From Siphonodentalium dalli (lineage: Eukaryota > Mollusca > Scaphopoda > Gadilida > Siphonodentaliidae): a stretch of 64,000 nucleotides of DNA. Positions within the stretch are counted from its first letter, which is position 1, and each line of letters begins with the position of its first letter. The stretch is from the NCBI GenBank assembly GCA_032622095.1, contig CP136069.1:125383450-125447449 (forward strand), in the 5' to 3' direction. The translations under genes were made by a program, and so were the position numbers. The notes under the pieces were generated by a model. It ran no database searches, had not been told where the DNA came from, and saw only the letters and a list, made by a program, of their open reading frames with translations. Shown here in pieces: positions 1 through 64,000 of this stretch.

Positions 1-292
1 CATGTATTTTATGTTTAGAGTGACCAAGACTGACATATACCGCGTATTTAGTAATTTTACAACCAGAAACAATCTACACTGCCAGTCTAAATGCATTTTC
101 CGTCAGTTTTAAGGCCAAAAATAGTTGAAAAATATAGAGAATTTTTTTTTTGAGCTGTAGAAAAACATTACTTTTGGGTCCTCTTGAACACCCACCCACC
201 CCCTCATACGTGCCTGGAAAAAATTGTTTGACACCCCTAGATTCCAGCCAGACAATTAGTTTTCTCTGGCCTCACTGAATTATGTTACACTC
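1..292 (-). other. DHCR24 3' UTR region, with a repeat close to the stop codon
   Basis: Sequence downstream of the DHCR24 stop. Read on the minus strand, a GGCCAGAGAAAACTAATTGT string starts about 22 bp after the stop. The same string recurs with small changes at 58373-58394, so the 3' UTR probably contains a transposon-derived end. No canonical polyadenylation hexamer is visible here. Confidence 0.4.
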
Positions 293-446
293 CTAGTGTC
301 TGGCTTTGATGTTAACTTTATCATACACCTCTGGGAATGCCTGGCTGCAGTCAAGTTTTTTTCTCATTTTGTTGTATAACGTGTGATCAAACATCTGTTG
401 AAACTCTTCCCTGCTCAAGTAAGAGTCAGCATATAACATCTGAAAC
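293..446 (-). CDS. DHCR24: DHCR24 coding exon 8, C-terminus and stop
   Basis: The acceptor is TTTCAG|GTTTCAG; its first G completes a glycine codon. It encodes [19 protein letters not shown], then [14 protein letters not shown], then TAG at 293-295. The length and the final ARH agree with the family. No AATAAA was found on the minus strand in the remaining 292 bp, so the polyadenylation site may lie outside the window. Confidence 0.96.
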
Positions 447-3400
447 CTGAAAGGAAAAAAGAACCAGTTTTTCTTGGTGAAAGTTCGGACGACCACGATT
501 CAATAGTAAGTGGAGAAATCGGGTCTGACAAAAACTTAGATAGTCTGTTGGATCACACAATTGTGTTTTTGTCACAGATGGGGAAATCGTGGGTTGTTCG
601 TAAGCCATGGTTAACCATGTGATTAACTACCCTATGATCTTTACATCTACGATTTTTACACACATGACTGGATACGCCACGATTTTCGCAGCGAAACAGT
701 GCGCAATATTCATTTTTTACTCATGATCTTGTCATGAGCATGTGCAGTTTAACTACCCACAAAGAAAACTCTCCACTTACAATTGTCATCTGAACGATCA
801 CTTAGACTGAATTATTACAATGTGATGAAGGTGGGAAGCGTAACCTGACCTGGGGACAACCCTACCCAGGGGTATTTTGGGTCGTGGTCGTCTCAATTTT
901 TTAGTAAATATTTTTGGCCCATTTACAATATTTTTGGAGGATTAATTTTGACTGATTGCGACTGTAATCCCAGTAAAAAATGGGTCGATCATACTTGATT
1001 GGGCGATTTTTTTTACGAATTAAATCACATGGAATCTATATATCAACTAACAAACACAAATCTGTTTGGAAATAATGGTCATCAGCTTCGTTGGTGTGTG
1101 CCCCGGATATCTATATATATAAAAGAGTAGAATCTGTGTCTGTCTGTTCGGATTTTTCTCCCAGACCCCTGGAGATATTTCAACCAAATTAGTTTATCAA
1201 TATTGTGGATCTGAAGAATATTGGCAGCCATGTTTTTTTTAATGTATTTCGGGAAAAAAGGGAGGCTTTCATCTAGAGGTCACCCGAAGATCCATATGAA
1301 GCTTGGTGATGATTGGATGAAAAATGTGACCTTTGCGGTGTGCTAAAGGATTTAGTCATACAAAGAGCAAAATCCAAGATGGCCACTGGCAGCCATGTTT
1401 ATTAACAGAATTTGGATAAAATGGTAAGCACTCATCTTGAAGTTACCACGAGGATCCATATAATGTTTGGTGATGAGTGGATGATGGATATGCTCTGTAG
1501 GGTGTTCTAGGAATCACTGAACTAAATGATTTCCCATAGATGGCAGTTTTAACGTTTCAGCCAAATTCACTTGATTGATGCCTGTGAAACCACTCAAGTG
1601 ATGCTTACCCAGCTAGATTGACACCCGTTTATCATGAAAATGCAAGAAAATACTTAGGTCATGTGTTCACTTTTAAAAATAAATCCCCAATTCAACAGGG
1701 CTATCCCGCAGCAAAATTTTACCTGTAAAAACCCCGAACTACAGATAGTTAACAATTTTCCAACTCACAAAAATCCATTCCCCCATTAATTCACCAGTTT
1801 AAATTATTTAGATATGATGTACAAATCAAATAAACAAGATTTCATCCTTTAATAATGTGTCGGAAATGGTCTTATAAAAAATATTATTTATATCCCTGTC
1901 AAATTGATTCAATTAACATCGATTATGCTCTGGCTAATTTTCGCTCAAACACAGTACAAAAAAATGTTGCCCCACATTCCCTGTAAATGGTTCGAGAAAA
2001 AGTGCTTCACTAAGTTCTTACCCCTTGACCTTTGCAACATACTGCTCCAGTTCTCTGGTGGATGTCTTTGTTTCGTATGTTTTCCTTTGAGGAGCTCCAT
2101 AAGCTCCGATATCAACATAGTACTCATCTTTCCCTGTGTTTGGGTGAACCATTCCTGGTTGGTTATACAACATGAAGGGACATAACCACAATGGATAGAT
2201 CTGAAAGATAAGTTTGATATCAGTCTTACTCTCATGCTATATACGTTTAGATGATACATACCCAATGTTATTTTGTTCTATATGTGATTATATTTATTGA
2301 TGTTGACAAACAAGTATCATGTTTCATGCTGAAACAGAGCAATATAATATTCGGATAGTCTTCAGTGGTGAAGTATAATAATGTGTCCCGACAAAGTGAC
2401 AGTCATATATACATACCGAGTTTGTGCCTCCATAAATCTGATATATATAGATAAGACATATATATTCAAAGGTATGAGGCACGTACTGGCTCAGTGGATC
2501 TGGAATGTGGACATTCAATGTGAGTCATTCTTGCGTACTTGCCTTGAGGGCTGATTGAAAGGCTATATGCTGAGGAGCCTTTTAAGCATACAAATGCTGA
2601 TAAATAAATTAAGAAATTGCCATTAGTAAATAAACAAAGGTTTATACATGCACAAACATATTTCTTTCCAAAAGGTGGTAAGTGTGATAAAACAGGTGAC
2701 CCACACCCAGTGATAAGACATCTCACCAACACAGCTGTGACGTCTGCTGTGAGTATGGGGCCTCTGTTCTCATAAAAAACATATATGAATAAATGATGAA
2801 CTAAAGATGCCTTAGCGATGATAAAATCATCATGTGTGGATTAGCACATGTACCTCACTCCGCCTCATCCAATATGAATTGGGGAAGATGGAGATGCAGC
2901 AAAGTATATGGAATATAATGCATAATCATAAAAATGATAAACTTTGGATGTCATGGCGACAACTGAAACCATTGCAGGTAGATTAGTATGTGTACCTCAC
3001 TCCGCCTCTTCACCATATGGGCGATCCCATATGCATTAGGGAAATATGGAGATGCAGAAAAGTATATGGAATATAATGAATAATTATAAAAATGATAACA
3101 AAAAATGCAGGCGACGACAGAAATCATCGAGGTAGATTAGTCAGGATATAAAAAATGTGGACGACTAATTGCGGATAATCATGCAATGCAATATTAGACT
3201 TAAGAGCGATGATATAAACCATCGCGGGTTGTTTATGTGCACGAAAACAGAAAATAAATCACATGAAGGTTTGTCAAAGGAAAAGTATTTTAAAGGTAAA
3301 CAGGTTTGTGCACCCAAATTATAATTAATGGAGCATCCACGCTGAAGACTGAGATGTCTCCATGACATAATAGTGTGGTCGTGGGAGAGTTGAACCCGGA

Positions 3401-6400
3401 AGAAATTGGATACAAGCTGATTTTGGTGTCATTCGACGCGGAAAAACACCAGGAACAACATATCCAAAATCCACAAAAATCCGCTCATGGGAAAATTCAG
3501 GATCCAAGATGGCGTCCAATATGGCTCACACAATACGTAAATTTCCCATTAGTGCCCAATAACACATGAAACCTCAGTAATTATGGAAAATTACGCACCA
3601 AAACATATTCCACATTGAAAGTAGCACATGTCAGAACACGCATACTGTTAAGGTTGTTGTCTTTGGGGGGCAGATGGCTATCAATATGGCCGCTGAATTC
3701 GGGAACATTATAATTTTTAAGTGTATACAAATATTCTTCTAATAAAAATGTCTATTATTAGCATATCCTACATTTCAATACAAGCAGTTTTTGGTACATT
3801 TTGACGCAGAAAGGAACCGAGACCAACATATAATTTTTTTTTTAAATAGCACAAGCAGTCAGGATACAAGATGGCTTCCAAGATGGCGGTCAAATGATGA
3901 TATTTCGAGTCAGTGCCCATTAGCACGCAAACTCCGGGTTATATGGAAACTATTTAACCAAAACGGAAGCTACATTGACTTAGTCATGATACAGATGATA
4001 CATAAATGTCCTTCTCGCGTTGTGCAATTGCTATCAATCGTGAGAATAGCACAGTCGGGTTGAATTGCATTCGATCATTCTCGACTCTGATCCCAGGATA
4101 TAAATGGTCAAGAGATTTTATTTGATCCTTCCGCTTGATCGAGGCATCTGTGATACTCATGCTGTTGAGCTTTTGGTGGATCTCAAAACCGACACGTTCA
4201 GAGTCAAAACAGTTAACACTGTCCCCATCACTAGATGTTAACCCAGACGACAGGGAGCGTATTTTACCTTCACTCAAATCAAAAGGTTCATGTTCGTCAA
4301 ACCAACGTTGTATGATTATCAAATCATCAGAGTCACATTTGCTCCTACTTTCCCCGAACTCCGCGTGCTGTTCACTGGTGGTGTATCTAAGTTTGGTTAA
4401 TTCGGTCATGGCATCATGAATCTCGGCACACCTATGCATGCTATATATCCATTGCATTCGGACAGATTCGGTCATTCCCCTACCTCTTGTCAGACCTCCT
4501 CTGCTTTTGATAGAAATAAGGACTTGTTCTATCATGAGATATGTTGATAATCCTGCCCATAATCTATTGCTTCTACGTACAGCATGAAACCCATTTTCGG
4601 CGAAACATTTGTACAGCCAAGGGTGTTTATTAGGTAGTTCCAACATTTGCTGTAGATAGAGTCGACAGCTCTTGGCATAGTTGGCGTGACCGGTTGCGGC
4701 AAATAGATTGAGCATTTGCCCCACAGTAGCGAGATGCAGACTCCAATTTCCTGTCCTCTCTGCTCTAATGAAATTCTTCAACGTTTGCACATATTCCAAA
4801 TACAGAACCCACAACTTTGCTGTCGGAGATTTCTCAATAAGCAACGATTTATACTTGTTCAAACATTCCTCGAGTTTCATCAATGGTTGAGACCCAGAAA
4901 CAGCACTTGCAGGAATTACTCTACTTTCAATAGATTTGTACAAATCACTTATTGCGTTCATCTCATCCTTCTCGATTCTAGGTATTGTTTTTTCTTCAGA
5001 CTGATGTATAGCTACTGTGGCATCATGCGAAGCATCGAGCACCTTCTCAGTCTGCACTGTTCGGCCACCCCATGGGCTTGTCGGACTTGTACTTGTTTCT
5101 GTAGATGGCACAATGTCTGATATCAGCTTATTTGTAAGAGTAGCATCAATTAAGAAATGTCCACGCATTGCATTTGATATTGCCTTCCCATAAATCATAT
5201 GTGTAACTGCGTTAGGGCCATAGACATTATCCAGAGCCTCTTCCAAACCCGAACCCTTCATTAGTGAACCAATACTGCCCATGAAACTCATAATGGTATG
5301 AAAGCCACCCATACTGCAGACTATATTCATGGACATGGTCATTATAATATTCGTGGCCTTTATCCACAATGGCTGATCAAATGTGATACATGGTGTCAGG
5401 ATGTTTAGTTTGGTCGCTTGACCCTGAACATAAAGGAGAGTTGAATATGTACAATCCTCATCGGACGGATTCAAATCTATAATCGGCAAAAACAGAACAT
5501 CAGACTTCGTTGGGCACTTCTGGTAATATATTACATGAAGCCCGACCAATTTGTCCGAGGCTTTGTAGATTGGTTCACAAACCACCCTGAATGCCACAGT
5601 AGATCAGTGTTGAGCTCTGGGGGCAATGTGTGTGGAGTAATCAGTTGAAGCAAAGGTTTGTAAGACAACGATGAAAGGCCTTTACCGGGAGAATCAACAT
5701 AATGGCATATCTGGACTCCTTTACCTCGAACTAGCTCATCAACCTTCGAACGTTGGCATCTGTTAATGGTGTGTGTGGCCTGAGGCTAAGCTGTTTTTGA
5801 TCTTTTGGAGTAGATATTACTAACATGCCCATACCATGGAATGTTCCCTGACCATCTAAAGTTGCTATGTTATGGTCTACATTGTCGGCAACCCACTGTG
5901 TACATGTTCCGGGGAAATAGTCGGTTAGAATATCGCCAGGACGTTCGGTTTGGATGACAGACTGTTTGTATCTTTCTACTTCGTCATGTGTAATGGAGAA
6001 CCCCAACATAGATAAGTCATTCACCAACCATTTTGAACCGAACACGTTATCCATCTCCACACCCACACCAAAGAGCGTTCGTGTTATAACAGATCGAGGT
6101 CGAGCAGATTGAATTATGGAGTGCCCAATGCTATTTATCTTCAAATCGGATAGAATCAGAACACTTAACATCGTGTGCAAATGATGCGGAACCCACTGTC
6201 GAACCCGATCAATGGAAGATATATCTTCACTGGTTGGGTATGAATTAGTGTCATATTCAGTCTCTCTTATTTCTGTTCGTAATGTCCTTGCTGCTGTCAA
6301 CATTATCCTTTCAGTTTCCTCTTCAATACTATCTATCTTATCACAGTACCATTTTTCGTTTATGATAAACTTTGCCATGTTCTGAAAACACACTATATTG

Positions 6401-9400
6401 TTCCGTCCCTCAACTTCGGCGAAAAATATAAACTCCCTGTAGTGGTCCTGCAGTTTATCTTTGAGCCATTTCATACTATACACATGACAATCACCCGCAT
6501 ACTCAATCATTTTGTCATGCAACTCCCCCAGAGTATATAATTCTGCACCAGCTTCGAGCCAACTACAAACCATCTCAAACCATTGCTGCATTCCCTGGTC
6601 CGATCTCCTACCACTTTTCGCCTTATCGACCAATGTTGGATTTTCTTTATCCTTCTGGAAATCAGTATAACAGCGTGAGTGGTAGACATATTCTGCTGCT
6701 ACCAAGTCTATACAACCATACAACCGATCCTGCACATCGGATGCCCATTTGGTCCCACTTTTATCACATCATTTTAGGATATTGTCCCGCATTGGGAGGG
6801 TTGTTACTTGCCTCACCCCTGATTTGTCGGGGTGTCGAGGATCTATAGTGGCAGGCGTACCACAAAACATAGTCTGTCTTGAAATCAAACGGTCACACAC
6901 CAGATCTCAGTTGTTTATTTGGAGGTACTTCTGTAGTTATTTCGACAGAACGGTGTCGCCTTTTTGGATCTGTGAAATCTCTACGACAATTCGAATGGAC
7001 AAGAACTTTACCGACTGGTGTCATCTGATAGCGCTCATTCAGATAATCTTTCAGGTCGTGCCTCCCACTTTTATCACAGAAATTGATCAATGTCAAAATG
7101 CCTTTCTTAGACACGATGACGGGAGGTTTGTCATCAAAACCCGATGGGCATAAAACACACATGTCATCCCGAAATTGCGTAATTTCTTGCGGCTCGCAAA
7201 ATTCTGCCATAACTATATATTCAATACAAGACCAACTGATATATGGACTGACACTACATTTAAATGATAGAAATATAGAATATGTATAGTAACAGGTCTC
7301 CTGCGTACGTTGGCACCGTTAGGTTTCAACAGGAGAAAAGTTATAAGCCTTCAATCCAGTGGTTTGCGAATCAAAGTATTCCTACTTGAACATACACAGC
7401 CGGAATGAGACAATACAAGCAACGAAGCTACATGTATATGCGAAAAAGCAGCCGATAGGCGAGACCTTTTATGCGCATATGTGAGAACAAGCATATAGCA
7501 CGTGTTCTGTTATAAACGCTCTTTATGTTCTGTTCTGTTATATACACGCTCATTATGACATTTAATGGAAAGGTATAGCAAAACACGTGTTCTGTAGCAA
7601 ATGCTCTTTATTGTTGAACGAACCGACATTGCCAGCCAGCTAATATAGATATCAGTGATACACATAAACTTGGTTTATTCGCTGTATGGACTTACAAATC
7701 GCAGTTATAGTAAATTATATAAACACATTAAGCACATAAATTTGTCAATGTTCATAACTGGTTGAACAAGTGCACCGCTAGGCGGAGGTAACGCCCCCGA
7801 CTGTACAATCAGAGAAACTTTCTGGTTAAGCGCTATAAAAATGCCACATGTTGTTCTATATTAGCTTCAAATTTGGTCTGGTGCCACAAAAATAGAAGGA
7901 AAACTGAATTTTCTAAAAAAAAACTGAATTTTTTAAGTCGAAAAAGGGTCATAACTCTCACAAAAATTATCCGATTGAACCGAAATTTTACCTTGACCTG
8001 TATTGCGATATTGGTAATACACAAAAAAACGGGTTTTGCAAATAAACAATCCAAAATCAAGTTATCATCTGGAAACCAAAAAAAGTAGCAGAAAACCTGA
8101 ATTTTCTAAGTCCAAAAAGGGGCGTAACTCTGGAAAAAATGGGCGGACGAAACCGCAGTTATGGGGACATCTTGTCCCCCCGGCTGGTCTATTGGCATAC
8201 CAAAGATCAACTGAATTGAATTAGCGAAACCAAAGTTATGAGTTGAAATGTTCGTACGGACGGAAGGACGGACGGACGGAAGGACGGAAGGACGGACGGA
8301 AGGACGGACGGAAGGACGGACGGACGGAGGGCTCCACTATATACCCCCAAATCTCCATCGGAGATCGGGGGCATAATAAATTGATAAAAACGGCATTTGA
8401 GAGTCAAACATGTGTTGTATTTCAAAGTGCTCTGAAATCCTTGTCCATGCGCGGATTTTGGCAAATTTTGGATATGTTGTTTCTGTGGCTTTATCGGTTA
8501 GATTGATACCAAATTTAACATGTATTCCAGAAAATATGACATGCCAATATAATTGACTGTTGTCTTAGACAAATATATACTTGAAAATTATAATTTTCTC
8601 GAATTTGGCTGTTATATTAACAGAAGTATGTCCCAATTGACAACAAAATTGTTTATATATATGTTCTAACATATGTTACTATCAATGTGAGATCCGTTTT
8701 TGGTGAGATTTTTCCATATTCACTGAGGGTTTGCGTGTCAATGTGTGTTGACTGGAACATTATTCATTTGGCGGCCATCTTTTATGCCATCTTGGATCCT
8801 GAATTTTCCCATGATCGGATTTTTGCGGATTTTGGATATGTTGTTCCTGAAGCTTTTCCGCGTCGAATGACACCAAAATCAGCTTGTATCCAATTTCTTC
8901 CGGGTTGACCCCCAAATTCAGCTTCAACGACCATACTATAAACCATTGTGGGATATGTAATGAAAGATAGAAAAAAGTAGATGAAACTATTATATATTGA
9001 TTTAACCAAGTTTAGCTCTTACTAGCTTATCTTTAAGATTCTTATTCTTCTTATATGTGATAAGGCCATCCAAAATTAATTATTTGTTTCTCAGGCAATT
9101 TTGTTTTCAGATCAGTGCGGGAGGGAGGATTTTAGTGTTTTTTTCCCAATCACAGTGATGAATGACTATATAGTACAATACTGCATACAAGCCTTGAAAT
9201 AGGGTGTCTGTCATTTGCAGAATGAGGTCCCCAGAGGGTGAATTTAGTGATGCTATCCCGCATAGCTTACATCTCAGGAGAATGAGGTTCCCAGGGGGTG
9301 AATTTGGTGATGCTAGCCCGCTATGCGGGGTAGCCTCAATAAATTCACCCTCTGGGGACCTCATTCTGCAAATGACAGACACACTATTTCAAGGCTTGCC

Positions 9401-12400
9401 TGCATAAGGAACATAACTTGAAATACTAGTCTGGAGATATGTAATGTAATGGCCCACTCCCGCTGAATATTTTGTTGGCTATTTGGCCCACTGTCAGACC
9501 ATCTATCATGGAAACCACTGACCATGTTCTTAATTTTTATTTTTGTACGATATCTGGACCAAAAGCAACATGGTTTCCTCATCGATAAGAAAACTTCTTG
9601 GTCATAATTCGAAACCAGGTAAAATACAACAAAGCAAAATAATAACAGAAGTGAAGCTTCCCACAGAAACTTTCTCTTGCAGAAATAATGGAAAATTGTT
9701 CCTTTCTATGATGTTGTATTAGTTTCCACCTTCAGAATGACAAATGTAGCATCCTTATATAAACTTTTAAACAGCTTTCCCAATATGTTTCGTTCAGTTT
9801 TCAGTTTTCCCAATACCGGTATGTTTTCAGTTTTCCCAATATGTTTCATTCAGTTTTACTCAGAAATTTGACACAGACGACCATGACATTTAATCTTCAA
9901 ATGATAGATTCAGGATTTTGGCAGGGTATCTCTGTGGACCAATCAACCCTAGTTATTCACAAGTTATTAAATTGCACTGTACTTTATTGGTTTCTCTTTA
10001 GTGATTTTTCTGCCATTTGAATGCCAAATTTCCCTGGTATTCTACGAAAGTCCACAATGAAATTTGCTTTGCATCTGATTTTATAATACTGTAATCGCGA
10101 CCAGATGATCGTATTTGGGGTCTACGGTAATCGTCTGTGCTTTATACATTGATGACAATAATTATGGATATATATTGATTGCAATGGTAATTGTTAACAA
10201 TGTTGCACTGAAACTTTTATATATAACTTTCAAGGGAAATATGATGATTAGTAAACTAGCAGATTTCTAATCAATTATCGCCAAAATTCGCGTTGATGTC
10301 GACTAGACGAATAATCATTTCAGCATTAGGTGAAATACTCAGCCCTCAAAATTATAAAAAATGTCCCATGTCAAATTTAATGCTGTGGCATGTTACATTC
10401 CACATGTTGCCACAGCATTGCTTATTGCCATGGACAATTTCGAGGACTGAATACATGTATATATATTTTTTTTTTATGAAAACAAGAATTGAATCACAGA
10501 TGCAGGGTCGAGTTGCTCATATTGAAAATGTATTAACTGTAAAAAAGAGAGGCCGATCACGATCGGCAGATGTTTAACCCATCCCTTGGCGATAGTAAAT
10601 TGTTATGATCAGAATCATAATCTTTTAATGTTGAATTATAGAGTATACTGTTATGATCTAAAGTAATATATGACAAATGTACATAATAACCAGTAATAAC
10701 ACAACTTATTGGAATGTATGAGTCAATATAGAAGGGTTAATATAACATCTAAACTCTAGAGCCTGTCACCACTATCATAGTGTAAGCAGTTCTATTCATG
10801 TTGTTGCAAATTGCCATGTGAGATATCAAAATAATATCATTATTTATTTAATGGAAAAGGTTAAAAGACATGGAATGGGTAAAAGGGGTTAAACCACCTA
10901 TCTCTGCCCTATTTGATCCAATGTAGTCCCATCATCCAAGGACTTAGAGAGCTCCATTGGTCTAGTTAAATCAATTCACATGGCTAAGTTGTGGTTAAAA
11001 AGATAGCTAAATCAATTTATCCAATAATTCACCAATCTGTGTCTCTTATACAGAGCTAACATATGAGGGCTATAAATAACTCTCAATAAACCATATTGTC
11101 TTTTTATCTCTCTCACACTGTCTCACAGAGAAGCAGGTATTTATTAATTGTACAGTTACTTGGGTTATAATTGGATAATTCTTAGTTGAAAAAGGGCCAT
11201 ATCTCTGGTATAACAAATTGAGAAACTCACATACCAAATTTGGTTCCTATCAGATGAAAAATGGTTGATTTATCAAAGTATGTGTGAATTATATGTCAAA
11301 GGACCATAACTCCATTTAAAAAACTCGGATCAAACCCATATTCGAACTCGATCTGTAATTTGGGCCGAGAAACTCACATACCAAATTTGGTTCCGATCAG
11401 ATAAAAAATGTTTGAGTTATGGCAGAATGCGTGAATTCTAAGTCGAAAAAGGGCCATAACTCTGTAAAAAAAAGTCGGATCAAACCCATATTCGAACTCG
11501 ATCTGTATTTTGGGCTGAAAACCCCATATACAAAATTTGGTTTTGATTAGGTAGAAAATGTTTGAGTTATCGCATTACACGTAAAATGTCTACGGATGGA
11601 CGGACGGACACACGACGAGTGGTCAATCCATACAACGACACTATGTTTACCATACTATGGTATGGGTAAACATAAAAACAAAATCAAGCCAATGTGTGTA
11701 TTGGATACTGAACTAACCATATTGTATATAATATTCATTGAAACAAATGAACTAATATTATTATCTGATCTCAAATGAAGGTACCCAATCTTCCCATGTC
11801 ATGCATGTGGCTGAAATCTATCAGAAGGAATTGTCCCAAATTAAAAACAGACAAAATCAAGGCCAATGTACATGTATGAATATATGTGTTTTCTAATATT
11901 AAATTTACTGTTCACCAGATCCAATTTCATATATTGCATGAATCCAGTACATTTTTCCTCCACTAGGCATATTGTAACAGTATTATTACAAGTGTTACAA
12001 TTGTTTAGTTAGAGTGTAATCCTTATTATCGGTGGATTTAGACTCTCCTTAACATACCGGTAAGTGAGAACTGCCCTGTTAGATATCTAAAAAGATGGTC
12101 ATCTGCTGGCAATAATTAACAACTCATACAACTGGAAATATTATGATATCTGCGTATCTAGTCTTCAATACAACTTCTCTTTAATAGTTCTCTACTATAT
12201 GACAGGAGGTTATTGTTCTGTAGGAAGATATAATCTGCTTTCTTCTCAAAAGGAAAAATGACCAGAGATAATCAAGGCAATGAGAGTATAAACGCTCTTT
12301 ATATTATAAGCAAAATGCTCTTTATATTATATCACACTTTTAAAAGTTAAAATCTGGCCATGTAAACCTACAGATGTGTAGTGCAGGTGTCAAATCACAT

Positions 12401-15400
12401 GGATATCTCCAAGGATAAATTCATCCCCTCATCTTTTTCAAAATATCTTTCACAGCCATGGCTCATTTGAACATTTAATAGTATATAATGAGTATATGTA
12501 ATATCTGGGTACTCTCATCTTGACAACAAGATTTAATTAAACCCTCTCTCTTAAAATCAACGCATCCAGACAATATAGAACTTACCCCAAAATTAGCTTT
12601 GTATCACTGCACATTAATTATCTCAAACCCAATAAGGGACAAGAAAAGCAGATGCATGCATCAGATCCCCATGAACTATTTTACAAGATTTAATCACGTA
12701 TATTTTGAAAGTATTATAAATTTAATATATATATTTATCACACAATTAGCCCCTAAATTCAGCCTCATGATTTAGCAAGACAAACGTGTATTCCCGGCAC
12801 ACGCAGTGACGTAAGAGCTTAGAGCAATTATATCGATGGCAACACCGGAACTTTAGTATTAGGTTAAAAGTCCAGTGCATTTGTGGTTTCCCCTCAAACT
12901 AATTGCAACAAAAGTTTTTCATTGGGAATAAGTACATTAACCCACCACAAGCAACATATTAAAAATAAAAAAGAATCGAGAAAGGCGAATTTGATGATTT
13001 TGTGAAATAAATTTGTCAAAATTTGGTAAAATACTCAATTTATGACTTTTCAACAATGTTTATAAAAAATAATATTTTACTTGGCCTTCCATTTGTATAT
13101 CCATTTTTTAAAGTGCGTAGACAATCCTGAATACAGAAAAGAAAACTTTTCCCAAATACGTTCATTATTTTGCGAGTTATCTGCCTTCAAAATTGGGAGT
13201 GTATCTAATTTCAGGGCGGCAATTTCTCAAAATTAGCTAAAAATCCATTTATTTTGAAAACTAAATAAAAATGAAGGGAATTCTTGTTGTTTTATTAATG
13301 CCTTCTCTAGAGTGTGCACAAACAAAAATGATTTCTTTATGCATCTATGATTGAGAAGACAAAAATATTCTCAAACAAATTGTGTCTTCATTGCATGGGC
13401 AGCCAAATTTGCCTGTGATCGAGTACCGGCGTGATGAAATAGCATATTTGAGGTCATACAACTCAATAAATATAAATCCATATTCCCTGTCTTTCTCATA
13501 ATAACTTAAGTATACATGGTTAAACACACTGTGAAGGATTTTCCAAAAACATTGTGTAGAAAATCAACTTATGGCCCAATGAATCCTCAGTATTAACTTT
13601 TTTCTAAAAATGCGATTTTGGGGCGTTTTTGTCCATTTTTAAGGTTTTGTGTATAAATATTAAAAGCTATGCTCATTTACCCTAAAACTCTTAGTGTTGA
13701 AATAATAGCGTTACATTGGATATGTCAATGAATGTCACTGGATTTCACTCATGTTTCTGGAAACTGACTCCAAATTTGAATATCGGAAAAATCACCAGCT
13801 CCTACAAACATTCTTTCATATAGAGTTTACTGCTTCCTTATCTGATGTTCATATTCAGAGCTACGATCCTTTGTGTTGCCACTCGATGGCGAATTATTAT
13901 ATCGGGATTGTTCTATATAGCATGCCCATAAATTATGAAACAATAATCTACACAAACTGGAATAAAACAACTTTTGTCTGCAATGACTAGAATATGGTGA
14001 CATTTATAGCCTTTTGTGATTACACCTACACCATTATCAACGTTCAAATTTTGAGTCAGTTTCTTGAAAAATAATGTGAAATCCAGTAACTGTTGATTGG
14101 CTTAATCAATGTAATCTTATTTTTTTTCCAACATAAGTGTTTTAGGAGGAACGTTCAAATGATTAGACATTAAGCACTAATTGTGTTCATTGTTGTTTAC
14201 AAACGAGAGGCCGATCACGATCGGCAGATGTTTAACCCATACCTTGGCGATAGTGACTAGCTATAGCCATAACTGATAATTTGTCAAAGATATGATCACA
14301 GGAATTAATCCATATATCAGTACCCAACTTGAAATCAAAAGCTCAAATAATTTGTCTTAAGAAAGGGTTAAAGTATTTGGGTTGGGGAGGAGTAGTTTTA
14401 AATCTCATAACTCTGTCCCTATTCACACAAGGACATCTCACTGTGAGATCCAATGGTTTAGTGATTTCGGAGGACATGTTTAGGAGTTTAAGTTAACTCA
14501 TTGGAAGCAAAAGTGATAAATCCCTATCTTTGCCACTTTTGACATGCCAGATATTCAAAATTTATTATTCACTTCTAAAGGGAAATTATAATTGTTGACA
14601 AGCCAGACTGCTTAGAACGACATATATGTAGGGGATTCCATCTCGTATTTAAATGGTACTTTAATTACCCCCCTAAGATCCCCCATTCTCCCCAGTTATT
14701 TGTTTATCAAACATGGACAGATATAAGATCAGATCTGACCTGTGTATTAAATAAGATTAAGTGTTTCATAACAGGGGTGTATGGTTTTCAAAAATATATG
14801 TAGTTTATACAATTCAAAAGTATTATCTATATAATGTTATACAGACATAATATGATGGGGATGCTGGCCCCTATGACCACTAAATCGTTCATATAAAAGA
14901 AAGTAAGTTAGCCCTCATTTGAATGGTTTCACACATTACAATGTTTTACAAGTAGCTTGGGCACTAAAAGCCACAACCTGCAATGTTAATCTTCTAAGTG
15001 CTCTGTGGCCCCTAAAATTCAATCAACCATGAAAATGTGAACAAATGGGAAAATAAGGTTCCTGGAAATACTAACATCTACCATATTGATTTTCAAAACA
15101 AGTCATCACTTACAATAGTCATGTATATTTATCTGCCTGTTTCCCATTGCATAGATAAATCATATTGGCTATCAGCTGTTGTTTTAATTTCAAATTGAAA
15201 GCACGTGTTTGAAGGGTTAATATATTTTTCAAAAATCAATTAATCAGTCAATACCAAAATTGATAGAAGTGAATAGTGTGCAAAGATACCCAATAGATAT
15301 TAAGAGATATGAGGAAGAGTCCATGTACATTATAGCATGTGTCTATGGAAACCTTGGAAAGGGTTAATTATTTTTGAAGCAAATTAATGGAATTTAGAAG

Positions 15401-18400
15401 ACACTTATATAGGTGAGGGGGGGGGGGGCCCTTATCTCACCCTGTAATTAAATTTCAAGAATAGGAAAAACACCAGTCTTGTGCTGCCATTAATCAATTT
15501 GACAGTTAGAATAAACAAACAGCCAGCCACCAGTGTTGTTTATCTTGCTTGACCCACCAGAGCTCTGTATCATGTCATCACTCATTTCATAACAGATTTC
15601 ACTTGGAATGACAACATCTATAAAAATCATCTCATATACTCTGGATGTTGGATGATCACATGGTAATTTATTGATATCATTATATTACATGAAACTATTG
15701 CAATAAAATCTTCATATTTTCAAAACAGGATATCACACCTAATTAATCCTATAAAACTCAAATAAATGAAAGTGTCAATTTTTTATTTATTATTTAAATA
15801 TTTTTTTTTATTGTTATTAATTATATATGCTAAATTTAGCAAGGAGCTAAATCTAAAAAAAATTGAATTTTTTTTTTTAATTTTTTTTTTCTCGAAAAAG
15901 GGTCATAACTCCTTTAAAATTAATCGGATCAAACCCATATTCGGACTCGACCTGTATTTTGGGCTGTGAAACTCACATACCAAATTTGGTTCCAATCAGA
16001 TAAAAAATGTTTGAGTTATGGCAGAATGCGTGAGTTCTAAGTTGAAAAAGGGCCATAACTCTGAACAAAAACTCGGATCAAACCCAAATTCGAACTCGAT
16101 CTGTATTTTGGGCTGGGAAACCCATATACAAAATTTGGTTTCGATCAGATAGAAAATGTTTGAGTTATCGCATTACTCGTAAAGTGTCTACGGACAGACA
16201 GACAGACAGACGGACAGACAGACAGACGGACGAAAGACGAGTGGTCAATCCGGGCAACGACACTATGTTTACCATACTATGGTATGGGTAAACATAAAAA
16301 TGGTTATCATACACAACACTGTCTGATATACCAATTATTTACAAAAAATAACTAATTAAGGGCCATAACCCAGCACGAAATAAGTGGACATATTTTTCAA
16401 ACTCGATCAAGACATTGTTGAGAAAGTCTCATATATGCCGAATATCAACAAATTCAGTGGATAATTTTACAAGTTGTTGCGATCAAATTTATCGCACTAT
16501 CACCACCCACAGATGCCCGCCCATGAATCAACCTTGTCAAACTATAATTCAGATTTTTTTAAATAATAATTTCAGAATTTTTCAATAAAATCATGAAGAA
16601 ATTCCGCTAAAAAATGCCACACAACCAGGCTTTAAAATATTAAAAACATTATCAGAAATTAATTAATACTGACATCCAGCTTCGAATGGAAGACCCCGAG
16701 AGCATCTCCAAGTTTCTCTATCGGCACTAACATATCTTGTATAAGCTGGTGTTTCTCATACATTCTCTTTACTGCGTCTGTCTGTGTCAGCTTAAGTAGC
16801 GATATCTTAGGAGGCACAGCCCAGCCAAACAGGAAGCGGAATATCGGATTGTTTCCAAATGGTAAGATGTTCTGAAATATTCAAGAATTGTTTGTCTATA
16901 AATCAACAACATTTACTTTTGAGTTTCTTCTCAACAAAACCTTTTGATAACTACAGTAGTGCTCTAAGTAAGCGACTTCTTAACCACAGCAGAATTATGG
17001 GTAACTTTTCAGGATTTAGTCGGAAATATGGCTTGTTGCCATTCATCGGAAAGCTCTCGGGGATAAGAAGTCGCTTACTTAGAGCACTACTGTACATACT
17101 CAATGATGGGTTGTTACTTGATTCAGATTAATTCATTTGTGGGGATGTTCATCTAATGAGTTTGACAGAAATCCCTATTTGATTTTTAACCGTTTTAATC
17201 CTGCGCTGGTGCAGCATTAATTATCCTGTGCCAGTGCATTCTCTTATACATATACAAGTCTCGCATAGGGAGCCTTGCATATCTAAGAGATTGCACTGCC
17301 TTCCAATGTCAAGGTAAATATTGTTAGGCCAATGAATTCTCTTATATATGTGAGGCTCCCCATATAAGAGAATGCATTGGCACAGGGTTTTCGCTAAATT
17401 TCAGGAAGCTCCAGTCATGGAAGAGTTAACTTACTAATAAATCTATGGGAAACATAGGGTGCTTCTCTGTCTGTTGATCCTATTATCTGAAAATCCAGGC
17501 CAATCAGAATATTTCATTCCTAGCAGTGAATGTGATTAAAATGGCATTTTGTTCTGTTCTGTCAGACTGATGGAAAGACTTCATCATATGAAATCGGATC
17601 GTTTATTAGTTATTCTAACATTCCATGACCAGCATGTTGAAGATCTATTTGAAATAAATACAAATGATCCTAACTCAAGATGTTTTCTTTCATATTTAGG
17701 TCATACTTCTTAAATAGGGGTGCCAAGATTAATCGTATAATCGATGAACCGTTGATAAAGCCGATAATCTATTACCATTTCCATCGTCGATTAATCTGCG
17801 TTATTTATTTCAGACGTCAGAAAATGCCGGGTTTGAATACCGCGTTTGTTTTACACAGTTTAATCTACAACCGAGGGGTTAACATCCTTTGATCGCATAT
17901 CAAAGAGATTCCAATAACATGAGTACTACTAATACATGTTGCAAACAGTCGGCAGTTCATTTGATGATGCAACATGGTTTCTCGTCGGGTCGTTCCATAT
18001 TCTACAAATTGGCAGCACTGCAGATTTGAACACATTGCGACGTCGTTGTATATTTATACTTGAAAGGTGGCACTATGTCTTTGAAATGTGCCGACTGTCA
18101 CCATGTTCAATGAACTGAATGCACTCGCCCTTGAATCTGATTGGACCAATGGGAAGTTGATTGACATTCTCTCTAAAACCAGGGAACCAATATATATGGC
18201 ATTTTAATCAGCGATGTGCTCCGCAATGTAATTGATAGTGTTCTTTGTTTGCATAAGTACAAATGTATACTTAGAAGTTACTAGTACAGGCTATCGCATA
18301 TCGTGTGGTGATTGCTGAATGAAACTGACTATTATCAAATACTTAGCTTGTTCTGAGTCCTGCAATTTGCAGGTGGGGGCACACGTTTGTGATTGTTAAC

Positions 18401-21400
18401 CATGGTCTGGAAGTTTGATGAAACTTATAGTTTCCGTAACATTTGATTCCTTTTTTTAGGAACCGCTAGCGGCCCATCGTTCATTCCTACTTTTATATTG
18501 TTTGTATATATGGCTATTCATAAAACTGAAATTAATCGCTACGTTCGTTCTAATGAACTCACAAATATTATAACCATAACATCGCCGATAACATCAATAC
18601 ATTGTGCTCATTAGTGATTAACAGTGGTTTATGATGCACTTTATTAACATAAAAATTACATCAGCCGATGCGTCAAACAACCAGCGACAGTGCAGTTAAC
18701 CAGCAGCCAGCCAATATGCCATATTATGGAATACTTCCACTGATGTTATTAATACTGGTAATAGGTATGATTAATCGATTATAGTCGATTATTGATGACC
18801 GATTATCGATTATCAAAATCAATAATCGTGGCACCTCCAGTCTTAAACTATTCTTGCTTGAAAAGTGAAAATTATAGTTGGCTTTAACATAGTGGAATAA
18901 AGAGGATGGAAATTGAGTATTGGAAATACTTCTCTCATCCTGGATAATATATTATGGATGAATAATACTTCAACAGCATGGACAGTGCAAGTGTCTTCAT
19001 ATACAGTAAAACTGCTCCAAACCAGACCCTCTCCATAAAGTAAAACCTCTCCAAAAGGGACCCGGCCTTTACATGTAGTAAATTCTCTCCAAACCAGATC
19101 CTCTCCATTCAGTAAAACCTCTCCAAACCAGGCCTTCTACAAACTGAACCCCTCTCAATACGGAAAAACCTCTCCAAACCGGACACTCTACAAACTGGAC
19201 CATCTATAAAACAGACCCTCTACAAACTGAATCCCTCTCCATACAGTAGAACCCCTCCAAACTGGACCCTCTACAAACTGAATCCCTCTCCATACAGTAA
19301 AACCACTCCAAACTGTACCCTCCCCATACAGCAAAACCACTCCAAACTGGATCCTCTACGAACCAGACCCTCCACAAACTGGACCCTCTCCAAACAGTAT
19401 CCCTTACAAACAGAATCCCTCTCCATACAGTAAAACCTTTCGAAACTGGACCCTCCACAAACCGAATCTCTCTCAATACAATAAAACGTCTCCAAACTGG
19501 ACCCTCTACAAACCGAATCCGTCTCCAGACCAAACAAACTGCGCAGTTCCAATTCAGCCAAGTGTATCCACACTAAGAATTACCTCTGTAATCCACAACC
19601 TCTCCATTCTGAACACCGAACGGAATTTTGAGTCCTAACAAACCGAACACATGCATTTTGACCTCCGGAAAACGAATACGAATGCATCTTGGATCAGTGG
19701 TGGTTTAGTAGCATTGTCTAACGTACTGGCCTAATCAGTTGTCATTTATTTGAATAATGCTGTAGTCTGACAATAAAAACAGGAGCCTGATTAAATATTG
19801 AGATGTTCGTTATACAATTTCAATGAACAATTGAAAATTAAGTTTGATTACGTTATTGAGAGTTTGTATTTACATCACTATAGTAGTGACAGAGTTTTCA
19901 ATGTAAACACTAGTTCTCAATAAATGCAGTGTGGTACATTTGTGGTCAAAATATTTTAATTAACAATGATTGAACCATAGCACAGATGGCACACACAGCT
20001 TAATTCAGAGAAAAAATTAAAATTTAAAATACAATATACAATTATTACAAATATTATTTACCATTGTGTTGATTATTAAAGTTGCAACAGTTAATAATGT
20101 ACTATATGGGACTTTATTACACATTGTAACAGCGGTTTCATGTTTCATAATGGTACAATTTTCTATAAACTAAACATCTCTCTAAACCAAACTGAAAAGT
20201 CAGTCCGAATGATATTCGGTTTGAAGAGGTTTTACTCTACCTACCTCCATCTGCCAGAATATGCTCCTTGTATGCCTGTGGTAATAGTGTCGTAGTGGAA
20301 TATATTCTGTGGATGGTCCTGTTCTCAGAAACTTTTCCACATGTTTGTAAAACCAAGGTTTATAATAGTTACCAATAGCATTGATCTGAAATATATTAAA
20401 AAAAATTATATACAGTAATGCCCTAATTAATCGCCCCCTTAACCACAGCAGAATTATGGGTAACTTTTCAGGATTTAGTCGGAAATATGGCTTGTTGCCA
20501 TTCATCGGAAAGCTTTCCCCTAGAGCTTTCCTATGAATGGCAACAAGCCATATTTCCGACTAAATCCTGAAAAGTTACCCATAATTCTGCTGTGGTTAAG
20601 GGGTCGATTACTTAGGGCATTACTGTAGTTTATAATAATTGTTCTAAATCAGTAGGTTAGATCCCTCAACGTCGAGGAAATATTCAACAACAGATATTTA
20701 CATAGTTTGTGTGTGTTACACTAATTTACATAGTTTGTGTGTGTTACACTAATTTACATAGTTTGTGTGTGTTACACTAATTTACATAGTTTGTGTGTAT
20801 TACACTAATTTACATAGTTTGTGTGTGTTACACTAATTTACATAGTTTGTGTGTGTTACACTAATTTACATAGTTTGTGTGTGTTACACTAATTTACATA
20901 GTTTGTGTGTTACACTAATTTACATAGTTTGTGTGTGTTACACTAATTTACATAGTTTGTGTGTGTTACACTAATTTACATAGTTTGTGTGTGTTACACT
21001 AATTTTTGTTCAGTGATTGGTCAACTTCCAATTGGGTCACGTATTTCATATCCCAATAAATCATACCAAAACACGAGCCGACATCACATCTTATTGACCT
21101 AGATGACGAAATATGGTAGATAGATTAACTTGGCATGTTTTAAGTGTGCAGCCATGATTAATCAATCGATAATTCACAGGCAGCATATTGGGCTATCTTA
21201 CAGCACTTCATGGTACAGGTCTGCAAATTTGAGATGAACGACCATTCAGTTCACCTAAAACAAAATTCCGCGAATGAAAAAAAAGTTGCACCAAATTTTT
21301 CTATATATAGCCCTTGTGATCACTGATTCTCACCTTAATTATTGCTCAATCACATCTCAAAATGAGACATGTTCAAAATTATTAGTTCAATGAGTTGCCC

Positions 21401-24400
21401 ATTAGCAGTTAATGATTCCAGTTGGAGTAATTATAACAGTTTGTGTAACTCTTCTGGCAACCTTTGGGTCACCTAAGCACAAACCAGGCGAACAAAAAAT
21501 AGGTTTTGCACAATTTTGAAATCTGCAGGCCTGATGGTAACCGACAGATTTCAGAAAAAAAATTCAGCTGAGTTTATAGAAATTAATAAGGAAAAGGCTA
21601 TTTAAATAGAAGGTCATTAAAATAAAACATATTTGTTCTCAGGCAATTAGATCTCAATTTTAACATGAGGGAGGGAGGCTATTTTAATTTTTTTCTCAAA
21701 ATCTGCAAAAAAAGACTCCAGAAAAAACAAGAGCATCACTGGGGTGTGGCAAAATACGCCCATGGAATTTCAACAAACGGCCATAATGAGTATTAAATCC
21801 ATATGCCAAATTTGAAAAAAAGTCAGATAACTAAAATTAAAGTCATCACCTGGAAACCAAAATCAAAGGCAAATTCTAAGTCGAAAAGGACAATAACTCT
21901 GGCAAAAATGGGTGGTCAGAATCCAAATCCGAACTTGACCTGTATGTTCATGTGGCTAATCTACATACAAAAATTTGACAATAGTCAGACAACTAAAACT
22001 AAAGTTATCATTCGGAATCCAAAATATTTGGCGGGCGGAACACAATTTTGAACTTGACCTGTATTTTGGGCTAGTAAACGCACATACGAAATTTCATTCC
22101 ATTCAGTTCAGACTTACTAAATTTATCATCCGGAAATGAAATTGAGGACTAATTACAAAAAATGTTATCGTAACTCTGGTAACAATTGGCATGCGGAACC
22201 CAAATTCAAACTTGACCTGTATTGTGTACTAGTAAACCCACATACTAAATTTCATTCCATTCAGTTTAGACTTACTAAAGTTATCATCCGGAAAGGAATG
22301 AATGAATGAATAACATAATATGTTCCGTTTTTCTCAAAACGAGCATATAAAAATGAAAGTGTCAATAGCTCAACTTGGATAGGGGTTAATTTCATATGTT
22401 ACAGTCAATGGAGCAATTAGGATTGAGGAAAGTTGAATTGTCCAAGTAATACTAGATGTCAACATGAACAGATGTATAAAGTTTGGGATTCAGCAAGTAT
22501 ATATGGAATGACAAAGTATATAAAACCCATAATGTTCACCAGAACGTCACTGGAGGAATTGCATGAACAACCCTCTTAAGATCAGACCAAGTACACTCCA
22601 TGACTGTTGTCAGAACATAATTTTTGCCGAATATTAGAAATGATCTTTGGAATAAATTGGATAACTAGAAGTGATCCTGAACACTTCTGTAAATTTTCAA
22701 AACATTTCTCCAATAAATGTCGGCTGCATGTGCTGCTTTGGATTCAAATGTTTTAAATGCGGCCATGATTTTCAACAAAATTCGAAAATGAAACTGTCAA
22801 TGACACTGTAGCTCTATTTGGAGAGGGGATAATTTCATGGGTTACAGTCATTGGAGCGATTAGCAATGCGGAGATTTGACATGTTTAAGTAATACTTGAT
22901 ATCAACATGAAGAGATATACATTAAGTAAAATCCAAGATGCCACTGGTGGCCATGTTTTTCAATGAAATTAAAAAACATTTTTATAGCTCCAATCTAGTA
23001 GATCCATATCAAGATCAATATGAAGTTTGGTAATGATTGGATGAGGGAAGTTGATTGTAGGGTGTGCTAAAGGGTTTAATCATGCAAAGAGTAATATCCA
23101 AATTGACTGCCGATGACATGTTAATATTTTTTAACAAAATTCAGAAAAATTAGATTACTTCCATCTTGTGGTCATCCCGAAGATTCATGTGAAGTTTAGT
23201 GACGATCGGACAAGTAGGGTGTCGTCTGTAGGGTGTACCAAAGGATTTAGTCAAAGAGTAAAATTCAAGATGGCCGTTCAACAAAATTCGGAAAACTTTG
23301 ATGGCTTCCACCCAATGATCAATATCAAGTTTGGTGATGATCAGATGAGGGATGTGGTCTGTAGGTTGTGCCCCAGGATTTAGTCATGCAAATAGTAAAA
23401 TCCAAGATGGCTGCTGGTGACCATGCTTTATGGGCGAATGACCCCAAAATGACTCAATCCCATCTACATGTCAATATTAACATCCATGATCAATTTCATG
23501 ATGCTCAGATGAAGAGTACGGCCTGTAGCCTATGCTAATGGACTGAATTTTTAAATCCAATATGGCTGCCAGTGGCCATGTTTTATTGTTGTATGACCCC
23601 AAAATGACTCGTTCCCATCTACATACCAATATTAACAGCCATGACAAAATTCAAAATGATCCGATCATAGGTACCAGCTGTAGCCTGTTCTAATGGAAAT
23701 TGTTGACGGATGAAACCATGCACACATGGACGAACGATACCAATCCATGGCAATAGCTCAAATTTACAAAGCTGTGATATGTTGGGTGTGCTAAAGAATT
23801 TAGTCATACAAAGAGTTACCAAGAGGACCGCTGGCAGCCATTTCTTAACAGAATTCAGAAAAAATGGTAAGCTCCCATTTAGAGGTCACCCCAAAGATAA
23901 GATGAAAGTGTCAATGACACTGTAGCTCAACTTAGGTAGGGGAGTAATTTAATGGTTGACAGTAAATGGAGGAATAGGAAAGGTGCTAATTGAAATGTCT
24001 AACCTGCGCCAAAGGATTTAGTGATGCAAAAAGTAAAATACAAGATGGCTGCTGGTGGCCATTTTTTTTGGCCAATTGACCCCAAAAGGACTCGTTCCCA
24101 TCTACGTATAATTGTTAACATCCATGACAAATTTTATGAAGATCTGACCAAAGCTTCGACCTACAAATTTCATGATGATCAGACGAACAGTACGACCTGT
24201 AAGCCGCGCCAATGGATTGAATTTTGAAATCCAAGATGGCCGCTGGCAGCCATGTTTTTTGGCCGAATGACCCCACAATGATTCGTTCCCATCTACATGT
24301 CAATGTCAACATTCATGACAAATTTTATAAAGATTAGACCAAAGGCAACCTATAGCCCGTGCCAAAGGATTTAGTCATGCAAAGAGTAAAATCCAAGATG

Positions 24401-27400
24401 GTTGCTGGCGGCCATGATTTTTGGCCGAACGACTCCAAAATCACTCGTTCCCATCTACATATCAGTGTTAACATCCATGACAAATTTCATAAACTTCCGA
24501 CCAACACAACGACCTGTAGCCCGCGCCAAAGGATTTAGTCATGCAAAGAGTAAAATCCAAGATGGCTGCTGGCAGCCATGTTTTTTGGCCGAACGACCCA
24601 AAAATCACTTGTTCCCATCTACATGTCATTATTAACATCAATGACAAATTTCATGATGATCAGACGAACAGTACGACCTGTAGCCCGCGCCAATGGATTG
24701 AATCTTGAAATCCAAGATGGCTGCCAGTGGCCATGTTTTTTGGACGAATGACCCCAAAATGACTCGTTCCCATCTACATGTCAATGTCAACATTCATGAC
24801 AAATTTCATAAAGATCAGACCAAAGGTACGACCTGTAGCCCGCACCAAAGGATTTAGTCATGCAAATAGTAAAATCCAAGATGGCTGCTGGCGGCCATGT
24901 TTTTTGGACGAATGACCCCAAAATGACTCGTTCCCATCTACATGTCATTGTTAACATCCATGACAAATTTCATGATGTTCCGATCAAAGCTACGACCTGT
25001 AGCCCACGCCAAAGGATTCAGTCATGCAAAGAGTAAAATCCAAGATGGCTGCTGGCGGCCATGTTTATTGGCCGAACGACCCCAAAATGACTCGTTCCCA
25101 TCTACATGTCAATATTAACAGCCATGACAAATTTCATGATGATCAGACGAACAGTACGACCTGTAGCCCGCGCCAATGGATTGAATTTTGAAATCTAAGA
25201 TGGCCGCCAGCGGCCATGTTTTTTGGCCGAATGACCCCACAATGATTCGTTCCCATCTACATGTCAATGTCAACATTCATGACAAATTTCATAAAGATTA
25301 GACCAAATGTACAACCTGTAGCCCGCGCCAAAGGATTTAGTCATGCAAAGAGTAAAATCCAAGATGGCTGCTGGCGGCCATGTTTTTGGCCGAACGACAC
25401 CAAAATCACTCGTTCCCATCTACATGTCATTATTAACATCAATGACAAATTTCATGATGATCAGGCGAACAGTACGATCTGTAGCCCGCGCCAATGGATT
25501 GAATCTTGAAATCCAAGATGGCTGCCAGCGGCCATGTTTTTTGGCCGAATGACCCCAAAATGACTCGTTCCCATCTACATGTCAATGTCAACATTCATGA
25601 CAAATTTCATAAAGATCAGACCAAAGGTACGACCTGTAGCCCGCGCCAAAGGATTTAGTCATGCAAAGAGTAAAATCCAAGATGGCTGCTGGCGGCCATG
25701 TTTTTCGGCCGAACGACCCCAAAATCAGTCGTTCCCATCTACATGTCATTGTTAACATCCATGACAAATTTCATGATGTTCCGATTGAAGCTACGACCTG
25801 TAGCCCGGGCCAAAGGATTTAGTCATGCAAAGAGTAAAATCCAAGATGGCTGCTGGCAGCCATGTTTTTTGGCCGAACAACCCCAAAATCATTCGTTCCC
25901 ATCTACATGTCATTATTAACATCAATGACAAATTTCATGATGTTCCGATCAAAGCTACGACCTGTAGCCCACGCCAAAGGATTCAGTCATGCAAAGAGTA
26001 AAATCCAAGATGGCTGCTGGCGGCCATGTTTATTGGCCGAACGACCCCAAAATGACTCGTTCCCATCTACATGTCAATATTAACAGCCATGACAAATTTC
26101 ATGATGATCAGACGAACAGTACGACCTGTAGCCCGCGCCAATGGATTGAATTTTGAAATCTAAGATGGCCGCCAGCGGCCATGTTTTTTGGCCGAATGAC
26201 CCCACAATGATTCGTTCCCATCTACATGTCAATGTCAACATTCATGACAAATTTCATAAAGATTAGACCAAATGTACAACCTGTAGCCCGCGCCAAAGGA
26301 TTTAGTCATGCAAAGAGTAAAATCCAAGATGGCTGCTGGCGGCCATGTTTTTGGCCGAACGACACCAAAATCACTCGTTCCCATCTACATGTCATTATTA
26401 ACATCAATGACAAATTTCATGATGATCAGGCGAACAGTACGATCTGTAGCCCGCGCCAATGGATTGAATCTTGAAATCCAAGATGGCTGCCAGCGGCCAT
26501 GTTTTTTGGCCGAATGACCCCAAAATGACTCGTTCCCATCTACATGTCAATGTCAACATTCATGACAAATTTCATAAAGATCAGACCAAAGGTACGACCT
26601 GTAGCCCGCGCCAAAGGATTTAGTCATGCAAAGAGTAAAATCCAAGATGGCTGCTGGCGGCCATGTTTTTCGGCCGAACGACCCCAAAATCAGTCGTTCC
26701 CATCTACATGTCATTGTTAACATCCATGACAAATTTCATGATGTTCCGATTGAAGCTACGACCTGTAGCCCGGGCCAAAGGATTTAGTCATGCAAAGAGT
26801 AAAATCCAAGATGGCTGCTGGCAGCCATGTTTTTTGGCCGAACGACCCCAAAATCATTCGTTCCCATCTACATGTCATTATTAACATCAATGACAAATTT
26901 CATGATGATCAGATGAACAGTACGACCTGTAGGCCGCGCCAATGGATTGAATCTTGAAATCCAAGATGGCTGCCAGCGGCCATGTTTTTTGGCCGAATGA
27001 CCCCAAAATAACTCGTTCCCATCTACATGTCAATGTCAACATTCATGACAAATTTCATGAAGATCAGACCAAAGGTACAACCTGTAGCCCGCGCCAAAGG
27101 AAATTGTTGACGGACACACGGACGACGGACGCCAAACCATGGCAATAGCTCAAACTTACAAAAGTAAGTTGAGCTAACAAGTGGCCTGTAGGGTGTGCCA
27201 AAGGATATAGTGATGCAAAGAGTAAAATACATGATGACTGCCGGCAGTCATGTTTTTATGAGGGATGTGAACTGTAGGGTGTGTCAAAGGAATTTGTTGA
27301 CAGACACCTGCATGGACGACCTACCCATGGCAATAGCTCAAACTTTACAAACTTTACAATCGATGGAGGTGCCTGTAGTGAACACAGAATTTTTATTTAT

Positions 27401-30400
27401 TTTGCCTAAGATATGAATGTTTGAGTTGAGTGGTATGACGCTGTGGCCTTGGAGCTCATTTAATGTGAACCGGGACAATGTTTGCCAAACTCCACAGGCT
27501 ATACCCTTCAATAAACATACTCACACTACATTCAGTTTCTTAAGTAACTTTACCTTGAACCAAATTTTAACCAATGATTTACAATTTATGACTTTCACAG
27601 TCAATGATCACTTTGAGACATTTACATGAAGGACAATGAAATTAGAAATGAGATTTATGTGGTGATAAAAATAATAGAGGGTAATGGGCATAACATGTTT
27701 ATCAGGCGGCTGAAATATGGATGAATCACTGAGTGTGCAATAAAATGGGAGAATTTTCACAAACAGATTTCGCAAGATATTCTGCTTAGTGCAGACATTT
27801 TCTGATCAGAATTAAAACAGTTTTCAGTTGGAATTGAAAACAAATAAGTTTTGCCAGTTTATTCCTTGCCTCAGTTTGATTTTCTGATTGACAAATTATA
27901 TTATTATTTTATTACACTTACACCATACATCTCTATCACCATCTCTTATAGCTCTACATTGTCTGCCACATTCATGACCATGCATATCAATATCCTTGCT
28001 CTCCGAGAACCCCAAAGCCTCCCCTTGGTTAACCCTTAAACACCAATTAACCCTGTCGTGATGGGAGTAGCGCTGATGCAGCATTGAAGATCCTGTGCCA
28101 GTGCATTTTCGCATATATAAGAGAATGCACTGGCTTATAAGTTCAAGGTAAATATTGTTACTAGTAGGCCAATGTATTCTTGTATATATGAGGGTATCAC
28201 CCCCCCTTTTCGGTATGCGGGATTCAGGGTGTTTTGAAGCCGTACGCGGGATTCATACCCCTGAATTAACTGGTATTCGGGTTCAAGCAAAACATCTTGG
28301 ACGCAGGTTTTGATGGCGCAAAATAATATTTTGTGCTAGTTATATGTATGAATGAGTGGGTAGAATATTAGCTTCTTGGGCATATTCGACCACCATGCCA
28401 TCATAAACAGAGACGTGGCGACAGGGGTCAAAATTTTCAACAGTTGGAAATTTCATACCTGCCAAAACATTAGTTGGAAATTTCACACCTATAATAGGTT
28501 GAAATGTTCTTGTAGTTTGATTTTCAAACAATTTATTGGGGGGAGGGGAATTAATAGTTTTTGGACCAATATTTGCATATTTTCCTATTTTTTGTAAAAT
28601 TTTTGGACTGAAATGGTTATCAGTTGGAAATTTCCAACCTCAGGAGGGTGACAGGTTGGAAATTTCCAACACTTGGAAATCTTGTGTCCTGATCCCTCCC
28701 CCGTGGCCAGTCAAAAAATGCTAGTTAATTTAAGAAAACAATATTCTCATACATTTGGTCAACATTGGCATTGGAATTGTCATCAGTTGTAAATTTTCCA
28801 ACCTAAGTGGTGTGTCAGGTTTGAAATTAAGAATGCTTGACGCTAGTCTAGATGCTAGGATTTTGCGACCATGGTCGGCCCGGTGTGTCATTGTCTCTCC
28901 CCTGTGGCCAATACATTAATTTTCCAACCTGAGGCGGAGTATAAGGTTTGAAATTTCCAACACTACAGGAAAGCTTTAGTTGAGGCCAGTCTGGATGCTA
29001 GGATTTGTGATTTTCTTGTTCAAATTTCAAAATTTTCTCACACCGGCCGAACAACGATGGTCAGCTCGGTGTGTTGTGGTCTCTTGCCCGTAGCCGTGTG
29101 CATTTGTATGGAGTTAGACCACTAGATGTTAGGATTTATGCAATGTTTCAGGTTAAAATATCTGAATGTTCTCATACCGGGAATATAGAACCATGGTTTA
29201 TGAAGATATAGGATATTAGGCCTAAACACTGAGGTGGAAGGGGGTGTGCAAATGGAATTATGCAAAACTTGTGTTCGGTCTGATTCTGACTCAAGAGGGG
29301 GGGGGGGTGCAGTTGGAAATTCCAAAGCTGGACATCCCCCAACGGAAACCCTCTAGCCACATCCCTGATCATAAAGTATCATTAATGGTATCATAACGGC
29401 CTCATAACGCGACCGGCATCATAATGTGTCTATGTAACTTCTGCTTGTATCTGTCTGATATTAAAACAGTCAATTTGTATGTCATTTATCGCATATTATT
29501 TCTTAACATGTATTCAGGATTCACCCCCCAAAATTAACTCGTATTCAGGATTCACCCCCCAAAATTAACTCGTATTCGGGATTCAGGGGGGAGGGGGGTG
29601 ATACCCTCATATATGCGAGGCTCCCTATGGGAGACTCGCATATATAAAGAGAATGCATTGGCACAGGGTTTTCACAAAATTTCAGGAAGCTCTATTCATG
29701 GAAGGGTTAAGATAAAAAATATTTGAGTCTCAGACAAATTTATTTCTGAATGAGGACTTTATTTTAAATTGTTTGTGTGCACATCGTAAGCATGGATCAT
29801 GACAGCTTCCCTTGTCTATAAATTGATGCCTCTTCCTTATAACATGTGGTCCTAAATTTCCTCCAGTGTCTTTCAATTGTTCTGGAGTTACAATTAGTAC
29901 ACCAGACAGACTATGATGATCAGTAAAAAAATCTACTTAAAGTTCTATGTCATTATATGTATACATGATAGTCAATCTTCACACATTACATAGAGACATG
30001 TTAAGAGTTCATGTATTTTGCAATTAATGCTCAATACGTATATGGACATGTTGGTAAAAACATACCAAAATAATATTAATAAAAAAACTGAATTTTATTT
30101 TTTACATTTTTTTGGTCATAATATAAAAAATTGAAATAAAATGTCCAATGGGGGGGGGCCATTTATTTCAATGTGGCAGAGTCTGAGACTGAACTAATAT
30201 TTTTTATTTGGCCTAAGTACTCATTGATCCCTAAGGAAATGTTCAGATAATGTCATTTGTTGAACTTATTATCTGAACATTTCCCACCAATGTGTTGCAA
30301 TTAATACTTCTGCACTTCTATCTTTTCTTCTGTCTGTCATTGTGCTCATTTTTCCTGAACACCCCTCAAAATGAATAAGAGCCCATTCAAATATATACCG

Positions 30401-33400
30401 TTATAACTGTTTGTGAGAATCCATTTAGTATAGAAAGGGTTAAAAATTCACCTTTCCTGACTCAGCAATGTCAGTCATATTTCCAACCATTACGACCGCT
30501 TTGTTGTTAGAATATGCCAGACCTTCAACAAACTCATTCTTCCCCTCCTTTTTTGTTGCTTCCTCGAATTTCATCAACAGTTCTTGTTTTGAGTGAGTGG
30601 GATAATAGTCAAGCTTGACAAATTTGTTCGCACGAACAATCTTGATATCGGCTGACACCAAGAATCCGAGTGTTCCATAGGACCATGGAACAGCATAGAA
30701 GAGATCTGGGTTCTCAGTCTGTGGAAGAAAAAAACAAGGCAAACTGTTGTTTTTAATTTGTTAATGTACTCAATCCGATTAAACACCACTAAATTATTAT
30801 TTCTTTGGCTTCGGGGGTAAAAAATATTTGAATCGAGTCGAGGAACCTACACATCAAAGCTCAGAGTGATCAGATATCGATTTTTGAAGTTTGTTATTTC
30901 TATTGTTTGTGGCCCAGAAAGACGCCGTCAAATGGATGGTCTCGGTCAAAAAGATAGATAACTCTAAAAAACAAGTGGTACTACGGCTAAATTCGCGAAT
31001 ACTAGAGATAATACGCTATATTTTGTTTAACAAAATGCTGATAAATAACGTCTTGGGGAAATTTGATACCATAGTTGACAGTGGTTAGCATTATTTTGTT
31101 GCAATTAATCGATTCTGATAACTAAAGCGGATTTTGAAGAAATGTTGTTGTTGTTGTATCTTGATGATATGAGGACCCTCTGATCGGATTGAGTACCTTT
31201 AATGTACTGGCTGGAAGTAATAATTAGGTGATACTTTGATCGGACTAAAAATGGTAGTTATGGTAAGTTGGGCTTGAGTAGCATGTTTAAAGATAATCTA
31301 TCTTTCTGGGAAACAATTACAACAACAACACATAGACTACAAACACCTTTTTCTGTGAATAAGACAAAACTGAAGATTGGGTATATTATTTGTCTATAAC
31401 GGCGTAATAAATACATATTATAACAACAGTGTGTTGATCCGTGTCGTTGTATCACGTCAAGTTGAGGCGGGCAGATTGCCGGATCAAACGAGTTGCCACA
31501 GGCAGTTTGATCCGGCAATGGATCTGCCCACCTCAACGAGATGTGATGCGACGACACGGATCAACTCACTACTGTGTAAAAGGTTTATTATATGACACCC
31601 AATTTACAATAATAACCATTTAATTACAGAGTTTTTTCACTTCAGCAGTTCAATTTTCTTACCATAGTCAATTTTTAATTAATAAATAGTTTGTCTTCAT
31701 TAATTCGGCACATCTCGGCAAAATTTCGTAGGAGTGTGATCTGATTTGATCCGGGGAAATCTCACTCAGTGTGATCTGACTATTTGGATTAGATCGTCAA
31801 ACAATAGTGGTATTTAGGGAAGAATAGTCATATAATACAGTGGTTTATCCACTGTTCACTACCTCTGTTGACTACATAAAGCCTGCCTAATAAATGTTAC
31901 GTTTATTAAGTCAATGTAGCTTTATTAGGTCAACATAGCTTTATTAGGTTAGTACTACTTTCATGACGTAATTATATATGGAAATTGCGCTGGTAACTAG
32001 GGACGTCAACCAGCCTAATTGATGTCATTGAGATTTGAGAACTTTTATTGTCCATGATTCACTGTCATTGATCCAAAATTAGTAAATGGGTATCCCAGGC
32101 ATTGAATACATATTAGTGTATAACTCTAGTGTAATACAAGCTGGAACTATTCTTGTTGACGTTGTCGCCAAGAAAGATGACATACAATACGTCGATCATC
32201 CGCTTCCGGTGATCCCTCCATAATGACTGGTTATTTGTCAGACTTAAAACAAAATAAAGGTAGCTATAGTAACAATGAAGGTGACATTCATGGATTGAAC
32301 TTATCTGACTGAATGGTGTAGAATAAATACAGAACACAACTTGCATCATAATCTCAAATCTTTTATTGAACTCGTTGCGGACGGCGCATAGTTATATTTC
32401 ACTCGAGCTACGCTCTCGCAAAATATATCCTTGCGTCATCAGCAACTCATTCGATAAAAGAGTCTCGATTAAGATGTGTGTTGTGTTCTGTCTATGTAAT
32501 CATTGCCAGATTACACAATCGATTATTCTTTTTAAATTATCAACTTTAATAAACATAGTCAAAACTCTGTAAACCATCATAGAAATGAATACAATTTGAG
32601 TGAAAAATACTAAGTGAAAACTATTCGCAAGGCACCATGAAAGATCACCTATCAATATCCAATTTCTAAAATTACAGTTATGAGTTATCAAAGACTGACA
32701 AAGATTGAGTTATCAACTGCCTAACATAGAAGGATACCATATAGTCTAGTGGCATTAAGTCTTACAGGTGAACATTTAGCGACACTCCCATCAGCCAGGA
32801 CTAGCTCGTAAGCAACACAGGTGTGCTGGAAGAGACCGTGTTTGTGTGACGAGGTCTCAATGCCAACTCCCATAATCAACCCACCTGAAATAAATTAACC
32901 TTTAGAATACCCGAAGAGTTTTCCCATTCCGTTATAGTATTTATCACATAATTACACCCTAAACCAAGCCTCATATGTTTTAGTAAGACACATGTGTATT
33001 ATTGGCATGGGCAGTGATCTGAGCTTATCGCAGTGAAGTCGATGTCAATGTCAAAACTTTATTATGTTAATTAGAATAAAATTTTGATATTAGATTTGTG
33101 TTGGGTTATTTATTGTTGACTGTGAGATAAACATGGGTGCATGATAAGGGTTGTTGAACAATTTTGTCAACATGAAAAGACACATTTAAAATGGAACTGT
33201 ATTTTTTTTCTTGAAGGTGTCTTTACTTCTTCTTTGGTTGTGATAAGGAAATCAATATTATTTTTTTTAATCCCAGCAGTTTCGAGATCGTTTTTCCATA
33301 AAATGCGATTTTGTGATCAAATGGATCTCAAATTTGTTGCAATTCTATACAAAATTTATTAACCTCATCCACTAAATTTGATTCGAGTCTCGCTAAAGCT

Positions 33401-36400
33401 AGGCTGGAATAAAATTTAGTGCACTATGTTAAAAAATTGATATGACCCTTTAACCACAGCAGAATTATGAGAAATTTTTCAGGATTTAATCAGAAATATG
33501 GCTTGTTGCCATTCATTGGAAAGCTTTCACCGAGAGCTTTCCGATGAATGGCAACAAGCCATATTTCTGACTAAATCCTGAAAAATTTCCCATAATTCTG
33601 CTGTGGTTTAGGGTCGATTATTTAGGACATTACTGTAGCATTGTAACAATTTATGGATCAAATCATTAAATTGCCATCAGGACTGAGAATACAGTAATGC
33701 CCTAAGTAATCGACTCCTTAAACACAGCAGAATTATGGGTAACTTTTCAGGATTTAGTCGGAAATATGGCTTGTTGCCATTCATCGGAAATCTCGGGGAG
33801 AGCTTTCCGATGAATGGCAACAAGCCATATTTCCGACTAAATCCTGAAAAGTTACCCATAATTCTGCTGTGTTTAAGGAGTCGATTACTTAGGGCATTAC
33901 TATATGTTGCGGATATTCCTACCTACTGTTAAATCATCCAACTCTGGCAGCACTGGTATTGTCCAGCCAAGAGGATTGAGCATGGCTGTCAGTTGTCCCA
34001 TAGATACCAGAGGTTCCACTGTTACGATCTGCTTCTCTGTATCAACATTGAGGATATCAATGAGATTAACTTCAATGTTCCGCAGTGATTTCTTGTATTT
34101 CCCTTGCCTGAAGCTCACATTCTGCCATCCAGGTCGAGCTGTGCACATCCTTGAATTTTGCCCATCAGTCAGCCAATCTCTAACCTAAACATATTAGCAA
34201 TTGAACATAATAGTCTAGGTGTGGATGAGACGAATTGTTGCCTAAAAAAATGCTCATATATCATCAGACGCCAAGGCCGGGATTCATCTTAAAATGAATG
34301 AGTACTCCATGTATTATTATGTTTTGAATTTAGTTTTTGTTTTGTCTGATCTGCCATGACATGGTGACTACATATGTGATGTCACACTGATATTGTTTTC
34401 ATGATGATTGTACTATTTTGCCTTCAAAATATTTAATTACACGGGTAACACGACTGATGACCTTTTGAGTTCATTTAACCTCTGAGTACATTTAACCTGT
34501 GACCGTTCACTGTGCACGGCTGATGACATTTTGAGTACATTTGACCTGTGACCTTTTACTGTACCTCGCCTTGATAGTTAGTCAGCCGCTCCCATATCGA
34601 TGTCGATTACCGCCCAAGTGGGAGCCATTACTTCTCGACTTTCGATCTCCAACCCACCCACCCAAGAAATCGTACAGTAAAATTCCTATCAACTTTTGAC
34701 TATTAATTAATGGACATAGTAAGCACTGTCAGCCATGTTTTATAATCATAAGTAATTACCGTACCTCAATAATGTACTGGATAATGGTAATATTGATTGG
34801 AATATGTAATGAATAATGTTATTATGTTTATATTGGTTGAGTTGGCGGTGAAATAACATCACTGAGGCATCTTCCAAGAATATATGGTGTGTATGGTATG
34901 TGTATGAATGAGGTACATGTATGTCGGGAGAGTGCATGGTAAGGTTATTTATTTGTTCATAATTTAAGTGTCTATTCGTTGGGAACATTATCCAGCAAAA
35001 TAAATTATTTTTATGCCAAAATGGTGCCTTGTCCCTTCTCTTTGTGTTCCTATCTATAGGGTCTTAATTAAAGGCAGGCCAGGGTAATTTGAAGAAATGT
35101 TGCCATTTCAACTCTGTTTGAAAGAACACTATACAATAAATCAGGTATTATTATAGTCCGGGAGCTAAGGTATGTCAGCCAAAGAAACATGCAACAAAAA
35201 CTCACAATTCTTGTTGCCATGACATACATCTGTAATTTGGTGCAAGATTATATTGTGAGAATCCAGAAAATGTTAAGAATGCCAGAATTGAGAACACAAA
35301 ATAAATATTAACCCTTTTAGTGCCAGGGGCCGATCTCATCAGCCCTAAGTTATGGTCCGTAGAGTGCCCTAAAAATAATAAAAAAATGAATTTTTGTTTG
35401 TTTTTTTAAATATATATTTTTTGGGTTAGGCCAATGCATTCTCTTATATATAAGAGAATGCATTGGCACAGGGTATATGGGTATACAAAAATCGGACCTG
35501 GCACTCAAAGGGTTAAGTAGATATCAGATACGGACCACTAGTGCCCATTTGAATAGAAATTAAGGCATCACTTTCCAAGATTTTGGACAGAATCATGATA
35601 ATGGCAACCAGAAGTAGTCAAATGTGGTTAATTTTTGCTAAATTTCATCAGATCGATCCTATTTATACATAAACTATTGGTGTAAGTGCATGGTCAGTTG
35701 TGAAACCATTTATATAGAATATGTAGCTAGTGTCATTGCTTAAACTGTTTATGTCCATGAGGGGGATTTGAGCATCTATTGGTCGAGGCTCTGCCGAGTT
35801 CAATAGATGCCAAATCCCCTGAGCAGACATAAACAGTTTAAGCAACAACAATGGCTACATATTTTATTTATCCATCACACAAAACTTGTATTTTGTGAAG
35901 TAAATCTGTCATTTTCCTCAGTTTTACATTTGTTTCTTCGATGACGCCCTTACATTTATTAGGTCAAGCAAACTAATTAGCATACATGATGTGGAAAAAC
36001 CAGCATGCAGCTAAGAGCAAAATAGTTTGTTTGGTTTAATTTTTAATAGTTAATTTAGTTATTCTAAGCTGGCTTTTAGCTAATGGTTTATCGAATAAGG
36101 AAAATAAGGTTCCTGGTAATATTAACAACATCTGCCATCTTGATTTTCAAAACAAGGCATCACCTATAATCTATAAGAATATTAAATTGGTGTCTTATTG
36201 AGTGTTCATTGAACCAATGCACCTAGTTCAACAAGAGGGTTCATTTAATATTATTCTGCATCAAACAATAGTCATGTAGATTTATCTGCCTCTTACCCAT
36301 TGCATAGATAAATCATATGGGCTATCAACCATTTTTTTTATTTAATAAAAGCATGTATCTGGGATTAATATATTTTTCAAAAATCAGTTAATAAAAAAAT

Positions 36401-39400
36401 CCATAGAAGACGTGAATAGTGTGCAAAGATAACACTAGATAAGACATATAAGGAATTAAGAGCCCATGTACATTATAGCATGCACTTATGGGAACCTTGA
36501 GGATTAATTATTTATACCTTCAAGCAGATGATATATACAGTAATGCCCTAAATAATCAACTCCTTAACCACAGCAGAATTATGGGAATTTTTTCAAAATT
36601 TAGTCAGAAATATGGCTTGTTGCCATTCATCAGAAAGCTCTCACTGAGAGCTTTCCGATGAATGGCAACAAGTCATATTTCCGACTTAATCCTGTTTATC
36701 TTCTGAGCGCTCTGTGGCCCCTAAAATTCAATCAACCATGACAATATGAACAAATGGGAAAATAAGGTTCCTGGTAATATTAACAGCATCTGCCATCTTG
36801 ATTTTCAAAACAAGGCATCACCTATAATCTATAAGAATATTAAATTGGTGTCTTATTGAGTGTTCATTGAACCAATGCACCTAGTTCAACAAGAGGGTTC
36901 ATTTAATATTATTCTGAATAATTCAAACAATAGTCATGTAGATTTATCTGCCTGTTACCCATTGCATAGATAAATCATATGGGCTATCAACCATTATTAT
37001 ATTTTTCAAAAATCAATTAATCAATCAATACCAAAATCCATAGAAGTGAATAGTGTGCAAAGATAACACTAGATAAGACATATAAGGAAGAGCCCATGTA
37101 CATTATAGCATGCACTTATGGGAACCTTGAGGATTAATTATTTATACCTAAGTAGATGATATATACAGTAACGCCCTAAATAATCGACTCCTTAACCACA
37201 GCAGAATTATGGGTATTTTTTCAACATTTAGTCAGAAATATGGCTTGTTGCCATTAATAGGAAAGCTCTCACTGAGAGCTTTCCGATGAATGGCAACAAG
37301 TCATATTTCCGACTTAATCCTGAAAACTTACCCATAATTTTGCTGTGGGTAAGGAGTCGATTATTTAGGGTATTACTGTATGCGATCGATATATTGTGGC
37401 AATGACACCATCAGCCCAGTTATCACCCTTCTATGATGCAATAAGTATTATAATAAGAGACAATTTATAAATAATAATAATAAGAGCCCATTTATAAAAC
37501 CATTATAGTGAGTTAGAATACCATTAATCAGTAAATATACTTTAAAGAGGGTCTATCTCTTCCCAGCAAGTTTTATATTGATTCCAGTGTATAAATAATA
37601 GATATGAACAGAGGACACCTGTCCAGAAACACTTCTATCAATTAATATAAATTTTATTTATTCATGGGGTAATTTTAGGGGCTATTATTAGAACAGAAAC
37701 CCAGGGGAAATTGTTCAGAGGGTACAAACATAGCACTCTATCTTGTTAGCACCCTCCATCAAAGAAAATTGCAGATTAGCTACATGTAAGAGATTTACCC
37801 CAAATTAGGATCACAATCAATACCGCTTTATTATGCCTTTATAAACAAACAATATAGCCTCTCTTCAGTTTTATCTGTATTCTATTCACAAAATAACTGT
37901 TTGAATTAAGTCTTGAAATCAGAATTTATAATGCCTATGGTGTCAGTGATGGTGTTGTTATAATTGGGGCTCAGAAGAGATAGTTAGACCACATACTAGA
38001 AGCGGTATGTGAGAGAGAGCCTCAGAGAAGTCACTTCTCCCTGGGACAAATATTGGGAGAAGTGGCATGCACATTTTAGGGAGAAGATATCTTCAAAACC
38101 AGACAGAGACAAAAGCAGGCATTTATACTACTGTTTTTGTTATTCAGGGCATTACTGTAGGTGAGGGTTCCCTAACCAGACACCCTGTAATGAAATTTCA
38201 ATTACTCATTTAATAACAGATTTCATGTGGAATGACAACATGTATAAAAGATACTCTCATATCAGTCCAGGCACATTCAGGGCCTGATCCAGGTTTTATT
38301 TGGGGACACCTCCCGATGATGACCAGAGGTCATCGCCGACTGCCAAAGGCAAGAGCCGGGGAGAGTATGAGAGGGGTGGCCCCTCTCCTTGGGGCGGTTC
38401 GGGGAGCCTCCCCCGGGAATTTTTTTGAAATTTCAATACTCTGAGAGTGATCTTGGGCATATCTGAAGGATGATTTTCATTTTTTAACCAAAGAGAATTT
38501 TATACTTTCAGTAGCTATTAATATGACCAGAGTCACTTAAGCTAGAAAACAAAATTCATTTAATACATGAACTCAATTTATATTTAGGTAAGGTATATGA
38601 GAAAATGAATTCTCCAGGAAAAACACCAGTACAAAACTAATCCTTTGCTATGTGGTCAACGCGTTTCGATTATTGTAAATCCTCGTTCAGGACCAAATGT
38701 GGTTTGTGAAAAAGTACGGATTACCTCGCCTTTATATAGTCCGTGTGGGGAGAAGCTTCGTTGTGATTGGCTATTGTCATATATGGTTATCATGTGTGGA
38801 ATGGTTCTCACATGGTTCTCATTTGGTTTTCATAATGGTTCTCATGTGTGGGATAGATGGTTCTCATGTGTGGGATGGTTCTCATATGGTTCTCATAAAT
38901 GGTTCTCATGTGGTTTTGATATATGGTTATCATGTGTAGGATGGTTCTCATGTGGTTCTCATGTGTGGGATGGTTCTCATGTGTGAGATGGATGGTTCTC
39001 ATAAATGGTTCTCATGTGGTCCGTATATATGGTTCTCATGTGTAGGGTGGTTCTCATGTGATTAACATAAATAGTTCTCATGTGTGGGATGGTTCTCATA
39101 TATGAATTTCATATGTAGGACGAATCACACATGGTTCTCACGTGTAGCATGGTTCTCACGTGTAGCATGGTTCTCATAGGTGTTTTGCATGTGGTTCTCA
39201 TATATGAAGATTATTAACTGTGGAATGGTTCTTATATATGGTTCTCATGTGTGTGATGGTTCTCAAGGTTGGTTCTCATGTGTATGATGGTTCTCATACA
39301 AGGTACACATGTGGTTCTCATGTATGGTTCTCATATGTAGGGTGCTTCTAATGTGTAGTTTTCATGGTCTTACCTTGTGGTATGGTAGAGATTCAGACAT

Positions 39401-42400
39401 TTCTTCTGTCGTGAGTTCTGTTGGTTGTGCGATGTTGTCACAATATTTATCCTCATGATGTTCTTTTGGAGGAAGGGTGGAATGGGGAGGGATATGACAT
39501 ATACTGGCGAAGCTCTGCTTAAAAGGCTAGTGGGTTGTATTCCGTTAATTGGGGATGTGATGTCCTGGACTTTGGGGTTCAGGGTTTAGTAATGACGATT
39601 GAGTGAAGTGATATGATTTTTATTTAAACTTCAAACTTGGCACGTCTTCTTTGAGATTTTCTTTGGCATAAAGCGACGTTGACGTCCATCAATAGTTGTG
39701 TGACGTCCTTTTCTTTCCTTTTCAAGCCACTTTCTTTGTAAAGGAGAGTGAATATCGTCCGCATTTGTGGTTGCGGATGTTGCGATGCTTTTCGCGGATG
39801 TGTCTGTCTCGTCCGGTTCTGTGTTTGAATGATTTGTCGCAGAGATTGCAATCAAAAAGGTCCATCTTAATTGTGTTAATGGATGGAATGACGTTACGTT
39901 GCCACTTTCCTGTGGTGGCGTTTCGATTGTGATGTCATCACTAGCAACAGGTGTGGCTGTGTGTGAACAGGAAGCGGAAATGGATAAATAACGAGAGGCC
40001 GATCACGATCGGCAGATGTTTAACCCATACCTTGGCGATAGCGATTAGCTATTTTCATAAATCCTGACACCAACCTTTTCAACAATTCACACCTTACTAT
40101 TAAAGGTACTCAATCCGATTAAGCATCCCTCAGTTACTATTTATATGGCTTCAGGGGTAAAAAATATTTTATTCAAATCGAGGAACCCATTCATCAAAGC
40201 TCAGAGTGAGCAGATATTGATTTTTTAAATCTATTATTTTTAACCACCTGGAATATTTAGTGGCCCAGTAAAAGTCAATGAGAAGACCAAATAGCAGATG
40301 AAGATGGATAACTCTAAAATCAAGTGGCTTTTTTGTGTTTTTTGTGTCAGATATATGACAAACCGGCAAAAATTCATTGTGCAAAATGTTGATAAATAAC
40401 AGGTTTTGGGCAATTTTATACTTTAGTGGACTGTGGTTAGCATTATTTTTGGGCAATTAATCGATTCTGATAACTGAAGCGGCATTTCAAAACTAGAGGT
40501 GGGATTTGAGAATGGTCAGATTGAAAATATTAGTGTCATTACATTGGATAGCACACTGTATGTCTATGGAATGGGTGGGTTAATTTTGTTAATGACATGA
40601 TATATAAATATTATCAATAACAAATATTTGAGATATCAAATGAGATAGCAAACTGATCAAAATAGTCTATAAATGAATGTAATTGGATTTAGAAGCCCAT
40701 ACAATAAGTCAGTCTCAAGTATACAAGCAACATTATTATTATCCTGCACCCCAAATGCAATAGAGGGAATTTCAAAATAAAACATTTCCTCTGTTTTTAG
40801 AAATCCTTAATGAACCTGGCTCAAAGTGAAAGGTATAATTTAATATCTGCCAATCGGGTATCATGTGTCTATGGAATGGGTTAATTTTAATCCCAAAATC
40901 CATGCAAGATAAAAGTGGATCACCATCAACCTGTACATACAATCAGAGAAGAATCAAATGAAAGCATCAAAACCATATGATGTGTGGAGAGGGTTAATCA
41001 TTTTCAATGATACCATATGGTGGAACTACCCAATGGGTGATTTAATTTTATTCTAAGATAAGACACAAGAGTCTGTAAACACCAGCTGCTATCTGACAAT
41101 GTCAATACACTGTACTGATCCATAGCTAATAACTGACTGCTCTGTGGGAATGACTTTGTCTTAATGTTATTTATTATCTCTATGGTATGTAGTGTCCAGT
41201 TAAACATTGCCAATAATACACTCTGTGTTATGTGAGATCTTCTCTTCTCACAATGCAGGCTTACTTATCAGTCACTTTAATTTTAAATGACCATAACTCT
41301 GTTAAAATATACCGGATCAAACTCAAATTCGAACCTGATCTGTATTTCGGGGTGAGGACCAGATGTACCAAATTTGGTGCTGATCAGATGAAAAATATTT
41401 AAGTAAACACAGCTTGGATGAATTCTATTTAAAAACAAGAGCAGAAAGGGTTAACTAAACGATACCAAAATCCATACAGATAAAGAACGTGCTAAGAAAA
41501 ACCTAGGTAAGAAATATGAGGCATATCAGAAGAAAATTGTTTGACTTAGATGCATCAGATAGCATTTGTGTGCAGGGTTAATTATTTTCTAAACCGATCA
41601 ACCAATCGATACCAAAAACTATACAGGTGAGGGGTGTATCATCATAAACCTACATTTCAAATATGAACACAATCGGTCAAAAAATACTTAAGTTATGGCA
41701 TCGGATAGAACATGACTATGTGCGGATGCAAAGTGTTAATAATTTCTAAACTGATCAACCGATCGATACCAAAAACTATACAGGTGAGGAGTGTGTTATC
41801 ATAAACATGCACATAAAATTTTGACACGATCCGATAAAAAATATTCAAGTAATTGAATCGGATAGCAAGTGTCTACGGACAGACGGACGGACGGACAGAC
41901 GGACAGACGGACAGACGGACGGACGAACGACGGATGGTTGATCCGGACGTCAGCATTATGTGTACCATACATGGTATGGGTACACATAATAAAAAGGTAT
42001 ATGACTAGAAGTCCTTCCTGTTCAAACCGAGTGGGGTCAGGGTTCGGAGGGCGAATATCCAGTGGATTTCGCGTGTTTTACGGGGTTGGGTTCCCGAATC
42101 GCTCTCTGGGTCATAGTTCAAGATCTCAATGACCTGATATAGAAGGTTGCTTGTATCGTGGTCTGGTAGATTGAAGTGGAACGCTACCAGAGTATCTCTA
42201 TTATGTCGAATGTCGGCCAGGTGTTCTGTTAGGCGTGTGCTGAATTTGTGCTTGGTCTCCCCTACGTATTGGGAGTTGCATTTCAATTTATATTTATACA
42301 CAAAAGAAAAGACACAATGAACCAACATACTTATTTCAACTTACAAGATAACATTGTTTTTAACAGAAATAAACAAACACACATAATGATAGCAGATTAA

Positions 42401-45400
42401 TATATTATCATAATAATGCATAATATAATCTAATAATGTATAATATGCCCCACTGTATGACTGAGATGAAAAAGATAGAATGAACAGTCCTGCAATATTT
42501 TTCATTGTTTCTTATTTCTAGGTTTGTAGTTAAACACTCTCAAAATTATGTTGTGTTGTTCTATTTGTTTCCAATTGATATACCGGTATATGTTAGGGCC
42601 CTAGTAATTATAATTAATCTCTACATTAATTATTCATTTGGTATTATGAGATCCCACCTGATAACCAGGTTGATTTGATCAAATTGTCACTGTTCCTATA
42701 CAGTATTGTGTAATTTCGCTTTAATTTGATTGAAATACTAAAGTCTGAAGGCTGAATGGTAACAAACCTGAACTATTTGAAGTTTTTACAGACGAAAGCT
42801 AGATAGAACCAAACATACTTTACAGTATGATTCCAACTGTTAAACTTAAATCTTTTTGTAAACTTAAATGTCTTATGTCAATATATATAAATACATAAAT
42901 CTTGTGTATCTTGTCATAATGTGAATTGGGACCTGAATTAAAAAAAAAAAAAAAAAAATAAAATTTTTTGGCCTTAAATTTGTTTGGGCGCCCAAACTCA
43001 ATGTCCCCAAACCGGGTATATGGGAGTCGAAAACGGGCTGGGTCAGGCCCTGACATTAGACGTGAAAGGGGAAAAGTAAGGAAATGAATCGGGGGGAAAA
43101 AGAGATTTTTTTTATATTAGTTAGGCCATAACATTGCGGACGCGTCACGAAAAGTCCCATAAAATCTGAGTTGAGCTTTCTGAGTTTTTTTCCATATAAA
43201 AAAATAAACTTTTATATTATTCACAATCATGGGAATAATGGGATGCTGTAACAATTTTTCAGCAGAAACATATACAAAATGTACTCAATATTATTCAATA
43301 CACAGTTCTCAAACCAGAGATACCAACTCAAAGGGGGTATTTGAATGAATTTCACAGATATGCAAATAAAATAACATTATGACCTCAAAAAATGACAATT
43401 TTTCAGGCAAACTGTCGTATTCGATGTCAAATTTGTCGGGCTTCTCATTACGCAGACGCGAGACATTTGTTTTGAAAACTTCACAGACATCACTCCTTCA
43501 CTATAATATGTGGAATTAGCGACTATACCTATGATAAGTGGTCAATACTTGCAAAAACATAACCCTACCCCCTAAACTGGCTCTCGTCGACTTTGTCACA
43601 GTTTAGTCATCCACCAGTCCAAGCGTTTGATGAAGAAAACACCACATGATGATAATTGTTAAAAAGGTGTTAAGAGCACGAAACTTGGAAGATATGTTCC
43701 TTATATTCTACTGCTCATTTTCAGATGTGGCGACATTCATGACAGGCCTTCTTAGCAATGGTTGCTAGGCAACTATCCGGCATCGAAGTAATGCATATGA
43801 CTGATATTATATGTGAGTTCTAACAAACTAAACTATATCGGGTAGCGTTTTTATGGTGAAAATAATTAGAAGTTGTTGGTTTTGACCTGACTGACAAATT
43901 ACCATATTTCTTACTTACAGGGGGGTGATTGTTGCTAGGGACACACCCAAAATCTAAAAATGCTCATATGACTGATATTATGGTAGTTTTAACAAACTAA
44001 ACTGCACCAAGTGGCACTTTTATGTTGAAAACAATTATAATAGTTGTTGTTAGTGTTGAGCTGACTGAAAAAAACATATAATTCTTACTTATATGAGTGG
44101 TAACTGTTGCCAGGTACCCGACATACAAAAATGCACATATGACTGATATTATGGTAAACTCGTTTTTTTATGGTGAAAACAATTGTAAATGTGAGCCTAA
44201 CCAGAATGTGCTACAAATTTAGTTTTCATATGGGTACAATGGGTACAATTATCAGTTATGCTCCATTATCAGTTCAGTTATTGGGAATTCAAATTGAGAG
44301 TTGAAAAGTTGTTGCTTATGTTTAATATGAGACATGATCATGATAGCTATACAAGCCATTGACCCACACAGCTAGATATATAATGTAAGTCACAGACCCA
44401 GTCTACTATATATGAAGAAAATAGGGCCAGCCACCAATATGTTAGTCATAGACCTAGCCCACAATAGTTAGGTTAGGACCCTCCGACCCAGGCACATGTA
44501 GGTAGTCATATGACCATGTCCATACATTTAGACTATGGACATAGGATATATGTATAGCCCATGCAGCAGGCCGCTATATATAAGCCCCAATATATTGGCC
44601 TCGGATCCAGGCTCTATAAACAAGGCATACATCATTTAACCACGACGTTAGACGGGTGATACCTGGTCACCGAGGTCGCAATGGAGCGATGCTGTGTTAT
44701 AGAAATACAATATTATAAAGTTATTATACAATGTTGTGTACAGTATGTGTTTTTCTTGTACGAGTCCAGGTTGTGGTGAAAAGTCATATTGGACGAGACA
44801 CGCCAGTGTCGAGTCCAATATGACTTTTCACCACAACCTGGACGAGTACAAGAAAAACTCATACTGTACACAACATTGTATAATGACATTTTTATTATCC
44901 ATCTGTATGTTTATCCAAATTTTGGAAATAAAACATTTGTGGTTATTTTTGGTATTTTTCAGCACTTAATTCTCTATAAAAGCCTGTACCATATATTGAT
45001 CATCAGAAAGCATGATTTGGAAAAGTAAACACGGAAGTGAGAAAAAAATTCAATGCGGAAGTGAAACGTCTGCTCAAATCCATCACAATTTCACCGATTC
45101 ATTTCTCAATAGAGTTAATTCGTGACGTCACGGAGTCCAATATGAGAAGTCATATTGTACAGTCGGGAGTCCAATATGACTTTCGGGAGTCCAATAATAT
45201 AACTTTTTCCAGGACTATCACGTGGCGGCTTTTGCCCAATCGGAAATGGTGTTAGTTAAGGGATGGATTATAATATAAAGTTATTATACAATGTTGTGTA
45301 CAGTATGAGTTTTTCTTGAACGAGTCCAGGTTGTGGTGAAAAGTCATATTGGACGAGACACGCCATGCAGTGTGGATTCAAATATGACTTTTCACCACAA

Positions 45401-48400
45401 CCTGGACGAGTACAAGAAAAACTCATACTGTACATAACATTGTATAATGACATTTTTATTATCCATCTGTATGTTTATCCAAATTTTGGGAATACAACTT
45501 TAGTGGTTACTTTTGGCATTTGTCGGCACTTAATTCTCTATTAACACCTGTATTGATCATCATAAAGCATAATTGGAACAGTAAACACGGAAATGAAAAA
45601 CAAAATTCAATGCGGAAGTGAAACATCTGCTAATCCACCAGTGTTGCGCGTGCATCACAATTTCACCGATTCATTTCGCAAAAGTTAATTCGTGACGTCA
45701 CAGATTCCCGATTAAAAAGTCATATTGCACACTTGGGAGTCCAATATGACATTCGGGAGTCCAATATGACTTTTTCCAGGACTATCACGTGGCGGCTTTT
45801 GCCCAATCGGAAATGGTGTTAGTTAAGGGATGGATAATAATATTATTATGACTTTATGGCGATGGACCCAACAGATTATACATGTTGTATGATATCTAAG
45901 TTGCATGAGGTCAAGGATCATGACACTGTTACATGGTGCAACTACCCAACTGCCCATAGGTAGGCCATGTACTCAGCTACCATAGACAAAGTCCCATGCA
46001 TAACACATTATTACACCATGGATTCATGACCCTATATATGGTATGAACATATGGGACAGTTATGTGACAGACCCACCTATATGTAGATATTGGACCGATG
46101 CAACATATATGAAGGTTATGGATGGAGGCACCTATAAATAGTCCATACACACATGGCACTGTAGGTTTGCCATAGACACATGCCCATATGTGTAGACCAT
46201 GGATCCAAGCCAATATATGTATGCGATATAGCATTTTACCCAGGCATAAGCAGGTGTCTATATGTAGGATATGGACCCATCCTTATACGTGAAATATCTA
46301 CACCAAGGACCCAGATACGTTTATGTAGTGCTAATACACAGGTGACTATAATTATGTATGCATTGGATACATGTCACTAAATATAAGCTACGGAATCGGC
46401 GTTATTAGTCAGTTCATAGATCCACATATATGCTGGTAGCTAGCTAGGCAATCTGACTGATCCACATATACAGTAATGGCATTACTGTATAGGAAATGCA
46501 TGGATCCCAGGCCCCTACAGGCAAGTAATAGACCGAAATGCCTGTGCATGGATCCATGTCTCTATATGCATACCATGTGCGTATGCCCGTATACAGCAAT
46601 TCTACCAAGGCCCTATAGGATGGAGGTCCCTATAGATAGGCTGTGTGCAACCACTATACTAGTAGCTTAGACATGAACCCAGGCTCACATAGATAGGAAA
46701 TTGAGACAGCTAGGCTACTATGGACAGCTATGCATGTATCCAGGCTGATTTAGTTATGCCTTATCCAACATAATTACCAGGCATTTATATGTAAGACATG
46801 AACCCATCCCATGTATGTACATGCTACATGACTATCTAGGTTATCATCACAGCCAAACATATGCCATGGACCCATGTGAACACCACATGTAGTGCAAATA
46901 CACAGACCTGTACTTATAGTTATGAACTCATGACATGTTCCCAGGTCGATACAGAAAATCCATAGAACCAGCCATAAATAGTATATCAACAGTCCAGGCC
47001 CCTGCCTATGACATGGACACAGTAGTTAAGACATGTCATTGGATGCAGTTCCATATAGATAGGTCATGAACCATGGTAACTATGGGTTGGTCATGGACCC
47101 ATGGGTGCCCATGTAAATAGGAAATGGGCACCGGTTCCAAAAGGTAGTTCATGGTATCTCAGTCTGAAATATGTGGGCCATGCTCCTGTACGAGCTCCTA
47201 CAGACTTGTAAAGGACCCATGCCAAGTATTGATATATATGTAGTTATATGGCATGGATGGGAAGGACACACAGTTAGTTCCTACCATTTACATGTATCAA
47301 CTAGTATTCCGGATGCTACCACACAGTGATAAAGTATTCTGCATGGATGCCATGGTCCAATGTAGCGCGAATGTCGGATTCCAGGGGGGGTGGGGGGTCA
47401 GGTGGTATCGACATAAATGTGGGTCAATATTTTAACATGTCTCATTAAAATGTATTCCAACAATCGTTTTATGGCAGATACAATCTTAGACTTCATACAT
47501 GTATGTCATAAAAATAACTAAATAGTCAATAGTCAGTAGTTTTGTTAATGGTAGGTGGTTACTTAATTAGCAACATTTAAATCTCAATACTAATCTGCCA
47601 CATGAGAATTTTTGCATCAGTACACAATTTATAAATACAACAACCTTTATTGATGCATTATTATCAATATAAGCATAATATGGCATATCATGAATCAATT
47701 ATATCATGTAAATTGCCAGAAAGTTGAAGAAACTCATACAGTATTATGAAACAGTGATATCAGTTAAATTACCAGAAAGTCATACAGATGGTACATGTAT
47801 GTTTTCAATGGTGGCTATGTCCTTAGAGACCATTACACCACCCGTTAAGTAATGAATGCGGTAAATTTACTGTCATGTCCAAACTAACAACAAATATGAT
47901 AATTGTTTTCAATATTAAAAAAGATAAATGACAGTTTAGTTTGTTAAAACTCCCACCATAATATCAGTCATGTGTGAATTTTCTATTACGGATATGTCCC
48001 CAGCAACCGTTACCACTCCTGTAAGTAAGAAATATATAGTAATTTGTTTTCAATCGAACCCACACTAACAACAACTATTACAATTGTTTCACCATAAAAT
48101 GATAATGATAGTTCAATAAGTTCATATTAGTTTGTTAAAACTACCATAATATCAGTCAGCTCGGCATTTTTCAATTTTGGGTATGTCCCTAGCAACCGTT
48201 ACCACCCCTGTACTAGTAAGTAAGAAATATGGTAATTTTCCAGTCAGATCCACACTAACAACAACTAATATTATTTTCACCATAAAAATGCTACATGAAG
48301 TAATTTAGATTGTTAAAACTGCCATAATATCAGTCATATTTGTATTTCTTTGATGTCGGATAGTTGCATAGCAACCATTGCTAAAGAAGGACCTGCCACG

Positions 48401-51400
48401 ATGTCTACACATCTGCAAATGATCAACAGTGTCTAAGGAACCTATGTGCCAAGTTTCATGATTTTATCACCATTTGCACAATTATTACACCTAACGCCTT
48501 GACTATTATGTGGTCTTTTTGCCTTTCAGACACTCGAAGCCATGGCGTACGTTTTAGGGGGTAGTGTTATGTTTCTGGATATAAAATCTTAAGTATGGTG
48601 ATGTTTCGATATATCTTATAACTTTCCTTTTCTGATTTAACCTCTGTTGTAGCATAATGGTTCATATTTCAACTCATTTCGTCTGAATATCTTTACTTGG
48701 CCCTCTTTTTTTGAATCATCATGCGATTTATATGCCCTCTTCAGTAATAAATGTCCATCACAATTATGGAATATCGACTGGCAGTAAGCTCTAGCATCAA
48801 TTACACATATCTAGAGACACCTGCTCCACGATAGACGGGTATGTTTGAAGATTGAGCCTAAATTAGCCTACATATGACAGCATTTGCATATGGTCTGATG
48901 GAATTTCGTCAGAATTTAAAAAGCTCAACTCGGATTCTAGGGGACTTTTGCCATATTGTCCATAAACATCTTCGTAGTAATCCCCAATTGTTTTCCCTAA
49001 TGTGCCTGTACCATATACTCTGGTTATTGGATGTTCACATTATAATCTATTGATATCATTATATTACTTGCAACTATTGCAATAAAATCTTCATAATTTC
49101 AAAACAGGACAAAACACCTAATTAATGGTATAAAACTATCAAATAATAGTGTTCATTTATAACACTACTTCAAGAGTATAAGGGGTAATTAATCAATACC
49201 AAAATCCATACAGATGAGGAGTTTGCTTAGGAAAACCTATGTAAGAAATATAAGGTAAATCAGAAGAAAAGTATTTGACTTATTGAATCGGTTTGAAAGG
49301 GTTAATTATTTAAAAACTATACAGGTGAGGCATGTGTCATCATTAGCCTGCATATAAAATATGAACACAATCAGTCAAAAAACACTTGAGTTATTCAGGC
49401 ATCAGACAGAACATGACCATGTATGGATGGAAAGTGTTAATCATTTCTAAACCGAACAACGATCGATACCAAAAACTATACAGGTGAAGGTTGTGTCATC
49501 ATAAATATGCACATAAAATTCGAACACGATCCGATAAAAAATACTTGAGTAATCGTGTCGGATAGCAAGTGTCTATTGACAGACATACTGACAGACAGAC
49601 AGACGGATGAACGTCAGATGGTTAAAAATTTATCCGGATGTCGGCATTATGTGTACCATACATGGTATGGGTACACATAAAAACTAACCACAGATGCAGG
49701 TAAAATGAGCTAGTAAAGCAAGTTAGTATTATTTATAAATATCACAGTAGCTACAATAATTATCTAAGCGACAGCCGGAAACTGCGGTTAATATTTCTGC
49801 ACAGTCATCAAACTACAAGCATCTGTCATCAAAGCATACATAATATTTTGGACTGTATCCTTGTCAGCAACAATAATGCACCACAAATTAATCCATTGTC
49901 AATCATAATCGGCTGAATCAACCTACATGTACATGAACATAATTATTGTCTTATACTGGCTGGTCATAAAACACCAACATCATAAATACGTACTAAAAAT
50001 GTCGCCAGTAATATGCATTGTTACAACGACTGCATTCATGATCCAAACACACAATGGGGTTGTAAAAACTATTTTATAATTACCTTTTGCTGTTTTGCGC
50101 TAAGTGACGGTATTGATCTACTCTGAGAGCCTGTTAATACAAATTACTTATACCAGCCTCAATGAAAACTATAGAATAACTCTTTTTTCTGACTGTCATA
50201 TTTTAAGGGATTTCCCGGGGGGGGGGGGGGGGGGGGGGGGGGCAGGAAAAAACTCCAGGATACAAGGTCCGGGTGGGTGGGTGTGTCTGAGCGCCGATAG
50301 CAGATTCTTCCAATGACATGTAAAAAAAAAATTCCAAATCCATGTTTAAAGATAAATTATCAATACATACATGTACTAAAATGATTTTAAATGTACAGGC
50401 TTAATATAAACATGACCAAAATAGATCATTAATCAAGAGAAAGGGGCTCCTAGTTTCAATATTTGCCCAATATTTGTTCTTTTATAACACAAAATCATGG
50501 GGTGGGTCCCACGGCGGGATTATGTGATTATGTGACAGTCTGGAGGCCCATTGAAATAAAGTAATGGTGTTTGCATGATTGTATGTTTGTGTTGACAAAT
50601 GCTTGAACTTTCTCAGAATAATCAATTAATATATTGAGGGATGCCCAAACTGTGAAAAAGGGATTAGTGCACGTGGCCGATGCGTGTACTCATTATATCT
50701 GTTGACATGCGTGGCCTTAATTTACTAATTAGCCACGTTGTCACATGCGGGAGAAATGGGTGGTTATCTGTATTTTAGATGTTTTTGCTCTAACAAGGAA
50801 AAATTGCTCTGAAAAAATCAGATTATCCATCAGTTCTCATTGTTATTTTTGATATTCAATTATCGCTGTGATACCAATGATGGGACCTTGGATTAATGGG
50901 ACCTACCAATATAATGAAAAGCTGAGTAATTGAACATACCATGCTAATTATTACAAAACAAGTATACATCTCATCTTATGCCCTTATGCATCGTCCCTAT
51001 ATAGGTGCCTGCTCTATATACATGATGATGGATTACATGTGTCTCATGTATACTACAATGACATAAAGCAGGAACATATATACTAGTAGATACATCACAT
51101 AATGTCTGTGCAGGGGAGGGAGGGGTGAGGGTTAAATGGTAGTACTAGTGCAGCTAGGGGTGTGTGGCCAAGCAGCGAGTGCATTACAAGCCCAAGTGTT
51201 TCTTTTTCATTTGCAAAGAATAAAAGTATTTTATCAGTGTGTTCTTCCATTTGTTTGTTATTAGATAATGGAACAGACTGCATATGGAAAATTTTATAAT
51301 TAACCAGCAGGGTTACCCGGTGCTGCCCAGGTTAAAGTGATGTGAAACCCTCTGCTGTGGACATTTGTTTGAAATAGAGAATATTCTTGCTCAAAGTGTT

Positions 51401-53287
51401 ACACATATTCTCATAAATTGTATATCCAAATGGCATCACAAAACGTCATTCTTATACAGTAATGCTCTAATTAATCGACTCCTTAAACACAGCAGAATTA
51501 TGGGTAAATATGGCTTGTTGCCATTCATCGGAAAGCTCTCGGGGAGAGCTCTCCGATGAAGGCAACATGCCATATTTCCGACTAAATCCTGAAAAGTTAC
51601 CCATAATTCTGCTGTGTTTAAGGAGTCGATTAATTAGAGCATTACTGTACATGGATTATAAGTATAGTGGGTCACCTTGTTGGAGTGATTGTCTTTTTGT
51701 TTATCGCGATTAATTTGTCCCACCAATAAAGAAGTATATATTTATTTATTTAAAACTGCTTGTACTTCAGACGTTATCAGTTTTTATATCGTACAGTCCA
51801 CGTGGTTGGAATTGACATTTGTTTGTTTTTTAAATATTTTTTATTGAGATTAAAACATGAACATATCATAAACACATTACTTCGAAAAATAAAAGACAAC
51901 AATTGGGTTTTGCACAGAGAGATGTACAAATAAATATAGTGGGTTAGACTAAGATTTTGAGGGCACCTGTTTTATCATATCTCCATGAAGATACATGTAC
52001 ATACTAGTATGTTTTAAAGACATGTCCAGGTGCGAGATCTCTGTTCATGGTGCTATACTGACGATATAATTATTCTCTGTTTAAAAGAAATGTTGCTATT
52101 TATAAGATGTACATGTTCAGGACAGAGAGCGAGATTTTAAGCTGTTTATGTTAGGCTATGAGTCTGTTGTAGATTGGATGATCATGAAAAGCCATGTGCT
52201 ACAATGTACTGACTGTTTTCTTTTTAATATCTCAGAAGAAATATATGACTGTACACTCACTGTGACTATTTTTTAACAGGCCTTCTATACACTTCCACCT
52301 TATTGAGCTGGATTCAGTTCTTCCCCACATAATACATAGACAGGCTCCACATACAAGGATAAATTTAAGCATTAAAGATCTAGACATATTGCTTGTTTAA
52401 AAAAAAAATTCCCCACCTGTCTACCTGGAATTTTTTGGTTCCATAATAGGAAACGAGCAAGTTTTGTTTTGGCCTTAGCTACAATATAGCTACTGACATA
52501 TCATGATTGATGTACTGTCAATAAAGTGGCATATCTGTACAGCATTGTGATCAATACTGAGTTCACCCGATTTGCATGCCACAGCTAGTAGACAGTACAA
52601 AATACATGGTTATCAGTTTTACCATAACTCTGGAATTTTAAAGCTTGAGAAACTCAAGTTCTTAAATAATTTTGATACTATTAATTTTATTTTAGACAAT
52701 ATTACAAACGTTTTTAAATTTTATCTGGGTATGGTCGATTAATTGGGAAATGATCAGTGCTATATAGCAATCACAGAATAAAACAAAAATATAAATTATA
52801 AACACAGATTTCACAGTGACCAGTCTAGTTTAAAACTTTCCAACACATTTCGATGTATTCGTTGTGTGGAATTTGGTGGGGAAATTAAATGGTCACTCAG
52901 GAAAATGTATAAGTTTGTGACTCCCATTTGTGTGAAGTGTCAAGAAAATGGGTTGCAGCCAGTTGTTGCCAGGAAATATACAAATTGAATACATACATGT
53001 ATATTATTCCTTCAACAGTTCTTGGTAAACCTACAAATTGTAAAATCAGTCCCGTTTGTAATGCGGGCCTTTTGTAAAGCATCTTACACATATATATATT
53101 AATACTGAATACAATTAATGGGGAGTGTAATCCAACAATTTTGTACATCTAATTATCTATCCACTCTGAATGTGTGTCAATATGTTCCTTCCCTCTATTT
53201 TTGAATAATATTTAAGACGGTATATGACCACTCGGTTGTCAAAATATCATAAATACAGCTTGGAGCACCTCCGAGCGGGGTGTGAAG

Positions 53288-53320
<33 letters not shown>

Positions 53321-56300
53321 ACCTACCTACCCTACCCTGGACAGGTCCCGTTAGCAGAAACACGGTAATTTTTTTTTTGGCCTTATATAACAACGAGAGG
53401 CCGATCTTGATCGGCAGATGTTTATCCCATTCCTTGGTGATAGTAAATTGCTATGATCGAAATCATAATCTAGAGTTTTGATGTGAAATTATAGAGTATA
53501 CTGTTATGTAATAAAGTCTAAAGTAGAACACACAAATGTAAATAGAACACACAAATGTACATAATAACACAAATTATTTGAATTTATGGGTCAAAAGAGA
53601 AGGGTTAATTGGAATTGATGGGTCAAAAGAGAAGGGTTAATATAACATCTATAAAGCCTGTCACCACTATCATAGTGTAAGCATTTCTATTTATGTTGCT
53701 GCATATGGCCATGTGAGATATCAAAATAATATAGTTAGGCCAAAGAAAAAAGATAGTATGTTTCCGATAACGGAGTGAAAAAATTAGGGTAGGTAGGTAG
53801 GGAATTTTTTATTTTTTATTTTATTTTGATATTTTTTATCCAGCTGCAGAAATATTGAATTACCTCGACCGAAAATGACATAAAATGCCAACTTGTGTTG
53901 TGGGGAAAGTATTACTTGATAAACACAGCACTAGGAAATATACATTAAGATTGATGAAAGATCAAACTTACTTCATGCTTAAGTATGTTATTTATTATTT
54001 GGCTATAAACTTGGTATGAGATTGATGTCAACTAAGAATTTTACCCATAATACCGCCATTATACCATACTTGTATTGTGACCACTGCATCCCATTGTCTA
54101 GAGGTAGCCAGTGCACCCAACCTACCATGCCTGGTTTCTGGAAATAGTAGCTGTACCCCTAACATATGTGGTCATAACCTATATACATATATATATACAG
54201 ACACACACACCATGTCTGTTTATAGTGTTCCTACCGGTACTCTCAGGCTCCAAATAGAAGTGCACGCCCAAATAATAGTACACAGGAAAAATTCCATTGA
54301 AAGTTAATAACAGTGCAGACCCAAATAATAGCACAGGGGAAACTGTGAGCAAAACATCAACTATAGTTAAAAAAATTATAGTACAGGTAGGTCAAGCATA
54401 GGAATCAACATAGTATGTGTCATGTAGAGTTTTATTTGATATTTAAATGTTCACATGTATGCCATATACTTGAATATGTACATGCCTAAAATTATAAGCT
54501 CAACAATTTGGTATCAGAATAATATAGAAATCTCAATTTTCATACCCTCAAAATTAATAAACTTGCAGACTCAAATAAGCACTGTGCAGGGGGGGGGGGG
54601 GGGGATTTCCCAAGAAAATAATAAATGGGCATGCATGTTTATTTGGAACTCATGAATATGTTCCATAAGTCCCAAACAAGGCATACAGGTAAAGCAGGCA
54701 TGAGATACACTCTCTTGAAATTAAAATTGCAAGATTCATGCCTATCAATCCACAACCCATCACACACATGTGGCTTTTGAGACAACTGTCACTTCATGTC
54801 ACTAATCACAGGCTTATGTTAGAAACCATGTGTTTTGCACATTAATGATTATCAATATTTATGAGCATTAGCGGTAAAAACAGTAAAAAAAAATATCAAT
54901 AAAAAGATTAGGGTCGGCTGGTTATTTTTAGGGTCGGTCGATGTACGGAAACATAGTATCTTTTTTCTTTGGCCTTACTTATATAAAATGGAAAAGGTTA
55001 AAAGACATGGAATGGGTAAAAGGGGTTAAATCGCATATCCAATGCAAGTCTAAGCATCCAAAAGAACCTACAGGCTACAGTAGAGCTCCATTGTTCTACC
55101 GGTAGTTAAATAAATTCACCTGGCTAAGTGGAGGAGGTGTTAACAAAACACCCTTAGACAAACATATTATCAATAGTATCCATGCTCTGTGGAACTTTTG
55201 TTTATTCAAATTTCAGATAACATCACATCTGACATAGCATTTGGTCAGGTAATTGTGGATATTGTTCTCAAAGCAAGAAGTATCACTTTGACAAGGATTT
55301 GTGGTGGATGTAGGAGGAGGGAGGATCAGGAGGAGGAGGGTAGGGTAGGGGAGCAGAGGTCGATATAAGGTGGGACTCCCCCATGGGAGGGTCACTTGGA
55401 AAGTTTGACAGGTCGGTCACATTTTAACAATCTGAATATCTACCATCCAAGGCCCCTTCACACCATGTCAGATTAATCAGCTTGGTGGTTCCCGAGAAGA
55501 TGTTTCAATGAGTCTCAGTAATGTCAATGAAGATTAAATTTTTTATTTTTTAATTTAATTTTTTGTTTTTTTTTAAATATATATATAATTTTTTTGGTTA
55601 AATTGAGCAAGGAGTTCAATCTAAAAAAAACTTTTTCGAAAAAGGGGGATAACTCCTTTAAAATAAATCGGATCAAACCCATATTCAAACTCGATCAGTA
55701 TTTTGGGATGAGAAACTACCAAATTTGGTTCTGATCAGATGAAAAATGTTTGAGTTATCGCAACATGTGTGAATTCTGGGTCGTGTCGAAAAGGGCCACA
55801 ACTCTGTAAAAATAAAACTCGGAACAAACCCATATTCGAACCCGATCTGTATTTTGGGCTGAGAAACTGATATAAAAAATTTGGTTCCGATCGGATAGAA
55901 AATATTTGAGTTATCGCACCATGTGTAAAGTGTCTACAGATGGACTGATGGACTGACGAACGACGAGTGGTCAATCTGGATGTCGACTCTATGTGTACCA
56001 TACTATGGTATGGGTACACATAAAAATGTCAAAAAGGTGACTTTAATCAAATTTTTAGGGAAATTATGGGAACAGCGTTCTCAGCAATTATAAAAAATTA
56101 TTGGAAATGATCAACTGCCATATAAAGTACATGATCTGAACTAGAGCAAGGCTCAAATGAGTAATGAATAGAGAGCAAAACTGCTTCAAGACAGTTAACA
56201 GAATGTTAGTTTGTGCTAGAAATTTGCAAAATGAGTTTTAGGTCATATGTCCATATAAGCAAATACCCAGCTGACCAGCTATCTCTAACACTGTATTCTA

Positions 56301-57917
56301 TTTAAAGTTGATTGCTCCCTGCTTGAGTGAATGATCTGCATACTGTATACACCCTTCAGTAAGCCCATCCTCGAAGATAAGCCCAGTCTGGGTTTTTTAC
56401 CCTAAACAAAACATGGGGTGGTCCTCGTAGATAAGCCCACCCCCATTTCTGAGCATTTGGAAGGTGAATACAATCATGTCTCTATAATAGTATACACTTG
56501 TGTTAATACTGTTGTGAATTATACACATCTTATTCTATTCTTAGTTGTTGGATCAATAAAAAAGAGATCAATTCAATAAAATAAAAGGTGTCACTTATTG
56601 TTCACACCTCTATCAGAGTAAATCCAATGGGATGTGGAGTGATGACTTGGTGTTTTTGTAGGATCCTTTGATAATGCAGAAGAGTGATCTGTTGTGTTTT
56701 TATAAGAATTAGCTTGATTTATAATCATTAGTGTAACTAATTAACTTGTGAACTCATCATACAACCCTTACCCTATTGTGTTAGAAATTAATCCCAAAAT
56801 GTACAACCTTATCCAAAATGATTCCAAATGTATAGAACTGTCTACCACCGTTTTTGGTTATTATTATATGATTTTATCTTCTTAATAATATAAATAAAAC
56901 ACAATATTATCTTTATTCAATACAAAAATATGGTATTGGTATAAAACATGATGGTAGGTCGGCACCTTAAGGCTAACATAATTTTTGCACAGGGGGGTCC
57001 TCCTGAGTAAGCCCAGTACCCACTTTTTGAGCAAAAACGTGCACGAGCCCCCTGGGCTTCAAGTTACTGATGGGTGTATATAGTATGTGTATTAATTGGG
57101 CTGGTTTTTCAAGGAAACAGTGCTTGCAAAATGGATGCTTAGATGCATGTTCACTGGTTTTACCTAGTTTATCCCCCCCCCCAACCCCCGTCTGAGTTTT
57201 TGTCTTATCTTAACATGTAGTGGCCAGTTAGTCTAGTCTCATATTATCATTCAATATGACTATGTGACTCAGAAACACTATCATGTTTTTTCTTTGGCAG
57301 GGGCATTTTTGTTGTTGAAAATTACCCCCCCCCCCAACTGATTTTTTTAACTGAACATCTAATGGCCATTTCTCTCACTCTTCAATATGACTGTGCGACT
57401 AAGAAAAATAATCGTTGCCGACAATGAAGCATGTATATTCTGTGAAAGAGGCAATACTTAAAGGGGTACTGTACACTAAATTCAGCCATTTTTGGGACCA
57501 TCTTCTTTTATACTCAACAGAATATATGCAACAAATGAATGAATTTGAGCCATGGATGAGAGCAAAATACACGGTGAATTTTCAGTGAAAATAACCTTGT
57601 TTATTCCCCCCCCCCCCCCCCCCGAATTGTTTTTACCTCAACATCTAATGACCAGTTCCTCTCATTTTATCATTCAATATGACTATCATATGACTATGGG
57701 ACTAACAAAACAATCATTGTCGACAATGAAGCATGTATTTTCTGTGAAAGAGGCAATAATTAAATTTCAGAGAATTTTCAGTGAAAATTACCTACATGTA
57801 GACCTTTTATCCCCCCCCCCCCCCACACCTGAATTTTATTTACCTCAACATCTAATGGCCAGTGACTCTCATTTTATCATTCAATATGACTATCATAAAA
57901 ATATCATTGGTGACATT

Positions 57918-57949
<32 letters not shown>

Positions 57950-59176
57950 GCCCCCCCCCCCCCCCCCGACACTTAAATTTTTTTTGGTGGTTTTCAATAA
58001 AATTTACTGAAATTTCTGCTGTAATATTTTTACATTTATTAACAAAAAAAGCAAACTTTCATTGTCTGAGAATGGGTTGGTCAAAGCATTGTGTTTAAAA
58101 AAAACTTTATTTATAGGTATAGTTTTTACAAAAAAATCTAAATTAATCTCAGCTCAATCTTGAAGGAAAAGCCATCAAAATTTAATCACATAATATTAAT
58201 ATATTATGTACCGGTACTGCTTATATTTATTTACAATGGGCAAATGGCCAATGACTGTGATAAGAATATTAGTATGTGGAAATAAAAAAATTAATTAACA
58301 AAATTATTTAAATAGAATTTGAAGACTTAATTAACACAATTTTTTTCTGGCCTCACAGTATATAAACGGCTGGACAATTAGTTTTCTTTGGCCTAAAATA
58401 TATTTTGAAAGTATAAAGTCATAAATCATATCTGATTCATTTTTTTTTTATTTCCCCAGGGGGGGGGGGGTGTCATCGGGTCAAGATTCAATCAAAGTCC
58501 AACAGCACGACACTGACTGCATGGAGTGCATGCCATAGCCAAATGGGCCAGGGGGACTGGGATGGCAGCTGCAGACAACGTTTTGAAAGCTCAAAATTCT
58601 GACAATTTTTTGGCAAGTTGGAGAAATTTTCAGTAAAATTCGGGCAATTTTCGTGCAAATTGAATGGTAATTGGTATTTCTACAGTATTTTTAATATGCC
58701 CAAGTTATTCATATTTAAGGTTAATTAAAAAATTATTTTGTTGTATTTCTGTGTATATACAAGGTATATTCTCCAAAAACTGTGTTATTATATTAAAAAA
58801 AAAAAATTGGGAATACAGTCTCAGCACCACCCCCCCCCCCCCCCCCCCCCAACATTTGGGCCCCGGTACGGCTACCAGCCTATGTTGCATTCGTCACACC
58901 CCGGATCAATGCGAGTGTGTCTTGTCAACTCACCTGTTTCTGTACATATTTGACTCTTTTATCATGATGTTTAGGAGTTGAATTGAACTTGAAAACGAGC
59001 CAGTTCCGTATATACATGTACACATCATATGTCACAGACACCGGCATCAAAAAGAAGCAGACGAAAATCCATCGATAATGAACCAGCGCGTACTCAAATC
59101 CTCGATATTTCGCCCAAGATAAAACTCCAACAAAAGGAACGCCAACAAACGCCACAACATTGAATATAGTTTCCAT
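293..59176 (-). CDS. DHCR24: Delta(24)-sterol reductase, complete gene in 8 coding exons
   Basis: Membrane flavoenzyme that reduces the C24-C25 double bond of sterol side chains using NADPH and FAD (desmosterol to cholesterol), in the ER. CDS = join of 58934-59176, 33923-34184, 32766-32884, 30452-30718, 20245-20385, 16674-16871, 2022-2200 and 293-446 on the minus strand. All introns are GT-AG. The lengths sum to 1,563 nt, 520 residues plus stop, against 516 in human as I recall it. The N-terminus has two hydrophobic stretches (about 1-21 and 33-53), as in vertebrate DHCR24. The FAD-binding (PCMH-type) region spans about residues 60-240 and includes [13 protein letters not shown] and [17 protein letters not shown]. 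The C-terminus has YPLWLCPF and FPEVYDK. Many molluscs take up dietary sterols, so the enzyme may also act in phytosterol conversion (inference). The gene is stretched to 59 kb by repeats in its introns. Assignment is by recognition of the family along its whole length. Confidence 0.97.
447..2021 (-). other. DHCR24 intron 7
   Basis: 1,575 bp. At 1100-1200 there is an ATATATATAAAAGAGTAGAA segment followed by TCTGTCTGT, a style seen in Helitron-like repeats. At about 1260-1510 are one or two diverged monomers related to the satellite at 22.9-27.1 kb (GGTCACC..AAGATCCATATGAAG, AATCCAAGATGGC). No coding sequence is apparent. Confidence 0.6.
2022..2200 (-). CDS. DHCR24: DHCR24 coding exon 7 (residues 411-469 and two bases of 470)
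   Basis: The acceptor is TTTCAG|ATCTAT and the donor is AAGGG|GTAAGA, phase 2. It encodes [20 protein letters not shown] and then [11 protein letters not shown] and [13 protein letters not shown], matching the C-terminal catalytic half of the family. Confidence 0.95.
2840..3140. repeat. Tandem ~150-bp duplication with a CTCACTCCGCCTC motif
   Basis: Two adjacent units share GTACCTCACTCCGCCTC, GGAGATGCAG and AGTATATGGAATATAATG, followed by AAAAATGATAA. The sequence shows the repeat directly; its origin is unknown. Confidence 0.6.
3371..3830 (+). repeat. Left TIR, with an internal direct repeat
   Basis: The outer 160 bp match the right TIR closely. A second block at about 3788-3885 (TTTTGGTACATTTTGACGCA, then GACCAACATAT and GGATACAAGATGGC) resembles the outer block at 3420-3515. 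The arm is thus built from two diverged direct copies about 365 bp apart. Confidence 0.65.
3984..5597 (-). pseudogene. C-terminal part of transposon-borne protein with TFDQPLW and GGFHTIMSF motifs
   Basis: Longest open frame in the window (537 codons). The real coding continuity enters it near 5500-5540, after a frame change downstream of an NWSGFM string in another frame. Motifs in order: [88 protein letters not shown] and [17 protein letters not shown]. The D of TFDQPLW and the E of LMIEQV are candidates for the second and third residues of a D-D-E triad (hypothesis). The 3' end lies about 150 bp inside the left arm's inner repeat. Frame breaks and one in-frame stop show that this copy is dead. 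Confidence 0.65.
5731..6892 (-). pseudogene. Middle part of transposon-borne protein with a DNVDHN motif
   Basis: The open frame 5731-6735 can be followed upstream in the same frame to about 6890 ([11 protein letters not shown]) across one TGA at 6769-6771. A second zinc-like motif, [11 protein letters not shown], lies near its start. [20 protein letters not shown] lies near its end; the acidic residues there could be the first catalytic aspartate of an RNase H-like DDE fold (hypothesis). The frame breaks after ANVRRLMS at 5731, and translation in another frame ([16 protein letters not shown]) carries on to about 5600. Confidence 0.6.
6893..7210 (-). pseudogene. N-terminal part of transposon-borne protein: CxxC / HxxC zinc-binding-like region
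   Basis: Open frame of 105 codons starting MAEFCEPQE. It contains [25 protein letters not shown] and [13 protein letters not shown]. The CxxC plus HxxC layout suggests a treble-clef-like zinc site (inference). A frame change near 6890 separates it from the next segment. I recall similar strings in uncharacterised proteins of molluscs and cnidarians but cannot name the family. Confidence 0.6.
7840..8385 (+). mobile_element. HINE-like non-autonomous element, CCCCC-hairpin type
   Basis: The body has two AAAAAGGG(T/G)CRTAACTCT motifs, then a (GGAC/GGAAGGAC)n tract at 8257-8330, then a hairpin (8344-8371: CCCCC..ATCTCC / GGAGAT..GGGGG) followed by CATAATAA. This order (body, GACGGACGG tract, bulged hairpin) is shared with the other families in the window. 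It is inserted inside the TIR transposon. The Helentron link is from knowledge of HINE/pearl elements. Confidence 0.55.
8470..8938 (-). repeat. Right TIR
   Basis: Reverse complement of the left arm. Strong match at 8778-8938, weaker to about 8470. It ends CCATACTA just before the TAA target copy. Confidence 0.65.
9188..9398. mobile_element. 211-bp palindromic MITE, 8-bp target duplication (hAT-like)
   Basis: Arms of about 58 bp start CAAGCCTTGAAATAG and contain GTCTGTCATTTGCAGAATGA and CCCCAGAGGGTGAATTTA; the right arm is the near-perfect reverse complement. Flanks are ACTGCATA (9180-9187) and CCTGCATA (9399-9406), 7 of 8 identical. Between the arms is a degenerate extra copy of the arm motif (GAATGAGGTTCCCAGGGGGT). 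Confidence 0.75.
10543..11010 (+). repeat. Interspersed repeat with conserved GGCCGATCACGATCGGC head (copy 1)
   Basis: Starts GAGAGGCCGATCACGATCGG, then CAGATGTTTAACCCAT and CTTGGCGATAG. It continues with GAGTATACTGTTATG, CCTGTCACCACTATCATAGT and AAAAGACATGGAATGGGTAA. This copy is uninterrupted and serves as the empty-site reference for the interrupted copy at about 53.39-55.15 kb. Confidence 0.65.
11186..11675 (+). mobile_element. HINE-like element, GTTTAC-hairpin type
   Basis: Body with repeated AAAAGGGCCATA(T/A)CTCTG and CATACCAAATTTGGTTCC, then TCTACGGATGGACGGACGGA and ACGACGAGTGGTCAAT. It ends with hairpin 11645-11671: GTTTACCATAC, loop TATG, GTATGGGTAAAC (11-bp stem with one bulged G). 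Confidence 0.6.
14205..14480 (+). repeat. GGCCGATCACGATCGGC repeat (copy 2)
   Basis: ACGAGAGGCCGATCACGATC, CAGATGTTTAACCCATACCT and TTGGCGATAG, followed by diverged sequence with GGTTAAAG and CAAGGACATCTCACTG related to copy 1. Confidence 0.6.
14990..15420 (+). repeat. Interspersed repeat, single copy of the unit duplicated at 36.1-37.2 kb
   Basis: Shares CTGTGGCCCCTAAAATTCAA, AATAAGGTTCCTGG, ATTTATCTGCCTGTT and CATTGCATAGATAAATCATA with 36.1-36.5 and 36.7-37.15 kb. It ends in a G-rich run near 15418-15428. Confidence 0.55.
15880..16297 (+). mobile_element. HINE-like element, GTTTAC-hairpin type
   Basis: Same family as 11186-11675: GGATCAAACCCATATTCG, TGTTTGAGTTATGGCAGAAT, a (GACA/GACG)n tract at 16194-16230 and ACGAGTGGTCAATCC. 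Hairpin at 16267-16293, identical to the 11.6-kb copy. Followed by ATAAAAA. Confidence 0.6.
16674..16871 (-). CDS. DHCR24: DHCR24 coding exon 6 (residues 345-410)
   Basis: Found by translation; no long open frame marks it. The acceptor is TTTCAG|AACATC and the donor is GAT|GTCAGT, phase 0 (66 codons). It encodes [28 protein letters not shown] and [10 protein letters not shown]. The donor GTCAGT is weaker than the others. A palindromic MITE (16954-17092) lies 82 bp upstream of the acceptor. Confidence 0.95.
16954..17092. mobile_element. Palindromic TA-MITE, internally deleted
   Basis: Starts CAGTAGTGCTC, ends GAGCACTACTG, flanked by TA on both sides. The left arm is intact (CACAGCAGAATTATGGGTAA, GGCTTGTTGCCATTCATCGG); most of the right arm is missing. 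It lies 82 bp upstream of the DHCR24 exon 6 acceptor. Confidence 0.8.
17215..17430 (+). repeat. Interspersed repeat with GAGAATGCATTGGCACAGGG tail, uninterrupted copy
   Basis: CTGTGCCAGTGCATTCTCTT, AAGGTAAATATTGTTAGGCC and GAGAATGCATTGGCACAGGG, then TTTCAGGAAGCTCCAGTCAT. The same unit at 28.07-29.71 kb is split by an insertion, so this copy is the empty-site paralogue. Confidence 0.65.
17716..18840. mobile_element. 1.1-kb hAT-like non-autonomous element
   Basis: The left end is AGGGGTGCCAAGATTAATCG and the right end, reversed, CTGGAGGTGCCACGATTATT. The ATTAATCG/ATAATCGAT-rich termini are a style I associate with hAT elements. Flanks TCTTAAAT (17708-17715) and TCTTAAAC (18841-18848) agree in 7 of 8 positions, a hAT-type 8-bp target duplication. 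No transposase frame is present. Confidence 0.65.
19010..19560. repeat. Degenerate minisatellite of CTCTCCAAACTGGACC type
   Basis: Roughly a dozen diverged units built from CTCCAAACTGGACCCTCTAC, AAACTGAATCCCTCTCC and ATACAGTAAAACC. Open frames here are repeat artefacts. Confidence 0.7.
20245..20385 (-). CDS. DHCR24: DHCR24 coding exon 5 (residues 298-344)
   Basis: The acceptor is TTTCAG|ATCAAT and the donor is GAG|GTAGGT, phase 0 (47 codons). It encodes [14 protein letters not shown] and [17 protein letters not shown], both hallmark DHCR24 strings. A 213-bp palindromic MITE starts 27 bp upstream of the acceptor, at 20413. Confidence 0.96.
20413..20625. mobile_element. Palindromic TA-MITE, full length (213 bp)
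   Basis: CAGTAATGCCC...GGGCATTACTG flanked by TA. Each ~100-bp arm carries CACAGCAGAATTATGGGTAA, TTTCAGGATTTAGTCGGAAA and GGCTTGTTGCCATTC; the arms are almost perfect reverse complements around a short centre (TTTCCCCTAGAG). TA duplications and a CAGT start suggest a Tc1/mariner- or pogo-mobilised MITE (inference). Confidence 0.85.
20693..21005. repeat. 28-bp tandem array, about 11 units
   Basis: Unit TTTACATAGTTTGTGTGTG followed by TTACACTAA. Nearly identical copies; one unit has lost a GT pair and one has an A for G. There are no spacers, so it is a minisatellite. Confidence 0.95.
21725..22335 (+). mobile_element. HINE-like body, hairpin end missing
   Basis: Repeated AACTTGACCTGTATTTTGGG and ATTTCATTCCATTCAGTT, with GGACAATAACTCTGGCAAAA. 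It has a GAATGAATGAATAA tract in place of the usual GACGGACGG tract. It runs directly into the pearl-like element. Confidence 0.45.
22950..27110 (+). repeat. Satellite-like array of ~160-bp monomers
   Basis: About 20-25 monomers alternating 155 and 164 bp. Conserved strings: GATTTAGTCATGCAAAGAGT, AAATCCAAGATGGCTGCTGG, CGGCCATGTTTTTTGGCC, CTCGTTCCCATCTACATGTC and ATGACAAATTTCAT. The left part is diverged and the right part (after about 24.3 kb) is homogeneous. Many short open frames in this stretch are repeat artefacts. Confidence 0.9.
24963..26905 (+). repeat. 965-bp higher-order tandem duplication inside the satellite
   Basis: Sequence from about 24963 to 25940 recurs at about 25928 to 26905 with an exact 965-bp offset (for example GTCATGCAAA at 25021 and 25986). 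By eye it is almost identical, with single changes such as GAACAA/GAACGA. 965 bp equals six monomers. This points to a recent unequal exchange or amplification. Confidence 0.85.
28070..29712 (+). repeat. Interrupted copy of the GCATTGGCACAGGG repeat
   Basis: Left part: CCTGTGCCAGTGCATTTTCG and AAGGTAAATATTGTTA. Right part: GCGAGGCTCCCTATGGGAGA and GAGAATGCATTGGCACAGGG. Both match 17215-17430 and are separated by the 28191-29607 insertion. Confidence 0.65.
28191..29607. mobile_element. 1.4-kb non-autonomous element nested in an older repeat, 8-bp target duplication
   Basis: Ends AGGGTATCACCCCCC and GGGGGGTGATACCCT. Flanks TATATATG (28183-28190) and CATATATG (29608-29615). The surrounding repeat is the one seen uninterrupted at 17215-17430. 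Inside are several TTGGAAATTTCCAA-like palindromes (28430-28680 region) and repeats of GTATTCGGGATTCA. The 8-bp duplication suggests hAT. Confidence 0.75.
30235..30284. repeat. 17-bp perfect inverted repeat
   Basis: GGAAATGTTCAGATAAT and ATTATCTGAACATTTCC separated by 16 bp. Possibly a short MITE relic; function unknown. Confidence 0.7.
30452..30718 (-). CDS. DHCR24: DHCR24 coding exon 4 (residues 209-297)
   Basis: The acceptor is CCACAG|ACTGAG and the donor is AAG|GTGAAT, phase 0 at both ends (89 codons). It contains [20 protein letters not shown], the end of the FAD domain, and then [16 protein letters not shown] short element with an ACTCAATCCGAT terminal repeat begins 47 bp upstream of the acceptor, at 30766. 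Confidence 0.96.
30766..31196. mobile_element. 431-bp MITE with GTACTCAATCCGAT terminal repeats
   Basis: Begins GTACTCAATCCGATT and ends ATCGGATTGAGTAC. Internal strings GGGGTAAAAAATATTTGAAT, TCAAAGCTCAGAGTGA and AATTAATCGATTCTGATAAC recur at 40106-40490. The left end sits 47 bp upstream of the exon 4 acceptor. Confidence 0.65.
31433..31567. repeat. Imperfect 65-bp-arm palindrome
   Basis: Left arm GTTGATCCGTGTCGT, TTGAGGCGGGCAGATTGCCG and GATCAAAC; the right arm is its reverse complement with a few changes (GTTTGATCCGGCAATG, CTGCCCACCTCAAC, ACGACACGGATCAAC). Confidence 0.75.
32766..32884 (-). CDS. DHCR24: DHCR24 coding exon 3 (residues 169-208)
   Basis: Too short to stand out as an open frame; found by translating the minus strand between exons 2 and 4. 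The acceptor is TTTCAG|GTGGG, which completes the split glycine codon. The donor is CCT|GTAAGA, phase 0. It encodes [16 protein letters not shown] and [16 protein letters not shown], the most conserved FAD-contact part of the protein. Confidence 0.95.
33443..33635. mobile_element. Palindromic TA-MITE, left terminus lost
   Basis: Lacks the CAGTAATGCCC end but has both arms (CACAGCAGAATTATGAGAAA; GGCTTGTTGCCATTCATTGG). It ends GGACATTACTG followed by TA. More diverged than the next copy. Confidence 0.8.
33693..33902. mobile_element. Palindromic TA-MITE beside the DHCR24 exon 2 donor
   Basis: CAGTAATGCCC at the left, GGGCATTACTA at the right (final G changed to A), TA before the element. The arms are almost perfect reverse complements. 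The right end is about 18 bp from the GT donor of exon 2 (33921-33922). Confidence 0.85.
33923..34184 (-). CDS. DHCR24: DHCR24 coding exon 2 (residues 82-168 and first base of 169)
   Basis: The acceptor is TTTAG|GTTAGA and the donor is TAG|GTAGGA, leaving phase 1. It codes for [12 protein letters not shown], the NLIDIL segment, [12 protein letters not shown] and the [11 protein letters not shown] motif of the FAD-binding domain. A palindromic MITE (33693-33902) lies about 20 bp beyond the donor. Confidence 0.96.
35430..35467. repeat. 38-bp perfect palindrome
   Basis: GCCAATGCATTCTCTTATA joined directly to its reverse complement. It matches the ends of the GCATTGGCACAGGG repeat, so it looks like a collapsed copy of that repeat with its middle deleted. 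Confidence 0.85.
35715..35868. repeat. ~65-bp-arm inverted repeat (possible MITE)
   Basis: Arms contain AATATGTAG, TTGCTTAAACTGTTTATGTC and GATTTGAGCATCTATTG, reversed as CAATAGATGCCAAATC, GACATAAACAGTTTAAGCAA and CTACATATTT. The ends are diverged and no clear target duplication was found. Confidence 0.65.
36090..37160 (+). repeat. Tandem segmental duplication, offset about 658 bp
   Basis: AAAATAAGGTTCCTGGTAAT at 36101 recurs at 36759 with long matching context (CATCTGCCATCTTGATTTTC, GTGTTCATTGAACCAATGCA, CAAGAGGGTTCATTTAATAT). Each copy is followed by a TA-MITE at the same place, so the MITE was there before the duplication. Confidence 0.8.
36538..36692. mobile_element. Palindromic TA-MITE, right end truncated by the duplication
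   Basis: Starts CAGTAATGCCC after TA. The right arm stops at CGACTTAATCCTG, where the second duplicated unit begins. Confidence 0.75.
37166..37378. mobile_element. Palindromic TA-MITE, full length
   Basis: CAGTAACGCCC...GGGTATTACTG flanked by TA on both sides, 213 bp. It shares private changes with the 36538 copy (TTTTTTCA, AAGTCATATTTCCGACTTAA). A further terminal scrap (GGGCATTACTG) is at 38146-38156. Confidence 0.8.
38653..38695 (-). ncRNA. Hammerhead-ribozyme-like motif of Penelope type (degenerate)
   Basis: On the minus strand the order is TGGTC (stem I), CTGAACGAG (core), GATT-TACAAT-AATC (stem II), GAAAC (core), GCGTT, GACCA (stem I partner). Both stems pair perfectly. The core CTGANGA has one extra base (CTGAACGA), so activity is doubtful. 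A short stem III is known for hammerheads in Penelope-like elements. A TATATAAAG box lies about 35 nt upstream (38731-38739). Confidence 0.5.
38785..39370 (+). repeat. Degenerate minisatellite of TGGTTCTCATGTG
   Basis: Around 30 copies of ATGGTTCTCAT with TGTGTGGG/TATATG spacers. Open frames in it are artefacts. Confidence 0.85.
39715..39866 (-). CDS. Short ORF with one C2H2 zinc finger (repeat-derived?)
   Basis: About 47 codons from an ATG at 39864-39866. [15 protein letters not shown], then [11 protein letters not shown], fits the C2H2 pattern C-x2-C-x12-H-x4-H. It ends after SLSFTKKVA. It is unlikely to be a host exon because it sits in intron 1 between repeats. It may be a fragment of a mobile-element ORF or of a zinc-finger retrocopy. 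Confidence 0.35.
39990..40060 (+). repeat. GGCCGATCACGATCGGC repeat (copy 3, head only)
   Basis: ACGAGAGGCCGATCACGATC, CAGATGTTTAACCCATACCT and GGCGATAGCGATTAG. It joins the next repeat at about 40100. Confidence 0.65.
40106..40495 (+). mobile_element. Second copy of the ACTCAATCCGAT MITE family, right end lost
   Basis: Begins AAAGGTACTCAATCCGATTA and shares GGGGTAAAAAATATTT, TCAAAGCTCAGAGTGAGCAG, TAGTGGCCCAG and AATTAATCGATTCTGATAAC with 30766-31196. Confidence 0.65.
41270..41990 (+). mobile_element. HINE-like element, GTGTAC-hairpin type
   Basis: Body repeats ACCAAAAACTATACAGGTGA and CATCATAAAC, then TGTCTACGGACAGACGGACG and CGGATGGTTGATCCGGACGT. Hairpin 41960-41985: GTGTACCATAC, loop ATG, GTATGGGTACAC. 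It sits directly against the Penelope GIY-YIG fragment. Confidence 0.6.
42005..42328 (-). pseudogene. GIY-YIG endonuclease domain of a Penelope-like retroelement (fragment)
   Basis: 107-codon open frame. [20 protein letters not shown] and [10 protein letters not shown] give the YVG half of GIY-YIG, the catalytic-type arginine and a conserved RLxEH context. [18 protein letters not shown] is the usual C-terminal end of these proteins. In Penelope elements this domain follows a reverse transcriptase; no RT is present here, so only the 3' part of the ORF remains. The hammerhead-like motif 3.3 kb away on the same strand could belong to the same family. Confidence 0.8.
43140..44250 (+). repeat. Foldback left arm
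   Basis: Tandem units share CATATGACTGATATTATGGT, AACAAACTAAACTG, TTTTATGGTGAAAACAATT and GACTGAAAAA..TTCTTACTTA, ending (T/G)GTTGC(T/C)AGG. Confidence 0.75.
44340..47400. repeat. Degenerate minisatellite core of the foldback element
   Basis: Loose ~50-bp units built from ATGGACCCA, CCTATATGTAG and TAGTCATGGACC words (44.34-44.64 and 45.85-47.33 kb), interrupted by the palindromic dimer at 44.71-45.84 kb. No gene is seen. Confidence 0.65.
44712..45840. mobile_element. Tandem dimer of a 560-bp palindrome-bearing element
   Basis: Two units offset by 560 bp. Each opens with a ~155-bp palindrome (44724-44884 and 45284-45447) with arms ACAATGTTGTGTACAGTATG, TTTTTCTTG, GAGTCCAGGTTGTGGTGAAA and AGTCATATTGGACGAG. 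Each then carries a CRE-type palindrome GTGACGTCAC (45122-45131 and 45692-45701), several GAGTCCAATATGAC words and GACTATCACGTGGCGGCTTT. Confidence 0.75.
47800..48965 (-). repeat. Foldback right arm
   Basis: Same units in reverse: CCTAGCAACCGTTACCACCC, AGTAAGAAATATGGTAATTT, CACTAACAACAACTA and CCATAATATCAGTCA, then the unique outer part with ACACTCGAAGCCATGG and GGGGGTAGTGTTATGTTTCT. Confidence 0.75.
49190..49682 (+). mobile_element. HINE-like element, GTGTAC-hairpin type
   Basis: Same family as 41270-41990 (AAAAACTATACAGGTGA, ATCGTGTCGGATAGCAAGTG), with a GACAGACAGACAGACGGATG tract and hairpin 49651-49676. Confidence 0.6.
50218..50242. repeat. Poly-G run of about 25
   Basis: Uninterrupted G run after TTTCCC. 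Such runs are unstable and length errors are likely. Confidence 0.9.
51457..51647. mobile_element. Palindromic TA-MITE with a short deletion in the left arm
   Basis: CAGTAATGCTC...GAGCATTACTG flanked by TA. The left arm jumps from ATTATGGGTAA to ATATGGCTTG, having lost the AACTTTTCAGG part that the right arm keeps. Confidence 0.8.
53390..55150 (+). repeat. GGCCGATC repeat (copy 4), interrupted by an insertion
   Basis: GAGAGGCCGATCTTGATCGG and CCTGTCACCACTATCATAGT up to 53737, then ATGGAAAAGGTTAAAAGACA from about 54985. The matching uninterrupted sequence is at 10543-11010. Confidence 0.65.
53738..54974. mobile_element. 1.24-kb Harbinger-like non-autonomous element, TTA target duplication
   Basis: TIRs GGCCAAAGAAAAAAGATA-GTATGTTTCCG and the reverse complement (CGGAAACATAGTATC-TTTTTTCTTTGGCC). 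TTA lies on both sides (53735-53737 and 54975-54977). Subterminal AGGGTAGGTAGG and AGGGTCGGTCG words are also paired. No transposase frame. A TTA duplication with GGCC ends fits PIF/Harbinger. Confidence 0.75.
55610..56026 (+). mobile_element. HINE-like element, GTGTAC-hairpin type
   Basis: AAAAAGGGGGATAACTCC, CGGATCAAACCCATATTC, TTTGAGTTATCGCA, TGGACTGATGGACTGACGAA and ACGACGAGTGGTCAAT. Hairpin 55993-56019 (GTGTACCATAC, loop TATG, GTATGGGTACAC). Confidence 0.6.
57165..57975. repeat. Diverged tandem repeat with long poly-C tracts
   Basis: About four units share CATCTAATGGCCAGT, TCTCATTTTATCATTCAATA, TGACTATG and GACAATGAAGCATGTAT, each with a C run before AACTGATTTTT/GAATTTTATTTACC. The run at about 57925-57967 is roughly 43 bases with one G. 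Proline-rich frames here are artefacts. Confidence 0.75.
58934..59176 (-). CDS. DHCR24: DHCR24 coding exon 1 (residues 1-81)
   Basis: Begins at the ATG (59174-59176) and ends CAG|GTGAGT, phase 0. It encodes an N-terminal hydrophobic stretch, the family motif [13 protein letters not shown] that starts the membrane segment, and [12 protein letters not shown] leading into the FAD domain. The start is chosen because it aligns with the vertebrate N-terminus in length and hydrophobic pattern. Confidence 0.95.
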
Positions 59177-59420
59177 GGTGTATGCTTGTATTTCCTATTT
59201 GTGCAATTAAACTGCATAAAATCTAATTTTTGTCACCGAAATCTTCCGATAAAAATAAAATCGATCCTGGACTTCATTCTCGGGGGTCAAAGTTCACAGC
59301 ACGGAAAGTAACTCTATTTATGCGATTGTAACTGGAAGTGCAAAGGTCAAAGTTGGGAAGATTCCAGAAAAACTTCCTGATTCACACCTTCCATTCCAAG
59401 CAGTGACCAGTTGACCAAAG
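59177..59420 (-). promoter_or_regulatory. DHCR24 upstream region: TATA-like box and nuclear-receptor-type repeats
   Basis: Read on the minus strand, GCATAAATAG (59314-59323) is TATA-like, which would put transcription start near 59285-59290 and give a 5' UTR of about 110 nt (inference). On the plus strand, GGGTCA-A-AGTTCA (59284-59296) is a DR1 element. AGGTCA-A-AGTTGG (59344-59356) is DR1-like and lies exactly 60 bp from the first. TGACCA-GT-TGACCA (59404-59417) is a DR2. No SREBP-type sterol element (ATCACCCCAC) was seen. Confidence 0.4.
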
Positions 59421-62400
59421 GCCATTTCGCAGGTAGAATGTTTACAAGTACATTTGTATTCTATTTATCTCCCTACATCCTTGGTTGATACTGACAATTT
59501 CCTGCTACTTGTAGTGGAGTTAGCACTGTTGTCATGCTTTTTTTTATTTTGTAAACACTCACTGACGAAAAATCACATGACTTTTTTCAATTTTTGGGCG
59601 ATCACAGATTTTCGGCGATTGTTTCTCGACAAAGACTCTTTGAACGTTTCAAACACACAAACAGTAGTACTAGTAGTTGCAGATAGGATTTTTCATGTCA
59701 ATGAAGGTATCATTTTGACAAAAAAAACATAATAGGAGCTTTATATTATTATATATGACTATGAGTATGACTTATTCTTCCCTAAATAAATACCACTAAT
59801 GGCAGGCCCTAGACCCCGAAGCCACGACAAATAGTTTTCACGGCTGGCTCAACCGAAATTCGTGGCTGGTTAGCCAGCTAAGCCGGCTCAGTCACGACGT
59901 TCGTGGCTGACGAAATATGGCGGCTCAGCCGGCTGAGATGTTATCATTCAGCGTATTTTCGCTTCCGAAATGTTCCTAATCCCCGGTTATAGACGCCGTT
60001 TTTTTTAGCGTTTGTGGTGAACCCGTAGAATTCCAGACCACACGTAATATTTTGATGTTGGGCTTTTCCATTATGGCGAAAATTCACGAAGGACTGGCAT
60101 GGATATACTATGTAGTTTCCCATCTAATCGGTATAAGTTATATTGGGACTTCTATCGACTTCAGACTGCTATCATCACTGCCATCTTGCGATATATGCAT
60201 GCATCATTGAATGATGCATAAACCCGATAGTAATGATATATAATATTTCCATCTATTTTCTATTCTTATGTGTATATATTGACAAATGCCAGCGATGTCT
60301 GAGACTGGGTGTTGTCGATATAAACAATTTATATTTTAACCCTTTCAATACCGAATGGGTGCGCCTATTCAGTTATATGAAAACATGCATTGTGATAGTC
60401 TATTCCACATTAAGGGGCCCGGCGTTCTGATAATATAACAACCAGTGTCCATGCGAGTATGCCAATATTAGGCAATGCGGTTTAGTTCTTTGCGATTCAC
60501 AGTACAGTTGTGCTTGACATATAAGCCCATGTACACGGCTCAGCCATTTTACAATTCAGGCGGCGGAGATATTTAGATGTGGCTGGCGTTAGAGATAATA
60601 TGGCTGGCGGTGGCTTGTGGCCAATATGGCTGGCGGCGGCGGCGTGCGATGGCGGCTTCGGGCTCTAGCAGGCCCCCACCCTCCTGGGCCTGGAATACGG
60701 AATACCACTTAACACAGAGGGTGGAATACGGAATACCAGTTAACACCCATATGGAATTTTTAGGATAAATTTTCTATTGCAATACGAACGCCAGTCATCC
60801 CGCAGTGTCCACATCTAAAATGATCTAAAATGACGATGATCAACGATCTGTATGCAGCTGTCAAACCGTGAATTTATGGTGACAAAAATCACATTCATAT
60901 TATTATTATGATCATTTTTTGGAAGGTGTCGAAGGTCGGCGTACGAATACCGGTATTTTTGGAATATACCGAATACCTCCTAACAGAGGGGCCGGAATAC
61001 GGCGTACCTTAGCAGGGCATGGAATACGGCATACGAAAAGGGGGGGTGGGGGCCTCTATTGACGATCTAATCCAAATCGTCGGATCACACTTAGAGAGAT
61101 TTCCCCGGATCACCTTCTCAACTCGGCGTGATATGGACTCAGATCACTTCACTGTAGTGATAATCTCTATATACATGTAACACTATACTCCTGCAGATCG
61201 ATGTGCGATTGTTCTGCATATATGCCGAGTGATGGCCGGTATATATTGGCCAATTGATCAGCTGAATTGATACATATTATTCAACCAATATAATAATAAT
61301 TAATAACTTTTATTCACCAATTGTTTTCACGGAGGTTCCTTTGCAGAGATTGAAAACAGCAATATGAAGCATTCACAGAGGTGACATTAGGTCCCCGTTC
61401 ACACACGCGGAGGTCCCTTTTAATTTATGAAAGAGAAGATGAAGAATATTGATGTTATTCATTCAGTTAAAAATAAATATTATATATCCATTAGTTCTAC
61501 TCCCTGAGATCACTGTGATGATGTCCCTGAGATCACTGTGATGATGTCCCTATCGTGCCAATTAAATCACTGATATCCCTCAACTCATATGATGATATTC
61601 AAAATTCGCGGAGGTCCCCCTAAATTGGAAAAACAAACAACTTCAAAGAAATAAAGTGGTGTACATATGTACTATATGGGGCAGTTGAGACTTATTTTTC
61701 AACGAATAATAAAAGGAATGGTTATTTACAATTAGTCTACATTTGCAGAGATCCCTTTGCAGAAACAAAATTGTTAATTTAGACATTCGCGGAGGTCCCC
61801 TTAAATTTGTTATTAATTGAAGAGCACTCTTCAATTGAAGGTACATGTACATGTAGATAAAAAGTACTAAACATTATTCATCAAGGGTCAGATGCACATT
61901 TTAACAAAATTTCCTGGTATTTCACAATGGATTTTCTCAAAATCTGTTAGGAATTTCTTTGTGAAATTTGGTACAAGCGTGACACAATAGTTAAGATCTA
62001 TCACTTTTATGGCTTGAAAACAAAAATTTCCCTGTTTTCACGTACTGTACCAAGAACTTCTGTAAAATAGAATAGTGCAGTTCATATATCCATGATATTA
62101 TATCTGAAGATCATGAGAGGAGACTTAATTATTCTTGATTCATGAAATTTAATGATTATTTTCATTTAGAAAGGCAACTACCCATCTGGGTAAATAGATT
62201 TCCATATTTGAGAATTTTCAGGGTCATGCCTGTTGATCAATGAAAAATTGGGCTGAGATGAGTTCTGGGTCATGGGTTCATAACCAAGTTGAAGCTGCAT
62301 GACCACCATATCTCTTAAAAATATGGCCTCATTTCCAGTTGATTGCTCCCTGCATTAGTAGACCACACTGCATATCAACATTTTTTTTCATTGGGCTGGA

Positions 62401-63910
62401 ATATTTGTGACTGCTATATTCTTCATTATAATAGATGGGGCTATATTGTGCAACTAAAAAAAAAATCGAACTCAACGTTATTATACAAATGAAACCTCCT
62501 CTCACAGAGCAAAGTAAGCTATTTAGTGATTAGAGTATTGTGTGAAATTATTAATCATTCTAGCAAATCTTGGTACCGAAAGGGACAACAAGAAAATAAT
62601 CTTTTCAACCTCTCAAATGTATTACCGTAAAATCCATTGTTTTTATCGTCTCTTCATAATTGCTCAGATTCTACATACAATGAAGATGACGATATGTGAA
62701 ATTCAAGATTTTCCACCAGATATATCCAGAGAAATTCTTTGTTGAAAATCTCTTGCCATTTTTGGCTGGATTTATGCAAAACGTGTGTCTCCCCCTTAAG
62801 GGGTTTCCATGTCTGAGCTAAAGTTTAGATGGACCTACACAGAAAACTACTTAATTGTTAAGCTAGTACACCACATGAAGGAATCTGTACTATCTGAAGA
62901 CCACATCAAGCATATTGTATAACAATAAAAATGTCGAAAAGATTTCTTTAATCATAGTTTTAGAAGGGAAATTTTGGGGAGAGTGTTCTCAGCAAGTATA
63001 AAAATTTAGTGGATATGAATAACTGCCATCACAGTACATGATCTGTACCAGTAAAAGGCTTGAATAGCACTTTAATTGAGTTCAAGGGAGTGGGGATTCA
63101 AGGGTACGATGCATATGTTGCATCAATAACGAAGAGCTTCCAATTGCAGCTAATAAGTGCAATATTGGAATAAGTGCAACATTGCAAATTATTAATCTAT
63201 CTGTTATGAATTAATTTTATGATAATTTCAAACCTATCAAATCCCAGCAACTAAAACTTTATTTACATTTATACAAGTCAAATTTCCTTCACTTTGCAGA
63301 AAGCCACCATGTTTTATCAATTGAAAACAAGAAACATATCATGATGCACAGATTACAAAGGAAATGTCTTTCCTCTTCTCGGTCATCGTCCAAAGTTTCA
63401 AGTTTTTCAAAAGAGAGATTATGCTATTAAAACTATGCCTATTAGGCATGTCTAAAGATTTGCACCACAAAACAAATTCTAGAACAATAACAGAAATAAA
63501 CCTGGCAGGGTCGGTGATGAATGAGAGGATATTAAAAATTCAGCCCAAAATTCATTTGACAAGGAAGCAGTATATTGCCATTTATAATATATTGTTACCG
63601 GTACTGGTAATCGCCTTGATCATAATTATGGGAGTGTTATGATTCAGAACCATTCCTTCTTTTTACATGTAGTTTTCCTGAATATCTAATAAAAGTTTAA
63701 ATTTAGTATTTAAACATATATGTCAACCTGATTTTATCACATGCCGGGTTGTGACTTTATACATGTACTTGAAAAGGATATGTCGCTTTAGATGAACTAC
63801 ATGTATAAGACGATCAATTGTGTATGATGGTGAGATATAAAAATACTGATGAACCGATGGGTATCACATTTGCAAATTTTTATAATGTATCTACATTTGT
63901 CATTTTCAGC
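59421..63910. other. Region upstream of DHCR24, no supported gene
   Basis: Contains AGCCGGCTCAG/GGCTGGC words at 59840-59940, a CGG-rich patch at 60550-60665, the element 60669-61053, a family of GCGGAGGTCCCYTTAAATT words (about 61404, 61608 and 61785, weaker at 61330 and 61740) and a TCCCTGAGATCACTGTGATG direct duplication at 61501-61550. 62930-63070 resembles 56030-56170, an older repeat. No exon is recognised. Confidence 0.5.
60669..61053. mobile_element. ~385-bp element with AGGCCCCCACCC inverted ends
   Basis: The left end AGGCCCCCACCCTCC mirrors the right end GGGGGGGTGGGGGCCT. Inside are several GGAATACGG(N)ATACC words in both halves. The target duplication is unclear. Confidence 0.55.
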
Positions 63911-63920
63911 TCTTTGCAAG

Positions 63921-64000
63921 ATGAATATAATGATAGTTTCAGTGATTTTATATGGTGCCATGGCAACTGTGATAGCGAAGCCAACATTGTTTGATGCCTA
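63921..64000 (+). CDS. Possible first coding exon of a secreted protein (cut by window end)
   Basis: An ATG at 63921 opens a frame to the window end. Its start, MNIMIVSVILYGAMATVIAK, looks like a signal peptide with a plausible cleavage after the A/K region, followed by PTLFDA. An acceptor-like TTTTCAG (63904-63910) lies 10 bp before the ATG, so a non-coding first exon could be spliced to it. Only 26 codons are visible and no family is recognisable. Confidence 0.35.
   Translation, partial: MNIMIVSVILYGAMATVIAKPTLFDA

Follow-up and report, generated by a model that had tools for sequence, protein, structure and literature searches.

EnSpm/CACTA elements make 3-bp target-site duplications and have termini that begin with CACTA, PIF/Harbinger elements use a 3-bp TWA target, and the nuclease of AcademX elements is of the XPG type. 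The AcademX lineage of the Academ superfamily is reportedly treated by Kapitonov and Jurka in 2010 and by Kojima in 2020. According to one published account, duplications measure 3–4 bp in AcademX and 9–10 bp in AcademH, related to a nuclease and a helicase, respectively (PMC10045372), and another gives a mean length of 5,565 bp for bivalve Academ consensus elements (PMC10294476). Here we analyse a window, that is, a whole stretch of 64,000 nucleotides from the scaphopod Siphonodentalium dalli (contig CP136069.1), one element of which we place with good confidence as a decayed, non-autonomous cut-and-paste DNA transposon of the Academ superfamily (AcademX type). Its protein family, which we take to be known only as ‘uncharacterised’ animal proteins, would then very probably be the transposase of this named group and not something new.

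Results

The window copy is an element with terminal inverted repeats (TIRs) spanning positions 3371–8938. Its left terminus, TAGTGTGGTCG (3371–3381), opens the strong part of the left TIR (3371–3525, forward strand), and its right terminus, CGACCATACTA (8928–8938), closes the strong part of the right TIR (8774–8938, reverse strand); within these, 3393–3525 and 8774–8906 form inverted arms of 133 nt that are 93% complementary. Outside the strong arms, inverted homology of ~78% continues to ~357 bp from the left end, so that the inverted ends described in the initial annotation are present, but their weaker portion falls short of the 450 bp given there. The element is flanked, as had been noted, by TAA at 3368–3370 on the left and by the same three bases at 8939–8941 on the right. 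Between the ends lies a decayed gene on the reverse strand, which could be followed in four pieces: an N-terminal Cys/His part (6893–7318, with the probable start Met at 7208–7210), a proximal part (5731–6768) with the NVDHN motif (5869–5883), a short piece in a different frame (5531–5785), and a middle and distal part (3984–5603) that is 66.6% identical to residues 600–1097 of the intact L029 frame and contains the motifs FDQPLW (5364–5381), GGFHTIMSF (5283–5309) and IEQ (4518–4532). The three motifs first quoted for this gene were all found in the window. The decayed gene of 3.2 kb is real but incomplete, and we call it truncated because longer copies continue at the 3′ end with a further ~1.5 kb of coding sequence. 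A nested insert of ~608 bp (7767–8374), which none of the copies aligned to the window copy contains, is foreign to the element.

Elsewhere in the genome the 201-bp left end recurs far more often than expected by chance, all 40 scored places matching at 98–100%, a lower bound as there are 3,333 candidates. The gene, complete or partial, was present in each of the 20 other loci fetched by end sequence, a check that the initial annotation had proposed for other pairs of these ends. A perfect 3-bp duplication surrounds 14 of 15 independent both-ended insertions of the window family, the ends of L025 sharing a 2-bp match only. These perfect duplications read TAA or TTA in 5/14 cases and TAT, ATA, CAA, AAA, GAA or AAT in the others; of the TWA duplication proposed earlier the length of 3 bp thus stands, but the fixed sequence does not. 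To look for empty sites, 25 joined-flank queries were compared with the window and with the loci fetched from the same genome. For L009, L022 and L023 (two of the three in tandem repeats) an unfilled match was recovered that is free of gaps out to 20 bp from the junction, while the spanning matches of L011, L016/L017, L020 and L029 were left out of the count as short, repetitive, gapped by the junction or of low identity. No unfilled copy matching the joined flanks of the window copy itself was found in the window or in the fetched loci of its genome. The TIRs, the 3-bp duplications and the three empty sites show that the window element is a DNA transposon.

Eight diverged copies were then considered that had been picked by protein alone (57–67% identity) before being fetched. 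In seven, the ends are related and a 3-bp duplication is present; the eighth shows its left end only, as the right end falls outside the piece that was fetched. Related ends are seen in the families L029/L033/L088, L030/L087 and L031/L032, with 3-bp duplications at 7/7 both-ended sites, and in four end/gene families, the window's included, related ends enclose one and the same gene. The first four bases of the elements are TAGT (TACT in L087), the last four ACTA. Intact frames of 1494–1585 codons, stop to stop, occur in four of the eight diverged copies, in elements of 5.7–6.1 kb that encode one protein of 1,466–1,547 amino acids counted from the first Met. In this protein a Cys/His N-terminus precedes a core that holds invariant acids, followed by a region with FEN/XPG-like motifs and, mostly, a Cys-rich tail; the same layout recurs in L090, a distant locus at 22–25% identity (22–24% in the comparison with E down to 1e-61). 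Between families dN is 0.25–0.50; dS is saturated, and no dN/dS ratio is therefore given. The constant pairing of ends and gene in end-selected (20/20) as well as protein-selected (7/8) copies indicates that the two belong together, as had been suspected, and that the protein belongs to the element, most likely as its transposase; of the two roles first offered for the family, transposase or passenger, this pairing favours the former. Searches of prokaryote genomes, plasmids, phages and viral contigs, the contigs with two short peptide patterns each and possibly minus records close to the window's genome, found no relatives.

Within the window family, long and short forms can be told apart, and the long forms cluster together. 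The window copy and 11 other short copies, compared with L020, in which the ~1.5 kb is present, have the same deletion junction (4006/4007 in the window; 12/12 short copies shown), and the ~4.9-kb form, including the window copy, was founded by this single deletion event of ~1.5 kb, which removed the C-terminal nuclease-motif region and the Cys-rich tail. The short form is the commoner one (15/20 fetched end-selected loci), and frame changes or stops, some of them copy-specific, interrupt the core or the N-terminal part in all eight short copies read. As these copies are frame-broken, movement in trans by fuller copies is the simplest explanation for their spread. One may suppose instead that, still within Academ, the ~4.9-kb form moved itself by means of a shortened, nuclease-less transposase and decayed later, with no movement in trans; the retained core region and the prevalence of the short form are compatible with such a history, but the breaks in 8/8 short copies, even if some of them differ, make it rather unlikely. 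None of 11 copies read of the window's own family, three long ones among them, is unbroken, so that an active source is something we infer.

Three acids of the core, D493, D663 and E969 (L031 frame), are unchanged down to 22–25% identity, L090 included; chosen by motif context among several invariant acids, they are candidate residues of a probable DDE site. The FEN/XPG acid motifs likewise occur in order and are invariant down to 22–25% identity. For comparison, 53 archaeal FEN1 loci were fetched and 26 taken, of which 22 were left after four with stops had been dropped. The hhalign score against this set was 21.7 with L090 included (best of 100 shuffles, 21.8) and 20.8 without it (reached by 2/60 shuffles). 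Ordered-block scores were reached by 14 (L031), 166 (L030), one (L029), nine (L020) and 25 (L032) of 400 shuffles, and one of 11 control segments from other parts of the protein scored 14.6, exceeding three of the five real scores. The acids are frequently in register with FEN/XPG, at match scores that are not significant. Pfam, NCBIfam and PDB sequence searches with the window and intact proteins gave nothing past threshold, and no named transposase domain, Harbinger and CACTA included, was reported in the Pfam searches. A weak likeness to DUF6589 (PF20231) is confined to the L090 core (302 residues, E 0.007, 15.5 bits, under the Pfam cut-off of 27 bits), with no match in L029, L030 or L031; the genome has 90 DUF6589 matches above cut-off.

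Discussion

In light of these data, AcademX is the described group that the window family most resembles. The family shares with it duplications of the expected 3 or 4 bp (14/15 window-family and 7/7 diverged sites), TIRs around a large gene, here a putative transposase, and a size near the 5.6-kb bivalve mean. The nuclease of AcademX would have its counterpart in the FEN/XPG-motif region, whose profile scores lie inside the range of shuffles. The window copy departs from AcademX in that it has lost the nuclease-motif region and the Cys-rich tail and its frames are broken. AcademH, a member of the same superfamily, was rejected, as it is described with a helicase and 9–10-bp duplications (PMC10045372), whereas the duplication here is 3 bp and no helicase match was obtained. 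The initial annotation had regarded the family as possibly not described as a transposon; since duplication length, size and the likely transposase-plus-nuclease layout fit AcademX, this is probably wrong. In our literature searches nothing was found that joins Academ with XPG, or Academ with a nuclease and molluscs, nor anything on XPG with DNA transposons (Academ aside) or on DUF6589.

The placement in Academ would follow from duplication length, size and predicted motif layout rather than from sequence comparison with an Academ reference. This, and the lack of a significant Pfam match to any named transposase domain, would also suit a TIR transposon with its own transposase in a distinct superfamily that has so far escaped cataloguing. 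We regard such a superfamily as unlikely, since duplication length, candidate nuclease and size agree with AcademX and bivalve Academ as published. Known Academ proteins would presumably agree with the Academ placement as well. Membership in EnSpm/CACTA or PIF/Harbinger is very improbable: both share the 3-bp duplications, and L029, L030 and L033 each bear the letters CACTA at their right end, but the elements open with TAGT (TACT in L087) and close with ACTA, an order opposite to that of CACTA elements, TWA-type targets make up only 5/14 perfect duplications, and domains of neither group were reported; both were rejected. That the gene is a mere passenger in an unrelated TIR element, as the window copy alone would allow, is hardly credible given the same gene between related ends in four families, the window's counted, and the absence of a second frame of at least 150 codons on either strand of the four intact elements.

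For the Academ-type element, we propose that D493, D663 and E969 would form a DDE site that cleaves the TIR ends and links them to target DNA with a stagger of 3 bp, while the FEN/XPG-motif region of the same polypeptide may nick or trim DNA as the element is excised or integrated. Recognition of the ends could fall to the Cys/His N-terminus, the Cys-rich tail and a conserved inner-TIR motif, ATATCCAAAATCCGCTAAAATCCGC, and the ~4.9-kb form, lacking the nuclease-motif region, would be moved in trans by fuller copies.

A wider and doubtful reading is that the ‘uncharacterised’ animal proteins around the motif and DUF6589 make up one superfamily, with a transposase core and a FEN/XPG-like nuclease in a single polypeptide, whose nuclease-less deleted elements spread well; if Academ references fail to match, that transposase-nuclease group would be a separate superfamily. 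The ends, the duplications and the empty sites, together with the intact copies, give a concrete identity to a protein family otherwise taken as ‘uncharacterised’, and with the candidate catalytic acids and the conserved end motif it would become possible to test whether a fused transposase-nuclease carries out transposition.

Ends and gene of the transposon

The element occupies positions 3371–8938 of the window, begins with TAGTGTGGTCG, ends with CGACCATACTA and is flanked by the target-site duplication TAA (3368–3370 and 8939–8941). Its inverted arms are 93% complementary across 133 nt. The inverted ends and TAA copies of the initial annotation stand; the fainter inverted homology, placed there at about 450 bp, can be followed from the left end for ∼357 bp. 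Four open pieces on the reverse strand make up the gene remnant, and what had been taken for a 3.2-kb gene is incomplete: long copies carry ∼1.5 kb more coding sequence. Positions 7767–8374 hold a nested insert of ∼608 bp (an ACGG-rich tract, a hairpin near the 3′ end and no clear target duplication), which is missing from the other aligned copies; these supply its empty site. At a guess, it could be a Helitron-like or other non-autonomous repeat. A palindromic repeat (9182–9404; 85-nt arms at 93%) lies directly to the right of the element, and similar sequence occurs in L029, a diverged copy.

Copies selected by end sequence and by protein

A 201-bp left-end probe gave at least 40 matches at 98–100% in the 2.23-Gb genome of nine contigs (all 40 scored, the best of 3,333 candidates), and 20 of the 39 matches outside the window were fetched. 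All 20 loci contained the gene, whole or partial (the distal part only in L018 and L019); ends and gene belong together. Both ends were found in 16 of them by our own criteria, the exceptions being L010, L018, L019 and L024. L012 and L021 are a single duplicated locus and L016 and L017 have common flanks; the identical flanks reflect duplication, local or segmental, of sites that were already filled. After the two pairs had been merged, 15 independent insertions with both ends remained, window included; the 3-bp duplication is perfect in 14 of them, and L025 has a 2-bp match. The duplications (TAA and TAT, three each; TTA and ATA, two each; CAA, AAA, GAA and AAT) bear out the expected length of 3 bp and not the expected TWA, the targets being A+T-rich but varied.

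The reciprocal selection used a 539-aa ORF of the window, which had at least 88 matches in the genome (best 80 of 2,816 candidates scored); eight copies at 57–67% identity were fetched irrespective of their ends. In seven of the eight both ends were present, and the 3-bp duplication was perfect (TGG in L029, AAA in L033, TAT in L030 and L088, TAG in L031, L032 and L087); these ends are related to those of the window family. Of L089 the fetched stretch includes the left end but stops short of the right one; short repeats in inverted arrangement (L089:827–1787) break up its coding region. The left ends form three groups: TAGTATAGTCG or TAGTATAATCG (L029, L033, L088, L089), TAGTGTGGTCG or TACTGTGGTCG (L030, L087) and TAGTCTGGCTG (L031, L032). 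Five aligned diverged copies have an inner TIR motif, ATATCCAAAATCCGCTAAAATCCGC, in common, interrupted by no more than a single inserted base; a variant of this motif is present in the window.

Empty sites

Flanks joined through one duplication copy (25 queries) were searched against the window and the fetched loci, and the predicted empty sites were present for three end-selected insertions. L023 (GAA) had unfilled matches at 85% in window 17850–18153, a copy of the repeat that this transposon entered, and at 83% in L030:185–489; L009 (TTA) had one at 97% inside a satellite and L022 (ATA) one at 88% inside a tandem repeat. No gap lay within 20 bp of the junction in any of these matches, as would be expected if the element duplicates 3 bp on insertion. 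The evidence is best for L023, because L009 and L022 sit in arrays. The window also holds a tandem array of ∼2.9 kb (24163–27101; period readings of 164, 319 and 483 bp) and a tandem repeat of 11 copies of a 28-bp unit with 97% matches (20696–21005).

Short and long forms

Within the window's own family, L013, L014 and L020 measure 6.4–6.5 kb and include the ∼1.5 kb of coding sequence absent from the 4.8–5.0-kb copies, the deletion junction being identical in all 12 short copies shown. These three cluster with a support of 0.992 in a tree of 15 copies (4,206 gap-free columns; pairwise differences of 0.7–3.6%). The long form accounts for 5 of the 20 fetched loci, the others being L018 and L019, in which the right end was not found. 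Each of the 11 window-family copies (8 short, 3 long) that were compared with an intact relative contains one or more frame changes or stops. Four of the eight diverged copies keep one uninterrupted frame, of 1494 (L029), 1510 (L030), 1585 (L031) and 1575 (L032) codons from stop to stop, or 1466, 1501, 1547 and 1547 when counting begins at the first Met; frames of L033, L087, L088 and L089 are broken. No second frame of at least 150 codons was found on either strand of the four intact elements. Between families, dN is 0.25–0.50 and dS is saturated, consistent with selection on the protein.

Identity of the protein

Searches of Pfam, NCBIfam and PDB sequences with the window and intact proteins returned no library entry naming the protein. 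Distant relatives were sought with a fragment of a related animal protein family, which matched at all 150 scored places (the best of 1,520 candidates) at 32–68% identity. One of these, L090, has an intact 1542-codon frame that aligns nearly end to end with the window's relatives (22–24% identity, E down to 1e-61). In a five-sequence alignment, D456, D618 and E873 of L090, equivalent to D493, D663 and E969 of L031, are core acids that are invariant in a suggestive context. Other core acids (e.g. L090 D414, D590, D869, D937 and D956) are equally invariant, so the three are a candidate DDE site. Towards the C-terminus the proteins retain, in order, DG.ALL; V.D.Y then IK..E..RR (FD in most); (E/D)ADT; DTD; and GCDT.SA..G.GK. 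This is the acid-motif order of FEN/XPG, though with weak statistical support: hhalign gave 21.7 (best of 100 shuffles, 21.8) and, without L090, 20.8 (reached by 2 of 60 shuffles), and an ordered-block test against shuffles was clear in one of five sequences. A Cys-rich tail follows the motifs in L020, L031, L032, L087 and L090, is shortened in L030 and is missing from the L029 frame. The X in AcademX, a lineage of the Academ superfamily, stands for XPG.

The trimmed core of L090 matched Pfam DUF6589 weakly (E 0.007, below the cut-off). The genome has at least 90 DUF6589 matches above the cut-off (best 102 of 196 candidates scored; e.g. G000:C1:11615481–11616824), and 14 control genomes had none. 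As a lead from these sequences, L090-type proteins and DUF6589 may form one superfamily, and this repeated DUF6589 family perhaps encodes a related transposase core.

Relation to Academ and proposed mobilisation

Academ is a Repbase superfamily (PMC4455052), listed among those with a DDD/E transposase (PMC9587614). Duplications are given as 3 or 4 bp for AcademX and 9 or 10 bp for AcademH and are related to the encoded helicase and nuclease (PMC10045372); those of the window family are 3 bp. For bivalves, 100 curated Academ elements with a mean of 5,565 bp are reported (PMC10294476), compared to 4.8–5.0 kb and 6.4–6.5 kb for our short and long forms. The element fits AcademX in duplication, size and inferred layout, as judged from these published descriptions.

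Full-length copies would supply a transposase that cleaves the DNA at the TIRs and integrates it at a target cut with a 3-bp stagger; the duplications and empty sites are observed, the chemistry is inferred. The short form has lost the nuclease-motif region, and its frames are broken in the eight copies read. That it was self-mobile, having once made its own shorter transposase, seems unlikely. Spread in trans is the simplest reading of these losses, and the short form, window copy included, would have been mobilised by the transposase of full-length copies.
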